DNA of 37,856 nt. It comes from Candidatus Saccharimonadota bacterium (GTDB taxonomy: Bacteria; Patescibacteriota; Saccharimonadia; Saccharimonadales; Saccharimonadaceae). Both the position numbers and the translations under genes were made by a program. The notes below the pieces were generated by a model that was not told where the DNA came from, did not search any database, and was given only the letters and a program-made list of their open reading frames with translations. Position 1 is the stretch's first letter. Every line of letters begins with the position of its first letter. The stretch is taken from the NCBI GenBank assembly GCA_017511965.1, contig JAFWHT010000029.1, forward strand, positions 1-37,856, in the 5' to 3' direction. Below, one piece after another: positions 1 through 37,856 of the stretch.

Positions 1-89
1 AAAATGTCGAAAGTGGCGTTGAATTTGTTTTTGAAGTATTTTTCGGCAGATTGGCCTTCTTTGCCGTAACCTAGTAATGCGATTTTCAT
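1..89 (-). CDS. Mur ligase-like (MurD-type) protein, 5' end only
   Basis: Only the first 29 codons are inside the window; the gene runs off the left edge. The N-terminus reads MKIALLGYGKEGQSAEKYF, a Rossmann-like GxGxxG start typical of MurD, which adds D-glutamate to UDP-N-acetylmuramoyl-L-alanine in peptidoglycan synthesis. The ATG overlaps the stop codon of the upstream dihydrouridine synthase gene as ATGA, so translation is probably coupled. Other Rossmann-fold proteins start similarly, so the MurD call is an inference from a short fragment. Confidence 0.5.
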   Translation of the reverse strand, partial: MKIALLGYGKEGQSAEKYFKNKFNATFDI

Positions 90-1021
90 AATCCAATTAT
101 ACCACGAGCTTCGGCAACAGAGTGGGTTTCCATGAGTTTGGCGCGGAGGTCTTTCGCGCCAGGGAAATTGTTGATGTAGATTTTGATGAAATGTTTCAAA
201 GCTTCGTAGGAATAATAGTGTGGGTAATTCTCATATAAATCAAGATGGTATTTTAAAAGATCCATGAGTTCGTCCTTTGTGGGGGTGTGGTCGGTGAAAC
301 AATAGGGGTTTTCGAAAACGCCGCGGCCAATCATAAAACCGTCTACTTCGGGATATTTTTGATGGAGTTCTAAAGCGTTGGCTCTAGTTTTGATGTCGCC
401 GTTGATGATTAGTTTGGTTTCGGGGCTGATTTGAGTGCGAAGTTTAATAATTTCGGGGATAAGCTCGAAGTGGGCAGGGACTTTGCTCATTTCTTTTTTG
501 GTGCGAAGATGGACGGTTAGAGCGGCGGGATGTTCATTCAGAAGAGTCGAGAGCCAAGTTTTATATTCTTCGGGGTTAGACCAGCCGAGGCGAGTTTTGA
601 TTGAAACAGGGAGATTGGTGGATTTTTTGGCATTTTTAAAACATTCGATAGCAAGCTCGGGAGTCTTAATCATCGCGGCGCCGCCACCAGCTTTGTTGAC
701 ATGTTTGTCGGGACAGCCAAAATTAAGATCAACACCAGAGAAGCCGAGACTTTCGAGCGCTTCGGTAGTTTTTGAGAAATGGTCGGGGTTTTTACCCCAG
801 ATTTGGGCGATAATTGGAGAATCAGTCGGGGATATTTCAAGGCGTTCGAGGGCGTTTTCGCGACCTTTTTCGGAAGCGTAGCTACTGACATTTGTGAATT
901 CCGTAAAAAATAAATCTGGTCGGCCAGCACGAGCTACGACCTGGCGAAACATAATATCCGTTACGCCTTCCATCGGCGCGAGGATTAAAAAAGGTTTTTT
1001 TAGTTCATTCCAGATATTCAT
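86..1021 (-). CDS. dus: tRNA-dihydrouridine synthase (Dus family)
   Basis: The 311-residue protein is a flavin-dependent enzyme that reduces uridine to dihydrouridine in tRNA D-loops. The TIM-barrel start LAPMEGVTD near residue 14 is the classical Dus FMN-binding motif. The catalytic-loop segment NFGCPDKHVNKAGGGAAM near residue 100 contains the proton-donating cysteine, and NGDI followed by GFMIGRG near residues 205-235 forms the FMN phosphate site. Length is normal for the family. It has its own TTTACT-17-TAAAAT promoter and overlaps the Mur-ligase-like gene downstream by four bases. No clear Shine-Dalgarno sequence precedes the ATG. The DusA/B/C subfamily was not determined. Confidence 0.93.
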   Translation of the reverse strand: MNIWNELKKPFLILAPMEGVTDIMFRQVVARAGRPDLFFTEFTNVSSYASEKGRENALERLEISPTDSPIIAQIWGKNPDHFSKTTEALESLGFSGVDLNFGCPDKHVNKAGGGAAMIKTPELAIECFKNAKKSTNLPVSIKTRLGWSNPEEYKTWLSTLLNEHPAALTVHLRTKKEMSKVPAHFELIPEIIKLRTQISPETKLIINGDIKTRANALELHQKYPEVDGFMIGRGVFENPYCFTDHTPTKDELMDLLKYHLDLYENYPHYYSYEALKHFIKIYINNFPGAKDLRAKLMETHSVAEARGIIGL

Positions 1022-1080
1022 AATACAATTCGTTATAGAGTTGATATTTAAGCTATTAAGATACCAATCCTATTTTTGAC

Positions 1081-1109
1081 ATTTTACCATAAATCTGGTT
1101 TAGAGTAAA
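1081..1109 (-). promoter_or_regulatory. Promoter of dus
   Basis: On the minus strand, TTTACT (1109-1104) is separated by 17 bases from TAAAAT (1086-1081), which is preceded by TGG as an extended -10. Transcription would start near 1074, giving a leader of roughly 50 bases before the dus ATG at 1021. Confidence 0.65.
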
Positions 1110-1154
1110 ATTAGAACAAAATCCCCAGATAGGATAGTTATTTATATAAAAAAG

Positions 1155-1183
1155 AAAAACCACCTTATGTAGAGGTGGTTTTT
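1155..1183 (-). terminator. Terminator of the HTH/coiled-coil operon
   Basis: Eleven-base inverted repeat (1155-1165 with 1173-1183) around a 7-base loop. On the minus strand it is followed by a T-rich tail. It begins inside the last codons of the 1165-2019 gene, so stop codon and terminator are merged. The symmetric T and A flanks could let it act in both directions. Confidence 0.8.
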
Positions 1184-2019
1184 AGATTTGAAAGAATTTT
1201 GTAGACTGCTTCCAGCTTTTGGTCGTCACAGATGACCTCGGCCTTGGCGTTGAGATGTTCCACTGCTTTCATGAGCCGGGCCAAGATTTTAATATCCTTA
1301 ACCCTTAAGTCCTCGCATTCTTTTGTCTCTAACAGCTTTTGATATAACTCGTCGCTGCCAGATTCATCAAATACGATTTCTCGCTCATCCAGCGTGGTGA
1401 TGGTGCCATCTTGATAAACGCAAATGTTGATAGTCATATTATCAAGAATCAGTTGACGGGTTTCCTCCAGCTCCTTGACTTTCTCACGCCTGATTTCCGA
1501 AATCTCATTCATCTGGCGGACTATCTTATTGTCAAGTTTTGCGATCTCCTCATACTTCTCGCATTTCTGCTCAAAGCTGCTGCGGATGGAATTGATCTCA
1601 TCCATGAGGGCGCGCAGACCGGCGATGTTCTGCCGATGCTGGGTCATTAAGGCTTTGTGGCGTGATTCCAGTTTTATAACTTCTCCACTCTGCCTTTTCT
1701 CGGTAGCTTTCAAAGCCTTCAGCTCGTCCACTGGATGCGGAACAGGCTGTTGCTTTGGCGCTGCTTGAGCTACTACCGGCATCACCACTTCCGTCTTTAC
1801 CATTACTGGCTTAAAGCGACGGTCGCGGCACTTCTTGTCATTCTTGGCGATCTGTTTCAAGATGTCTTCTGCGTTTTTCTTTGAGTAATTGTACAGACTT
1901 TTAATCTTGTCCGTAAATTCCTCCTCCGAGCAGTCACACTCTCTGCAGAATGACTCCAGATTCAGGCCGTTCTTGATGCCGATCTTTAACTGTTTTGCCG
2001 TCAGTGTCTTCAGTCTCAT
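1165..2019 (-). CDS. Coiled-coil protein of unknown function
   Basis: The 284-residue protein is not recognised. Residues 1-65 are a charged helical region with two closely spaced cysteines (CRECDC near residue 25). Residues about 70-100 are a Pro/Ala/Val-rich linker. Residues about 100-195 have the heptad pattern and Lys/Glu richness of a long coiled coil, and a small mixed domain follows (INICVYQDGTITTLDEREI). No signal peptide or membrane segment is visible. It overlaps the upstream HTH gene as ATGA, so the two are probably made together, perhaps as a DNA-binding pair. Codon use (frequent CTG, CTC and GCC) differs from neighbouring genes and suggests acquisition. Function is unknown. Confidence 0.7.
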   Translation of the reverse strand: MRLKTLTAKQLKIGIKNGLNLESFCRECDCSEEEFTDKIKSLYNYSKKNAEDILKQIAKNDKKCRDRRFKPVMVKTEVVMPVVAQAAPKQQPVPHPVDELKALKATEKRQSGEVIKLESRHKALMTQHRQNIAGLRALMDEINSIRSSFEQKCEKYEEIAKLDNKIVRQMNEISEIRREKVKELEETRQLILDNMTINICVYQDGTITTLDEREIVFDESGSDELYQKLLETKECEDLRVKDIKILARLMKAVEHLNAKAEVICDDQKLEAVYKILSNLKTTST

Positions 2020-2366
2020 AGGTTCTCCTCCTCCAACATTTGCTCAGCTGTCTTTAGTTGCGTTTCCATCTCTGAACAGATTCTGCCCATTTCGGCTTTC
2101 ACTGCCTTAAAATGGTTTTTAAAACCTTCCACATCAATTGGTTCTACCGGCTCGTAACGCCTTTCGCCCATGATGTGTGGTGCATGTGGCCGCACCAACA
2201 ATGACTCCCGCGATACTCCTGCTTCCTCTGCAATCTCTGGCAGCAGGTAGTATCCATGGCGCACAGAAAGGTCAAATTCTTCGGCGATCTGCCGATGAGA
2301 CCAACCCTCCTCGTGTAGTCGTACATAATTCTCCTTAAATTTCAAGGTTCTCTCGGCTTGTTTCAT
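2016..2366 (-). CDS. Small HTH DNA-binding protein
   Basis: The 116-residue protein contains a predicted helix-turn-helix, EEGWSHRQIAEEFDLSVRHG, near residues 19-38, resembling terminase-small-subunit or Trp-repressor-like HTH segments. The C-terminal third (about 75-116) is helical and Glu/Lys-rich and could form a coiled coil with its partner. A very strong ribosome binding site (AAGGGGGG) precedes the ATG. It is the first gene of a two-gene operon and overlaps the next by four bases. The specific family is not recognised; a regulator or a remnant of a mobile element are both possible. Confidence 0.72.
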   Translation of the reverse strand: MKQAERTLKFKENYVRLHEEGWSHRQIAEEFDLSVRHGYYLLPEIAEEAGVSRESLLVRPHAPHIMGERRYEPVEPIDVEGFKNHFKAVKAEMGRICSEMETQLKTAEQMLEEENL

Positions 2367-2417
2367 TTTTTATCACCCCCCTTCAAGGTTATATGTTGAA
2401 CCGAGCTTGTATTATCC

Positions 2418-2446
2418 ATTATAGCATAAGTTTAATAAAAAGTCAA
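2418..2446 (-). promoter_or_regulatory. Promoter of the HTH/coiled-coil operon
   Basis: Minus-strand TTGACT (2446-2441), a 17-base spacer, then TATAAT (2423-2418) preceded by TGC. This is a near-consensus sigma-70-type promoter with an extended -10. Confidence 0.85.
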
Positions 2447-2482
2447 GTATTATTATATATTTTGGCCTTTGGTCATTTAATT

Positions 2483-2512
2483 TAGCCAATCATGGCGATT
2501 TTGTGCTACAAT
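2483..2512 (+). promoter_or_regulatory. Putative promoter of the 83-residue ORF
   Basis: TACAAT at 2507-2512 is preceded by TGC, giving an extended -10. The -35 is weak (TAGCCA at 2483-2488, 18-base spacer). The resulting leader of about 130 bases contains a small hairpin, GAGCC/GGCTC at 2597-2613, of unknown role. Confidence 0.5.
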
Positions 2513-2649
2513 TAAACTACTCATGCTAAACTTCGGTCACTGGCATAGAGAAAAGTTTAACGGTCCTTGGTATCGTCATTTATGCCTTGGACTTTGAGCC
2601 GACTAAAGGCTCACATAGATGACTTCTATTAACTTAACAGGAGTCTTTT

Positions 2650-2901
2650 ATGAAAAACTTTAACAAAAACAATAAAGAGCGCGTCGAGGTTATGGCTCTT
2701 TTCGGTTATGAAATGACGCCTTGCCAGCCACTTATGTTTAGGCGGCAGGGTGAAAACGAAACCGAAGTAGGAGAACTGCTCCGAACCCAAATTAGGTTTG
2801 TCGGAGGAGTTGCCCTACACATCTTCGATGTGCTTGTTGGCCGGGAGATACGGCGACTTGAATTTGATTCAAGCACGCTAGCCTGGTACCTCACACAATA
2901 G
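2650..2901 (+). CDS. Hypothetical protein, 83 residues
   Basis: Small soluble-looking protein with no recognised domain. It is taken as real because AGGAG lies at a suitable distance before the ATG, an extended -10 element lies upstream, and a terminator hairpin begins four bases after the TAG stop. The middle part (VGELLRTQIRFVGGVALHIF) could form a beta/alpha unit. It is the first of the stand-alone genes of the accessory island. Nothing indicates its function. Confidence 0.6.
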   Translation: MKNFNKNNKERVEVMALFGYEMTPCQPLMFRRQGENETEVGELLRTQIRFVGGVALHIFDVLVGREIRRLEFDSSTLAWYLTQ

Positions 2902-2904
2902 AGT

Positions 2905-2929
2905 AAGCCCCCTGTAAAAAAGGGGGCTT
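2905..2929 (+). terminator. Terminator after the 83-residue ORF
   Basis: Eight-base stem AAGCCCCC/GGGGGCTT (2905-2912 with 2922-2929) around an A-rich loop. The T-run is short. Confidence 0.65.
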
Positions 2930-2933
2930 TCCA

Positions 2934-2962
2934 TTGACTTTTTTGTGAAAGTGTGCTATAAT
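2934..2962 (+). promoter_or_regulatory. Promoter of the 252-residue ORF
   Basis: TTGACT (2934-2939), 17-base spacer, TATAAT (2957-2962) with TGC before the -10. The GTGTGCTATAAT core recurs in front of several other genes in this island. Confidence 0.88.
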
Positions 2963-3039
2963 TAGGGTATAGAATATCGCTTCAAGAGCGAATTTTAAGT
3001 AGCTTAAAACTGTAGACTCATGGAAGGGAGGGCTTCGTT

Positions 3040-3798
3040 ATGGGAGAAATTGTAGATTTTCGCTCTAACCGAAGCACGAGGATGTTTCGGAAAAAATTTA
3101 ATATCGGGAGAAGTGTCACTAATGTCTCTAGAGCTTTGGCATATCGTAATAATAATCCAGAACGTTGGAGATCGATGGAGGAACGGACTCGTTTAACTAA
3201 TGTGGACGAAACTACGCCGTCAATCGATTATGCTATTGGGCGATTTAAGTGGTGGCTTGATAACAAACTGTCCGTTGATCGGAGTTTGTTCCCGAAAGAT
3301 TTGTTCGAACTGCGCTTGACGAAAAATACTTTGTCGGCTAATGCTGCCTATGTGATTGGGCGGCTGGATAAAAATGTTCGGGCGGAAATTGTATTCGAGA
3401 TGTTGGAAGCCATCCATGATGGCTGGGTTAGTGACCAGTCGGCAGATTTTTTCTCGTATTTCTTGGATAGAGAGTATTACTATTTGCCGATTGAACTGAT
3501 TGGTGTTGGCCGTTTGGAACCGCACTATCAGGCGTTTTCGCCACATCTCGATGTTTTTGGCCTTGAGGCTGTGAGCTGGGATGATGTATTGGGTGTTTAT
3601 GAAAGACGTCGTCGGGCGTTTGTTAAAAAATATAAAATCAAAAACCCCAACGATTTGACCCGACTCATTACCAAAATGGGAAAGATTTATTTAGCATTAA
3701 CCCCCGAAGTGGCGGGCGCAATGGCGAACAAGGTCCTGGCGTTTGATATCATGCGTCAGGTCGTAACAAGAAGTCCAGAGCTATTATCAGCAGTTTAA
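3040..3798 (+). CDS. Hypothetical protein, 252 residues
   Basis: No known family recognised. The N-terminus (to about residue 60) is rich in Arg and Asn and basic. The rest is mainly helical with many aromatic residues (for example FSYFLDREYYYLPIELIG near residue 140). No signal peptide or membrane span is seen. The ATG is preceded by AAGGGAGG at good spacing. Transcription should start just after 2962 from a strong promoter and stop at the shared hairpin 3807-3828, so this is a monocistronic unit. It converges with the acidic gene at 3838-4122. Confidence 0.68.
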   Translation: MGEIVDFRSNRSTRMFRKKFNIGRSVTNVSRALAYRNNNPERWRSMEERTRLTNVDETTPSIDYAIGRFKWWLDNKLSVDRSLFPKDLFELRLTKNTLSANAAYVIGRLDKNVRAEIVFEMLEAIHDGWVSDQSADFFSYFLDREYYYLPIELIGVGRLEPHYQAFSPHLDVFGLEAVSWDDVLGVYERRRRAFVKKYKIKNPNDLTRLITKMGKIYLALTPEVAGAMANKVLAFDIMRQVVTRSPELLSAV

Positions 3799-3806
3799 AG
3801 AAAAAG

Positions 3807-3828
3807 GGCCGAGCGGTAACGCTCGGCC
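3807..3828. terminator. Bidirectional terminator between convergent genes
   Basis: Perfect nine-base stem (3807-3815 with 3820-3828) closed by a GTAA tetraloop. It is flanked by A-rich sequence on the left and T-rich sequence on the right, so it can end transcription from both the 3040-3798 and 3838-4122 genes. Confidence 0.88.
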
Positions 3829-3837
3829 TTAATTATT

Positions 3838-4122
3838 TTAAGCAGTTTTTTCACCGACACTAGAAGCGTCTTCGTTATCGTAGTCACCAGGAAAAGCTGC
3901 TCTGATTTCGTCTTCCTCTTCTTTTGTTGCGTCTTCGTAATTCTTGAAATACTGATCATCTGCTTCGTCTGGCATATCGGTAAAGCGTCGAGTTTTACCC
4001 ATTGCTTCTGCTGCTCTTGACGCATCTTCATCCGATAAATTTTCTGCGGCGCTTAATTTTTGCTCCCAGATGTTATCTTCTTCTGAATCACCAGTGCCAC
4101 CAGTAACAAATTTTTCGTTCAT
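3838..4122 (-). CDS. Small acidic protein, 94 residues
   Basis: Very rich in Asp, Glu and Ala (for example NYEDATKEEEDEIRAAFPGD near residue 60), with no cysteine and no membrane segment; likely soluble and partly disordered. AAGGAG sits upstream of the ATG at normal spacing, and the gene ends at the bidirectional terminator, which supports it being real. It is divergent from prfB with only about 50 bases between the start codons. Function unknown. Confidence 0.62.
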   Translation of the reverse strand: MNEKFVTGGTGDSEEDNIWEQKLSAAENLSDEDASRAAEAMGKTRRFTDMPDEADDQYFKNYEDATKEEEDEIRAAFPGDYDNEDASSVGEKTA

Positions 4123-4141
4123 AAGTATTACTCCTTGTTAA

Positions 4142-4169
4142 TTTATGACTCTATTTTATATGGTATAAT
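4142..4169 (+). promoter_or_regulatory. Promoter of prfB (leaderless)
   Basis: TATAAT at 4164-4169 with TGG before it (extended -10) and a weak -35 (TTTATG, 4142-4147). The prfB ATG begins only six bases after the -10, so the mRNA would start at or next to the start codon. There is no Shine-Dalgarno sequence. Confidence 0.7.
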
Positions 4170-4175
4170 CGATTT

Positions 4176-5246
4176 ATGCAAGAGTTAAAGAAGCGGATTT
4201 TGGAACTTAAGGAAGAGTTTTTGAAGGTTTATGAGAAACTTTTGATCTCTGATAAATTGACGAAGTTGGCGGAACTTGAAAAAGAGGTAGCGGAGCCAGA
4301 AATTTGGCGGGATGTTGAGAAAGCGACGGCGAAAAACCAGGAAGTGGCGCGTCTTAAAGAAGAGACAGAACCATATGAACTATTAAAAATGCAAATTGAA
4401 GATTTAGGCGAGCTAATTGAGATTTCTGATGAGGATTTAAAAGAGGAGATTAGTGGGCAAATTGAGGGGATGGAGAAAGAATTTGCAAAACTCAAGAAGG
4501 CTTTAAGACTTCAGGGGCCGTATGATACAAAAGATGCGATAGTTCGGATTACAGCTGGGGCAGGTGGAACGGAAGCGATGGACTGGGCAGGGATTTTAGA
4601 GCGAATGTATCTTCGGTTTTTTGAAAGAAAAGGGTTTAAAGTTTCAACATTAGAACGAGTAACGGGCGAGGAAGCAGGGATTAAAACAGTAGTGTTTGAA
4701 GTTTCGGGGACAAATGCGTATGGGTGGCTAAGATCGGAGAACGGGGTACATCGGCTAGTTCGATTGTCGCCGTTTAATGCGCAGAATTTAAGGCAAACCT
4801 CATTTGCATTAGTTGAGGTTTTGCCGGTAATCAAGGCAGATACGAATATCGAGATCGACGAGAAGGACCTAAGGGTCGATGTTTATCGGTCGGGCGGACA
4901 TGGGGGGCAGAGCGTAAATACGACCGATTCGGCAGTAAGAATTACGCATATTCCGACGGGGACGGTTGTAGCAATCCAAAATGAACGCTCGCAAATTCAA
5001 AACCGTGAAAAAGCAATGGAGATTTTAAGAGGAAAATTAGTCCAAATGCAGTTAGAGCAACACGCTGAAACGATTGGCGAACTGCGCGCTGGAGAGTCGG
5101 CAGGCTGGGGACAACAGATTCGGAATTATGTTTTACAGCCTTATAAATTAGTGAAAGATACTAGGACGGGGTATGAGGAGACTGACCCAGAAGCAGTCTT
5201 AGATGGAAAGATTGACGGCTTTATCGAAGCCTATTTGGAAGCATAA
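4176..5246 (+). CDS. prfB: Peptide chain release factor 2
   Basis: The 356-residue class I release factor ends translation at UGA and UAA. Residues 1-105 form the helical N-terminal domain. The codon-recognition motif SPF lies in RLSPFNAQNLRQTSF (about residue 205), which marks RF2 rather than RF1. The peptidyl-hydrolysis loop RSGGHGGQSVNTTDSAVR (about residue 240) carries the invariant GGQ. The reading frame is continuous, so there is no sign of the in-frame UGA autoregulatory frameshift found in many bacterial prfB genes. The promoter geometry implies a leaderless mRNA. Its presence agrees with UGA being a stop codon in this genome. Confidence 0.96.
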   Translation: MQELKKRILELKEEFLKVYEKLLISDKLTKLAELEKEVAEPEIWRDVEKATAKNQEVARLKEETEPYELLKMQIEDLGELIEISDEDLKEEISGQIEGMEKEFAKLKKALRLQGPYDTKDAIVRITAGAGGTEAMDWAGILERMYLRFFERKGFKVSTLERVTGEEAGIKTVVFEVSGTNAYGWLRSENGVHRLVRLSPFNAQNLRQTSFALVEVLPVIKADTNIEIDEKDLRVDVYRSGGHGGQSVNTTDSAVRITHIPTGTVVAIQNERSQIQNREKAMEILRGKLVQMQLEQHAETIGELRAGESAGWGQQIRNYVLQPYKLVKDTRTGYEETDPEAVLDGKIDGFIEAYLEA

Positions 5247-5281
5247 GAGGTATTGACTTTTTGACGAAAGTGTGCTATAAT
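5240..5281 (+). repeat. 42-bp perfect direct repeat, copy 1 (prfB end plus promoter)
   Basis: Identical over 42 bases to 10040-10081, exactly 4,800 bp downstream. This copy contains the prfB stop codon and the full promoter of the 5347-6042 gene. Because it includes prfB coding bases it is probably the source copy. Confidence 0.92.
5253..5281 (+). promoter_or_regulatory. Promoter of the Cys-rich 231-residue gene
   Basis: TTGACT (5253-5258), 17-base spacer, TATAAT (5276-5281) preceded by TGC. The leader contains a CATTAAAA element also seen before the 8760 gene, then AAAGGGAGG before the ATG. Confidence 0.88.
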
Positions 5282-5346
5282 AGGAAGGTTGAATAAAGGT
5301 ACATTAAAATTCTAACGTAGACGAAAGACGAAAGGGAGGAAAAGCT

Positions 5347-6042
5347 ATGAGCAAAAAATGGAATGTGTTAGTGGACGAAAATGGTAACGTCAATGCAATC
5401 ACAACCGGTAAGGCTCTGCGACAGTATCAGCGTCAACTTCAGCAACAGGCTAAAAGTAATGCTGAAGCCATTAAGCATTTGCTCCATTTTGTTTTAGTAT
5501 CTGATCTTGAAGATGTAGATTTTGGCGAGTATTTAAAAGATTTCCAGCCGATTTACAAAAATGAAGTTAACGGCATCAACAACTTGGTAACTTTTGCAAG
5601 TAAGGTCGCTAAGGAGCGTGGTATTACTGCTCCGTGTCTCTGTTTCGTTGAACTTGATGGCAAGAAATATGGACTGTCTAGTAAGTATGAAGGTATTATT
5701 GTTTTGAATGCGAAGGTAACTGTTGAAGAAGATTATGAATGGGAATGTTATTCTGATAAGGGAAGCACGCCGTTTGGTTGGGCCCACCCTAGTATCACAG
5801 AGTTTTATAAGAAAGAAGTAAATGAACCCGAGGATTATGATTTTTGCTTGAAGTCCAAGTGTTCGTTAAAAGGCGATGTTCGGTGTGGCATAGAAACTGA
5901 ATCTTTAGGTGGAGGTTATAGAAGTTATTGTCACGATGAAGAATTTGATACTGAAAAATGCGTCGGTTGCGAATTTTATAAAATATGCAACCGTGAACCG
6001 ATAACTGGCACTACATATTACTACATCAAGGCAATGCGTTAG
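5347..6042 (+). CDS. Cysteine-rich C-terminal domain protein, 231 residues
   Basis: No family recognised. The N-terminal half (to about residue 110) is helical and charged with no cysteine cluster. The C-terminal part (about 160-231) has regularly spaced cysteines (CLKSKC, RCGIE, SYCHDEE, CVGCEFYKIC) that look like a zinc or Fe-S binding site. The gene has a strong promoter, an AAAGGGAGG ribosome binding site and a terminator. A truncated second copy of its last 106 codons lies at 9677-9997, in which the main Cys positions are kept. Function unknown; a metal-binding regulatory or nucleic-acid-associated role is conceivable but unproven. Confidence 0.72.
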   Translation: MSKKWNVLVDENGNVNAITTGKALRQYQRQLQQQAKSNAEAIKHLLHFVLVSDLEDVDFGEYLKDFQPIYKNEVNGINNLVTFASKVAKERGITAPCLCFVELDGKKYGLSSKYEGIIVLNAKVTVEEDYEWECYSDKGSTPFGWAHPSITEFYKKEVNEPEDYDFCLKSKCSLKGDVRCGIETESLGGGYRSYCHDEEFDTEKCVGCEFYKICNREPITGTTYYYIKAMR

Positions 6043-6056
6043 AAAGGAGGGTAAAG
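6042..6056 (+). repeat. GAAAGGAGGGTAARG post-stop motif, copy 1
   Basis: A perfect Shine-Dalgarno-like AAAGGAGG directly after the stop codon and directly before a terminator. The same motif is at 8603-8617 and 9997-10011. No ORF follows it. Confidence 0.75.
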
Positions 6057-6082
6057 CTCGGCTGTAATAGGTCGAGCTTTTT
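6054..6082 (+). terminator. Terminator of the Cys-rich gene
   Basis: Seven-base stem AAGCTCG/CGAGCTT (6054-6060 with 6073-6079) followed by a run of T. Confidence 0.8.
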
Positions 6083-6109
6083 GCTTAAGTAAAAGTCAGA
6101 ACAAGAGTT

Positions 6110-7831
6110 TTATTGTCTGGATTGATTAATGATATAGTCTTTAACAGATTGCACGCAAATTAATTTTTTGTCTTTTTTTAATGCGTCCATTGCTTGGCCT
6201 ATGGTCTCTCCGTTGAATTCAATCCAAGTTTGGCCGCCGTCAAGGCTTTGACGCGAACCAAGCAAAGAATCCAAATTGCGATTTTTGTATCTATTGAAAT
6301 ACTTGATCATGTCGTAAATCTTTTTTGTGTTTTCCCGTTTTTGTTGTGCTTGCTCTGGAGAGCTAATGCCGAATTTAGCGTACATTTTCTTAAAATCTTC
6401 TGCCCCCTTTATTGCGCTAGAAACATCGTATTGTGAGGCTCCGAATATTCGTAAATTATTCTCGATATTGTTGGAGTTCATTACTATGCCCTCGATAGTT
6501 CTATCGGAAAATACCTTCTTTTCGTCTGGGTCGTTTATGATTTTAGTGAGGATATCGGTGACTGTCAATCTCGGGTGTTTATCCCAAAATTCATTTATAT
6601 CAAGCGAGCCATCTATACATTTATTACAATCTTTTAAGATGGTCGCTACTCGCATTTTATTACCGGTCAAGAGCAAATCGCTGATAATTTCATCGATATT
6701 TGGGCATTTTTTGCGAGCCATGGCGATTTTTTCTCGAACATCTTCTACGTCCATGTTCTTTTCGGAGGCATATTTACTTTGGTCCTTGATACCACTTTTA
6801 GCAAAATCAATCGCGAAATCAACATCTGGATCTATTTCGCCATTTTTCATATAACCATTTTCGTCTACGTCGTATCTATTAAACTTGGCATTGTATTCGC
6901 GAGTGTAGCCATCCTTATCTAATCCTTCTCTGTCGTATCCTTCTTTGTCGTACCCCTCCTTGTCGTAACCTTCGCGGTCGTAGCCGTGTCTATTAAATCC
7001 CTGGTAATCATAGCCGTTGTGATATCTAGTATGAGCGTTGCCTTTATTGGGAGGATGATAAAAACCTTCTCTATCAAATCTGTTTTTGTCAAGACCATAC
7101 ATATTATAGCCATCTGGACCATATTTTGTTCTGGTTTCTCTATGTATCAAATCTTTTTTGTGAAATCCGCCTCGGTCGTACCCATCCTTATCCCAGCCTT
7201 TGCGATCGTAGCCATCCCTATCATATCCATCTTTGTTATACCCAAGATGGTCGAAGCCGTCTGGGCCATATTGATCGCCAGTGTCTCTATGTATTGTTTG
7301 GGCTCTATTCCAGCCGCCTGGATTAAATTCTGTCCTAGTTGTCTTATGAATGCCTTCATCGTTGAATCCGTCGCGGAAAAATCCGTCCTTGTCATAGCCT
7401 TTTCGATCATAACCATTTTCATCAAACCCATCGCGATTGTAGCCTTTATGGCCATACCAAAAACTATTTCCATCATACTCTGTGCCAGTTTCTTTGTGCA
7501 TTCCACTTTTGTCAAAGCCTTTTCTGTCATAGCCGGCCTCGTTATATCCTTCTCTGTCGTAGCCATCTCTATCGCGGTCGTCGCTGCCAAATCCTTCACG
7601 GTCAAAGCCTTCTCGATCTACGCCGGTTTCGTCAAAACCGTCGGCGCCATACCCATCATCATCATAGCGCGTCCCATTTTTATGGAATCCTTTACTGTTA
7701 AATCCGGCTTCATTATATTCTGATTCGGAATTATTCTCTTGCATACTATCTGCTAAATCGGCGAGCGCTTGAACGCCCGGATCGAGTTCGTTTTCCGATT
7801 TTTCTGTTGATGGTATTTCATCTTTATACAT
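6110..7831 (-). CDS. Long G-[YF]-[DN] repeat protein, 573 residues
   Basis: Residues about 40-330 are built from tens of five-residue units of the form G-[YF]-[DN]-[RKE]-[DEK], such as GYDREGYDKEGYD. About four times the run is broken by a module like IHRETRTKYGPDG, giving a second-order repeat. Residues 340-573 are a normal globular helical region with no repeats. There is no signal peptide or membrane segment. Asp/Lys/Tyr-rich short repeats may form an extended or calcium-binding structure, but this is a guess. Start: GAGGT abuts the ATG at 7837 but is six bases before the ATG at 7831, so 7831 is preferred. No family recognised. Confidence 0.78.
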   Translation of the reverse strand: MYKDEIPSTEKSENELDPGVQALADLADSMQENNSESEYNEAGFNSKGFHKNGTRYDDDGYGADGFDETGVDREGFDREGFGSDDRDRDGYDREGYNEAGYDRKGFDKSGMHKETGTEYDGNSFWYGHKGYNRDGFDENGYDRKGYDKDGFFRDGFNDEGIHKTTRTEFNPGGWNRAQTIHRDTGDQYGPDGFDHLGYNKDGYDRDGYDRKGWDKDGYDRGGFHKKDLIHRETRTKYGPDGYNMYGLDKNRFDREGFYHPPNKGNAHTRYHNGYDYQGFNRHGYDREGYDKEGYDKEGYDREGLDKDGYTREYNAKFNRYDVDENGYMKNGEIDPDVDFAIDFAKSGIKDQSKYASEKNMDVEDVREKIAMARKKCPNIDEIISDLLLTGNKMRVATILKDCNKCIDGSLDINEFWDKHPRLTVTDILTKIINDPDEKKVFSDRTIEGIVMNSNNIENNLRIFGASQYDVSSAIKGAEDFKKMYAKFGISSPEQAQQKRENTKKIYDMIKYFNRYKNRNLDSLLGSRQSLDGGQTWIEFNGETIGQAMDALKKDKKLICVQSVKDYIINQSRQ

Positions 7832-7866
7832 ATACATACCTCGATTATAAATAACTGTTAATAATA

Positions 7867-7875
7867 ATTATATCA
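7867..7875 (-). promoter_or_regulatory. Extended -10 promoter of the repeat-protein gene
   Basis: Minus-strand TGATATAAT (7875-7867). No good -35 is present, so the TGn extension is probably needed. Confidence 0.6.
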
Positions 7876-7950
7876 CATATTCTTATGCTTAAAATACCTG
7901 AAATTGTAAGGGGTAAATTTGACAATGGAGTAAAAAATACATAAAAAGTA

Positions 7951-7979
7951 TTGACAAAAATATAAAAGTGTGCTATAAT
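7951..7979 (+). promoter_or_regulatory. Promoter of the 186-residue gene
   Basis: TTGACA (7951-7956), 17-base spacer, TATAAT (7974-7979) preceded by TGC: near-consensus. Confidence 0.9.
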
Positions 7980-8030
7980 TATGTGGCTAACGTTATGTTT
8001 GTACATTCACATTCATAGGAGGACAACGAT

Positions 8031-8591
8031 ATGGGTTTAGATATGCTTAATGTAGATGATGTGTTTAGTTCTTATGTAGACAGGCATGGGTTTCCGAACA
8101 TTGTAACGGCGACAGAATGTAGCGCTCACTGTGAATATCATGGTGGCCACAATGGCTACAATGGTGAATTCGGCAAGAGTATTATTGTCGGATCGGATTG
8201 GAAAAGAAAGGGGGTGTTAAGAAGATATTTGCTTCGCGAGGGCGAAACATACGCACCGTACAATTTTGCTAGACGACGTGTTGTCCCTGTAAGTGTTGGT
8301 GATTTTGTTGTCAATATCAGATGGTACCCTTATGACGATAGGAAGGATGGCTCTACTAAAGTGTTTATTGCGAGGATTTGCAAGATTGGCGACTATAATT
8401 ATGATACGGATTGGTGTCAGATCAAAAAGTTTTATTTTGACCATTTGGTCCGCGGTAAAAATGCAGTTAAGTTTCTTACTGATGCGGGGCTATCCGAAGA
8501 CCAGGTTTTAGTAATCGGTAAGGCCATGTGGACTCTTCCGTATCTTACGAGAAAGGAGCTGGAAGAATACGAACGACAATACTTTGACTAG
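8031..8591 (+). CDS. Hypothetical protein, 186 residues
   Basis: No family recognised. The N-terminal third has a Cys/His-rich stretch (ATECSAHCEYHGGHNGYNG, near residue 27) that might bind a metal. The middle is beta-rich and basic (VGDFVVNIRWYPYDDRKDG) and the C-terminus is helical and acidic. No signal peptide. It is a stand-alone unit: consensus promoter, AGGAGG ribosome binding site, then the GAAAGGAGGGTAARG motif and a terminator after the stop. These surroundings match those of the 5347-6042 gene, suggesting shared regulation or origin. Confidence 0.68.
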   Translation: MGLDMLNVDDVFSSYVDRHGFPNIVTATECSAHCEYHGGHNGYNGEFGKSIIVGSDWKRKGVLRRYLLREGETYAPYNFARRRVVPVSVGDFVVNIRWYPYDDRKDGSTKVFIARICKIGDYNYDTDWCQIKKFYFDHLVRGKNAVKFLTDAGLSEDQVLVIGKAMWTLPYLTRKELEEYERQYFD

Positions 8592-8602
8592 CGCTAGCCT
8601 AT

Positions 8603-8617
8603 GAAAGGAGGGTAAGG
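8603..8617 (+). repeat. GAAAGGAGGGTAARG post-stop motif, copy 2
   Basis: Same 15-base motif as at 6042-6056 and 9997-10011, here 11 bases after the stop codon and overlapping the terminator stem. Confidence 0.75.
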
Positions 8618-8639
8618 GAGCCACAAGAGCTCCCTTTTT
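8616..8639 (+). terminator. Terminator of the 186-residue gene
   Basis: Stem GGGAGC/GCTCCC (8616-8621 with 8629-8634), then TTTTT. Confidence 0.82.
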
Positions 8640-8644
8640 ATATA

Positions 8645-8673
8645 TTGACAAAATTATTAAAGTATGATATAAT
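8645..8673 (+). promoter_or_regulatory. Promoter of the sigma4/alpha-CTD fusion gene
   Basis: TTGACA (8645-8650), 17-base spacer, TATAAT (8668-8673) with TGA before the -10. It begins only six bases after the previous terminator's T-run. Confidence 0.88.
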
Positions 8674-8759
8674 TAATAGGTTGAAGGTGATTATACCTAA
8701 GACTTAGCATATAGAGTGGGAATGTGAGCACATTAAAAGTTTAAGAGAGGAGAATTGTT

Positions 8760-9569
8760 ATGGTAAAGGAAGCGAGAATTTTGAAGTCTTTGGATGCGTT
8801 GAATCTTTCAAACAGAACTAAGAACTATCTTGAAAAGCATTTTGCAACTATTGACGAGATTGTCAGGGAGGGCAGGATTGACGCTTTTGAGCAGTATCTT
8901 GGCGTTCAGCTGAAGGATAAGACACCGAAGTGGAAAACGGAGTTGATTGCTGCGCTTCGGGATGCTAGTTTTATTCGTCCTACGGTGGATTTTGCGATGA
9001 CGTTTCAGATTAATAAACTGTACTGTGTCGTTCACAAGGAATGGGAGGGCCACTTTACTAGCAATATTAGACAGCTTTCAAATGAGCAGTATGAGAAGTT
9101 TCAGACTTTACCTGAGATTTTGATAGTGATTGTAAAAAGAACATTGCGGGAGTGTCTCACCGGAAGAGAGTATGACGTAATATGCTATCGGTTCGGTTTA
9201 TGCGGAGATGGTATTTCTAGGGATCTTGAATCTGCTGGCAAGCATTTTAATGTTACAAGAGAGCGAATTCGTCAGATTGAAGCAAAGGCGTTAAGGAAGT
9301 TGAAGCATTTTAAAACGAAGCTTCCTGTAATTTACAAGATGCCGAGTAATGCAAAAGAGGATGATTCTGGTATCGAGAAGTTGGATTTTAGCGTTCGTAC
9401 GTATAATTGTTTAAAGCGTGCCAGGATTAATACCGTCGACGATGTTGTTAATTTACCAAAGAAGGATTGGCTGAGGGTCAGAAATTTTGGCCGGAAGAAC
9501 TTGAAGGAGGTGGTAGAAAAGATGCATTCGGCCGGATATGAGGATTTTTATATCGATATCCCCGAATAA
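8760..9569 (+). CDS. Sigma-70 region 4 protein flanked by RNAP alpha-CTD-like domains
   Basis: The 269-residue protein has three DNA-binding modules. Residues 5-50 ([17 protein letters not shown]) resemble the helix-hairpin-helix alpha-CTD fold. Residues about 125-185 are a sigma-70 region 4 helix-turn-helix: [18 protein letters not shown], then [20 protein letters not shown], matching the VSRERVRQIE...ALRKLR signature. Residues about 203-262 ([19 protein letters not shown], then [15 protein letters not shown]) match the C-terminal domain of RNA polymerase alpha, which binds UP elements and activators. Sigma region 2 is absent, so it cannot open promoters alone. It probably acts as a regulator at -35/UP-element DNA. 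Strong own promoter and GAGAGGAG ribosome binding site. Confidence 0.85.
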
Positions 9570-9594
9570 GCAGTTCCTTTCTTAAACAAAAAGT

Positions 9595-9618
9595 CCCCGG
9601 CAGCAGTCGGGGCTTTTT
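9595..9618 (+). terminator. Terminator of the sigma4/alpha-CTD gene
   Basis: Stem CCCCG/CGGGG (9595-9599 with 9608-9612), then a T-run at 9614-9618. Confidence 0.8.
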
Positions 9619-9641
9619 GCTTGATAGAAACGTAAGAAGTA

Positions 9642-9670
9642 TTGACAAAATTGTTGAAGTGTGCTATAAT
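9642..9670 (+). promoter_or_regulatory. Promoter now driving a truncated gene copy
   Basis: TTGACA (9642-9647), 17-base spacer, TATAAT (9665-9670) with TGC extension. Homology to the middle of the 5347 gene begins only six bases later, so this promoter has lost its original leader and start codon. Confidence 0.82.
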
Positions 9671-9676
9671 GTATAA

Positions 9677-9997
9677 GTTGAAGATGATTTTGAAAGTGAA
9701 TCTTATTCCGATAAGGGGAGTATACCGTTTGGTTGGGCTCATCCTAGTATTACTAGGGTTTACAAGAAGGAGGTAAATGAACCTGAGGATTACGATTTTT
9801 GTCTAAAGTTTAAATGTTTGTTAAAACATAGTATTAGTTGCCGTATAGTAGGTAAAAGTCTCGGCGGAGGTTATAGTTATTATGATATTGATGAAGAATT
9901 TGATGTTAAAAAATGCGTTGGTTGTGACTTTTATGATATATGTAACTGTGAACCGATGGTTGGTACTACATATTACTACATTAAGGCAATACGTTAG
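9677..9997 (+). pseudogene. 5'-truncated duplicate of the Cys-rich 231-residue gene
   Basis: This frame encodes 106 codons aligning to the last 106 codons of the 5347-6042 gene, without stop or frameshift. It keeps CVGC, the YYYIKA end and most other Cys residues. The first ~124 codons and the ribosome binding site are missing; the homology starts right after a promoter -10. There is no in-frame ATG near the start, so it is probably not translated, although the intact frame shows the deletion is recent or the fragment is under constraint. The post-stop motif and terminator of the parent were copied along with it. Confidence 0.85.
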
Positions 9998-10011
9998 AAA
10001 GGAGGGTAAGG
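9997..10011 (+). repeat. GAAAGGAGGGTAARG post-stop motif, copy 3
   Basis: Third copy of the 15-base motif, overlapping the stop codon of the truncated duplicate by one base. Confidence 0.75.
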
Positions 10012-10037
10012 CTCGGTTGGAATATGCCGAGCTTTTT
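10011..10037 (+). terminator. Terminator after the truncated duplicate
   Basis: Stem GCTCGG/CCGAGC (10011-10016 with 10027-10032), then TTTTT. It is a diverged version of the terminator at 6054-6082. Confidence 0.78.
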
Positions 10038-10039
10038 AT

Positions 10040-10081
10040 AGCATAAGAGGTATTGACTTTTTGACGAAAGTGTGCTATAAT
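10040..10081 (+). repeat. 42-bp perfect direct repeat, copy 2
   Basis: Identical to 5240-5281, including bases that at copy 1 are the end of prfB. Here they have no coding role, so this copy is a transplanted prfB-end plus promoter segment now driving the 10133 gene. Confidence 0.92.
10053..10081 (+). promoter_or_regulatory. Promoter of the membrane-anchored coiled-coil gene
   Basis: TTGACT (10053-10058), 17-base spacer, TATAAT (10076-10081) with TGC extension; part of the 42-bp repeat. Confidence 0.88.
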
Positions 10082-10132
10082 TAAGGTATAGTTTAGGGTT
10101 TCTTAAATCAGCACATTAAGAGGAGGACAGAG

Positions 10133-10555
10133 ATGGAAGAAGAATATGGATATGGGTACTATGAACGGCAGGACAGGAACGAGGACAATGAGAACGGATA
10201 CAGGACTGTATCTGTAATAGCGCTACTCTTGATGGTTTTTACCATCTTGGCTGGATTAGCTATTACGACTCGAGCTTTTAAAGAGCTGAGTCGAGCCGAG
10301 GTGGCACTCGAGCAATCATTAAGAGAGATCGAAAGAAAAAACGCCAAGCTCGCAGAATACGAGGCGGCGTTTGAAGGGGTGCCGAGTGCGCTAAATGCGC
10401 TTTTGGAACGCGACCGTTCTTACCGCGAGGTGTTTGCACTCTTGCAACAAGAACGTGAGTACTATAAGGCACGTACCCCGAAAGAGGAGCGTTGGGTCGG
10501 CGATGAGCCGATGGATAAACTTATTGATGAAATTTTGAACTTAAAACAACCCTAA
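10133..10555 (+). CDS. Single-pass membrane protein with coiled coil, 140 residues
   Basis: Residues 1-24 are polar and acidic with several Tyr. Residues about 24-48 (VSVIALLLMVFTILAGLAIT) form one membrane span. Residues 50-140 are charged and helical with heptad-like spacing (LSRAEVALEQSLREIERKN), as in a coiled coil. Topology by charge is uncertain. AGGAGG precedes the ATG, and its own promoter and terminator flank it. The architecture recalls small division or septum-associated coiled-coil proteins (FtsL/DivIC-like), but the sequence gives no firm support for that. Confidence 0.7.
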   Translation: MEEEYGYGYYERQDRNEDNENGYRTVSVIALLLMVFTILAGLAITTRAFKELSRAEVALEQSLREIERKNAKLAEYEAAFEGVPSALNALLERDRSYREVFALLQQEREYYKARTPKEERWVGDEPMDKLIDEILNLKQP

Positions 10556-10560
10556 ACTTT

Positions 10561-10586
10561 AAGCCCGGTAATTTGCCGGGCTTTTT
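10561..10586 (+). terminator. Terminator before the ribosomal operon
   Basis: Eight-base stem AAGCCCGG/CCGGGCTT (10561-10568 with 10576-10583), then T-run. It isolates the accessory island from the L3 operon. Confidence 0.88.
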
Positions 10587-10600
10587 CATAAAAAAACCTC

Positions 10601-10629
10601 TTTACAACCCCTAAAATCTGTGATAAAAT
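10601..10629 (+). promoter_or_regulatory. Promoter of the L3-S8 ribosomal operon
   Basis: TTTACA (10601-10606), 17-base spacer, TAAAAT (10624-10629) preceded by TGA. Expected start near 10636. Confidence 0.75.
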
Positions 10630-10635
10630 AAAGAA

Positions 10636-10735
10636 GTTATCTAGACATAAGGAGAGGTCCGGAAGTTTTTTACCGAAGGAAACCGACTAAAAGTCTAGGA
10701 TTTTATATGTTTAAACATTTAAAGGAAAGGACAAA
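10636..10735 (+). promoter_or_regulatory. Structured 5' leader of the L3 operon
   Basis: About 100 bases between the expected transcript start and the L3 ATG. CTAGAC (10641-10646) can pair with GTCTAG (10693-10698), with an extra wobble pair outside, enclosing about 46 bases that contain smaller GGT/ACC and CGG/CCG pairings. By analogy with autogenous leaders of S10-type operons this may bind one of the encoded ribosomal proteins. The role is inferred. Confidence 0.45.
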
Positions 10736-11356
10736 ATGCAAGTCATTCTCGGCACCAAAGTTGGTATGACCCAAATCATCGGCGATGACGGGGTTGTTAC
10801 GCCTGTAACAATTCTACAAGCCGGACCGGCAACAGTGACTCAGATTAAAACCGTCGAAAAAGATGGTTATAACGCTGTTCAGATCGGGTATGGTTCGGGT
10901 AAGAATCTGAGCAAGTCGGTGATGGGCCACGTAAAGAAGGCCGACGCAAATATAAATCCTAAAATCCTCAAGGAATTTCGCCTAGAAGCGATTCCAGAGG
11001 AATTAAAAGTTGGCGATAAGATTACCGTCGAGAGCTTTAAGCTCGGCGATAAAGTTGCAGTAACTGGAACGAGCAAAGGCAAAGGTTTTGCTGGTACGGT
11101 TAAGCGCCATAACTTTAACGAATCGCGAAACACCCATGGTTTTAAAGGAAACATCCGACGGGTTGGTTCGATTGGTTCGATGTATCCACAAAAAGTTTTT
11201 AAGGGTAAGAAGATGCCAGGCCGAATGGGCCATGACAAAGTTACGGTTAAGAATTTGGTAGTTGCTTATATTGATGTAGAAAATAATTTAATCGGCTTAA
11301 AGGGCGCAGTGCCTGGTCCTCGTAAGGGAATTGTAACCGTAGAGGGAAAGGAGTAA
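10736..11356 (+). CDS. rplC: 50S ribosomal protein L3 (uL3)
   Basis: The 206-residue protein starts MQVILGTKVGMTQI, the usual L3 N-terminus. GTSKGKGFAGTVKRHNF (about 120-136) and HGFKGNIRRVGSIG form the conserved loop that reaches toward the peptidyl-transferase centre. L3 is an early-assembly 23S rRNA binder. It is the first gene of the operon; S10, which normally precedes it, is not here. One base separates it from L4. Confidence 0.97.
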   Translation: MQVILGTKVGMTQIIGDDGVVTPVTILQAGPATVTQIKTVEKDGYNAVQIGYGSGKNLSKSVMGHVKKADANINPKILKEFRLEAIPEELKVGDKITVESFKLGDKVAVTGTSKGKGFAGTVKRHNFNESRNTHGFKGNIRRVGSIGSMYPQKVFKGKKMPGRMGHDKVTVKNLVVAYIDVENNLIGLKGAVPGPRKGIVTVEGKE

Positions 11357-11357
11357 T

Positions 11358-11957
11358 ATGGCGACGTTAGATAAAGATATTTTCGGATTAACCGTAGAAA
11401 ATCATGAACTCGTTAAGCTAGCTTACGATGCGTATCTTGCAAATTCTAGAAGTTCGCACGCGAAAACTTTGAAGCGAGGCGAGGTTCGTGGTGGTGGTAA
11501 GAAACCTTGGAAGCAAAAAGGAACTGGCCGGGCGCGATTTGGCTCGACAAGAAACCCAATTTGGCGACATGGTGGTGTAGCATTTGGGCGAACTGGAAAC
11601 GAAAACTTTACAAAGAAACTTGCTAAATCTTCGAAATTACTTGCAATTCGACAAGCGCTTTCGATGAAGAATGCAGATAAGGCAGTCTTTGTTTTGGATG
11701 CTAACTCTAAGTTCGACGGCAAAACAAAGTCGGCAGTCAAAGTTCTTGAAAGTATGAAACTTGAAGGTAAGAATGTGCTTTTAGTTGTTGCAGAAAAAAC
11801 GCCAGAAATTATGCGTTCGACAAATAATCTTTCGAATGTAAAATTGGTGCGCGCTACATATCTAAATGTGTTTGATATTATGAATGCGGATGCGATTGTT
11901 TTCTCGGAAGAAGCTTTGAAGCAAGCGAAGAATTGGCTAATCGGAGAGGAGAAATAA
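11358..11957 (+). CDS. rplD: 50S ribosomal protein L4 (uL4)
   Basis: The 199-residue protein has the conserved tunnel-lining loop GGGKKPWKQKGTGRARFGS (about 48-66), followed by RNPIWRHGGVAFGR. L4 lines the exit tunnel and in other bacteria represses its own operon. Residues 100-199 form the globular Rossmann-like domain. It is tightly spaced between L3 and L23. Confidence 0.97.
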   Translation: MATLDKDIFGLTVENHELVKLAYDAYLANSRSSHAKTLKRGEVRGGGKKPWKQKGTGRARFGSTRNPIWRHGGVAFGRTGNENFTKKLAKSSKLLAIRQALSMKNADKAVFVLDANSKFDGKTKSAVKVLESMKLEGKNVLLVVAEKTPEIMRSTNNLSNVKLVRATYLNVFDIMNADAIVFSEEALKQAKNWLIGEEK

Positions 11958-11958
11958 A

Positions 11959-12321
11959 ATGGCGGACACGGAAATCAAGTTAAACATTTTAGAGCCACGA
12001 GCGACAGAGAAGACTTACCGTGAGCAAACCAAGCGAGTTTATGTTTTCCCAGTTAAAAAATCAATGAGCAAGCAAGAAATTGCTAAGATGGTTGAGACCG
12101 AATTTAAAGTTACGGTTACGGAAGTCAAAACTTTAATTCGCAAAGGCAAGAAAACTCGATTCAGCAAAGGTAAGCATGCTTATCCTGGCACAACTTTCCG
12201 CCAAGATAAGAAATTTGCATACGTAAAATTAAAGGAAGGCGACTCGATTAAAGTTTTCGAGGAACAAGAAGAAGCTAATGCGAAAAAGCCAGCAAAGTCA
12301 GCTAAGAAGGGAGACAAGTAA
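11959..12321 (+). CDS. rplW: 50S ribosomal protein L23 (uL23)
   Basis: The 120-residue protein has the L23 core EPRATEKTYRE near the start and VFPVKKSMSKQEIAKMVETE. L23 sits at the tunnel exit and docks trigger factor and SRP. The C-terminus has a Lys/Ala-rich tail (about 103-120), longer than usual. Its stop overlaps the L2 start as TAATG. Confidence 0.95.
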   Translation: MADTEIKLNILEPRATEKTYREQTKRVYVFPVKKSMSKQEIAKMVETEFKVTVTEVKTLIRKGKKTRFSKGKHAYPGTTFRQDKKFAYVKLKEGDSIKVFEEQEEANAKKPAKSAKKGDK

Positions 12322-13157
12322 TGGCTATTAAGCAATATCGCCCAATTACTCCGGCGCAGCGTCAAAAGACGACTCAGGATTTTGATCAAATTACGACCAA
12401 AAAACCAATGAAGTCGTTGACGCGGGCGAAAAAACAACAGGCCGGTAAAAACAACCAAGGTCGAATTACGGTTCGACATCGTGGTGGCGGTGTTAAGAGA
12501 CACTATCGAATTATGACTTATAAACTTCCGGCAGATTTGACTTTGACGGTTGAGGAAATCGAATACGATCCAAACCGTAGCGCGCGAATTGCACGAGTCA
12601 AAGACCAAAACGGTATATATTATTATGTACTTGCGGATACAAAGATGACTAAGGGTTCGACTTTTAAGACTGGAAAGGAAGTTGAGGTTGAAGATTCGGC
12701 ACGGATGCCACTTGAAAATATCCCAGTCGGTACTTTTGTTTATGCGATTGAATTAACTCCTGGTAAGGGAGCGCAGATGGTACGTGCGGCGGGGGCCTCG
12801 GCGCAACTAATGGCAAAAGAAGATGGTTATGCAACTCTTAAAATGCCATCGGGTGAAGTTAGAAAAGTTTTGAGTGCCTGTGAGGCTTCGATTGGGACAG
12901 TTTCGAACGTTCAGCATCAGAATATCAAAATTGGTGCGGCAGGACGCCGACGCCGAAAAGGTATTCGCCCGACAGTTAGAGGTGTTGTAATGAACGCGAC
13001 AGATCACCCACACGGTGGTGGTGATGGCGGTCGTCACGGTAGTGGTAAGGCACCGAGAACACCTTGGGGTCAGTTGACGCTTGGGTTTAGGACTCGTCGA
13101 AATAAGAAAACTAATAAAATGATCGTGCGCAGTCGCCACGAAGGAAAGAGGAAATAA
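12321..13157 (+). CDS. rplB: 50S ribosomal protein L2 (uL2)
   Basis: The 278-residue protein has [19 protein letters not shown] (about 50-70) and the highly conserved C-terminal segment [20 protein letters not shown] (about 230-250), which contacts the peptidyl-transferase region. Full length for the family. The stop overlaps the S19 ATG as TAATG. Confidence 0.97.
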
Positions 13158-13450
13158 TGAGTAGGAGCTTAAAGAAAGGTCCGTTTGTGGACTTTAAACT
13201 CGCAAAAAAGATTGCCGCACTTTCCAGCGAAGACCGCACCGTAATTAAGACTTGGGCTAGGGAATCGACGATTTCGCCAGAAATGGTTGGTCGAACGATT
13301 GCTGTTCATAACGGTAAAGTTCATGTCCCGGTTTATATTTCGGAAAATATGGTTGGTCATAAGCTTGGTGAATTTGCGCCAACTCGTAAGTTTCGCCGAC
13401 ATGGCGGTAAAAAAGCAGCAGAAGCTGCAGCTGCGAAAGGAAAGGGGTAA
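13157..13450 (+). CDS. rpsS: 30S ribosomal protein S19 (uS19)
   Basis: The 97-residue protein starts [18 protein letters not shown], diagnostic for S19. [20 protein letters not shown] and [13 protein letters not shown] are the conserved central and C-terminal motifs. S19 forms a complex with S13 in the 30S head. It has an Ala/Lys-rich tail. Confidence 0.97.
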
Positions 13451-13453
13451 AAA

Positions 13454-13846
13454 ATGGCAGAAACTCATTTTGCACATGCATACGAAAAAGGAATCGATTC
13501 GCAACCACGCAAAACTAGCATTGTTGCGTCGCTCGTGCGTGATCGTTACGTAGCAGATGCGGTAGTGATTTTAGAACATACCCCAAGGCGTGCAGCACGT
13601 GCAGTGCGAAAAGCGATTGAATCGGCGAATGCGAATTTGTTAAATAATTCGAAAGTTAGTATCGATCCAAAAACTGTAAGAATCAATCGAATTTCGGTAA
13701 CGAGCGGAACTAGAATGCGCCGATACAAACCGGCATCGCGTGGACGAGCGTTACCTTATGAGAAGATTAGTAGTAATATATTCGTCGAAGTAGCTGGCGA
13801 AGAAAAAGTTAAAAAAACCGCCTCTGGCGAGAAGGAGAAAAAGTAA
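13454..13846 (+). CDS. rplV: 50S ribosomal protein L22 (uL22)
   Basis: The 130-residue protein has the L22 core with the helix RRAARAVRKAIESANANL (about 50-68) and the beta-hairpin tip region SGTRMRRYKPASRGRALPYE that reaches into the exit tunnel. A Lys/Glu-rich tail ends the protein. One base separates it from S3. Confidence 0.96.
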   Translation: MAETHFAHAYEKGIDSQPRKTSIVASLVRDRYVADAVVILEHTPRRAARAVRKAIESANANLLNNSKVSIDPKTVRINRISVTSGTRMRRYKPASRGRALPYEKISSNIFVEVAGEEKVKKTASGEKEKK

Positions 13847-13847
13847 T

Positions 13848-14474
13848 ATGGGTCAAAAAGTAAATCCCATCTCTTACCGTCTCCAGGTCAGCAAGGACTG
13901 GTCTTCTAAGTGGTTTACGCGGAAGGCGGATTTCCGACGCTGGTTAGTTGAAGACGATAAGATTCGCAAGATTGTTGAGGAACGATTTAAAGCGCGACCA
14001 ACAATTGCACGGGTAAATATCGAACGCTCGGCTAACCTTACTACGGTTACAATTTTGACTGCGAAAGCAGGTGCAGTAATCGGAAAGCAAGGCGCAGGAA
14101 TTAACGAGCTGAAAAAAGAATTAGGGAAAATCGTGGAAGGGCCAATTCGGATTAATGTTGAAGAGGTGAAAAAGCCAGAACTTAATGCGAAATTGGTGGC
14201 AGAAAATGTTGGTTTTCAGTTGGGGAAGCGAATGAATTTCCGTCGCGCAGTGAAGATGGCTCTTTCGTCCACAATGAATGCGGGGGCTAAGGGGGTGCGC
14301 ATTGAAGTTGCTGGGCGATTAAACGGAGCAGAAATGAGCCGACGCGAAAAGTTTATCGAAGGTTCGGTGCCACTACATACGCTTCGTGCAGATATTGACT
14401 TTTACTGTCATCATGCACCAACGGTTGCCGGTATCGTAGGAGTTAAAGTTTGGATTTATAAGGGGGAAAAGTAA
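13848..14474 (+). CDS. rpsC: 30S ribosomal protein S3 (uS3)
   Basis: The 208-residue protein starts MGQKVNPISYRLQVSKDW. The KH domain has GAVIGKQGAGINELKKEL (about 76-93) with the GxxG loop. The C-terminal domain has GVRIEVAGRLNGAEMSRREK and EGSVPLHTLRADIDF. S3 lies at the mRNA entry site of the 30S head. Length is typical, with little C-terminal tail. Confidence 0.97.
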   Translation: MGQKVNPISYRLQVSKDWSSKWFTRKADFRRWLVEDDKIRKIVEERFKARPTIARVNIERSANLTTVTILTAKAGAVIGKQGAGINELKKELGKIVEGPIRINVEEVKKPELNAKLVAENVGFQLGKRMNFRRAVKMALSSTMNAGAKGVRIEVAGRLNGAEMSRREKFIEGSVPLHTLRADIDFYCHHAPTVAGIVGVKVWIYKGEK

Positions 14475-14475
14475 G

Positions 14476-14895
14476 ATGGCGATATTATTACCTAGAAAAA
14501 CTGCGCACCGCAAAGTGCGAAAAGGCAAAAACGAAGGTATTGCAACACGTTGCAATACGGTAGCTTTTGGTGAATTTGGCTTGATGTCGCTTGATAACGA
14601 GCGAGTAACTTCGCGCCAAATTGAGGCGGCACGACAAGCGATTACGCGTTACATTAAGCGTGGTGGTAAAATTTGGATTCGGATTTTCCCACATACGCCA
14701 GTAACAAAGAAGCCGTTAGATGTAAAGATGGGTTCTGGTAAAGGTGAACCACAATTCTTTGTCGCAAAGGTAAAAGCCGGAACGGTGATGTTTGAGATTG
14801 CGGACGTAACTCCCGAACAAGCGCGTGAAGCTCTTAGACTCGCTTCACACAAATTGCCGGTGAAATGTAAAATAATTAAGAAAGAGGAGTTCTAA
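14476..14895 (+). CDS. rplP: 50S ribosomal protein L16 (uL16)
   Basis: The 139-residue protein starts MAILLPRKTAHRKVRKG, then FGEFGLMSL and RQIEAARQAITRYIKRGGK, then KPLDVKMGSGKGEPQFFVA: the L16 consensus. L16 helps place the A-site tRNA. The next gene is S17; L29, which normally lies between them, is absent with only one base of spacing. Confidence 0.97.
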   Translation: MAILLPRKTAHRKVRKGKNEGIATRCNTVAFGEFGLMSLDNERVTSRQIEAARQAITRYIKRGGKIWIRIFPHTPVTKKPLDVKMGSGKGEPQFFVAKVKAGTVMFEIADVTPEQAREALRLASHKLPVKCKIIKKEEF

Positions 14896-14896
14896 A

Positions 14897-15166
14897 ATGG
14901 CACATACACTCATTGGAACTGTAATTTCCGATAAGCGCGATAAGACCATTACGGTCTCCATTGCGTCTAGAGAGACGCATCCGCTTTATCGAAAGCAATA
15001 CACGAAGACTCGAAAATACACGGCTCATGATGAAAAGAATGAAGCGAAGGTTGGTGATAGAGTTGAAATTTCTGAGATAAGGCCAATTTCGAAAACGAAG
15101 GCTTATAACTTGGTAAAGATTATCGAGAAGTCGCGTGGACGAGTTGAGCTTAAGGAGGAAGTCTAA
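14897..15166 (+). CDS. rpsQ: 30S ribosomal protein S17 (uS17)
   Basis: The 89-residue OB-fold protein reads [16 protein letters not shown] at the start, then [19 protein letters not shown] and [19 protein letters not shown], the S17 signature. It is a primary binder of 16S rRNA. Its stop overlaps the L14 start by one base. Confidence 0.95.
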
Positions 15167-15534
15167 TGATTCAGCAAGAAACAAGATTAAAAGTTGCGGA
15201 TAATTCCGGCGCGAAGGAACTGGGGGTAATTCGAGTCCTTGGTGGGACGCGTGCAAGATATGCGCGAGTTGGGGATATCGTGACTTGTTCGGTGAAAGAC
15301 GCTTCGCCAACGGGAGGCGTAAAAAAGAAAGCAGTGGTGCGTGCAGTGATTGTACGGACGGTTGCGCCAATCGTAAGACCAGATGGTTCGACCATTAGGT
15401 TTGACGAGAATGCGGCAGTTTTAGTCAACGAAGACAAAACGCCACGTGGGACGCGAGTTTTCGGGCCGATTCCGAGAGAGCTTCGTGACGCAGGCTTTAC
15501 AAAGATTATCAGCTTAGCACCGGAGGTACTCTAA
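15166..15534 (+). CDS. rplN: 50S ribosomal protein L14 (uL14)
   Basis: The 122-residue protein starts [19 protein letters not shown], then the conserved [15 protein letters not shown] and [20 protein letters not shown]14 contacts 16S rRNA at an intersubunit bridge. Full canonical length. Confidence 0.97.
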
Positions 15535-15535
15535 A

Positions 15536-15823
15536 ATGAAAAGTTTGAAAATTAATGATACCGTTTTAGTGATTTCGGGTGATAATAAAGGTAAAAAAGC
15601 GAAGATTGTCGGGATTGATCGAGCGGGTCGTAAGGCGATGCTAGAAGGAATTGGACTGGTTGAGCGACACATGAAAAAATCATACTTAAACCCTTCGGGT
15701 GGCAAGAAAACGATTCATGTTGGAATTGATTGGTCGAATTTGAAGCTAGTTGAGTCTGCGAAATTTGATAAGAAAGCAGTGAAAACCGATAAAAAAGCTA
15801 AGGCAAAGAGAGGAGCTAAATAA
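15536..15823 (+). CDS. rplX: 50S ribosomal protein L24 (uL24)
   Basis: The 95-residue protein has a KOW motif, NDTVLVISGDNKGKKAKIVG, near the start and the segment HMKKSYLNPSGGKKTIH. L24 initiates 50S assembly. The tail is Lys-rich. The stop overlaps the L5 start as TAATG. Confidence 0.94.
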   Translation: MKSLKINDTVLVISGDNKGKKAKIVGIDRAGRKAMLEGIGLVERHMKKSYLNPSGGKKTIHVGIDWSNLKLVESAKFDKKAVKTDKKAKAKRGAK

Positions 15824-16404
15824 TGGCGGACAAGAAAACGGCTAAGACGATGCCACGCTTGAAAGAGCTCTATAATTCAGAGCTTAAGGCTAAATTACAA
15901 AAGGAACTTGGACTTTCTAACATCAATGAAGTACCAGAACTTTCTAAAGTTGTGGTTTCGAGTGGAGTTGGTAAAAAGCGCGAGGATAAAAAGTTTACTG
16001 AAACAGTAGCGTTGACACTTGGTAAGATTACTGGCCAGGCGCCAACGACGAGACTCGCAAAAAAGTCGATTGCGACCTTTAAAATTCGAAAAGGAATGGG
16101 TGCGCCGGTTGGTTATCTCGTGACTTTACGAAACGATAAGATGTATGAATTCGTTGATCGATTAATTAATGTAGCTTTGCCACATGTACGCGATTTTCAT
16201 GGTGTATCTAGAAATTCGTTTGACGGTCAAGGAAACTATAACTTAGGACTAAAAGAGCAAACCGTTTTCCCGGAGATTACTTTTGAGGATGCGGCAGTAT
16301 TGCATGGTCTTGAGGTTACGTTTATTATTAAAAATGGTTCAAAAGAAGGGAGCCTAAAGTTGTTAGAACTCTTTGGAATGCCGTTTGAGAAAGGAGAGAA
16401 GTAA
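15823..16404 (+). CDS. rplE: 50S ribosomal protein L5 (uL5)
   Basis: The 193-residue protein has [20 protein letters not shown] (about 88-107) and the [20 protein letters not shown] segment, typical of L5, which binds 5S r[16 protein letters not shown] follows. An N-terminal extension of about 15 residues is slightly longer than usual. It overlaps S14 by one base. Confidence 0.96.
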
Positions 16405-16673
16405 TGGCAAAGAAATCTGCAGTACTTCGCGACGAAAAACGGCGAAAAATGAATGAGAAATATAAGGCTAAGAGGGCGGCTTTGAAGGCGGCGGGAGATC
16501 TTGAAGGTCTCGCGAAGTTGCCGCGCAACGCTTCGCCAACACGGCTTAAGAATCGCGACATGCTAGACGGGCGTCCGCGAGGCTATATGCGCCGATTTGG
16601 TTTATCAAGAATTAATTTCCGGGAAAAAGCGAGTAAAGGCGAAATTCCGGGCGTAACAAAGAGTAGTTGGTAG
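16404..16673 (+). CDS. rpsN: 30S ribosomal protein S14 (uS14), zinc-free type
   Basis: The 89-residue protein has [20 protein letters not shown] and [20 protein letters not shown], the S14 consensus. It contains no cysteine, so it is the longer C-minus form lacking the zinc ribbon found in many Gram-positive S14 proteins. Confidence 0.95.
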
Positions 16674-16689
16674 GAGAAAGGAGAGAAAT

Positions 16690-17091
16690 ATGTCATTACA
16701 ATCAACAGATCAAATTGCCGATTTAATTACGCGAATTCGTAATGCGGTAGCGGTGTCGAAAAATGAGATTTTCGTTCCTACTTCTAAACTAAAGGCGGGG
16801 GTAGTGGGAGTCTTAAAGGAGAATGGTTACATTGCAGACTTTGAGGTCGTCGACGGAAAACCACGCGGAGTTTTGAAGGTGTTAATTAACGAACCTGGAA
16901 GTGTCGCGCGAATTAACGAGATTGCGAAAGTTTCGAAACCAGGGCGCCGAATTTACTCTTCGGCGGACGATTTACCAGTTGTAAAATCTGGACGCGGGAT
17001 GGTGATCGTTTCGACGTCGAAAGGTTTGATGACTGGACGCGAAGCGAAGAAAAATCGACTTGGCGGTGAGATTTTGGTGAAGGTTTGGTAA
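16690..17091 (+). CDS. rpsH: 30S ribosomal protein S8 (uS8)
   Basis: The 133-residue protein starts with DQIADLITRIRNAVAVSKNE and ends with VVKSGRGMVIVSTSKGLMTG and REAKKNRLGGEILVKVW, the S8 consensus. AAAGGAG precedes the ATG. It is the last gene before the ribosomal operon is interrupted; L6 would normally follow but is found 12 kb away. Confidence 0.97.
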   Translation: MSLQSTDQIADLITRIRNAVAVSKNEIFVPTSKLKAGVVGVLKENGYIADFEVVDGKPRGVLKVLINEPGSVARINEIAKVSKPGRRIYSSADDLPVVKSGRGMVIVSTSKGLMTGREAKKNRLGGEILVKVW

Positions 17092-17095
17092 GTTT

Positions 17096-17128
17096 GGGTT
17101 TTTTTGGGGGGGTTGGGGGTTTGGGGGG
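17096..17128 (+). other. G-rich tract with G-quadruplex potential after rpsH
   Basis: Four G runs (3, 7, 5 and 6 bases at 17096-17098, 17106-17112, 17115-17119 and 17123-17128) separated only by T. This fits a G-quadruplex pattern on the plus strand and in the mRNA, and lies between the rpsH stop and the terminator. Confidence 0.6.
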
Positions 17129-17150
17129 TTTGACCGCTTGACGCTAGGGA

Positions 17151-17182
17151 TACCACCATATATTATATATGGTGGTATTTTT
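17151..17182 (+). terminator. Terminator of the L3-S8 operon
   Basis: Perfect twelve-base stem (17151-17162 with 17166-17177) closed by three bases, followed by a T-rich stretch. A strong stop at the junction with the polysaccharide cluster. Confidence 0.88.
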
Positions 17183-17201
17183 CTTTCAACAGGGTATTTT
17201 A

Positions 17202-17230
17202 TTGACTTTTTGGCAAAAGTGTGCTATAAT
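17202..17230 (+). promoter_or_regulatory. Promoter of the polysaccharide operon
   Basis: TTGACT (17202-17207), 17-base spacer, TATAAT (17225-17230) with TGC extension. It probably drives 17263-23216 as one transcript. Confidence 0.88.
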
Positions 17231-17262
17231 TATAGGAGTTGGTGGGCATCGGGAGATTAGAG

Positions 17263-18723
17263 ATGCCAAGAGAGATAACAAATGTTCTTGTTCGGCAAGA
17301 GCCGGTGCGAGAATACGCTAAAAAAATTCGGGCGGTTCGATTCGCGACATACGCGATTGTTAAACGTGTGCTTGACTTTGTTTTCTCGGTGGTATTGTTA
17401 GTGGCTTTGTTGCCGCTATTTTTGATTGTGGGGATTTTGATTAAGATTGATAGTCCTGGGCCAGTGTTTTTTAAGCAAGAGCGGACGGGAAAAGATGGGC
17501 GGGTTTTTAAGATGTTTAAGTTTAGGAGTATGGTGGCGGATAATGATGTGCGAGATAATTCTTGCGAGGATAAGTATACGCGGATTGGTGGGTTTTTGCG
17601 CAAAACTTCGATTGATGAGTTGCCGCAGCTCTTTAATGTTTTGTGTGGGCAGATGTCGTTTATTGGGCCGAGGCCGTGGATTACGGAGTATTGGACGAAT
17701 ATGAACGAGGAGGAACGACGGCGGAATTTGGTGCGACCGGGAATTACGGGTCTCGCAGCGGCGAAGGGGCGAAATGGCTTGACGATTTTTGAGAAGATTG
17801 CGTTGGATTTGGAGTATGTGGAGAACTTTTCGTTGTGGGAGGATCTCCGGGTGGTGTTTTGGACGGTGAAAGCGGTAGTTGGCGCGAAAGATGTGAGTAA
17901 TGGAAAATCTGGGATTCATGGGGATATTGATTTGTTGAAAGAGAGGAATGGTGGATTTGCTCGGACGGGTTGGGCGAGGAAGCCGCTCGTAAGTATTATT
18001 ATTCCGGTGTTTAATGGTGAGAAGGTGATTCTAGAGACGATTAATTCGATTTGGCAACAGACTTATAAAAATTGGGAAGCGATTATTGTGGATGATGTTT
18101 CGACGGATGGGACGCGCGAGTTGTTGAAAAAAGTGAAGTCACGGAAGATTCGAGTGATTAAGTTGCGGAAAAATGGCGGTGCGGCGAAAGCGCGAAATCG
18201 TGGCATTCAGGAAGCGAAAGGTGATTTTATTTGTTTTTTGGATGCGGATGATTTGTGGCATCCAGAGAAGTTAGAGAAGCAGGTGAGGTTTATGCTGGAT
18301 AACGAGTCGTCTTTTTCGTTTACTGGGTATGAGTTTGCGGATGAGAATGGTATCGGTAATGGTAGGGTAGTGTATGTACCAGAGACAATCACGTATAAGC
18401 AGGCGCTGAAGAATACAACGATTTCGACTATTACCGTAATGTTTAACCTTAATAAACTGGACAAAAAAGATATCAAGATGCCAAACATTGAGAGTGAGGA
18501 TACGGCGACATGGTGGAATGTTTTGAAAAATGTTGAATATGCAAACGGATTAAATGAACCCTTGAGTCTTTATCGTCGGACCAAGAACACACTTTCGTCC
18601 AATAAACTAGTAGCAATTGGTAGGATCTGGAGACTGTATCGAAACCATGAGAACCTGAGTCTGCTAAGCAGCGTAACCAATTTTGTCGGGTATGCGTATA
18701 ACGCAGTGAAGCGGAGGGTATAG
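17263..18723 (+). CDS. Fusion of initiating sugar-phosphate transferase and GT2 glycosyltransferase
   Basis: The 486-residue protein joins two steps of glycan assembly. Residues about 25-225 are a bacterial sugar transferase (WbaP/CpsE type, single N-terminal membrane hairpin): LIKIDSPGPVFFKQERTGKD, FKMFKFRSM, TRIGGFLRKTSIDELPQLFN and MSFIGPRP are its classical motifs. It loads the first sugar phosphate on undecaprenyl phosphate. Residues about 240-486 are a GT-A fold GT2: VSIIIPVFNGEK, IIVDDVSTDGT and FICFLDADD with the DxD motif. ATG 17263 is chosen because GGGAG lies seven bases before it; TTG 17239 is an upstream in-frame alternative. First gene of the polysaccharide operon. Base use becomes more AT-rich near 18360, inside the GT2 part. 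Confidence 0.9.
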   Translation: MPREITNVLVRQEPVREYAKKIRAVRFATYAIVKRVLDFVFSVVLLVALLPLFLIVGILIKIDSPGPVFFKQERTGKDGRVFKMFKFRSMVADNDVRDNSCEDKYTRIGGFLRKTSIDELPQLFNVLCGQMSFIGPRPWITEYWTNMNEEERRRNLVRPGITGLAAAKGRNGLTIFEKIALDLEYVENFSLWEDLRVVFWTVKAVVGAKDVSNGKSGIHGDIDLLKERNGGFARTGWARKPLVSIIIPVFNGEKVILETINSIWQQTYKNWEAIIVDDVSTDGTRELLKKVKSRKIRVIKLRKNGGAAKARNRGIQEAKGDFICFLDADDLWHPEKLEKQVRFMLDNESSFSFTGYEFADENGIGNGRVVYVPETITYKQALKNTTISTITVMFNLNKLDKKDIKMPNIESEDTATWWNVLKNVEYANGLNEPLSLYRRTKNTLSSNKLVAIGRIWRLYRNHENLSLLSSVTNFVGYAYNAVKRRV

Positions 18724-18735
18724 GGTAGATTTATT

Positions 18736-19788
18736 ATGAAGATATTACATATTACATCAATTGATGGCCTAATGAGTAACGGTGTGGCCGTAGCGGTAGC
18801 CGATTATTTTAATTATGAAAAAGGACTAGCTGAAGTAGCAATATACAATGCGAAAGACGATGTTGTCTCTAATGAATTTTCTTATAACATCTCTGACTAT
18901 AAAGATATTTCTGCTCTGCCAGATGGTTTCAGCTCTCCAGATATAGTAATTTTTCACGAAGTATACAAGCCAGTATATTTATCTTTATATAAGGAATGTA
19001 TTAAAAAAGGAATTCCTTATATTGTTGTTCCTCATGGTTGCTCGACTCGTCTATCTCAAAGACGAAAGTGGTTAAAGAAAAAAGTTGCAAATGTATTATT
19101 GTTTAATAGGTTTGTAAAAAAATCTCTAGCTGTTCAATATCTAAATGAGGGCGAAAGAGATTGCAGTATATACAAAAATCATAAATATCTAATTTCTGGA
19201 AATAGTATTAGCATAAAAAAGAGTAAGAATAAATTTAAAAATAAAGATTTTGTTTATATTGGTAGATATAGTATACGGCATAAAGGTCTGGATTTGCTAG
19301 CTGAATCTATAGCTAAAAATAAAAAATGGTTTAGGGATAATAATGTGAGAGTGCAATTGTATGGCAAAGATTCTGAGCAAGAACGTCAAAAGTTGGAAAA
19401 GATGATTTCCGATAGAGGTATTTCTGATTTGCTATTATTGAATGATGCTGTGTATGGTGATGTGAAGCAAAAGATATTGTTAGGTGCGTATGTTTTTATT
19501 CAGCCGTCAAGATGGGAAGGTCAACCGATGGCCGTCATGGAAGCTTTGTCTTATGGATTACCATGTATTGCTACTTTTAATACATCTTTTGGTGACTATA
19601 TAAATGAAAAACAATGTGGTGTAGGTGTAACATTTAATGCGGATGAGCTATTCATGGCTATGAAGCAAATGTTCGAAGACGAAAAATTTAGGAATAAATG
19701 TGCAAAGAATACCAAGGTGATTGAAAGAGACTTTTTTGGGCCAGACGTTGCCAAAAGATGCATAAATGATTATAGGGGGATGCTATGA
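18736..19788 (+). CDS. Glycosyltransferase family 4-like protein
   Basis: The 350-residue protein starts MKILHITSIDGLMSNGVAVA, a GT-B N-terminal Rossmann opening. The C-terminal donor domain has VYIGRYSIRHKGLDLLAES (about 172-190) and QPSRWEGQPMAVMEALSYG (about 255-273), containing the E-x7-E motif of GT4 enzymes. It probably adds a nucleotide-sugar residue to the lipid-linked repeat unit. The donor is unknown. It is AT-rich compared with the first operon gene and overlaps the next gene as ATGA. Confidence 0.88.
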   Translation: MKILHITSIDGLMSNGVAVAVADYFNYEKGLAEVAIYNAKDDVVSNEFSYNISDYKDISALPDGFSSPDIVIFHEVYKPVYLSLYKECIKKGIPYIVVPHGCSTRLSQRRKWLKKKVANVLLFNRFVKKSLAVQYLNEGERDCSIYKNHKYLISGNSISIKKSKNKFKNKDFVYIGRYSIRHKGLDLLAESIAKNKKWFRDNNVRVQLYGKDSEQERQKLEKMISDRGISDLLLLNDAVYGDVKQKILLGAYVFIQPSRWEGQPMAVMEALSYGLPCIATFNTSFGDYINEKQCGVGVTFNADELFMAMKQMFEDEKFRNKCAKNTKVIERDFFGPDVAKRCINDYRGML

Positions 19789-20876
19789 TTTTTAATTTAA
19801 TGCTATGTTTATCTATAGTAATTATTTATTTGCTTACACGCCTGAGTAAAAGGGACAAAAAAACTAAAAATAAGTTGTTTTTGCGTGTGGTTTTTTTGTT
19901 GATTTTTATCGTGATGGCGTCCAGGGAGATGACTGTAGGTAGTGATACTGATAACTATATTGCACTTTTTGAGAAATGCAGTATGTATAAATGGGAAATT
20001 TTAAATATGAACCTTCATTTTGAGAAAGGTTTTTTGATCTTTAACGTGTTATTAAGCTACTTACATATTTCACCTAGAGTTTTTCTATGTATAATGTCGT
20101 TCATTTTTAGTTATGCTGCCTATAAGTTTATTGATGATAATTCTGATAATCCATTGATGAGCGTGTTATTATTTATTAATTTAATGTTTTTGTATGAGTC
20201 GATGAATACCATGCGTCAGTTTTTGGCGTTATCTACGGTTTTATTGTTTGGCTTTAATTATGTTAAAAATAAAAAACCGTTGAAATATATTATGATTGTG
20301 CTTTTGGCTTCTCTTTTTCATGTGACGGCATTAGCTGCTCTATTTATTTATCCGATTTATCATCTCAAATATAGCAAGAAGATAGTCTTTGTGATTGTCT
20401 TGGCATCTATACTTGGTTTAATCTTTTTGAGTTGGATCTATCCGTTATTGTCGACTTTATTAGGTCGTGAGGCGTATTATATAAACATGATTGGTGAATT
20501 AAAATTGGGTAACTTGGTTTCTACATTAATTTTCCTATCCATGTACGTATTCTCCCTGATAATTTTATCTGGTAAAGATTTGAAAAAATATAGTTTTTAT
20601 TTGTATAGTTTATTGTTTGCGACGGCTCTTTGTTTTGTTTCTATAAATATGGCTGTGTTGTCGAGGGTTTCACAGTATTATACTATTTTTTCAATTATTG
20701 CTTTACCAAATATCATTAATGCGAACATTGGGAAAAGTAAAGCCATGATAGAGTTTGTAATTATCGGGTTATTTATGACATATTCGTCGGTTATTATGAT
20801 TAATAAACCAGAATGGAACTCGGCTTATGATTATAAAACGTGCTTGATACCAGAGGAAGGATATATTTGTGAATAA
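19785..20876 (+). CDS. EpsG-like polysaccharide polymerase (Wzy role)
   Basis: The 363-residue protein has about 9-10 hydrophobic membrane spans. The segment ASREMTVGSDTDNYIALFEK (about 45-64) is the EpsG-type loop after the second span, and ESMNTMRQFLALSTVLL (about 138) is another common EpsG-family segment. It is expected to polymerise lipid-linked repeat units outside the membrane. It overlaps GT4 by four bases and LicD by eight. No soluble domain. Confidence 0.82.
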   Translation: MIFNLMLCLSIVIIYLLTRLSKRDKKTKNKLFLRVVFLLIFIVMASREMTVGSDTDNYIALFEKCSMYKWEILNMNLHFEKGFLIFNVLLSYLHISPRVFLCIMSFIFSYAAYKFIDDNSDNPLMSVLLFINLMFLYESMNTMRQFLALSTVLLFGFNYVKNKKPLKYIMIVLLASLFHVTALAALFIYPIYHLKYSKKIVFVIVLASILGLIFLSWIYPLLSTLLGREAYYINMIGELKLGNLVSTLIFLSMYVFSLIILSGKDLKKYSFYLYSLLFATALCFVSINMAVLSRVSQYYTIFSIIALPNIINANIGKSKAMIEFVIIGLFMTYSSVIMINKPEWNSAYDYKTCLIPEEGYICE

Positions 20877-21717
20877 AAATAATTCCGAAGACAATGCTGT
20901 TAGAGTGTCAGAAGTAAACACGATGACGCTCGACGAACAAAAGAAAGTAATGCTGGATATATTAGCTTTTATTGATGGTGTTTGTCGTAAAAATGATATT
21001 AAGTACTCGGTTTTTGGCGGGACACTTATTGGTGCTATTCGCCATAAAGGTTTTATTCCATGGGATGATGATATCGATATAATTTTAACGAAAAAAAATT
21101 ATGATAAACTAAAAAGGATTCTCGATAAGGAGCGTGGGCGTTATAAAACTCTTAAATATGGTGATGGTGGCGAGCGTTTTCCCTTTATGAAAGTGATAGA
21201 TACGCATACTTGTTTGGTCGAGCATCGCCAAGATAAGTTTTATCCAAATTATGGTGTCTATGTAGATATATTTTGTTATTACCCAGCTCACGATGATGTA
21301 CGAGAACGAAAAAAACAGTATCAAAAACTCAAGATATTAGTTAGTTTAATATCTCGTCGCAAATTAGATTTTAAAAATGAATCTTTAAAACGAAATGTTC
21401 TTTGTGCAGGTAAAAATTTAATTTCAAAGCTATTGGGGTATAAAAGGATCAATGAATTATTTGATAAAACATTGAATGAATATAATGGTTCAAAATACGT
21501 GATTCATAATTGGCCGGCATATGGTTTTGGTAAAGAATTTCAATTAAGCGAGAATATCAATGAATATACTGATACGGAATTCGAGAATCTGACAGTTATG
21601 ATTTTTAAAAACTATGACGCAATACTGCAAACAACTTTTGGAGATTATATGAAGTTGCCGCCGAAATCTGAACGTGTTTCGAGACATAATGCTAAGGCTT
21701 GGTGGAGAGAAAAATGA
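20869..21717 (+). CDS. LicD-family phosphotransferase
   Basis: The 282-residue protein has the LicD core YSVFGGTLIGAIRHKGFIPW followed by DDDIDIIL (about 45-72); the Asp cluster is the metal-binding nucleotidyltransferase-like site. LicD proteins transfer phosphocholine or similar phospho-groups from a CDP-linked donor to surface glycans. GTG start with AGGAAGG eight bases upstream, overlapping the polymerase stop. The cytidylyltransferase at 24267-24782 may supply its donor; this link is inferred. Confidence 0.88.
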   Translation: MNKNNSEDNAVRVSEVNTMTLDEQKKVMLDILAFIDGVCRKNDIKYSVFGGTLIGAIRHKGFIPWDDDIDIILTKKNYDKLKRILDKERGRYKTLKYGDGGERFPFMKVIDTHTCLVEHRQDKFYPNYGVYVDIFCYYPAHDDVRERKKQYQKLKILVSLISRRKLDFKNESLKRNVLCAGKNLISKLLGYKRINELFDKTLNEYNGSKYVIHNWPAYGFGKEFQLSENINEYTDTEFENLTVMIFKNYDAILQTTFGDYMKLPPKSERVSRHNAKAWWREK

Positions 21718-23216
21718 TAAGTAAACTAAAAAAGAAAGTCACGTTATTAAATACCGTTTCTACTTTTCTTCTGCAAATAGTTTTAATTCTGGATGGTTTT
21801 ATTATCCCGAAGCTAATTCTTGATGCTTTTGGCTCGGATGTTAACGGTCTAACTTCCTCCCTAAATCAATTTTTGAGTTATATTGCGCTTGTAGAGGGGG
21901 GTATTACGGGAGTAATTATTGCTAGACTTTATAAGCCATTAGCAAAAAAGAACAACAAAAAACTTAGTGCTATTTTGGTTTCTGCCAATAGATTTTATCG
22001 TAAAATTGGTTACTTCTTTATAATATATGCATTATTTTTGTCTATAATTTATCCAGTTATATTTAATACTGGCTTTAATTTTCTTTATGTTTCATCTTTG
22101 ACATTAATTTTGTCAATATATTTTATTGTTCAGTATATGCTCTCTTTAACATATAAGACTTTGCTTGTAGCAGATAAGAAAATCTACATAGTTTCGTTTA
22201 CCCAAGTGGTAATTCGAATTGCTGAAATAGTTTTTGCTATCATAGCAGTGAAAATATACCCCAACATTCATTTGTTGAAGCTTATAACTGGCTTAGTATT
22301 TATTCTCCAGCCTATTATATATACGCGATATATTAAAAAGAACTACCATATAGACAAAAGCGTTCGCGCGGATGATTCGTTGATAAAAGGACGTTGGAGT
22401 GGATTCGCGATTAACACTGCAGCGTTTATTCATAATAGTACAGACGTAATAGTACTTACTGTTTTTACTAATTTAGCGACGGTCTCGGTTTATAGTGTAT
22501 ATGCGTTGGTCGTAAGTGGTCTTAAGAATGTTATTAACTCGCTTGTTTCTAGTCTTAATCCTACTCTTGGTCATGCATATGCACTAAGAGATTTTAAAAA
22601 TCTTAATCAGAAGCTAGATCTTTATGAGTATATTATTTTTATGTTGGTGTTTCTGATTTTTGGTGTGACTGGGTTGCTGATTACGCCATTTGTAATGATT
22701 TATACTGCTGGACTTACGGATGCTAATTATTCCCAACCGATTTTTGGCATTTTTCTCGTTGTCGCCGAGGCTCTTTATTTGCTAAAATTTCCGCACCTTA
22801 ATTTAGCTTATTCTGCAGATAGATTTAAAGAAATTTCTAAACCAGCATTTGTGGAAGCCGGGCTTAACATCATTATTTCAATATGCCTTGTCCCGTTTTT
22901 AGGATTAATTGGTGTTGCGATTGGCACATTTATCGCAATGCTTTATCGTTTGATTTTTCATGTTTATTATACTTCTAAAATGGTACCCGGACGTAACCAA
23001 TGGATTTTTTACCGAAAATTGTTGATATTTATTATTGCTACGATTTTAGGAATTTTAGTATGCTCATTGATTCCGATAACTAGTGCAACAATTTTGAGTT
23101 GGATAATTTGTGCAATAATTTATTTTATTGTTCTAGGGACAATGTTTAGTGTGGTTAGTATTATGTTTTTCCGTGAAGAGCTGAAGATATTAAAGGCGTA
23201 TTTAATAAAACGTTAA
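21714..23216 (+). CDS. Polysaccharide flippase (Wzx/MOP superfamily)
   Basis: The 500-residue membrane protein has about 12-14 spans. The N-terminus (TFLLQIVLILDGFIIPKLIL, then DAFGSDVNGLTSSLNQFLSY) is the classic start of the polysaccharide-transporter family. It is expected to flip undecaprenyl-linked repeat units to the outer face. The ATG at 21714 overlaps the LicD stop as ATGA and GGTGGAG lies upstream; an in-frame TTG at 21699 is less likely. Last gene of the plus-strand operon; it converges with the Asn-synthase-like gene five bases on. Confidence 0.9.
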   Translation: MISKLKKKVTLLNTVSTFLLQIVLILDGFIIPKLILDAFGSDVNGLTSSLNQFLSYIALVEGGITGVIIARLYKPLAKKNNKKLSAILVSANRFYRKIGYFFIIYALFLSIIYPVIFNTGFNFLYVSSLTLILSIYFIVQYMLSLTYKTLLVADKKIYIVSFTQVVIRIAEIVFAIIAVKIYPNIHLLKLITGLVFILQPIIYTRYIKKNYHIDKSVRADDSLIKGRWSGFAINTAAFIHNSTDVIVLTVFTNLATVSVYSVYALVVSGLKNVINSLVSSLNPTLGHAYALRDFKNLNQKLDLYEYIIFMLVFLIFGVTGLLITPFVMIYTAGLTDANYSQPIFGIFLVVAEALYLLKFPHLNLAYSADRFKEISKPAFVEAGLNIIISICLVPFLGLIGVAIGTFIAMLYRLIFHVYYTSKMVPGRNQWIFYRKLLIFIIATILGILVCSLIPITSATILSWIICAIIYFIVLGTMFSVVSIMFFREELKILKAYLIKR

Positions 23217-23221
23217 ATCAA

Positions 23222-24283
23222 TTATTCTTTATCATGTGCATTTAAAAATTGCTCTGCGCACCAAAGCTGCCATTTTTGGTTGCCGCTTAATTGATCTATG
23301 GGGATATCCTTTCTGAATTCTGAACGAATTGGCCCTTCCCAATTTGCGAAGATTTTATCTACTGGACGAGGCATAGGGATTTTGTCTGGTACCGTAAACT
23401 CTGGATAACGTATTTCATATAACTCTCTAATTAAATACTTAGATTCGCCATTACGAATTCTTTTTAAATCTAGCTTGCTAGGCATTTTTAATTTTTCATA
23501 TGGGTCGCAAAATTCTAATCCGGCCGCATCGAAGGCGTTTTTATAGGAACCATAACTTTCTATAGCCATAGGTCCGTTACTAATAAATTTCTCAAAATCA
23601 ATCATATCGTTGCCTAAGCGATAGGGTTCAAAAATTTCTCTTATATTGCGTGGATTTTTTAGCACTAATTCTGGTTCAAGCAGAATATAACGTTTTGCAA
23701 ATTCATCAAATTTCCAATCTTTAGATAAAAGCTTATCCATGCCACCAAAAATATAATCGGCGGCATCACCTATTAGCATTATATCTACGCCGTCTTTTTT
23801 CGCTTGCATTGCGGCTTTATAAATTTGTGGCTCAATTGAATGTACTGGAGAGCCGGCATAATTCATTACGATAGGCGTATATTTTTTATAATCATCAAAG
23901 TCGATATTTATTAAATGGTGCTTGAGGCCGATTTTTTTGCAATAGCATTTGGCTCGTTCGATATCGGAGTTATAAATATCAGAATCTTCATTGGTAAAAG
24001 TATAGGCATGGCTACCTGGGCGCATATACGAAGCAATAATTGCGCTGTCCATACCGCCAGATAACAATACGCCAACAGTTTTTCCAGAATCATAAATTGC
24101 ATCGATTTTGTTTTTTAGGTAATCATCGATTTCTTTGGCGGTGCTTACTATTGTTAGTTCGTTATTGTTGGGTAATTTATAATTTTCGTGTTTGGTATTA
24201 GGGAAAAAATCTACATCGTCTTTGTAAATATAACGAAATGCAATATAAGAACTCAGGCAAAAATTTTTATCGTACATTGTCAT
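23222..24283 (-). CDS. Asparagine-synthase-like PP-loop protein without glutaminase domain
   Basis: The 353-residue protein has the ATP-pyrophosphatase P-loop VGVLLSGGMDSAIIASYM (about 69-86) and LIGDAADYIFGG (about 165), equivalent to the GEGADE motif of AsnB. The N-terminal glutamine-hydrolysing domain of AsnB is missing; the first 65 residues are a short unrelated lead. It probably activates a carboxylate with ATP for amide or amine transfer to a glycan precursor. It overlaps the upstream cytidylyltransferase by 17 bases, so the two form an operon opposite to the main cluster. Confidence 0.82.
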   Translation of the reverse strand: MTMYDKNFCLSSYIAFRYIYKDDVDFFPNTKHENYKLPNNNELTIVSTAKEIDDYLKNKIDAIYDSGKTVGVLLSGGMDSAIIASYMRPGSHAYTFTNEDSDIYNSDIERAKCYCKKIGLKHHLINIDFDDYKKYTPIVMNYAGSPVHSIEPQIYKAAMQAKKDGVDIMLIGDAADYIFGGMDKLLSKDWKFDEFAKRYILLEPELVLKNPRNIREIFEPYRLGNDMIDFEKFISNGPMAIESYGSYKNAFDAAGLEFCDPYEKLKMPSKLDLKRIRNGESKYLIRELYEIRYPEFTVPDKIPMPRPVDKIFANWEGPIRSEFRKDIPIDQLSGNQKWQLWCAEQFLNAHDKE

Positions 24284-24782
24284 CGTCCTTTTCTATATTT
24301 AGATTTAACTTGCGTTTAATAACAGGATCTTCGCTCCAGCCGCGTACACTTTTTAGGGCTTCGGTGATCTTTGTAGAAGAAATACCTTGTGTGTAAGGGA
24401 AATAGACGATCTCTACGCCAGCTGCCTTAAATTCTTCCTCGTATTTTTGCCATTTTTCAGTACCATACCAATCGTCGCCTACAAAAAGTTTGGTGGCGCT
24501 GAGTTTTTTACACATTTTTAATTTATCCATATCATATTGTGGTACTACTGCATCAACAAATCTACATGCGCGTACTATCTCTGCACGATCCTCGTAAGGT
24601 ATCATGGCATTTTTGCCTTTGTATTTTACTAGTTCGTCTACCGTAACACCAACGACTAATCGGTCGCAAAGTCCCTTAGCATTTTTTAACAAATTGAGAT
24701 GCCCTACGTGGAATAAATCAAAAACTCCAGCAGTATAGCCAATTATTTGATTCTTTGATGTGTGATAGTCCTTTTTTTGCAT
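24267..24782 (-). CDS. Cytidylyltransferase-like protein (TagD/LicC-type)
   Basis: The 171-residue protein has GVFDLFHVGHLNLLKNAK (about 19-36) with the HxGH nucleotidyltransferase motif and YTQGISSTKITEAL near residue 137, equivalent to the ISSTxI motif. Glycerol-3-phosphate, choline- and ethanolamine-phosphate cytidylyltransferases share this fold; the substrate cannot be told from sequence alone. Together with LicD it suggests a CDP-alcohol donor for glycan decoration. The -10 lies nine bases before the ATG, so the mRNA may be leaderless. Confidence 0.85.
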   Translation of the reverse strand: MQKKDYHTSKNQIIGYTAGVFDLFHVGHLNLLKNAKGLCDRLVVGVTVDELVKYKGKNAMIPYEDRAEIVRACRFVDAVVPQYDMDKLKMCKKLSATKLFVGDDWYGTEKWQKYEEEFKAAGVEIVYFPYTQGISSTKITEALKSVRGWSEDPVIKRKLNLNIEKDDDNVR

Positions 24783-24791
24783 ATTATATAT

Positions 24792-24800
24792 ATTATATCA
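24792..24800 (-). promoter_or_regulatory. Extended -10 promoter of the cytidylyltransferase operon
   Basis: Minus-strand TGATATAAT ending nine bases before the ATG at 24782. The -35 region is poor. Confidence 0.62.
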
Positions 24801-24885
24801 CGTTTTGTATTAAAAAGCAACTATTGTACTATATATTGTAATGTATATTTCGTATAGTTTATGAGTAGCTGAGGTGGAAATTTTA

Positions 24886-24913
24886 TTGAAAAAAATTAAA
24901 AATAGTGTATAAT
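24886..24913 (+). promoter_or_regulatory. Promoter of the LCP gene
   Basis: TTGAAA (24886-24891), 16-base spacer, TATAAT (24908-24913). The ATG follows after ten bases without a Shine-Dalgarno sequence, which suggests a leaderless or near-leaderless mRNA. Confidence 0.68.
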
Positions 24914-24923
24914 ATATATAACT

Positions 24924-26189
24924 ATGGTAGAAAAAAAGAAGGTGGTGAGAAAATCAGCGCAGAAACCGGCAAAGAAACCGGTGACAAAAAAGCAACCACG
25001 GAAGAAGGCTGAGTCGGAAATTTTGTTGAGCAGGAATAACTACACCGAAATGGCTTTGATCTCATTGCAGGCGTTTGCTTCGCTTTTAATTGTGGTTTCG
25101 CTGGCGAGAATGGGGATTTTGAATGGGTGGTATATTTTGCTGATTGCGGGGGTTTTAACGGGTGCTTTGGCTTTTACGATAATTCAATTAGTTTGTAAAG
25201 AAACGAACAAAAAGAGCAAAGCTAAGAAAAAGTTAAAAAAAGGCAAAAAGACAAAACAATGGGCAAAGATTAGCGCTACAATCATTTCGGTATTAGTCAC
25301 AATTATTAGCCTCGCAGCGTTTCATTATACTAATTCATTCAACACTCTACTCGATAAAATTTCGGTCGGAGATTACTCGGCGACGAGTGAGGATTTGGCT
25401 GAAAAATCCTTCATCGTCTATATTTCGGGTAGTGATGCGCGTGAAGGTATCAAAGAAACTGCGCGCTCAGACGTAAACATTCTTGCAGTGGTAAATCCAA
25501 GGGAGTCAAAAATCCTCCTCGTTTCGATTCCACGCGATACTTATGTGAGGCTTCACGATACGACGGGGCTAAAAGACAAATTAACCCATGCCGGGCTTTA
25601 TGGTGTTGAGATGAGTAAAGCCACGATTGAAGATTTTTTGGGTATTAAAATTGACCGGACGATTAAAGTGAGTTTTGATACGGTAGTTGGAGTAGTTGAC
25701 GAGCTGGGTGGAATCGAAATCAATTCAGACGCAGAGATGAACCTAAAGGTTGAGGGAGAGGAGAAGTATTGCTACTTTTCAGTTGGGACGCAACAAGTTG
25801 ATGGTGACTGTGCGCTACGATTTTCGCGTGAGCGAAAAACTTATGGGACGGGCGATTTGCACCGTGGCGAAAACCAACAACAAGTACTAACGGCTATATT
25901 AACAAAATTGGCGGGCGATAAGGGTTATCTATTGAAACTACCGAGCATCCTTGATATTGTGGCGAATTCATTTGAGACCACATTTTTGCGAGAGGAAATT
26001 ACGGCTCTGGTGCGATGGCAATTAGAAACAGGGACAAATTGGCAAATTGAATCTTTGATGGTGAAAGGCAAATCAGACATGTTGCCAACTTATACCTATG
26101 GCGAGGGGATGCCGCTTTATGTGATGCACGCAGATGCAGAATCTATAACGGAAGTGCAGAATAAAATCGCCGAATACTTTGCTTCGTAA
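24924..26189 (+). CDS. LytR-CpsA-Psr family cell-wall glycopolymer ligase
   Basis: The 421-residue protein has a Lys/Pro-rich cytoplasmic N-terminus (1-40), then three hydrophobic spans (about 45-65, 70-90 and 115-137). The extracellular LCP domain follows: RSDVNILAVVNPRESKILLV, then SIPRDTYVRL with the conserved Arg/Asp, DELGGIEI, and RFSRERKTYGTGDLHRGENQ, which carries the pyrophosphate-lipid binding arginines. LCP enzymes attach lipid-linked glycopolymers to peptidoglycan. With the kinase and phosphatase downstream it matches the CpsA-C-D-B set of Gram-positive capsule loci. Confidence 0.93.
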   Translation: MVEKKKVVRKSAQKPAKKPVTKKQPRKKAESEILLSRNNYTEMALISLQAFASLLIVVSLARMGILNGWYILLIAGVLTGALAFTIIQLVCKETNKKSKAKKKLKKGKKTKQWAKISATIISVLVTIISLAAFHYTNSFNTLLDKISVGDYSATSEDLAEKSFIVYISGSDAREGIKETARSDVNILAVVNPRESKILLVSIPRDTYVRLHDTTGLKDKLTHAGLYGVEMSKATIEDFLGIKIDRTIKVSFDTVVGVVDELGGIEINSDAEMNLKVEGEEKYCYFSVGTQQVDGDCALRFSRERKTYGTGDLHRGENQQQVLTAILTKLAGDKGYLLKLPSILDIVANSFETTFLREEITALVRWQLETGTNWQIESLMVKGKSDMLPTYTYGEGMPLYVMHADAESITEVQNKIAEYFAS

Positions 26190-26208
26190 TAAAAATATGG
26201 TAAAACTC

Positions 26209-26237
26209 TTTACTTTTTTGCTAAAGTATGCTATAAT
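26209..26237 (+). promoter_or_regulatory. Promoter of the BY-kinase/phosphatase genes
   Basis: TTTACT (26209-26214), 17-base spacer, TATAAT (26232-26237) with TGC extension. AAGGGA follows before the ATG at 26257. Confidence 0.8.
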
Positions 26238-26256
26238 TAAGATATAAGGGATTTTT

Positions 26257-27618
26257 ATGGAAGAAATCGACATTAAAGAGTTTTTGAATTACTTAAAACG
26301 CTTTTATTTGGCGTTTATTATCGCTGTTTTTGTCGCGGTTTCTGGAGTTTTAGTTTATAATTTGGGATTTAAAAAATCAATTTATCAAGCGAAGACCACG
26401 ATTGTAATTGCAAAAAGTAATAACGATAATAATTCTACAACAGCTTTGAATGATATTAATGCGAGCCAAAAACTTACCTCGACTTATGCCGAGATTGCGA
26501 AATCGGAGTTAGTCTTAAATAGAGTAGCGACTTCGCTGGACCTTGCGATGGATGCAAAAGAATTAAAGAAAAATGTGTCGGTAGAGCCGGTAACGGATAC
26601 TTCGATTATTAGCGTGTCGGTAAAAGATGCAGATGCTGAGCGCTCGGCCAAAATTGCTAACGAAATCGCCAAGATGTTTACGAGAGAAATTAAAAAGATT
26701 TACAAACTCGATAACGTTTCGCAACTTTCTGTGGCAGAGACGCCGACGACACCGGCCAACAATACTCTAGCGCGAGATATGATTTTTGCGTTTATGATTG
26801 CGGTGTTTGGGACGGCGGGGTTGGTATTTTTGAAATTTTACTTTGACGATACGGTCAAACACAATGATGATATTGAAAAATTGTTTGGGCTTTCGGTAGC
26901 GGGAAACGTGATGAAGGGTGGCACCAAGGCGCAACCTTTAATGAGTGAGTTGGTGGTGGAACGGATGCCAAAATCAATGGTGAGCGAAAACATCAAAAGC
27001 TTGCGTACTAATTTGCAATTTACGTCGGTGGATAATAATCTAAAAACAATACTGGTTACGAGTACGAACGCGGGCGAAGGTAAGAGTTTTGTTTCGGCAA
27101 ACTTGGCAGTTTCGTTTGCGCAAGCAGATAAACGAGTGCTTTTAGTAGACTGTGATTTAAGAAAAGGTCGAGTACATCGATTGCTTGGTTTGCCAAATCG
27201 AAGTGGGTTTTCGAACCTTTTGATGGACGATCTTAGTAACGTGCGCAATTATATTTGCAATACGGCAATTCGTAACTTAGACGTGTTGACTTGTGGAACT
27301 TATCCACCAAATCCGAGTGAACTTTTGTCGTCGTATAAAAATAAGCGTTTGATTCAGATTTTGAAATACGAATACGATATTATTATCTTTGATGGGGCGC
27401 CGGTGGGAGGACTCGCGGATTCGGTGATTTTGTCGAGCTTGGTGGATAAAACTTTGATTATTACCAAGGATGCGAATACGGCAAAAAATGATTTGCGCCG
27501 AACCAAAGACGAACTTTTGAAGGTGGGGGCGAGAATTGCCGGGATTGTGTTTAATTCGGTGAATCCTAGCTCGTCGAAATCTTACTATAATTATTATTAC
27601 GGTGAACAAAAGGCATAA
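26257..27618 (+). CDS. Fused chain-length determinant and bacterial tyrosine kinase
   Basis: The 453-residue protein joins a Wzz/CpsC-like membrane domain (spans near 17-37 and 170-190 around an extracellular loop) to a CpsD-like BY-kinase. The kinase has Walker A TNAGEGKSFVSANLAVSF (about 272-289), Walker A' VLLVDCDLRKG, and a C-terminal tyrosine cluster SYYNYYYG for autophosphorylation. It regulates glycan chain length together with the phosphatase downstream. A single-chain layout is typical of proteobacterial Wzc and less common where the two parts are separate CpsC and CpsD. Confidence 0.93.
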   Translation: MEEIDIKEFLNYLKRFYLAFIIAVFVAVSGVLVYNLGFKKSIYQAKTTIVIAKSNNDNNSTTALNDINASQKLTSTYAEIAKSELVLNRVATSLDLAMDAKELKKNVSVEPVTDTSIISVSVKDADAERSAKIANEIAKMFTREIKKIYKLDNVSQLSVAETPTTPANNTLARDMIFAFMIAVFGTAGLVFLKFYFDDTVKHNDDIEKLFGLSVAGNVMKGGTKAQPLMSELVVERMPKSMVSENIKSLRTNLQFTSVDNNLKTILVTSTNAGEGKSFVSANLAVSFAQADKRVLLVDCDLRKGRVHRLLGLPNRSGFSNLLMDDLSNVRNYICNTAIRNLDVLTCGTYPPNPSELLSSYKNKRLIQILKYEYDIIIFDGAPVGGLADSVILSSLVDKTLIITKDANTAKNDLRRTKDELLKVGARIAGIVFNSVNPSSSKSYYNYYYGEQKA

Positions 27619-27620
27619 AA

Positions 27621-28331
27621 ATGTTTGACTTGCACTCACATATTTTACCTGGAATTGACGACGGGGCACGGAGTATTGATGAGAGTGCAGAGATGGTAAA
27701 ACAAATGGCGGCGGCGGGGGTGACACATATTATAGCGACGCCACATTACATTGTGGGAACATTGCAACGCTCGCCACGTGCAACGAATGCGATTTTGTTG
27801 GAGGGGTTAAAATCGCGACTTAGCGCTGAGGGAGTGCGGGTAAATTTGTATCTTGGTAATGAAATTTATATAGACGAAAGAATCGCGGGGTATTTGGCAG
27901 AAGGCAAAATGGCAACGCTCGCGGGCGGGCGCTATTTGTTGGTAGAGTTGCCACTTTCGGGTGAGTTTATGGGATACAAAGATATTTTGGCAGGGTTAAT
28001 TGGCTTAGGATATAAGGTGATTTTGGCGCACCCAGAACGATATGTATCAGTGCAAAAAGATTTGGAAGTGGCAGTGGAGCTAAGCCAGATGGGGGTATTG
28101 CTTCAAGGGAATTTGGGCAGTTTGTTTGATAAATACGGTAAACAAGCGCGCAAAACTTTGATCGAGCTGATTAAACGGAAGTTGATTTTTGGGTTCGGGA
28201 CGGATGCGCACCGAGTTTTACGAGCGGATTTTTTAGACCTAGCAAAGAAAAAGCTTTCGAAATACTATAGTGAGGCCGAGCTACAGGAAGTTTTAATTTC
28301 AAATCCGCGGCGGGTTTTAACAAATAATTAA
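27621..28331 (+). CDS. CpsB/CapC-type tyrosine-protein phosphatase (PHP fold)
   Basis: The 236-residue protein starts MFDLHSHILPGIDDGA with the PHP metal-binding DxHxH motif, then GVTHIIATPHYI, and later ILAHPERY and GFGTDAHR, the remaining metal ligands. It removes phosphate from the BY-kinase tyrosine tail. It starts two bases after the kinase stop, with AAAGG upstream. Its last 161 bases overlap the 3' end of the galE frame on the opposite strand. Confidence 0.93.
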   Translation: MFDLHSHILPGIDDGARSIDESAEMVKQMAAAGVTHIIATPHYIVGTLQRSPRATNAILLEGLKSRLSAEGVRVNLYLGNEIYIDERIAGYLAEGKMATLAGGRYLLVELPLSGEFMGYKDILAGLIGLGYKVILAHPERYVSVQKDLEVAVELSQMGVLLQGNLGSLFDKYGKQARKTLIELIKRKLIFGFGTDAHRVLRADFLDLAKKKLSKYYSEAELQEVLISNPRRVLTNN

Positions 28332-29316
28332 GAACATCTTTGATTGCGTCCTCGACAGTTAATTCGGCTTGCCAGTTTAGCTCGCGATTGGCTTTTTTGG
28401 GGTTTGCATAGACTTTTGCGAGGTCGCCTGGGCGACGACCGACAATTTCGTAATTTAGAGCCTGGCCACTGATTTTTTCGAAAGTTTTGACCATTTTTAG
28501 AACTGAAGTTGCTTTGCCAGTGCCAAGATTATAAATTGCAACATTTGTTGCATTTGTTTTTAAAGATTTTTTCAGTGCAGAGACGTGGCCTTTGGCGAGA
28601 TCAACAACATGGATAAAGTCGCGCATGCCAGTGCCGTCTTTGGTTTTGTAATCGTCGCCATAGATTTTGAGAGTTTTAATCTCGCCGGTATAGACTTTCA
28701 TGATAATTGGCATTAGATTGTTTGGAATGTCGTTTGGATTTTCGCCGATGAGACCGGAATAATGAGCGCCGATTGGATTAAAATAACGCAAGATTGTTAC
28801 TTTGAATTCGGGATCAGAGCAAGCAGTATCTTTGAGGATTTGCTCAATCATATATTTAGTTTGGCCGTAAGGGTTGGTAATGCCGATACCGGTTTGATTT
28901 TTTTCGGTTAATTTGACGCCATCTTGGTTGCCGTAGACAGTTGCAGAAGAGGAAAAGATTAGATTTTTGCAGTGGTATTTTTTCATTATGTCGAGAAGGT
29001 TAAGAGTGGTGTCGATATTTGTACGGTAATAAGACAGTGGTTTTTCAACCGATTCACCAACGGCTTTGAGTCCAGCGAAATGAATAACGGCGTCGTAATA
29101 ATTGTTTCTAAAAATTTTATCCAGGGCCGATTTGTTTAAAAGATCTGTTTTGTAGAATTTTGGTTTTTTACCGGTGATTTTTTTGATATTTTTTAAGGTT
29201 TCTAGTTTGCTGTTTTTGAGATTGTCGATTATTTCAACTTCAAACCCGCGGCTTAGTAATTCTACCGCGGTATGCGAACCGATAAACCCTAGCCCACCGG
29301 TCAATAACACTCTCAT
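28171..29316 (-). CDS. galE: UDP-glucose 4-epimerase
   Basis: The 381-residue extended SDR enzyme interconverts UDP-glucose and UDP-galactose for glycan synthesis. It starts MRVLLTGGLGFIGSHTAVEL with the NAD-binding GxxGxxG motif; SSSATVYGN and NPYGQTKYMIE give the catalytic Ser and YxxxK. ATG 29316 is chosen over the upstream 29343 because a TATAAT lies six bases before it and homology begins there. The usual family length ends near the WQAELTVEDAIKDVLNYLLK segment; the last ~50 residues are an extension encoded antisense to the phosphatase gene. It closes the polysaccharide cluster. Confidence 0.94.
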   Translation of the reverse strand: MRVLLTGGLGFIGSHTAVELLSRGFEVEIIDNLKNSKLETLKNIKKITGKKPKFYKTDLLNKSALDKIFRNNYYDAVIHFAGLKAVGESVEKPLSYYRTNIDTTLNLLDIMKKYHCKNLIFSSSATVYGNQDGVKLTEKNQTGIGITNPYGQTKYMIEQILKDTACSDPEFKVTILRYFNPIGAHYSGLIGENPNDIPNNLMPIIMKVYTGEIKTLKIYGDDYKTKDGTGMRDFIHVVDLAKGHVSALKKSLKTNATNVAIYNLGTGKATSVLKMVKTFEKISGQALNYEIVGRRPGDLAKVYANPKKANRELNWQAELTVEDAIKDVLNYLLKPAADLKLKLPVARPHYSISKAFSLLGLKNPLVKLGAHPSRTQKSTSV

Positions 29317-29322
29317 ACTATT

Positions 29323-29351
29323 ATTATAGCATAGATTTGACATTTTGTCTA
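29323..29351 (-). promoter_or_regulatory. Promoter of galE (leaderless)
   Basis: Minus-strand TAGACA (29351-29346), 17-base spacer, TATAAT (29328-29323) with TGC extension; six bases to the ATG. Confidence 0.75.
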
Positions 29352-29373
29352 GTATTTATAGGGATTAAAGGGG

Positions 29374-29402
29374 TTTACTTCTTTTAAGAGTTGTGGTATA
29401 AT
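29374..29402 (+). promoter_or_regulatory. Promoter of the L6-L15 operon
   Basis: TTTACT (29374-29379), 17-base spacer, TATAAT (29397-29402) with TGG extension. This gives the second ribosomal block its own promoter. AAGGAG at 29421-29426 precedes the L6 ATG. Confidence 0.82.
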
Positions 29403-29430
29403 GGTGTGGATATTAACAATAAGGAGACAA

Positions 29431-29967
29431 ATGAGTCGTATCGGAAAACAACCCATCGAAATTCCGGCGGGAGTGGCAATCACGGTCGGCGAAGCAGAGA
29501 TTACTGTTTCGGGACCGAAAGGGTCACTCATCGTCCCGGTTCAACCGAAGACGAAAACGACGGTTGAGGGTACAACACTTAGCGTCACGCGAAGTGACGA
29601 CGAACCAAAATCTCGAGCTTGGCACGGGCTACAACGGGCGTTAATCAATAACGCAGTGGTTGGCGTGACTAAGGGCTACGAGAAAAAATTAGAAGTAAAC
29701 GGAGTCGGTTTTCGGCTTTCTGGTGGTGGCCAGGAAATCGAGATGGCACTCGGTTTTTCCCACCCGGTAAAATATAAAGCGCCGGAAGGAGTAACGCTTA
29801 CTACGAATAAAATGGAAATTACCGTCTCGGGGATCGACAAACAAAAAGTCGGTCAGGTTGCGGCGGAAATTCGAAGTTTGAAAAAGCCAGAACCTTACAA
29901 AGGTAAGGGGATTAAATATGTTGATGAAGTTATTCTTCGCAAGGCTGGAAAGGCGGGTAAGAAATAA
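29431..29967 (+). CDS. rplF: 50S ribosomal protein L6 (uL6)
   Basis: The 178-residue protein starts MSRIGKQPIEIPAGVAITV and ends with KPEPYKGKGIKYVDEVILRK, both diagnostic for L6, with the usual two repeated domains. The ATG at 29431 has AAGGAG five bases upstream; an upstream in-frame ATG at 29401 overlaps the -10 and is rejected. L6 sits near the GTPase-associated centre. It overlaps L18 by one base. Confidence 0.96.
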   Translation: MSRIGKQPIEIPAGVAITVGEAEITVSGPKGSLIVPVQPKTKTTVEGTTLSVTRSDDEPKSRAWHGLQRALINNAVVGVTKGYEKKLEVNGVGFRLSGGGQEIEMALGFSHPVKYKAPEGVTLTTNKMEITVSGIDKQKVGQVAAEIRSLKKPEPYKGKGIKYVDEVILRKAGKAGKK

Positions 29968-30296
29968 TGAAAAGTAACATGAGAGCAAAAAGAACGCGCG
30001 CGAAAATTCATGGAACCGCGGAGCGACCGCGACTTTCCGTTAATTTTTCGAATTTACATATTATTGCGCAGATTATCAATGATGATAACGGAAAAACTTT
30101 AGCTTATGCAACAACAGTTGGGTCGAAGCTAACAGGAAATAGAACCGAAAAGGCGGCGGCGATTGGAACGGAAATTGCGAAAAAAGCAAAGACCGCAAAA
30201 ATCAAGAAAGTCGTTTTTGATCGAGGTTCGTTAATTTACGCGGGCCGGCTGTCGGCACTCGCTGAAGCGGCGCGTAAGGAAGGATTGGAGTTTTAA
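29967..30296 (+). CDS. rplR: 50S ribosomal protein L18 (uL18)
   Basis: The 109-residue protein has KRTRAKIHGTAERPRLSVNF at the start and VFDRGSLIYAGRLSALAEAA near the end, matching L18, which binds 5S rRNA with L5. The N-terminal basic arm is a little short. TAATG overlap with L6 and one base before S5. Confidence 0.95.
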   Translation: MKSNMRAKRTRAKIHGTAERPRLSVNFSNLHIIAQIINDDNGKTLAYATTVGSKLTGNRTEKAAAIGTEIAKKAKTAKIKKVVFDRGSLIYAGRLSALAEAARKEGLEF

Positions 30297-30297
30297 A

Positions 30298-30927
30298 ATG
30301 GCAGAAAATGATAAAAAGGCTCCGAGAGTAATTAATAAATCCGGTACTCTTAAGATGGAGGATAAAGTCGCGGCGACAAAACAGACGCGCGATATTTCGG
30401 GACGAAAAATGGAACGACGTGGCCGTAGAGACCATGTGCGTGCAGATGTTGGTCCGAAGGAGTTTGATGAAATTACGATTGCAGTTGATAGAGTATCAAG
30501 AACAGTAGCCGGAGGGCGACGCATGCGCTTTAAGGCTTTGGTTGCAGTTGGGAACCACAAAAACAAGGTTGGTGTTGGTGTTGCGAAGGGAAATGACGTA
30601 ACGATGGCAGTAGCAAAAGCAACGGCAAAAGCAAAAAGAGCGATGGTAACGTTTAATATGGACGGCGAGACGATTTGTCACGAAACCAGAACGAAGGTTA
30701 CGGGCGCAGATGTCTTGATGAAGCCAGCGGCGCCAGGTACTGGGATTATCGCAGGGGGAACGGTACGTTCGATTATGGGCCTTACGGGGGTTAAGAATTT
30801 AATCTCGAAATCGCTTGGGAGCACTAATAAAGTTAATATCGCCTACGCGGTGATTGAAGGTTTGAAACAACAGACGCTTCGAAAAGACTGGAATAAAGGC
30901 TTGCCAGGGAAGAAGGAGAAGAAATAA
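30298..30927 (+). CDS. rpsE: 30S ribosomal protein S5 (uS5)
   Basis: The 209-residue protein has the double-stranded RNA-binding-like part with RVSRTVAGGRRMRFKALVAV and KVGVGVAKGNDVTMAVAKAT, then GTGIIAGGTVRSIMGLTGVK and SKSLGSTNKVNIAYA. S5 supports decoding accuracy. The N-terminal extension is longer than in E. coli. The next gene is L15; L30, which usually lies between them, is absent. Confidence 0.96.
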   Translation: MAENDKKAPRVINKSGTLKMEDKVAATKQTRDISGRKMERRGRRDHVRADVGPKEFDEITIAVDRVSRTVAGGRRMRFKALVAVGNHKNKVGVGVAKGNDVTMAVAKATAKAKRAMVTFNMDGETICHETRTKVTGADVLMKPAAPGTGIIAGGTVRSIMGLTGVKNLISKSLGSTNKVNIAYAVIEGLKQQTLRKDWNKGLPGKKEKK

Positions 30928-31388
30928 TGAAGTACAATGATTTAAAGGTTTCTAAAAATACTCGTCCTTCGAGAAAGGGGCGTGGGATTTCGGCCGGGCA
31001 AGGCAAAACGGCTGGTCGTGGGACTAAAGGCCAAAAAGCCCGAACTGGTCATTCTAAAATGCCAGCAGGATTTATGGGTGGCCAACGTGCGATTATGCAA
31101 GCAGTGCCAAAGCTAAAAGGTTTTAAATCGATCCATGCTAAGGCAGAGGTTGTTTATACGGATAGATTAAATGAGCTTAAAGGTAAAGTTGATAACTTTG
31201 TTTTGGCGAACAAGGCGTTGATTTCATCGCCGTATGTTAAAGTGAAGGTTATTTCGCGGGGTGAGCTAACTGCGAAGATCGATTTAGAAACGCAATTTGC
31301 GTCGAAGTCGGCAGTTCTAGCAATCAAAAAGGCCGGTGGCTCGTTTAAGAAAGTTGCGATTTTAAAGAAAGAAAAAAGCAATAAATAA
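30927..31388 (+). CDS. rplO: 50S ribosomal protein L15 (uL15)
   Basis: The 153-residue protein has the Gly-rich N-terminal region KGRGISAGQGKTAGRGTKGQ and RTGHSKMPAGFMGGQ, typical of L15. It starts by one-base overlap with S5. It ends the operon at a strong terminator. SecY and adenylate kinase genes, which often follow, are not present. Confidence 0.95.
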   Translation: MKYNDLKVSKNTRPSRKGRGISAGQGKTAGRGTKGQKARTGHSKMPAGFMGGQRAIMQAVPKLKGFKSIHAKAEVVYTDRLNELKGKVDNFVLANKALISSPYVKVKVISRGELTAKIDLETQFASKSAVLAIKKAGGSFKKVAILKKEKSNK

Positions 31389-31390
31389 AA

Positions 31391-31417
31391 AATAACCCCT
31401 ACGGGGGTTATTTTTTT
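31391..31417 (+). terminator. Terminator of the L6-L15 operon
   Basis: Nine-base stem AATAACCCC/GGGGTTATT (31391-31399 with 31404-31412) closed by TACG, followed by a T-run. Confidence 0.9.
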
Positions 31418-31418
31418 G

Positions 31419-31427
31419 TGATATAAT
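31419..31427 (+). promoter_or_regulatory. Extended -10 promoter of the FKBP gene
   Basis: TGATATAAT directly after the terminator T-run; the ATG follows after nine bases without a Shine-Dalgarno sequence, so a leaderless mRNA is likely. Confidence 0.68.
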
Positions 31428-31436
31428 GTTTTTATT

Positions 31437-32156
31437 ATGGATAGTAAAGAATTAAAAACAAGTGTGGGACAAAGAATTGTTATTAGTTTAATTGCGGTTT
31501 TGATGCTGGGGTCGATTGTGGCAAGCTATGCGCTGATTATTGCAAATGGTGGTCAGGAAGATTCGGGGGCGAATGTGGAAGTTGACGAAGCCTTAGTGGC
31601 AGAGCTTGAGGCAAAATATACGGAAGTCGAGACGAAATTTAAGGAAAAGACAAAGGAAGATTTTGAAAAATTTGTAAAGTTTAAGAGCGAGGTAAAGGGC
31701 TTTAACGAGGCGACGGCCAATAGTGGTGGGATTTCGACGCGAGATTTAAAGGTGGGTTCGGGGCGCGAGCTTACCGAGGGTGATACGAACTACTTGGCGT
31801 ATTATATTGGATGGTGTGCAGACGAGACGATATTTGACACGTCGCTGGATGATGCAAAAAATCCAACTGGATTTAAGGCAGTGTTGGATGCGTCGATGGG
31901 GCTAATTGAGGGGTGGAATCTTGGAGTGGTTGGAATGAAGCTGGATGGGATTCGGGAAGTGACGATTTCGAGTGAGTTGGCCTATGGCGATAAAATGGAG
32001 ATTTGTGGTGGATATAATAAACCTTTGAAGTTTATTATTATGGCGAAGGAAAAAACGGGAGAGCTCGCAGAGCTTGTGAGCGAGCTTGAAGAAGCGAGCA
32101 TGCGACTTCAATATGCACAGTATGGGTTGAATTATGACGAAGTAAAGGGGATGTAA
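31437..32156 (+). CDS. Membrane-anchored FKBP-type peptidyl-prolyl isomerase
   Basis: The 239-residue protein has an uncleaved-looking N-terminal anchor (RIVISLIAVLMLGSIVASYA, about 13-32), an acidic helical linker (about 45-90), and an FKBP domain (about 98-205): LKVGSGRELTEGD, YYIGWCADETIFDTS and LIEGWNLGVVGMKLDGIREV correspond to the canonical FKBP strands and the IPGW loop. It probably assists folding of secreted proteins outside the membrane. A C-terminal helical tail follows. It abuts the convergent Bro-N gene with no gap. Confidence 0.86.
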   Translation: MDSKELKTSVGQRIVISLIAVLMLGSIVASYALIIANGGQEDSGANVEVDEALVAELEAKYTEVETKFKEKTKEDFEKFVKFKSEVKGFNEATANSGGISTRDLKVGSGRELTEGDTNYLAYYIGWCADETIFDTSLDDAKNPTGFKAVLDASMGLIEGWNLGVVGMKLDGIREVTISSELAYGDKMEICGGYNKPLKFIIMAKEKTGELAELVSELEEASMRLQYAQYGLNYDEVKGM

Positions 32157-32996
32157 TTAATCTCCGAGCTTACCGAGATGCTTATAATTTAGATTGTTGT
32201 CTTTAGATATAGCGGATTTTTTAGTTTCTTTTTCATATAAATCGCGTGCTCCTTTTGCGACTTTTCCGCCACGTTTTGCGGTATCTAGGCTAGCTTTTAA
32301 TCCTTGTGGATGTTCGGTTATTGCTATATCCCTGGCTGCGATTTCGCCGATATTTGTTAGAGCGACTTCTATATCCGACATATTATCTCTGAGCGACTCT
32401 TTCCTCAAACCTTTTAATTTTTTGTATTCATTCGCTTTCATCCCGGACCATTCTTTATAGATTTCGTTTGTTAAAAGGGCGTATTCCACCGGTTTTTTAA
32501 TTCCACTTTCTTTCCAGACATCCGTTAGTTTAAATCTATCTACAATTCCGCTTAGGCGAATTTTAATCCAATTATCATCAAACCCTTTGTTTCTGTAATA
32601 TCGCACGGCTCGATTAACGGCAATTTCAGGATCAAAAACTTCATCGATTCTTTCTCCGCCAAGATTGGCTAACCACAGCTTAAATGGTTCAGCTTTGGGA
32701 CTGGGGATAGATTCGATAAGACGTAAAATTCCTCTAGTATCTAAAGTGTCGGTTTCGCGCATCTTGCCATCCTTGGCTCGCATTTTCAACTGTCGACATT
32801 TTGTCGACAGTTGAGATTTTTCGTCTACATCCAATCTTGTTTTTAATCTATACCAATAGTCTCTTGGATTCTCGCTGTTTGTTAGCGCTCCGATTACATC
32901 CACGACACTAAAATAGTACTCTTCTTTTTCTTCGTCCCATAGGCTCCGGATTTCCTTATTTTCAAATAAATTTGAAATAGTTTCTAATTTATTCAT
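32157..32996 (-). CDS. Bro-N domain protein (phage antirepressor-like)
   Basis: The 279-residue protein has a Bro-N domain at about residues 20-115: EYYFSVVDVIGALTNSENPR, DYWYRLKTRL and SIPSPKAEPFKLWLANLGGE are typical of BRO/antirepressor proteins, which bind DNA. The C-terminal part (about 120-279) is helical and Lys-rich, with the conserved-looking ITEHPQGLKASLDTAKRGGK, found in many bacterial Bro-N proteins of unknown role. AAGGAG precedes the ATG. It is divergent from the DGR target gene. It may be a phage-derived gene or a regulator of its neighbour; neither is shown. Confidence 0.85.
   Translation of the reverse strand: MNKLETISNLFENKEIRSLWDEEKEEYYFSVVDVIGALTNSENPRDYWYRLKTRLDVDEKSQLSTKCRQLKMRAKDGKMRETDTLDTRGILRLIESIPSPKAEPFKLWLANLGGERIDEVFDPEIAVNRAVRYYRNKGFDDNWIKIRLSGIVDRFKLTDVWKESGIKKPVEYALLTNEIYKEWSGMKANEYKKLKGLRKESLRDNMSDIEVALTNIGEIAARDIAITEHPQGLKASLDTAKRGGKVAKGARDLYEKETKKSAISKDNNLNYKHLGKLGD
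32786..32814. repeat. Perfect 12-bp inverted repeat inside the Bro-N gene
   Basis: Arms 32786-32797 and 32803-32814 around a five-base loop, containing the GTCGAC hexamer twice. It encodes conserved Bro-N residues (SQLSTKCRQL), so it may be a coincidence of coding, but it could form a stable hairpin in the mRNA. Confidence 0.6.
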
Positions 32997-33103
32997 TTTG
33001 TACTCCTTTTTATTATCTACCCCTTATCTATCATACTCTAGTAAAAACTTCAACCCCCTTAAACTGCCTAGGCTTAATTTTGGATAATTTTTGAAAAAAA
33101 GTG

Positions 33104-33131
33104 TAGACTTTGAAAATGGTTGTGGTATAAT
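33104..33131 (+). promoter_or_regulatory. Promoter of the DGR target gene (leaderless)
   Basis: TAGACT (33104-33109), 16-base spacer, TATAAT (33126-33131) with TGG extension. The ATG at 33139 begins seven bases after the -10, so transcription should start at the start codon. Confidence 0.75.
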
Positions 33132-33138
33132 TGGGGGT

Positions 33139-34791
33139 ATGAAGAGAGTGATTTTGAGAGTAAGCAAAATATCAACTTTAATTTTGATGCTGGCATTGGG
33201 GTGGCTAGTAGCTAGCACAAAAGCTTGGGGGCTGTCATACTCGCAAGATATTGGGGTATCTTTCACCTTTTCGCCGACGATGAAAATTATATTGTCGGCG
33301 GATGGGTGTGGTATCTCAAATAACGGGCTGTGTATAGACAATTTGGCACCGGGGACATCTTCAGACTCTAACATTCTCACTATTACTGTGCTAAACAACA
33401 CCGGCAATGGCTATACTCTTGGTGCTTCGGTAGGCGATAGCACCGTTAATAGTGGCAGATTTGATACTAGAAATTTGGTTCATAGTAATAGTTCTATCAC
33501 TAGCTCTTTTGCTAGTATAGATACCACAGCAAGCTTAGCCGCCAATACTGACTTAACGGATAATACTTGGGGGTATGCATTTATGGATGAAACAATGAAT
33601 AATCCTACCTGGTCTTCTTACTCGGGTTTACCACTTTACTCTTCAACTGCACCAGCTACCTTGAAGACTTCACTCTCTCCTGCTACTTCTGCTGAAGGAG
33701 ATAAGATTAAATTTAAAATTGCGGCAAAATCAGCCGTCTCCCAATCTTCTGGTGAATACAATAATGTGATTAACTTTACCATCACTGCTCAACCCATTCC
33801 GGTTACGTTATCTATGGCTTATGAGAATGCTGGTAAACAGAAACTAAATGGTTACTATAAACTGCAAGACATGAGCTCGGCTATTTGTGACGCCACGGAA
33901 GTACTAGACGAAGGTAGTCAAACCCAGCTGATAGATGTTCGTGATAATAAGGTTTACTGGGCCACTAAACTCCAAGACGGCAAATGTTGGATGACGCAAA
34001 ACTTGGATTTAAACTTAAGCACAAGTGTGGCGCTAACCAATGCTGATACGGACTTAAATACGGTAGCGAGTTGGACGCCAGCCCGTAGTACTATTAACGC
34101 TGTCACCAACGCCAGCACGGCAGGCTCAATCCAAGGCTACACCAACGACTATAACACCCCGTATTCAGTAGACACAGGAGATTATTATTGGAACAACGCC
34201 ACATTCTACCCATCAGCCAACTGTTCTTACACTGTAGGCGGGGTACAATACCAAGGTTGTAACTACGTGACCAAAGCTGACGCTAATTGGAAAAATTATT
34301 TCTCTACTACACCATATGCAAGCAACGGCACTCACGGCCATGTAGGCAACTACTATAACTGGTCTGCAGCGGTGGCGAGCAACAATACAAGTAGCTATAC
34401 GGCTAGTACGATGGCTAATATCGCCAGCAACCCGCAAAATTCCATCTGCCCGAAGGGGTGGCGCCTCCCAACGGTTTCTAGCCAAACTCCAACTTACAAT
34501 ACAGCTGGTTCACCTAACGAATTCGCGAGATTAGCCGCTTTATATGACAATTATACCGGCAATACTAGCATTAGCAGCGAAGGCCTAGAAAAGGCTCCTG
34601 TTTATATGCCCCGCCCCGGCGACGTTAACGCGGGCGTGCTCAACTACGCTGGCCACAATGAGCGCTATTGGTCCTCTACGGTCTCTAGCGCTACGTTCGC
34701 ACGTAACCTAGGATTCAATTCCACAGTAGTCTACCCCGAGTACGAGGACTACCGCTACAGCGGCTTGTCGCTCCGTTGTGTCGCGCGTTAG
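33139..34791 (+). CDS. Secreted DGR target protein with hypervariable C-terminal FISUMP/C-type-lectin-like domain
   Basis: The 550-residue protein starts with a signal peptide (MKRVILRVSKIST, then the core LILMLALGWLVASTKAWG). Residues about 35-220 are a Ser/Thr/Asn-rich beta domain. Residues about 255-550 resemble the Fibrobacter succinogenes major paralogous domain, a formylglycine-enzyme/C-type-lectin relative: KVYWATKLQDGKCWMTQNLD and NSICPKGWRLPTVSSQTP. The last 57 residues are the DGR variable region, from RPGDVNAGVLNYAGHNERYW to LSLRCVAR. ATG 33139 is chosen over 33091 because it fits both promoter and signal peptide. Such domains present variable side chains for ligand binding; here probably a surface adhesin, by analogy with Mtd and other DGR targets. 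Confidence 0.93.
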   Translation: MKRVILRVSKISTLILMLALGWLVASTKAWGLSYSQDIGVSFTFSPTMKIILSADGCGISNNGLCIDNLAPGTSSDSNILTITVLNNTGNGYTLGASVGDSTVNSGRFDTRNLVHSNSSITSSFASIDTTASLAANTDLTDNTWGYAFMDETMNNPTWSSYSGLPLYSSTAPATLKTSLSPATSAEGDKIKFKIAAKSAVSQSSGEYNNVINFTITAQPIPVTLSMAYENAGKQKLNGYYKLQDMSSAICDATEVLDEGSQTQLIDVRDNKVYWATKLQDGKCWMTQNLDLNLSTSVALTNADTDLNTVASWTPARSTINAVTNASTAGSIQGYTNDYNTPYSVDTGDYYWNNATFYPSANCSYTVGGVQYQGCNYVTKADANWKNYFSTTPYASNGTHGHVGNYYNWSAAVASNNTSSYTASTMANIASNPQNSICPKGWRLPTVSSQTPTYNTAGSPNEFARLAALYDNYTGNTSISSEGLEKAPVYMPRPGDVNAGVLNYAGHNERYWSSTVSSATFARNLGFNSTVVYPEYEDYRYSGLSLRCVAR

Positions 34792-34823
34792 GTCTTTTCT
34801 CTTCCGGCCTCCTGCCATCTCCT
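34608..34823 (+). repeat. DGR variable repeat (VR)
   Basis: 216 bp aligned without gaps to the TR at 35720-35935 (offset 1,112). There are 13 differences. Eleven are at adenines of TR (VR 34621, 34645, 34654, 34663, 34664, 34696, 34732, 34741, 34747, 34750, 34760). The other two, 34767 (T in TR, G here) and 34817 (C in TR, A here), lie 3' of the diversified zone. Ten residues change: N to D, Y, H, R, Y, Y, D, Y and S, and one I to F. The repeat extends 32 bases past the stop codon. Confidence 0.97.
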
Positions 34824-34901
34824 TTTTTGAAACGCTTTTCTGATGTTTGCAATGTTCTGATTTTCTGGTAGTCTTCTAGAGCCAAAAAATTTAAAGAAAA
34901 A

Positions 34902-34919
34902 GCGCCTCGTAAGAGGCGC
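34902..34919. other. GC-rich hairpin downstream of VR
   Basis: Seven-base stem GCGCCTC/GAGGCGC (34902-34908 with 34913-34919) with GTAA tetraloop, 78 bp after the VR homology ends. No T-run follows on the plus strand; a T-rich tail exists only on the minus strand, where no gene needs terminating. Known DGRs have a GC-rich tetraloop hairpin or cruciform near VR that promotes target recognition, usually closer than this. Confidence 0.5.
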
Positions 34920-35012
34920 GCAAAAAAAAGGGGGGGGTTGCAGTTTTCTGACGTTCATGGTATAAGCCTCTGGTAGGTTGGGCTGTTTCTGTAAAAATAA
35001 TAAAACTAGTGG

Positions 35013-35018
35013 TATAAT
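35013..35018 (+). promoter_or_regulatory. Extended -10 of the toxin-antitoxin pair
   Basis: TATAAT preceded by TGG. The -35 is unclear. AAAGGAG follows before the ATG at 35042. Confidence 0.6.
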
Positions 35019-35041
35019 AAATACCAAGAAAGGAGAAATTT

Positions 35042-35230
35042 ATGGATGATATTGCGTTTCCGAAGCATTTAGGAATTGAAGTTGATTCGAAAAAAGAATT
35101 AGTTAGGCTAGTAGAAGAATCAGTAAAAAACGATAGTGGTGTTAGAGTGCCCATGAAAGAAGTTGAGTCTCGCATGAAAAATCGATTTAAACTAGCCAAA
35201 ACAATAGCAAAGGCTAGCGCTAGGTCTTAA
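35042..35230 (+). CDS. Putative antitoxin, 62 residues
   Basis: Small charged protein with a strong AAAGGAG ribosome binding site, directly upstream of and overlapping by one base (TAATG) a ParE/RelE-like toxin. The size and order fit a type II antitoxin, which binds the toxin and often its own promoter. No ribbon-helix-helix or other antitoxin motif is clear; the C-terminal half (about 30-62) is basic and helical. The call rests mainly on context. Confidence 0.6.
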   Translation: MDDIAFPKHLGIEVDSKKELVRLVEESVKNDSGVRVPMKEVESRMKNRFKLAKTIAKASARS

Positions 35231-35529
35231 TGGATTTATATGAAATAAATTTTACAGAAACAGCCATTTACAACCTAGAAGAGATATTTACATATATCTC
35301 TATAGAATTAGAGGACGTATTAGTTGCTGAAAAAGTCGTAAGAGATATTATTAGAAAATGCTATCGTTTGACACTTTTTCCCGAAGCCCATACAGTAAGA
35401 TTTGAGATTGAAAGTAAAAAAATGAGAGTTATTCGTAGTGGTAAATATGTTATTGCATATTCAACTAATAAAAAGTCCCGAACTGTTGATATTGAGTATA
35501 TTGCGCATTCTCGACGTAATGTGATATGA
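35230..35529 (+). CDS. ParE/RelE-superfamily toxin
   Basis: The 99-residue protein has the ParE/RelE pattern: YEINFTETAIYNLEEIFTYI at the start, the LFPEAHTVRF segment in the middle, and MRVIRSGKYVIAYSTNKKS followed by IEYIAHSRRNVI at the end. ParE-type toxins inhibit gyrase and RelE-type toxins cleave mRNA; which applies is not clear. It follows the antitoxin by a one-base overlap. The pair sits between the DGR VR and TR, an unusual place. Confidence 0.85.
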   Translation: MDLYEINFTETAIYNLEEIFTYISIELEDVLVAEKVVRDIIRKCYRLTLFPEAHTVRFEIESKKMRVIRSGKYVIAYSTNKKSRTVDIEYIAHSRRNVI

Positions 35530-35530
35530 T
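35501..35530 (+). promoter_or_regulatory. Candidate promoter of the TR RNA
   Basis: TATGAT (35525-35530) preceded by TGA, giving an extended -10, with TTGCGC (35501-35506) 18 bases upstream as a weak -35. It overlaps the toxin stop and would start a plus-strand RNA near 35537 that runs into TR. Confidence 0.45.
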
Positions 35531-35536
35531 GAGGGG

Positions 35537-35935
35537 GAGGATGCTCGCGGTAAACAGAGACGGCTTTTGTAGTCCCTCCCTTTGCCCGGACGAGATCTTC
35601 ACAAAAAAGGAGATGGGATAGATTCACCTTTATTTAGGGTCACTGATGTTTTTTCTGCTAAGGTGGAACAAAACAATAGCAATCTATGAAAACAGGTTCG
35701 GGAGTGTTTTCTTTGCCGGGCCCCGCCCCGGCAACGTTAACGCGGGCGTGCTCAACAACGCTGGCAACAATGAGAACTATTGGTCCTCTACGGTCTCTAG
35801 CGCTACGATCGCACGTAACCTAGGATTCAATTCCACAGTAGTCAACCCCGAGAACGAGAACAACCGCTACAACGGCTTTTCGCTCCGTTGTGTCGCGCGT
35901 TAGGTCTTTTCTCTTCCGGCCTCCTGCCCTCTCCT
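35537..35935 (+). ncRNA. Candidate DGR template RNA
   Basis: Proposed transcript from the extended -10 upstream through TR. DGR template RNA must carry the adenines of TR, so it must be made from the plus strand here, opposite to the reverse transcriptase gene. The 5' part holds GGGAGG (about 35535-35540), which can pair with CCTCCC (about 35575-35580). No protein is convincing in 35530-35719. Ends are inferred. Confidence 0.45.
35720..35935 (+). repeat. DGR template repeat (TR)
   Basis: 216 bp near-identical to VR, in the same orientation as VR. Read in the VR frame it holds 12 AAC codons, 9 of which are changed in VR, plus one changed ATC. The 140-bp zone 35733-35872 has 43 adenines; 11 of these differ in VR, and none of the 97 other bases do. 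The right end touches the reverse transcriptase stop codon. An 85-residue ORF across TR (35646-35903) is a by-product of this frame. Confidence 0.97.
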
Positions 35936-37100
35936 ATTCACGATATTCCCAGCCAAAGTCATCAAAAAGCTTTTTAAGATATTTTTTCGAACTTAGGTGT
36001 TTTGTTAGGCCAAGATAAGAAATAATGGTTTCAATCTCTTTTTTATCATTTACAAATTCTTCAGCGGCGCGATAAAACTTTTTTTGGAGTCGGTCAGAAA
36101 GGTAGAGACTGCGTGGGTAGATTCGAGCGCCAAGGGTTTCGACGCCTTTTTCGACTGGCTGGAAGTAACGTTTTTTGGGATGGAGTTTTAAATCAAGCTC
36201 GTTTTTTAAAAAGTTTTCAATTTTTTTGATGTTCTTTTTTGTTTTTTCGTATTCTTTTTCGGGAGTAATAATAATGAGATCGTCAACGTAGCGGCCATAG
36301 TATTTGATTTTTAAGTCATGTTTTATAAAACGGTCGAGTTTATCGAGATAGATGTTGGAGACGAGCTGAGAGGTGAGATTGCCGATAACGACACCTTTGC
36401 CCTCGGGCTGGGAAAAGAGGGATTTTCGGGGCGGAAGGATATTTGGATGCCAGTTTTTTAGGGGGCCACGCTTTTTGGCAGTTTTGACTGGGTCGTCGAA
36501 GAGAGTTTCGCGCCAGAGATAGAGACAGATTTGATAGATTTTGTAACCGACAGGGTCTTTTTTGTAGAGCTTAAATTGCTGATTTAGTCCCCATTTAACA
36601 TTTTCGAAAAGTTTTTGGCGTGGGAGCGACATAAAATAACCAGAAATGTCAAGCTTGATAGTGTAGGCTTTTTGTTGGCCGTTTTTTGAAGCATGGCGCA
36701 TCATGGTTTGGATGCGTTTAATGCCGAGAAGAGTGCCTTTTTCGTTGCGACAGCTATAAGAATCATAAATAAAATGATTATCCCACCAGCCGGCCTGCAT
36801 GTTGTAGAGAAAATGATGGACAACTCTATCACGAAAGGGCGCGGCAAAAATTTCGCGCACCATCGGGTCGAAAACGATAAAAGTAATTGAAGGGCTGGGA
36901 TGATAGTTTTTATCTAGGATTGAATTTTTGAGACGATTTAGATTTTCGAATTGATTTAATTCAAAATCGTGCTCGTCTCTTGTTTTTCGTTTGCCTTTTC
37001 GGGCTTCGAGATAGGCGAGAAAGAGTTCCTTAAAAAGCCAATTTTCGAAGCTGGTTTGTTTGACGTTTTTGATAGCTTTTTCGATGTCGTAAGGTTTCAT
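35934..37100 (-). CDS. DGR-type reverse transcriptase
   Basis: The 388-residue RT makes mutagenised cDNA from TR RNA. Motifs in order: IFAAPFRDRVVHHFLYN (RT1-2), YTIKLDISGYFMSLPR (motif A with catalytic Asp), GVVIGNLTSQLVSNIYLDKL (the DGR-typical xGxxxSQ motif in place of the QG of retroviral RTs), YGRYVDDLIII (catalytic YVDD) and VETLGARIY. No maturase, endonuclease or integrase domain is present. ATG 37100 is chosen because it overlaps the upstream stop as ATGA and the SQ/YVDD core is complete; the longer frame from 37175 would read through the preceding gene. It stops at the edge of TR. Confidence 0.95.
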   Translation of the reverse strand: MKPYDIEKAIKNVKQTSFENWLFKELFLAYLEARKGKRKTRDEHDFELNQFENLNRLKNSILDKNYHPSPSITFIVFDPMVREIFAAPFRDRVVHHFLYNMQAGWWDNHFIYDSYSCRNEKGTLLGIKRIQTMMRHASKNGQQKAYTIKLDISGYFMSLPRQKLFENVKWGLNQQFKLYKKDPVGYKIYQICLYLWRETLFDDPVKTAKKRGPLKNWHPNILPPRKSLFSQPEGKGVVIGNLTSQLVSNIYLDKLDRFIKHDLKIKYYGRYVDDLIIITPEKEYEKTKKNIKKIENFLKNELDLKLHPKKRYFQPVEKGVETLGARIYPRSLYLSDRLQKKFYRAAEEFVNDKKEIETIISYLGLTKHLSSKKYLKKLFDDFGWEYRE

Positions 37101-37856
37101 TTTAGGCGTTTCTTGAGAAGATTTTTTAGTTCGAGGATTGGGCTGATAACAGAGGAGCTGGTTTCTGCGCCCCAAAGCCTGGTTTCGGAGAGAAGCTGGA
37201 CTTCGTAGATGATTTGGTTGATTTTTTCGAGAAATTCGGCATAGAGCTGGCGGTCGATTTTTGGGGTTTGGTAGTATTTTAGAATAATACTATCGATTAA
37301 ATTAACGAGGCGAGCGCCATTTTGTTGACTGGAGAGTTTGTCGAGTTTGCTCGAGCAAGATTCATGGAGACGGTGAGCGGATTCGATGAGATGAAAATGA
37401 AAAATTGGGTCGGAGAAATTAATTTTGACGAGAGAGCGATTTTCCTCGCGACGTTTTAGCTCCAGGGCTTTTAGATTTAAGAGGTCTTTTTTGGTGAGGT
37501 TTAAATTTAGAGCAAAGGCGTAGCAATGATTTTTTTCTTTGGCATCTTTTAGGAGATTGGCGGATTTGATGCGAGTTTTGATAAGCTCGGGGCTTCGGAG
37601 GCGGATACGACCAAGCTCGTAAGGGTGATAGTAGCTGTCTTGGTCGGATTCGAAATTGACTTTTAGGTTTAGTGCTTCGCAAATTTTGTAGTAGTAGATA
37701 AGAGCAGAATTTTCTGCCATTTCGTACCATCCTTTGTTGCCAGAGCAGGGGATGATAAGGATTTTATTATAGTTGGTTTTTTCGGCGACAATTAATTTGT
37801 CTTTTAATTCCCGATATTTTTCGATTGAAATATCGGGGGGGGGGGGGGGGGGGGGG
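37097..37856 (-). CDS. DGR-linked protein of unknown function, 5' end missing
   Basis: The frame stays open from 37097 past the first ATG at 37720 to the window edge. Upstream of that ATG it reads NYNKILIIPCSGNKGWYEMA, which looks like a buried beta strand and loop, so the true start lies outside. The C-terminal ~110 residues are helical (HFHLIESAHRLHESCSSKLD). It overlaps RT by ATGA, as accessory genes of DGRs often do. The usual partner is Avd, a small four-helix bundle of about 120 residues; this protein is longer and lacks a clear Avd signature, so it may be a divergent Avd fused to another domain or a different accessory factor. Confidence 0.6.
   Translation of the reverse strand, partial: PPPPPPPDISIEKYRELKDKLIVAEKTNYNKILIIPCSGNKGWYEMAENSALIYYYKICEALNLKVNFESDQDSYYHPYELGRIRLRSPELIKTRIKSANLLKDAKEKNHCYAFALNLNLTKKDLLNLKALELKRREENRSLVKINFSDPIFHFHLIESAHRLHESCSSKLDKLSSQQNGARLVNLIDSIILKYYQTPKIDRQLYAEFLEKINQIIYEVQLLSETRLWGAETSSSVISPILELKNLLKKRLK
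37810..37837. repeat. Perfect 10-bp inverted repeat at the window end
   Basis: Arms 37810-37819 and 37828-37837 around an eight-base loop, running directly into the poly-G run. It may be genuine or a fold-back product of sequencing or assembly. Confidence 0.6.
37835..37856 (+). other. Terminal poly-G run (22 G)
   Basis: An unbroken run of 22 G at the end of the window. It would encode poly-proline in the gene crossing it. Most likely a contig-end artefact such as two-colour sequencing dark cycles. Confidence 0.8.

Follow-up and report, generated by a model that had tools for sequence, protein, structure and literature searches.

The difference between template repeat (TR) and variable repeat (VR) at position 34817 of the diversity-generating retroelement (DGR) described here probably marks an IMH-like transfer boundary (IMH, initiation of mutagenic homing) past the stop codon of the target gene, by analogy with known DGRs. 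The only other difference that does not face a template adenine, at 34767, looks like an ordinary mutation of background kind. We put the probability of this whole account, in which 34817 is the boundary where transfer starts after a pyrimidine tract and 34767 is an unrelated point change, at about two in three. Across related cassettes, a hotspot of differences at the place of 34817, a motif flanking it, a difference-free zone upstream of it and VR-type letters common to the VRs of one TR are direct observations.

The window, which is the whole 37,856-nt stretch analysed, belongs to a Saccharibacteria-like genome and carries a DGR: it holds a reverse transcriptase (RT) of DGR kind and a TR/VR pair with differences facing template adenines, and the RT is encoded on the other strand from TR and VR, as in inverted DGRs. 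The target gene (33139..34791, plus strand, 550 aa) has a C-terminal FISUMP domain (NCBIfam TIGR02145, E 1.5e-12, above its cut-off; the match to Pfam PF09603, E 1.8e-4, stays under the curated cut-off). VR1 with its shared post-stop tail (34608..34823, plus strand) occupies the end of this gene, and the predicted model of the VR domain, for which a C-type-lectin-like fold was asked, is weak (pLDDT 31). TR1 lies at 35720..35935 on the plus strand, the mutated side being told by adenine bias. The RT gene (35934..37118, minus strand) is convergent with TR1 and its stop codon abuts the TR end, so that the VR1/TR1 homology ends on the RT stop codon (35934–35936). The RT matches Pfam RVT_1 with E 4.2e-14; its best solved relative is PDB 8ub7 (E 1.5e-30), which we take to be the BPP-1 RT complex, and IGNLTSQL of the window RT aligns to IGSLTSQL in 8ub7, a motif that is presumably the mark of DGR RTs. 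The named RT relatives in one scan were three Candidatus Saccharibacteria contigs, from the gut of goat and roe deer. Upstream of the RT lies a putative accessory gene (37097..37720, minus strand), probably cut short by the contig end and a candidate for an Avd-like protein. A gene at this place is conserved in related loci, where most copies encode 227–332 aa (210 in L056); the window copy has no family match, and its predicted structure, with C-terminal helices, is of low confidence (pLDDT 49). The contig ends in a G run (37838–37856) that is probably an assembly artefact. Between VR1 and TR1, at 35042–35529, there is a small two-gene toxin–antitoxin-like pair, the second gene being ParE (Pfam E 2.6e-10). 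Elsewhere the window has a 300-nt direct repeat (5713–6012 and 9668–9967, 75% identity), and a promoter-like repeat (TTGAC...TATAAT) recurs, in some eight copies, within 2933–26258.

Comparison of VR 34608–34823 with TR 35720–35935 in register (offset 1112, 216 nt) gave 13 mismatches, of which 11 face TR adenines (34621, 34645, 34654, 34663, 34664, 34696, 34732, 34741, 34747, 34750 and 34760). With 44 adenines among the 216 TR bases, this bias corresponds to p = 1.3e-6. The remaining two mismatches are 34767 (TR T, VR G) and 34817 (TR C, VR A), the latter with its TR counterpart at 35929 on the plus strand, the proposed IMH* side. The initial annotation was thus right that these are the only differences away from adenines and that both lie 3′ of the last mutated adenine, an arrangement that by itself arises by chance in about 13% of cases (p = 0.13). 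Beyond the homology, the next mismatch is 34824 (TR A, VR T). The post-stop tail (34792..34823, plus strand), which we propose as the IMH region, is pyrimidine-rich and has no template adenines. Its 32 bases had been described as conserved; 31 of them match TR, because 34817 itself falls within the 32. The stop-codon adenine is indeed unchanged, but this says little about cDNA synthesis that spares it, because the 63-nt block 34761–34823 has one template adenine only, in the stop codon. Upstream adenines were changed at 11 of 43 positions, and at that rate the stop-codon adenine stays unchanged with a chance of about 74%, to which selection on the stop codon adds.

Related cassettes were collected through RT matches, found at E ≤ 1e-3 in 44 of 199 genomes of the family and at E ≤ 1e-60 in 90 of 174 genomes of the genus. 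Many family genomes also gave distant RT matches, often in two pieces (L028–L036 and others, E about 1e-8 to 1e-24), which are perhaps other RT kinds. A search for adenine-biased repeat pairs in 84 loci (the window, 80 regions and three search flanks) found one in 67 and none in 17. Omission of L157, which has no stop, left 66 cassettes, and further omission of L190 (mis-assigned repeat) and of L149 and L162 (near-duplicates of L039 and L161) brought the number to 63. In 52 of these the TR/VR homology continues beyond the stop codon for 15 nt or more; the other 11, with less than 15 nt, stayed outside the hotspot test. Counts by distance zone used 50 cassettes, the gapped L046 and L053 being left out, and the motif search took in 50 cassettes with long enough tails. 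Stop codon or frame is doubtful in L041, L043, L044, L046 and L188, among which L046 alone belongs to the 52.

Post-stop differences in the 52 cassettes number 36, of which 19 are not at template adenines, and all 19 lie 3–9 nt before the homology end (4.2 expected under an even spread, p ≤ 2e-4). A difference of any kind at this place occurs in 25 of the 52 cassettes, and chance extension of the homology past a terminal mismatch gives 1.25. Position 34817, which lies 6 nt before the homology end, stands at this recurrent place; the proposal that the non-adenine differences mark an IMH boundary is supported for 34817 and not for 34767. Resolved by distance in the 50 cassettes, non-adenine differences occupy 19 of 297 sites at 3–10 nt from the homology end and none of 1801 sites at 10–50 nt. 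Because a score defines the homology end, both spacing and counts vary with the mismatch penalty; with penalties from 1 to 5 the hotspot counted 32, 25, 17, 15 and 10 cassettes, and was present at every penalty. In the motif search a CAG-like triplet came out at the end of a pyrimidine tract (log-likelihood 202, versus 155–161 for shuffled sequences), with differences concentrated on the 1–2 nt after the triplet. The window fits this motif in place and tract, and its triplet is GCC, not CAG, which makes the match partial.

It is unlikely that 34817 has nothing to do with homing and arose as a sequence error or through neutral decay at the frayed edge of a duplication. In the window, 34817 is a single difference in one contig, as such an explanation would have it. 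However, a decaying segment should show residual homology past its end and differences scattered ahead of it, whereas TR/VR identity in the 52 cassettes drops to 0.25 immediately beyond the end and the zone upstream is free of non-adenine differences. Moreover, at least five matching bases are kept after the boundary mismatch in 23 of the 52 cassettes, for which the chance is 0.0006 per cassette.

The marking of a boundary at 34817 does not imply that the difference sets the direction of transfer, as the initial annotation had supposed. In 24 of the 52 cassettes there is no post-stop TR/VR difference, and the second TR/VR pair of the window's own genome (TR2 and its VR, on C7) shares 58 identical nt with no post-stop difference. 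From the sequences compared, the difference at the boundary appears to be optional in this lineage, and direction must then rest elsewhere than on IMH mismatches, for instance on diverged flanks.

Error-prone copying reaches past the stop codon at a low rate, as indicated by adenine-only changes there: from the stop codon to the last 10 nt, template adenines changed at 6 of 112 sites and other bases at 0 of 1325 (p = 2e-7). Two findings that the initial annotation named as contrary to its reading, identical 3′ ends of TR and VR in relatives and adenine changes beyond 34767, both occur among the related cassettes, as the 24 of 52 with identical post-stop ends and the changed post-stop adenines show. 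In the 50 cassettes adenine substitution is about 39% at more than 50 nt from the homology end and 12 of 199 at 10–50 nt. This fall follows the coding end and not the hotspot, so constraint on the last residues of the protein explains part of it.

Several VRs may correspond to one TR. In the window's genome (G000), four further gene ends resemble TR1 (VR2, VR3, VR4 and VR5, on C4, C36, C28 and C23), and none of them has post-stop homology to TR. VR2 differs from TR at 14 adenines and 2 other bases, and VR3 at 21 adenines and 3 other bases; both look recently diversified, and so does a tail-less VR of genome G214. VR4 and VR5 share differences at 34770, 34780, 34785, 34788 and 34791, mostly silent. 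VR1, VR2 and VR3 are 98–100% alike over the 92 nt that directly precede the VR, a stretch that TR lacks, and T34686C is common to VR2 and VR3. These likenesses point to exchange between genes, and thus VR2 and VR3 need not be direct targets and may have received their variants by such exchange. In genome G142, one VR lies next to the RT and another on a different contig; the two carry different adenine changes, and both have C at the hotspot where TR has A. In G214, three VRs on three contigs carry AT where TR has CA and have the flank beyond in common, and a fourth VR lacks homology past the stop. The VR-type letters common to several VRs may be shared by descent. No further clear second target with a tail was found in G089, G181, G062, G116 and G249, each searched with one TR of its own.

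Considering these VRs, it might be supposed that the post-stop tail is a relic of the duplication by which VR1 gave rise to TR and has no part in homing, with transfer ending within the coding part. The absence of the tail from VR2–VR5, the recently diversified look of VR2 and VR3 and the fall of adenine changes near the coding end all fit this explanation, which we nevertheless hold to be quite unlikely. Of 63 cassettes from long-diverged species, 52 retain the tail, which is also present in trans VRs of G142 and G214, and past the stop codon, up to the last 10 nt, changes fall on adenines and not on other bases; the variants of VR2 and VR3, in turn, may have come by gene exchange.

Concerning 34767, the base is T in TR and in VR2–VR5 of the same genome and G in VR1 alone. 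Thus the T-to-G difference (34767, plus strand) is private to VR1, where it replaces Phe (TTT in TR) by Leu (TTG). It lies 56 nt from the homology end, and in the 50 cassettes non-adenine differences occur at 8 of 742 sites at 50–70 nt and at 43 of 6223 sites beyond 50 nt, or about one per cassette, which is the background rate; a role as IMH boundary difference is not supported. L155 and L197 also have non-adenine differences at or next to this position, and these were too few to make it a second hotspot. That both differences are IMH/IMH* differences of Bordetella phage kind, setting the direction of transfer as five mismatches in a 21-bp element do in BPP-1 (PMC3240598), is very improbable: both lie 3′ of the last mutated adenine and 34817 is at the recurrent position, but the G of 34767 is absent from VR2–VR5, and the cassettes without a post-stop difference and the empty zone at 10–50 nt speak against it.

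A mechanism for the boundary can be sketched with known DGRs as its basis. The RT would copy TR RNA with errors at adenines, and the error-bearing copy would replace the VR at the end of the gene for the FISUMP surface protein. The segment common to template and target would usually run past the stop codon, through the pyrimidine-rich tract, to the CAG-like triplet, and transfer would most likely start at the end of this tract and triplet. One or two bases just past the start point would not be overwritten, so that TR and VR can differ there, as at 34817, and the 4–8 nt pyrimidine tail beyond would be kept, presumably through recognition by the machinery. The G of 34767 would be a point change inside the copied stretch that is not yet overwritten or has arisen since the last homing. 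More tentatively, and at odds that we place below even, Saccharibacterial DGRs would have a lineage-specific start site, consisting of a tract and CAG-like triplet about 20–75 nt past the stop codon, one or two replaceable bases and a short tail that is retained, and their template would lie in antisense orientation against the RT gene end. VR-like genes that have no site would then gain diversified ends by exchange with a site-bearing gene, so that one homing site feeds the family of FISUMP surface genes.

The closest known counterpart is the IMH of BPP-1, where a 14-bp GC-only element identical to TR, within which the transfer boundary lies, accompanies the 21-bp element with the direction-setting mismatches (PMC3240598). 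As in that system, VR and TR here have a 3′ zone with few differences and, probably, a transfer boundary inside. However, no 14-bp GC-only element of this type is present in 34761–34823, which is pyrimidine-rich with many T; a pyrimidine tract takes its place, with 0–2 differences situated 3–9 nt short of the homology end and mostly beyond the stop codon. Of differences near the 3′ end like those that fix direction in BPP-1, the window has one, at 34817, and nearly half of the 52 cassettes have none past the stop codon. The start of cDNA is put within IMH*, from a spacer adenine, in PMC12875486, and according to the account in PMC4891356 the T. denticola DGR also has a few TR/VR differences. 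Nanoarchaeal DUSEL4 DGRs (IMH TGGGGT, IMH* TGGAAT; PMC4372165) resemble our cassettes in having a short site with a fixed TR/VR difference, but their word pair is fixed, whereas here the letters vary by cassette and the place alone is fixed.

In layout the window resembles the inverted DGRs (DiGReF group 4), whose RT is encoded against the direction of TR and VR (PMC3521204); these inverted DGRs were described there as rare, with three RTs, and as rare also in PMC6642488. Among the 66 analysed cassettes TR is on the strand opposite to the RT in 62, and in 55 of these the TR end lies less than 100 nt from the RT stop codon. DGR clade 2 (Roux et al. 2021; PMC8144416) is confined to Patescibacteria and comprises cellular DGRs of the same phylum; the main text of that paper makes no mention of IMH. 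DGRs, IMH and inverted cassettes are already known, whereas a search of the open-access literature, outside which many subscription papers lie, found no account of a recurrent boundary site past the stop codon in this lineage. Among the sources covered, few systems have a mapped DGR transfer boundary, BPP-1 being the main one. Where the boundary can be located from sequence across dozens of species, it becomes apparent how far copying extends at the 3′ end, likely homing targets can be distinguished from passive paralogues, and the letters to use in a boundary test are specified exactly. Since TR/VR differences are optional in this lineage, its DGRs must take their direction from something besides IMH mismatches.

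Secondary structures at the boundary gave less. A hairpin across the VR homology end was rejected because there is no covariation and junction stems are no commoner (50%) than with flanks swapped between cassettes (49%). VR flanks fold better than TR flanks, and hairpins further down occur in 19 of 52 cassettes on the VR side and 7 of 52 on the TR side (p = 0.012), an excess that is suggestive only, as terminators may account for the hairpins. In the window, the hairpin GCGCCTC-GTAA-GAGGCGC (34902..34919), judged from its sequence, is a possible target hairpin or terminator. In related phage DGRs, hairpins lie 4–34 bp away and have a 4-nt GRNA loop, whereas this GTAA-loop hairpin lies 78 nt past the homology end. 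The idea that the 3′ end of the RT gene doubles as an antisense spacer RNA was set aside, codon identity over the last 20 codons being just 1.15 times the expectation, and no consensus structure was found for this region on an alignment that is poor.

The second DGR cassette of the same genome (L056, G000:C7, 4044–6337) has a TR2/VR pair with 15 adenine and 0 other differences. Its RT matches residues 9–78 and 144–390 of the window RT in two separate pieces, and about 65 core residues are missing or misassembled. The genome gave 45 matches to TIGR02145 and has more than 20 FISUMP-domain genes in 0.7 Mb, many at contig starts, and several of them resemble VR paralogues, of older date, of TR1 or TR2. 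Moreover, three FISUMP genes (L082, L089 and L091, on C4, C29 and C34) have a common 3′ flank (AGAACAAATAAGGTTTTT...GGAGTATAAAATAGATTTGTTATGTTGT) just past the stop codon, which suggests that an element downstream is repeated or that gene ends were exchanged.

Follow-up and report, generated by a model that had tools for sequence, protein, structure and literature searches.

The closest described system is the diversity-generating retroelement (DGR) of the Bordetella phage BPP-1, which is arranged as avd-TR-brt and diversifies the receptor-binding protein Mtd. In the BPP-1 template RNA, avd lies on the 5' side of the template repeat (TR) and a structured spacer on its 3' side (PMC12875486). 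DGR reverse transcriptases (RTs) are known to err at the adenines of the template RNA, an over-representation of AAC codons in DGR templates has already been published, and the measured AAC error profile of BPP-1 is led by Tyr (PMC12875486). It has also been reported that DGR clade 2 is restricted to Patescibacteria/CPR (Roux et al. 2021; PMC8144416); the words 'orientation' and 'accessory' are absent from the main text of that paper. In addition, a MutS-like protein (MSL, PF01624) is a named DGR accessory (PMC10053308).

We analyzed a 37,856-nt stretch of DNA (hereafter, the window) from a Candidatus Saccharimonadota bacterium. The repeat designated TR1 in Table 1 is the TR of a DGR, and we hold with high confidence that it serves as the template of such an element in a Saccharibacteria chromosome, working by the mechanism proposed below. 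This identification is based on the combination of a TR/variable repeat (VR) pair, a DGR-type RT, an accessory protein with an Avd domain, and a FISUMP target whose model is Mtd-like. The locus is similar to BPP-1 in its RT homologue, Avd-fold partner, A-to-N exchange and AAC-rich TR, and also in that the VR forms the C-terminal end of a putative binding protein whose model suggests a similar fold. Unlike in BPP-1, the TR is convergent to the RT, the structured part lies 5' of the TR, the Avd-like domain is fused to another domain, and the targets are dispersed chromosomal FISUMP genes. With clade 2 of Roux et al. (PMC8144416) it shares being a cellular DGR of Patescibacteria, a likeness by host group alone. 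We thus regard it as a DGR of known kind with a variant layout, whose leader, trans use and phase tracts are suggested by comparative sequence data.

Table 1. Positions of the features discussed in the text (numbering of the window unless a contig is named)
Feature	Position	Strand	Remarks
DGR target, 550 aa	33139..34791	+	Hydrophobic N-terminal segment; C-terminal FISUMP domain (TIGR02145); Mtd/Lcl-like model
Variable repeat VR1	34608..34826	+	3' end of target gene, extending into its 3' flank
ParDE-like toxin-antitoxin pair	35042..35529	+	Between VR and TR; toxin 35230-35529, PF05016
Putative extended -10 box of template RNA	35525..35530	+	TGATATGAT; TATAAT in most sister cassettes
Template RNA leader (putative)	35531..35719	+	P1 35537-35547 / 35591-35600; P2 motif about 35610-35627; P3 hairpin 35627-35638
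Template repeat TR1	35720..35938	+	AAC-coded core 35733-35872; end overlaps RT stop codon 35934-35936
AAC codon starts in TR zone	35733, 35739, 35754, 35757, 35766, 35775, 35817, 35844, 35853, 35859, 35862, 35871		VR frame
DGR-type RT, 388 aa	35934..37100	-	Motifs IGNLTSQ, YVDD; convergent with TR
Accessory protein, incomplete at contig end	37097..37855	-	C-terminal four-helix domain, Avd/S23-like; N-terminal alpha/beta domain, kinship unproven
Poly-C tract, at least 22	37835..37856	-	5' end of accessory frame; assembly ends inside tract (22 G on + strand)
Second DGR cassette, same genome	L044 (contig C7) 3895-7836		Layout as in window

TR1 and VR1 are direct repeats of 219 nt that share 94% identity at an offset of 1112 nt. 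Over the full length, 12 of the 45 TR adenines differ in the VR versus 2 of the 174 other bases (Fisher p = 1e-7); that is, the differences are nearly confined to TR adenines, the pattern by which DGRs are recognized. The core zone contains 11 nucleotide differences, each of which affects an adenine of the TR (5 A>T, 4 A>G, 2 A>C), and 10 of them lie inside AAC codons (p = 0.007). Of the 47 codons in the zone 12 are AAC, versus 21 of 494 upstream in the target gene (binomial p = 5e-7), and AAC is absent from the two other TR reading frames. Nine of the 12 AAC codons are altered in the VR, to D, Y, H, R, Y, Y, D, Y and S, and the ATC at 35808 becomes TTC, giving 10 altered residues. A sequence-only reading of this DNA had claimed that the TR is coded for diversification through AAC codons. 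Its counts (43 adenines, 12 AAC codons, nine altered to Asp, Tyr, His, Arg or Ser, and 10 changed residues) proved exact, and the claim itself is borne out by the AAC excess, by the exchange confined to adenines and by the fixed AAC columns of 43 cassettes described below. Its statement that AAC permits many residues and no stop codon also agrees with our codon check, since NNC specifies 15 residues and zero stops, and adenine changes cannot turn any codon of the zone into a stop. The very large repertoire that it deduced from the 43 adenines was overstated, because only 24 of them, in which 10 of the 11 changes are concentrated, are inside AAC codons.

We also examined the coding rule in related genomes; all sequences compared come from MAGs. 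In the 36 cassettes with complete target frames, AAC occurs at 233 per 1000 codons in the TRs versus 38 upstream of the VR in the same genes. Changes were found at 763 of 1916 TR adenines versus 19 of 4768 other bases, 444 of 519 AAC codons were altered, and the share of stop-risk codons fell from 4.2% to 1.3%. The products of the 444 altered codons were Tyr (189), Gly (64), Ser (60), Asp (29) and others, in agreement with the Tyr-led error profile of AAC in BPP-1 (PMC12875486). In an alignment of 43 cassettes the AAC codons recur in fixed columns, reaching 93% at the GN and N[YF]WSS positions, for instance, and they alternate with hydrophobic residues in the order A-Y-N-L-N-F-N. Such a periodicity would suit a beta strand that exposes one variable face, and of the available data it bears most closely on the predicted exposure of the changed residues. 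The proposal that AAC-free blocks such as YWSSTVSS form the scaffold also fits these data: YWSSTVSS is the same in the VR, and G9, W28, R72 and C73 never vary in any of the 43 cassettes. The pattern therefore confirms a known coding principle and is not itself a new one. With more than 40 templates, in which AAC columns are conserved and scaffolds have diverged, it constitutes a strong natural test of that principle.

The target protein exceeded the curated cut-off of the FISUMP profile TIGR02145 (48.6 versus 41.65 bits) and carries the VR at its C-terminus. Its structural model had a pTM of 0.83, with a pLDDT of about 51-68 over most of the VR part. Only five chains matched the model with Z of 2 or higher, and among these five were the C-terminal domain of Lcl from Legionella (Z 5.5) and Mtd of BPP-1 (Z 4.5), which is suggestive of an Lcl/Mtd-like fold. 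A Foldseek search with the model gave no significant match, and the sequence profile of the target had no match in the PDB. The FISUMP targets presumably bind a host or another surface. Directly upstream of the target gene lies a gene for a Bro-N domain protein (PF02498; 32157-32996, minus strand).

For the RT, the best relative in the PDB was the BPP-1 DGR RT (8ub7, E 1.4e-30), followed by a match at 2e-4; this homology assigns the protein to the DGR type at the level of sequence. The accessory gene lies upstream of the RT gene in the same operon. Its product was modelled with a pLDDT of 95, and each of the seven best structural matches of its C-terminal domain was an S23 or an Avd chain (Z 13.1-15.6, rmsd 1.9-2.2). 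Given that a Z of up to about 13 between helical bundles may reflect a common arrangement only, the weight of this likeness lies in the family agreement of the matches and in the operon context; on this basis, the model assigns the C-terminal domain to the Avd-type fold that is expected of a DGR accessory. Sequence-level support for the Avd resemblance was not found, and a Pfam search with the accessory protein returned nothing coherent. The protein as a whole may resemble the MSL-type DGR accessories. For the N-terminal domain a MutS-like identity is unsupported, because Pfam MutS_I matched none of 35 members of the accessory family and the PDB gave no sequence match. The protein is comparable to MSL (PMC10053308) in having an extra domain on a DGR accessory, and differs from it in the MutS_I result.

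The accessory frame of the window has a poly-C tract at its 5' end, and a homologous tract of 12 C lies within the accessory frame of the second cassette, one base short of being in frame with its ATG. Tracts of 8 and 11 C were also found inside the accessory genes of two other genomes, each one base too long, and poly-G tracts lie near the starts of three target genes: G12 at L220:4559 and G9 at L191:1396, both out of frame, and G13 at L160:3674, in frame. Five of the six readable cases, in accessory or target genes, are thus out of frame. The natural reading of these tracts is phase variation, which could switch genes of the system on and off. Homopolymers are poorly handled by metagenome assemblies, and the window contig itself terminates in such a tract, so that the tracts could instead be assembly or sequencing noise that switches nothing. 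However, such runs are rare, with 7 of at least 8 bases in 939 kb, yet they occur in the accessory genes of four cassettes and the target genes of three, and full-length frames of the tract-bearing genes exist at other tract lengths. We therefore find the noise explanation rather doubtful, though still one to be taken seriously, and we favor phase variation. The MutS_I domain was found in none of 25 genomes of the order and in 11 of 14 control genomes. MutS mismatch repair may therefore be missing in these bacteria, and this would favor both slippage and the keeping of DGR mutations.

The tiny genome that contains the window (as contig 8), from a gut or rumen Saccharibacterium, comprises 695 kb and is 97% complete. 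A search of 150 genomes found relatives of its RT in 53, of which 51 belong to the genus of the window, and in a named collection the 80 RT-related loci came almost only from Candidatus Saccharibacteria of animal guts, ruminants foremost. In the second cassette, 15 of 50 adenines and none of 164 other bases are changed, so that all 15 VR changes are at adenines. Its RT (RT2) is broken: about residues 73-131 are missing and the frame contains one stop. The genome also harbors some 28 FISUMP loci and many repeats among them. We compared 20 FISUMP-like gene ends with the TRs. In about six, the VR can be aligned over almost its whole length to TR1, and in about six to the TR of the second cassette (TR2), with Fisher p-values for adenine bias of 1e-13 to 2e-2; a few others showed a weak or partial TR match, and older VR copies also contain many non-adenine changes. 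The genome thus has a single intact RT (RT1) but two TRs, and about a dozen target genes that derive from these. Since only RT1 is intact and VRs are derived from both TRs, RT1 probably acts in trans on TR2 and on the scattered targets.

If the element were now inactive and its VRs relics, the damage to RT2 and the many accessory frames that are out of frame at poly-C tracts would be accounted for. However, RT1 is intact, and in the two cassettes changes outside adenines are few or absent, a sign of recent exchange; we therefore consider inactivity improbable and a still active DGR the more probable reading. Contigs C4, C19, C26, C27, C29, C31, C36, C37 and C38 start or end within or beside FISUMP genes. 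This repeat family probably breaks the assembly, and the targets may be undercounted.

The TR of 52 cassettes closely follows the RT stop codon on the 3' side, with its A-sense strand opposite to the RT, and in three (L144, L145 and L146) it is co-oriented with the RT. In L101 and L089 no RT lies right beside the A-biased TR/VR pair, which indicates that template and RT are separable. Because the errors of known DGR RTs arise at adenines of the template, the RNA that serves as template is expected on the strand opposite to the RT. On this + strand, upstream of the TR, the putative -10 box precedes a leader with the predicted elements P1, P2 and P3. In about 17 cassettes the score of the P2 motif was much higher than that of shuffled sequence. 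P1 pairs the start of the leader with the stretch before P2, and the pairing of each leader with itself was stronger than with swapped partners (mean -16.5 versus -12.2 kcal/mol), a difference equalled in none of 100000 permutations, also when near-duplicates were left out; an earlier version of this test was run on a nine-cassette set. These comparisons demonstrate co-variation of the P1 helix in sequence, a signal that is present with P2 anchoring in a related subset. In a blind helix search of 47 leaders that was not anchored on P2 there was almost no signal, the self-partner being best in 2 of 47. The window leader taken alone did not fold significantly better than its shuffles (z -0.81), and its minimum-energy fold lacks P1 as drawn. 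A blastn search with it gave a full-length match only to the second cassette, and an Rfam search of 33000-37856 gave one sub-threshold match only, within the RT gene. The leader can accordingly be regarded as established, from sequence comparison, for the clade closest to the window only; its transcription start and its function are putative.

Because the TR is directly downstream of the RT stop codon, a template RNA could also arise by read-through of the RT strand, in which case mutation would occur on the complement and the + strand leader would belong to an unrelated RNA. This is quite improbable in our view, since errors at template RNA adenines (PMC12875486) require a + strand RNA here and since the -10 box and the co-varying leader are found on that strand. 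One could also regard the TR as a duplicate of the target 3' end that has decayed and differs by ordinary divergence, in view of its position within a short ORF (35646-35903) and of the many FISUMP repeats. This reading has a practically negligible chance and is refuted by the one-sided adenine bias: close pairs exchange only at the adenines of one copy, and the AAC codons stay in frame without stop risk in a pattern common to 43 cassettes.

Based on the DGR reading and on a + strand template RNA, we propose the following mechanism. A + strand promoter would drive a template RNA consisting of the structured leader (P1-P3) and then the TR, and heading for the RT gene in the opposite sense. The RT and the accessory protein with its Avd-like domain would copy the TR with errors at adenines, and the resulting cDNA would replace the VR of secreted FISUMP proteins. 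The AAC codons would define the variable residues, with 15 possible at each and never a stop, and the AAC-free codons would keep the fold. RT1 probably also serves TR2 and about a dozen targets in trans.

It is possible that this genus has a distinct layout, in which a 5'-leader template RNA with its own promoter is convergent with the RT operon, a single RT-Avd pair serves two TRs and about a dozen targets in trans, and poly-C/G tracts gate the accessory or the target genes (phase variation over targeted hypermutation), in genomes where no MutS_I was found. We offer this proposal tentatively, leaning slightly to the sceptical side. A search of the PMC open subset for a convergent TR or phase-variable DGR parts found nothing, and the layout may be new. 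If the proposal is true, a convergent TR with a structured 5' leader would mean that the 3' spacer of BPP-1 is not the sole way to present a template. Many Saccharibacteria live on other bacteria. For such minimal-genome organisms, diversified and possibly switchable surface proteins represent a candidate mechanism for partner recognition or phage escape.

TR/VR identity extends beyond the target stop codon; in a DGR, an initiation of mutagenic homing (IMH) element at the VR 3' end and a downstream hairpin would be expected here. A hairpin at 34902-34919, 3' of the VR, has a perfect 7-bp stem and a 4-nt loop, and a run of T comes after it on the minus strand; of the two possibilities, a minus-strand terminator or a DGR hairpin, it looks like the former, and inspection of the second cassette by eye revealed no counterpart. 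The ParDE-like pair between VR and TR is probably a passenger. A 21-nt inverted repeat (34981-35001 / 35245-35265) overlaps the neighborhood of this pair.
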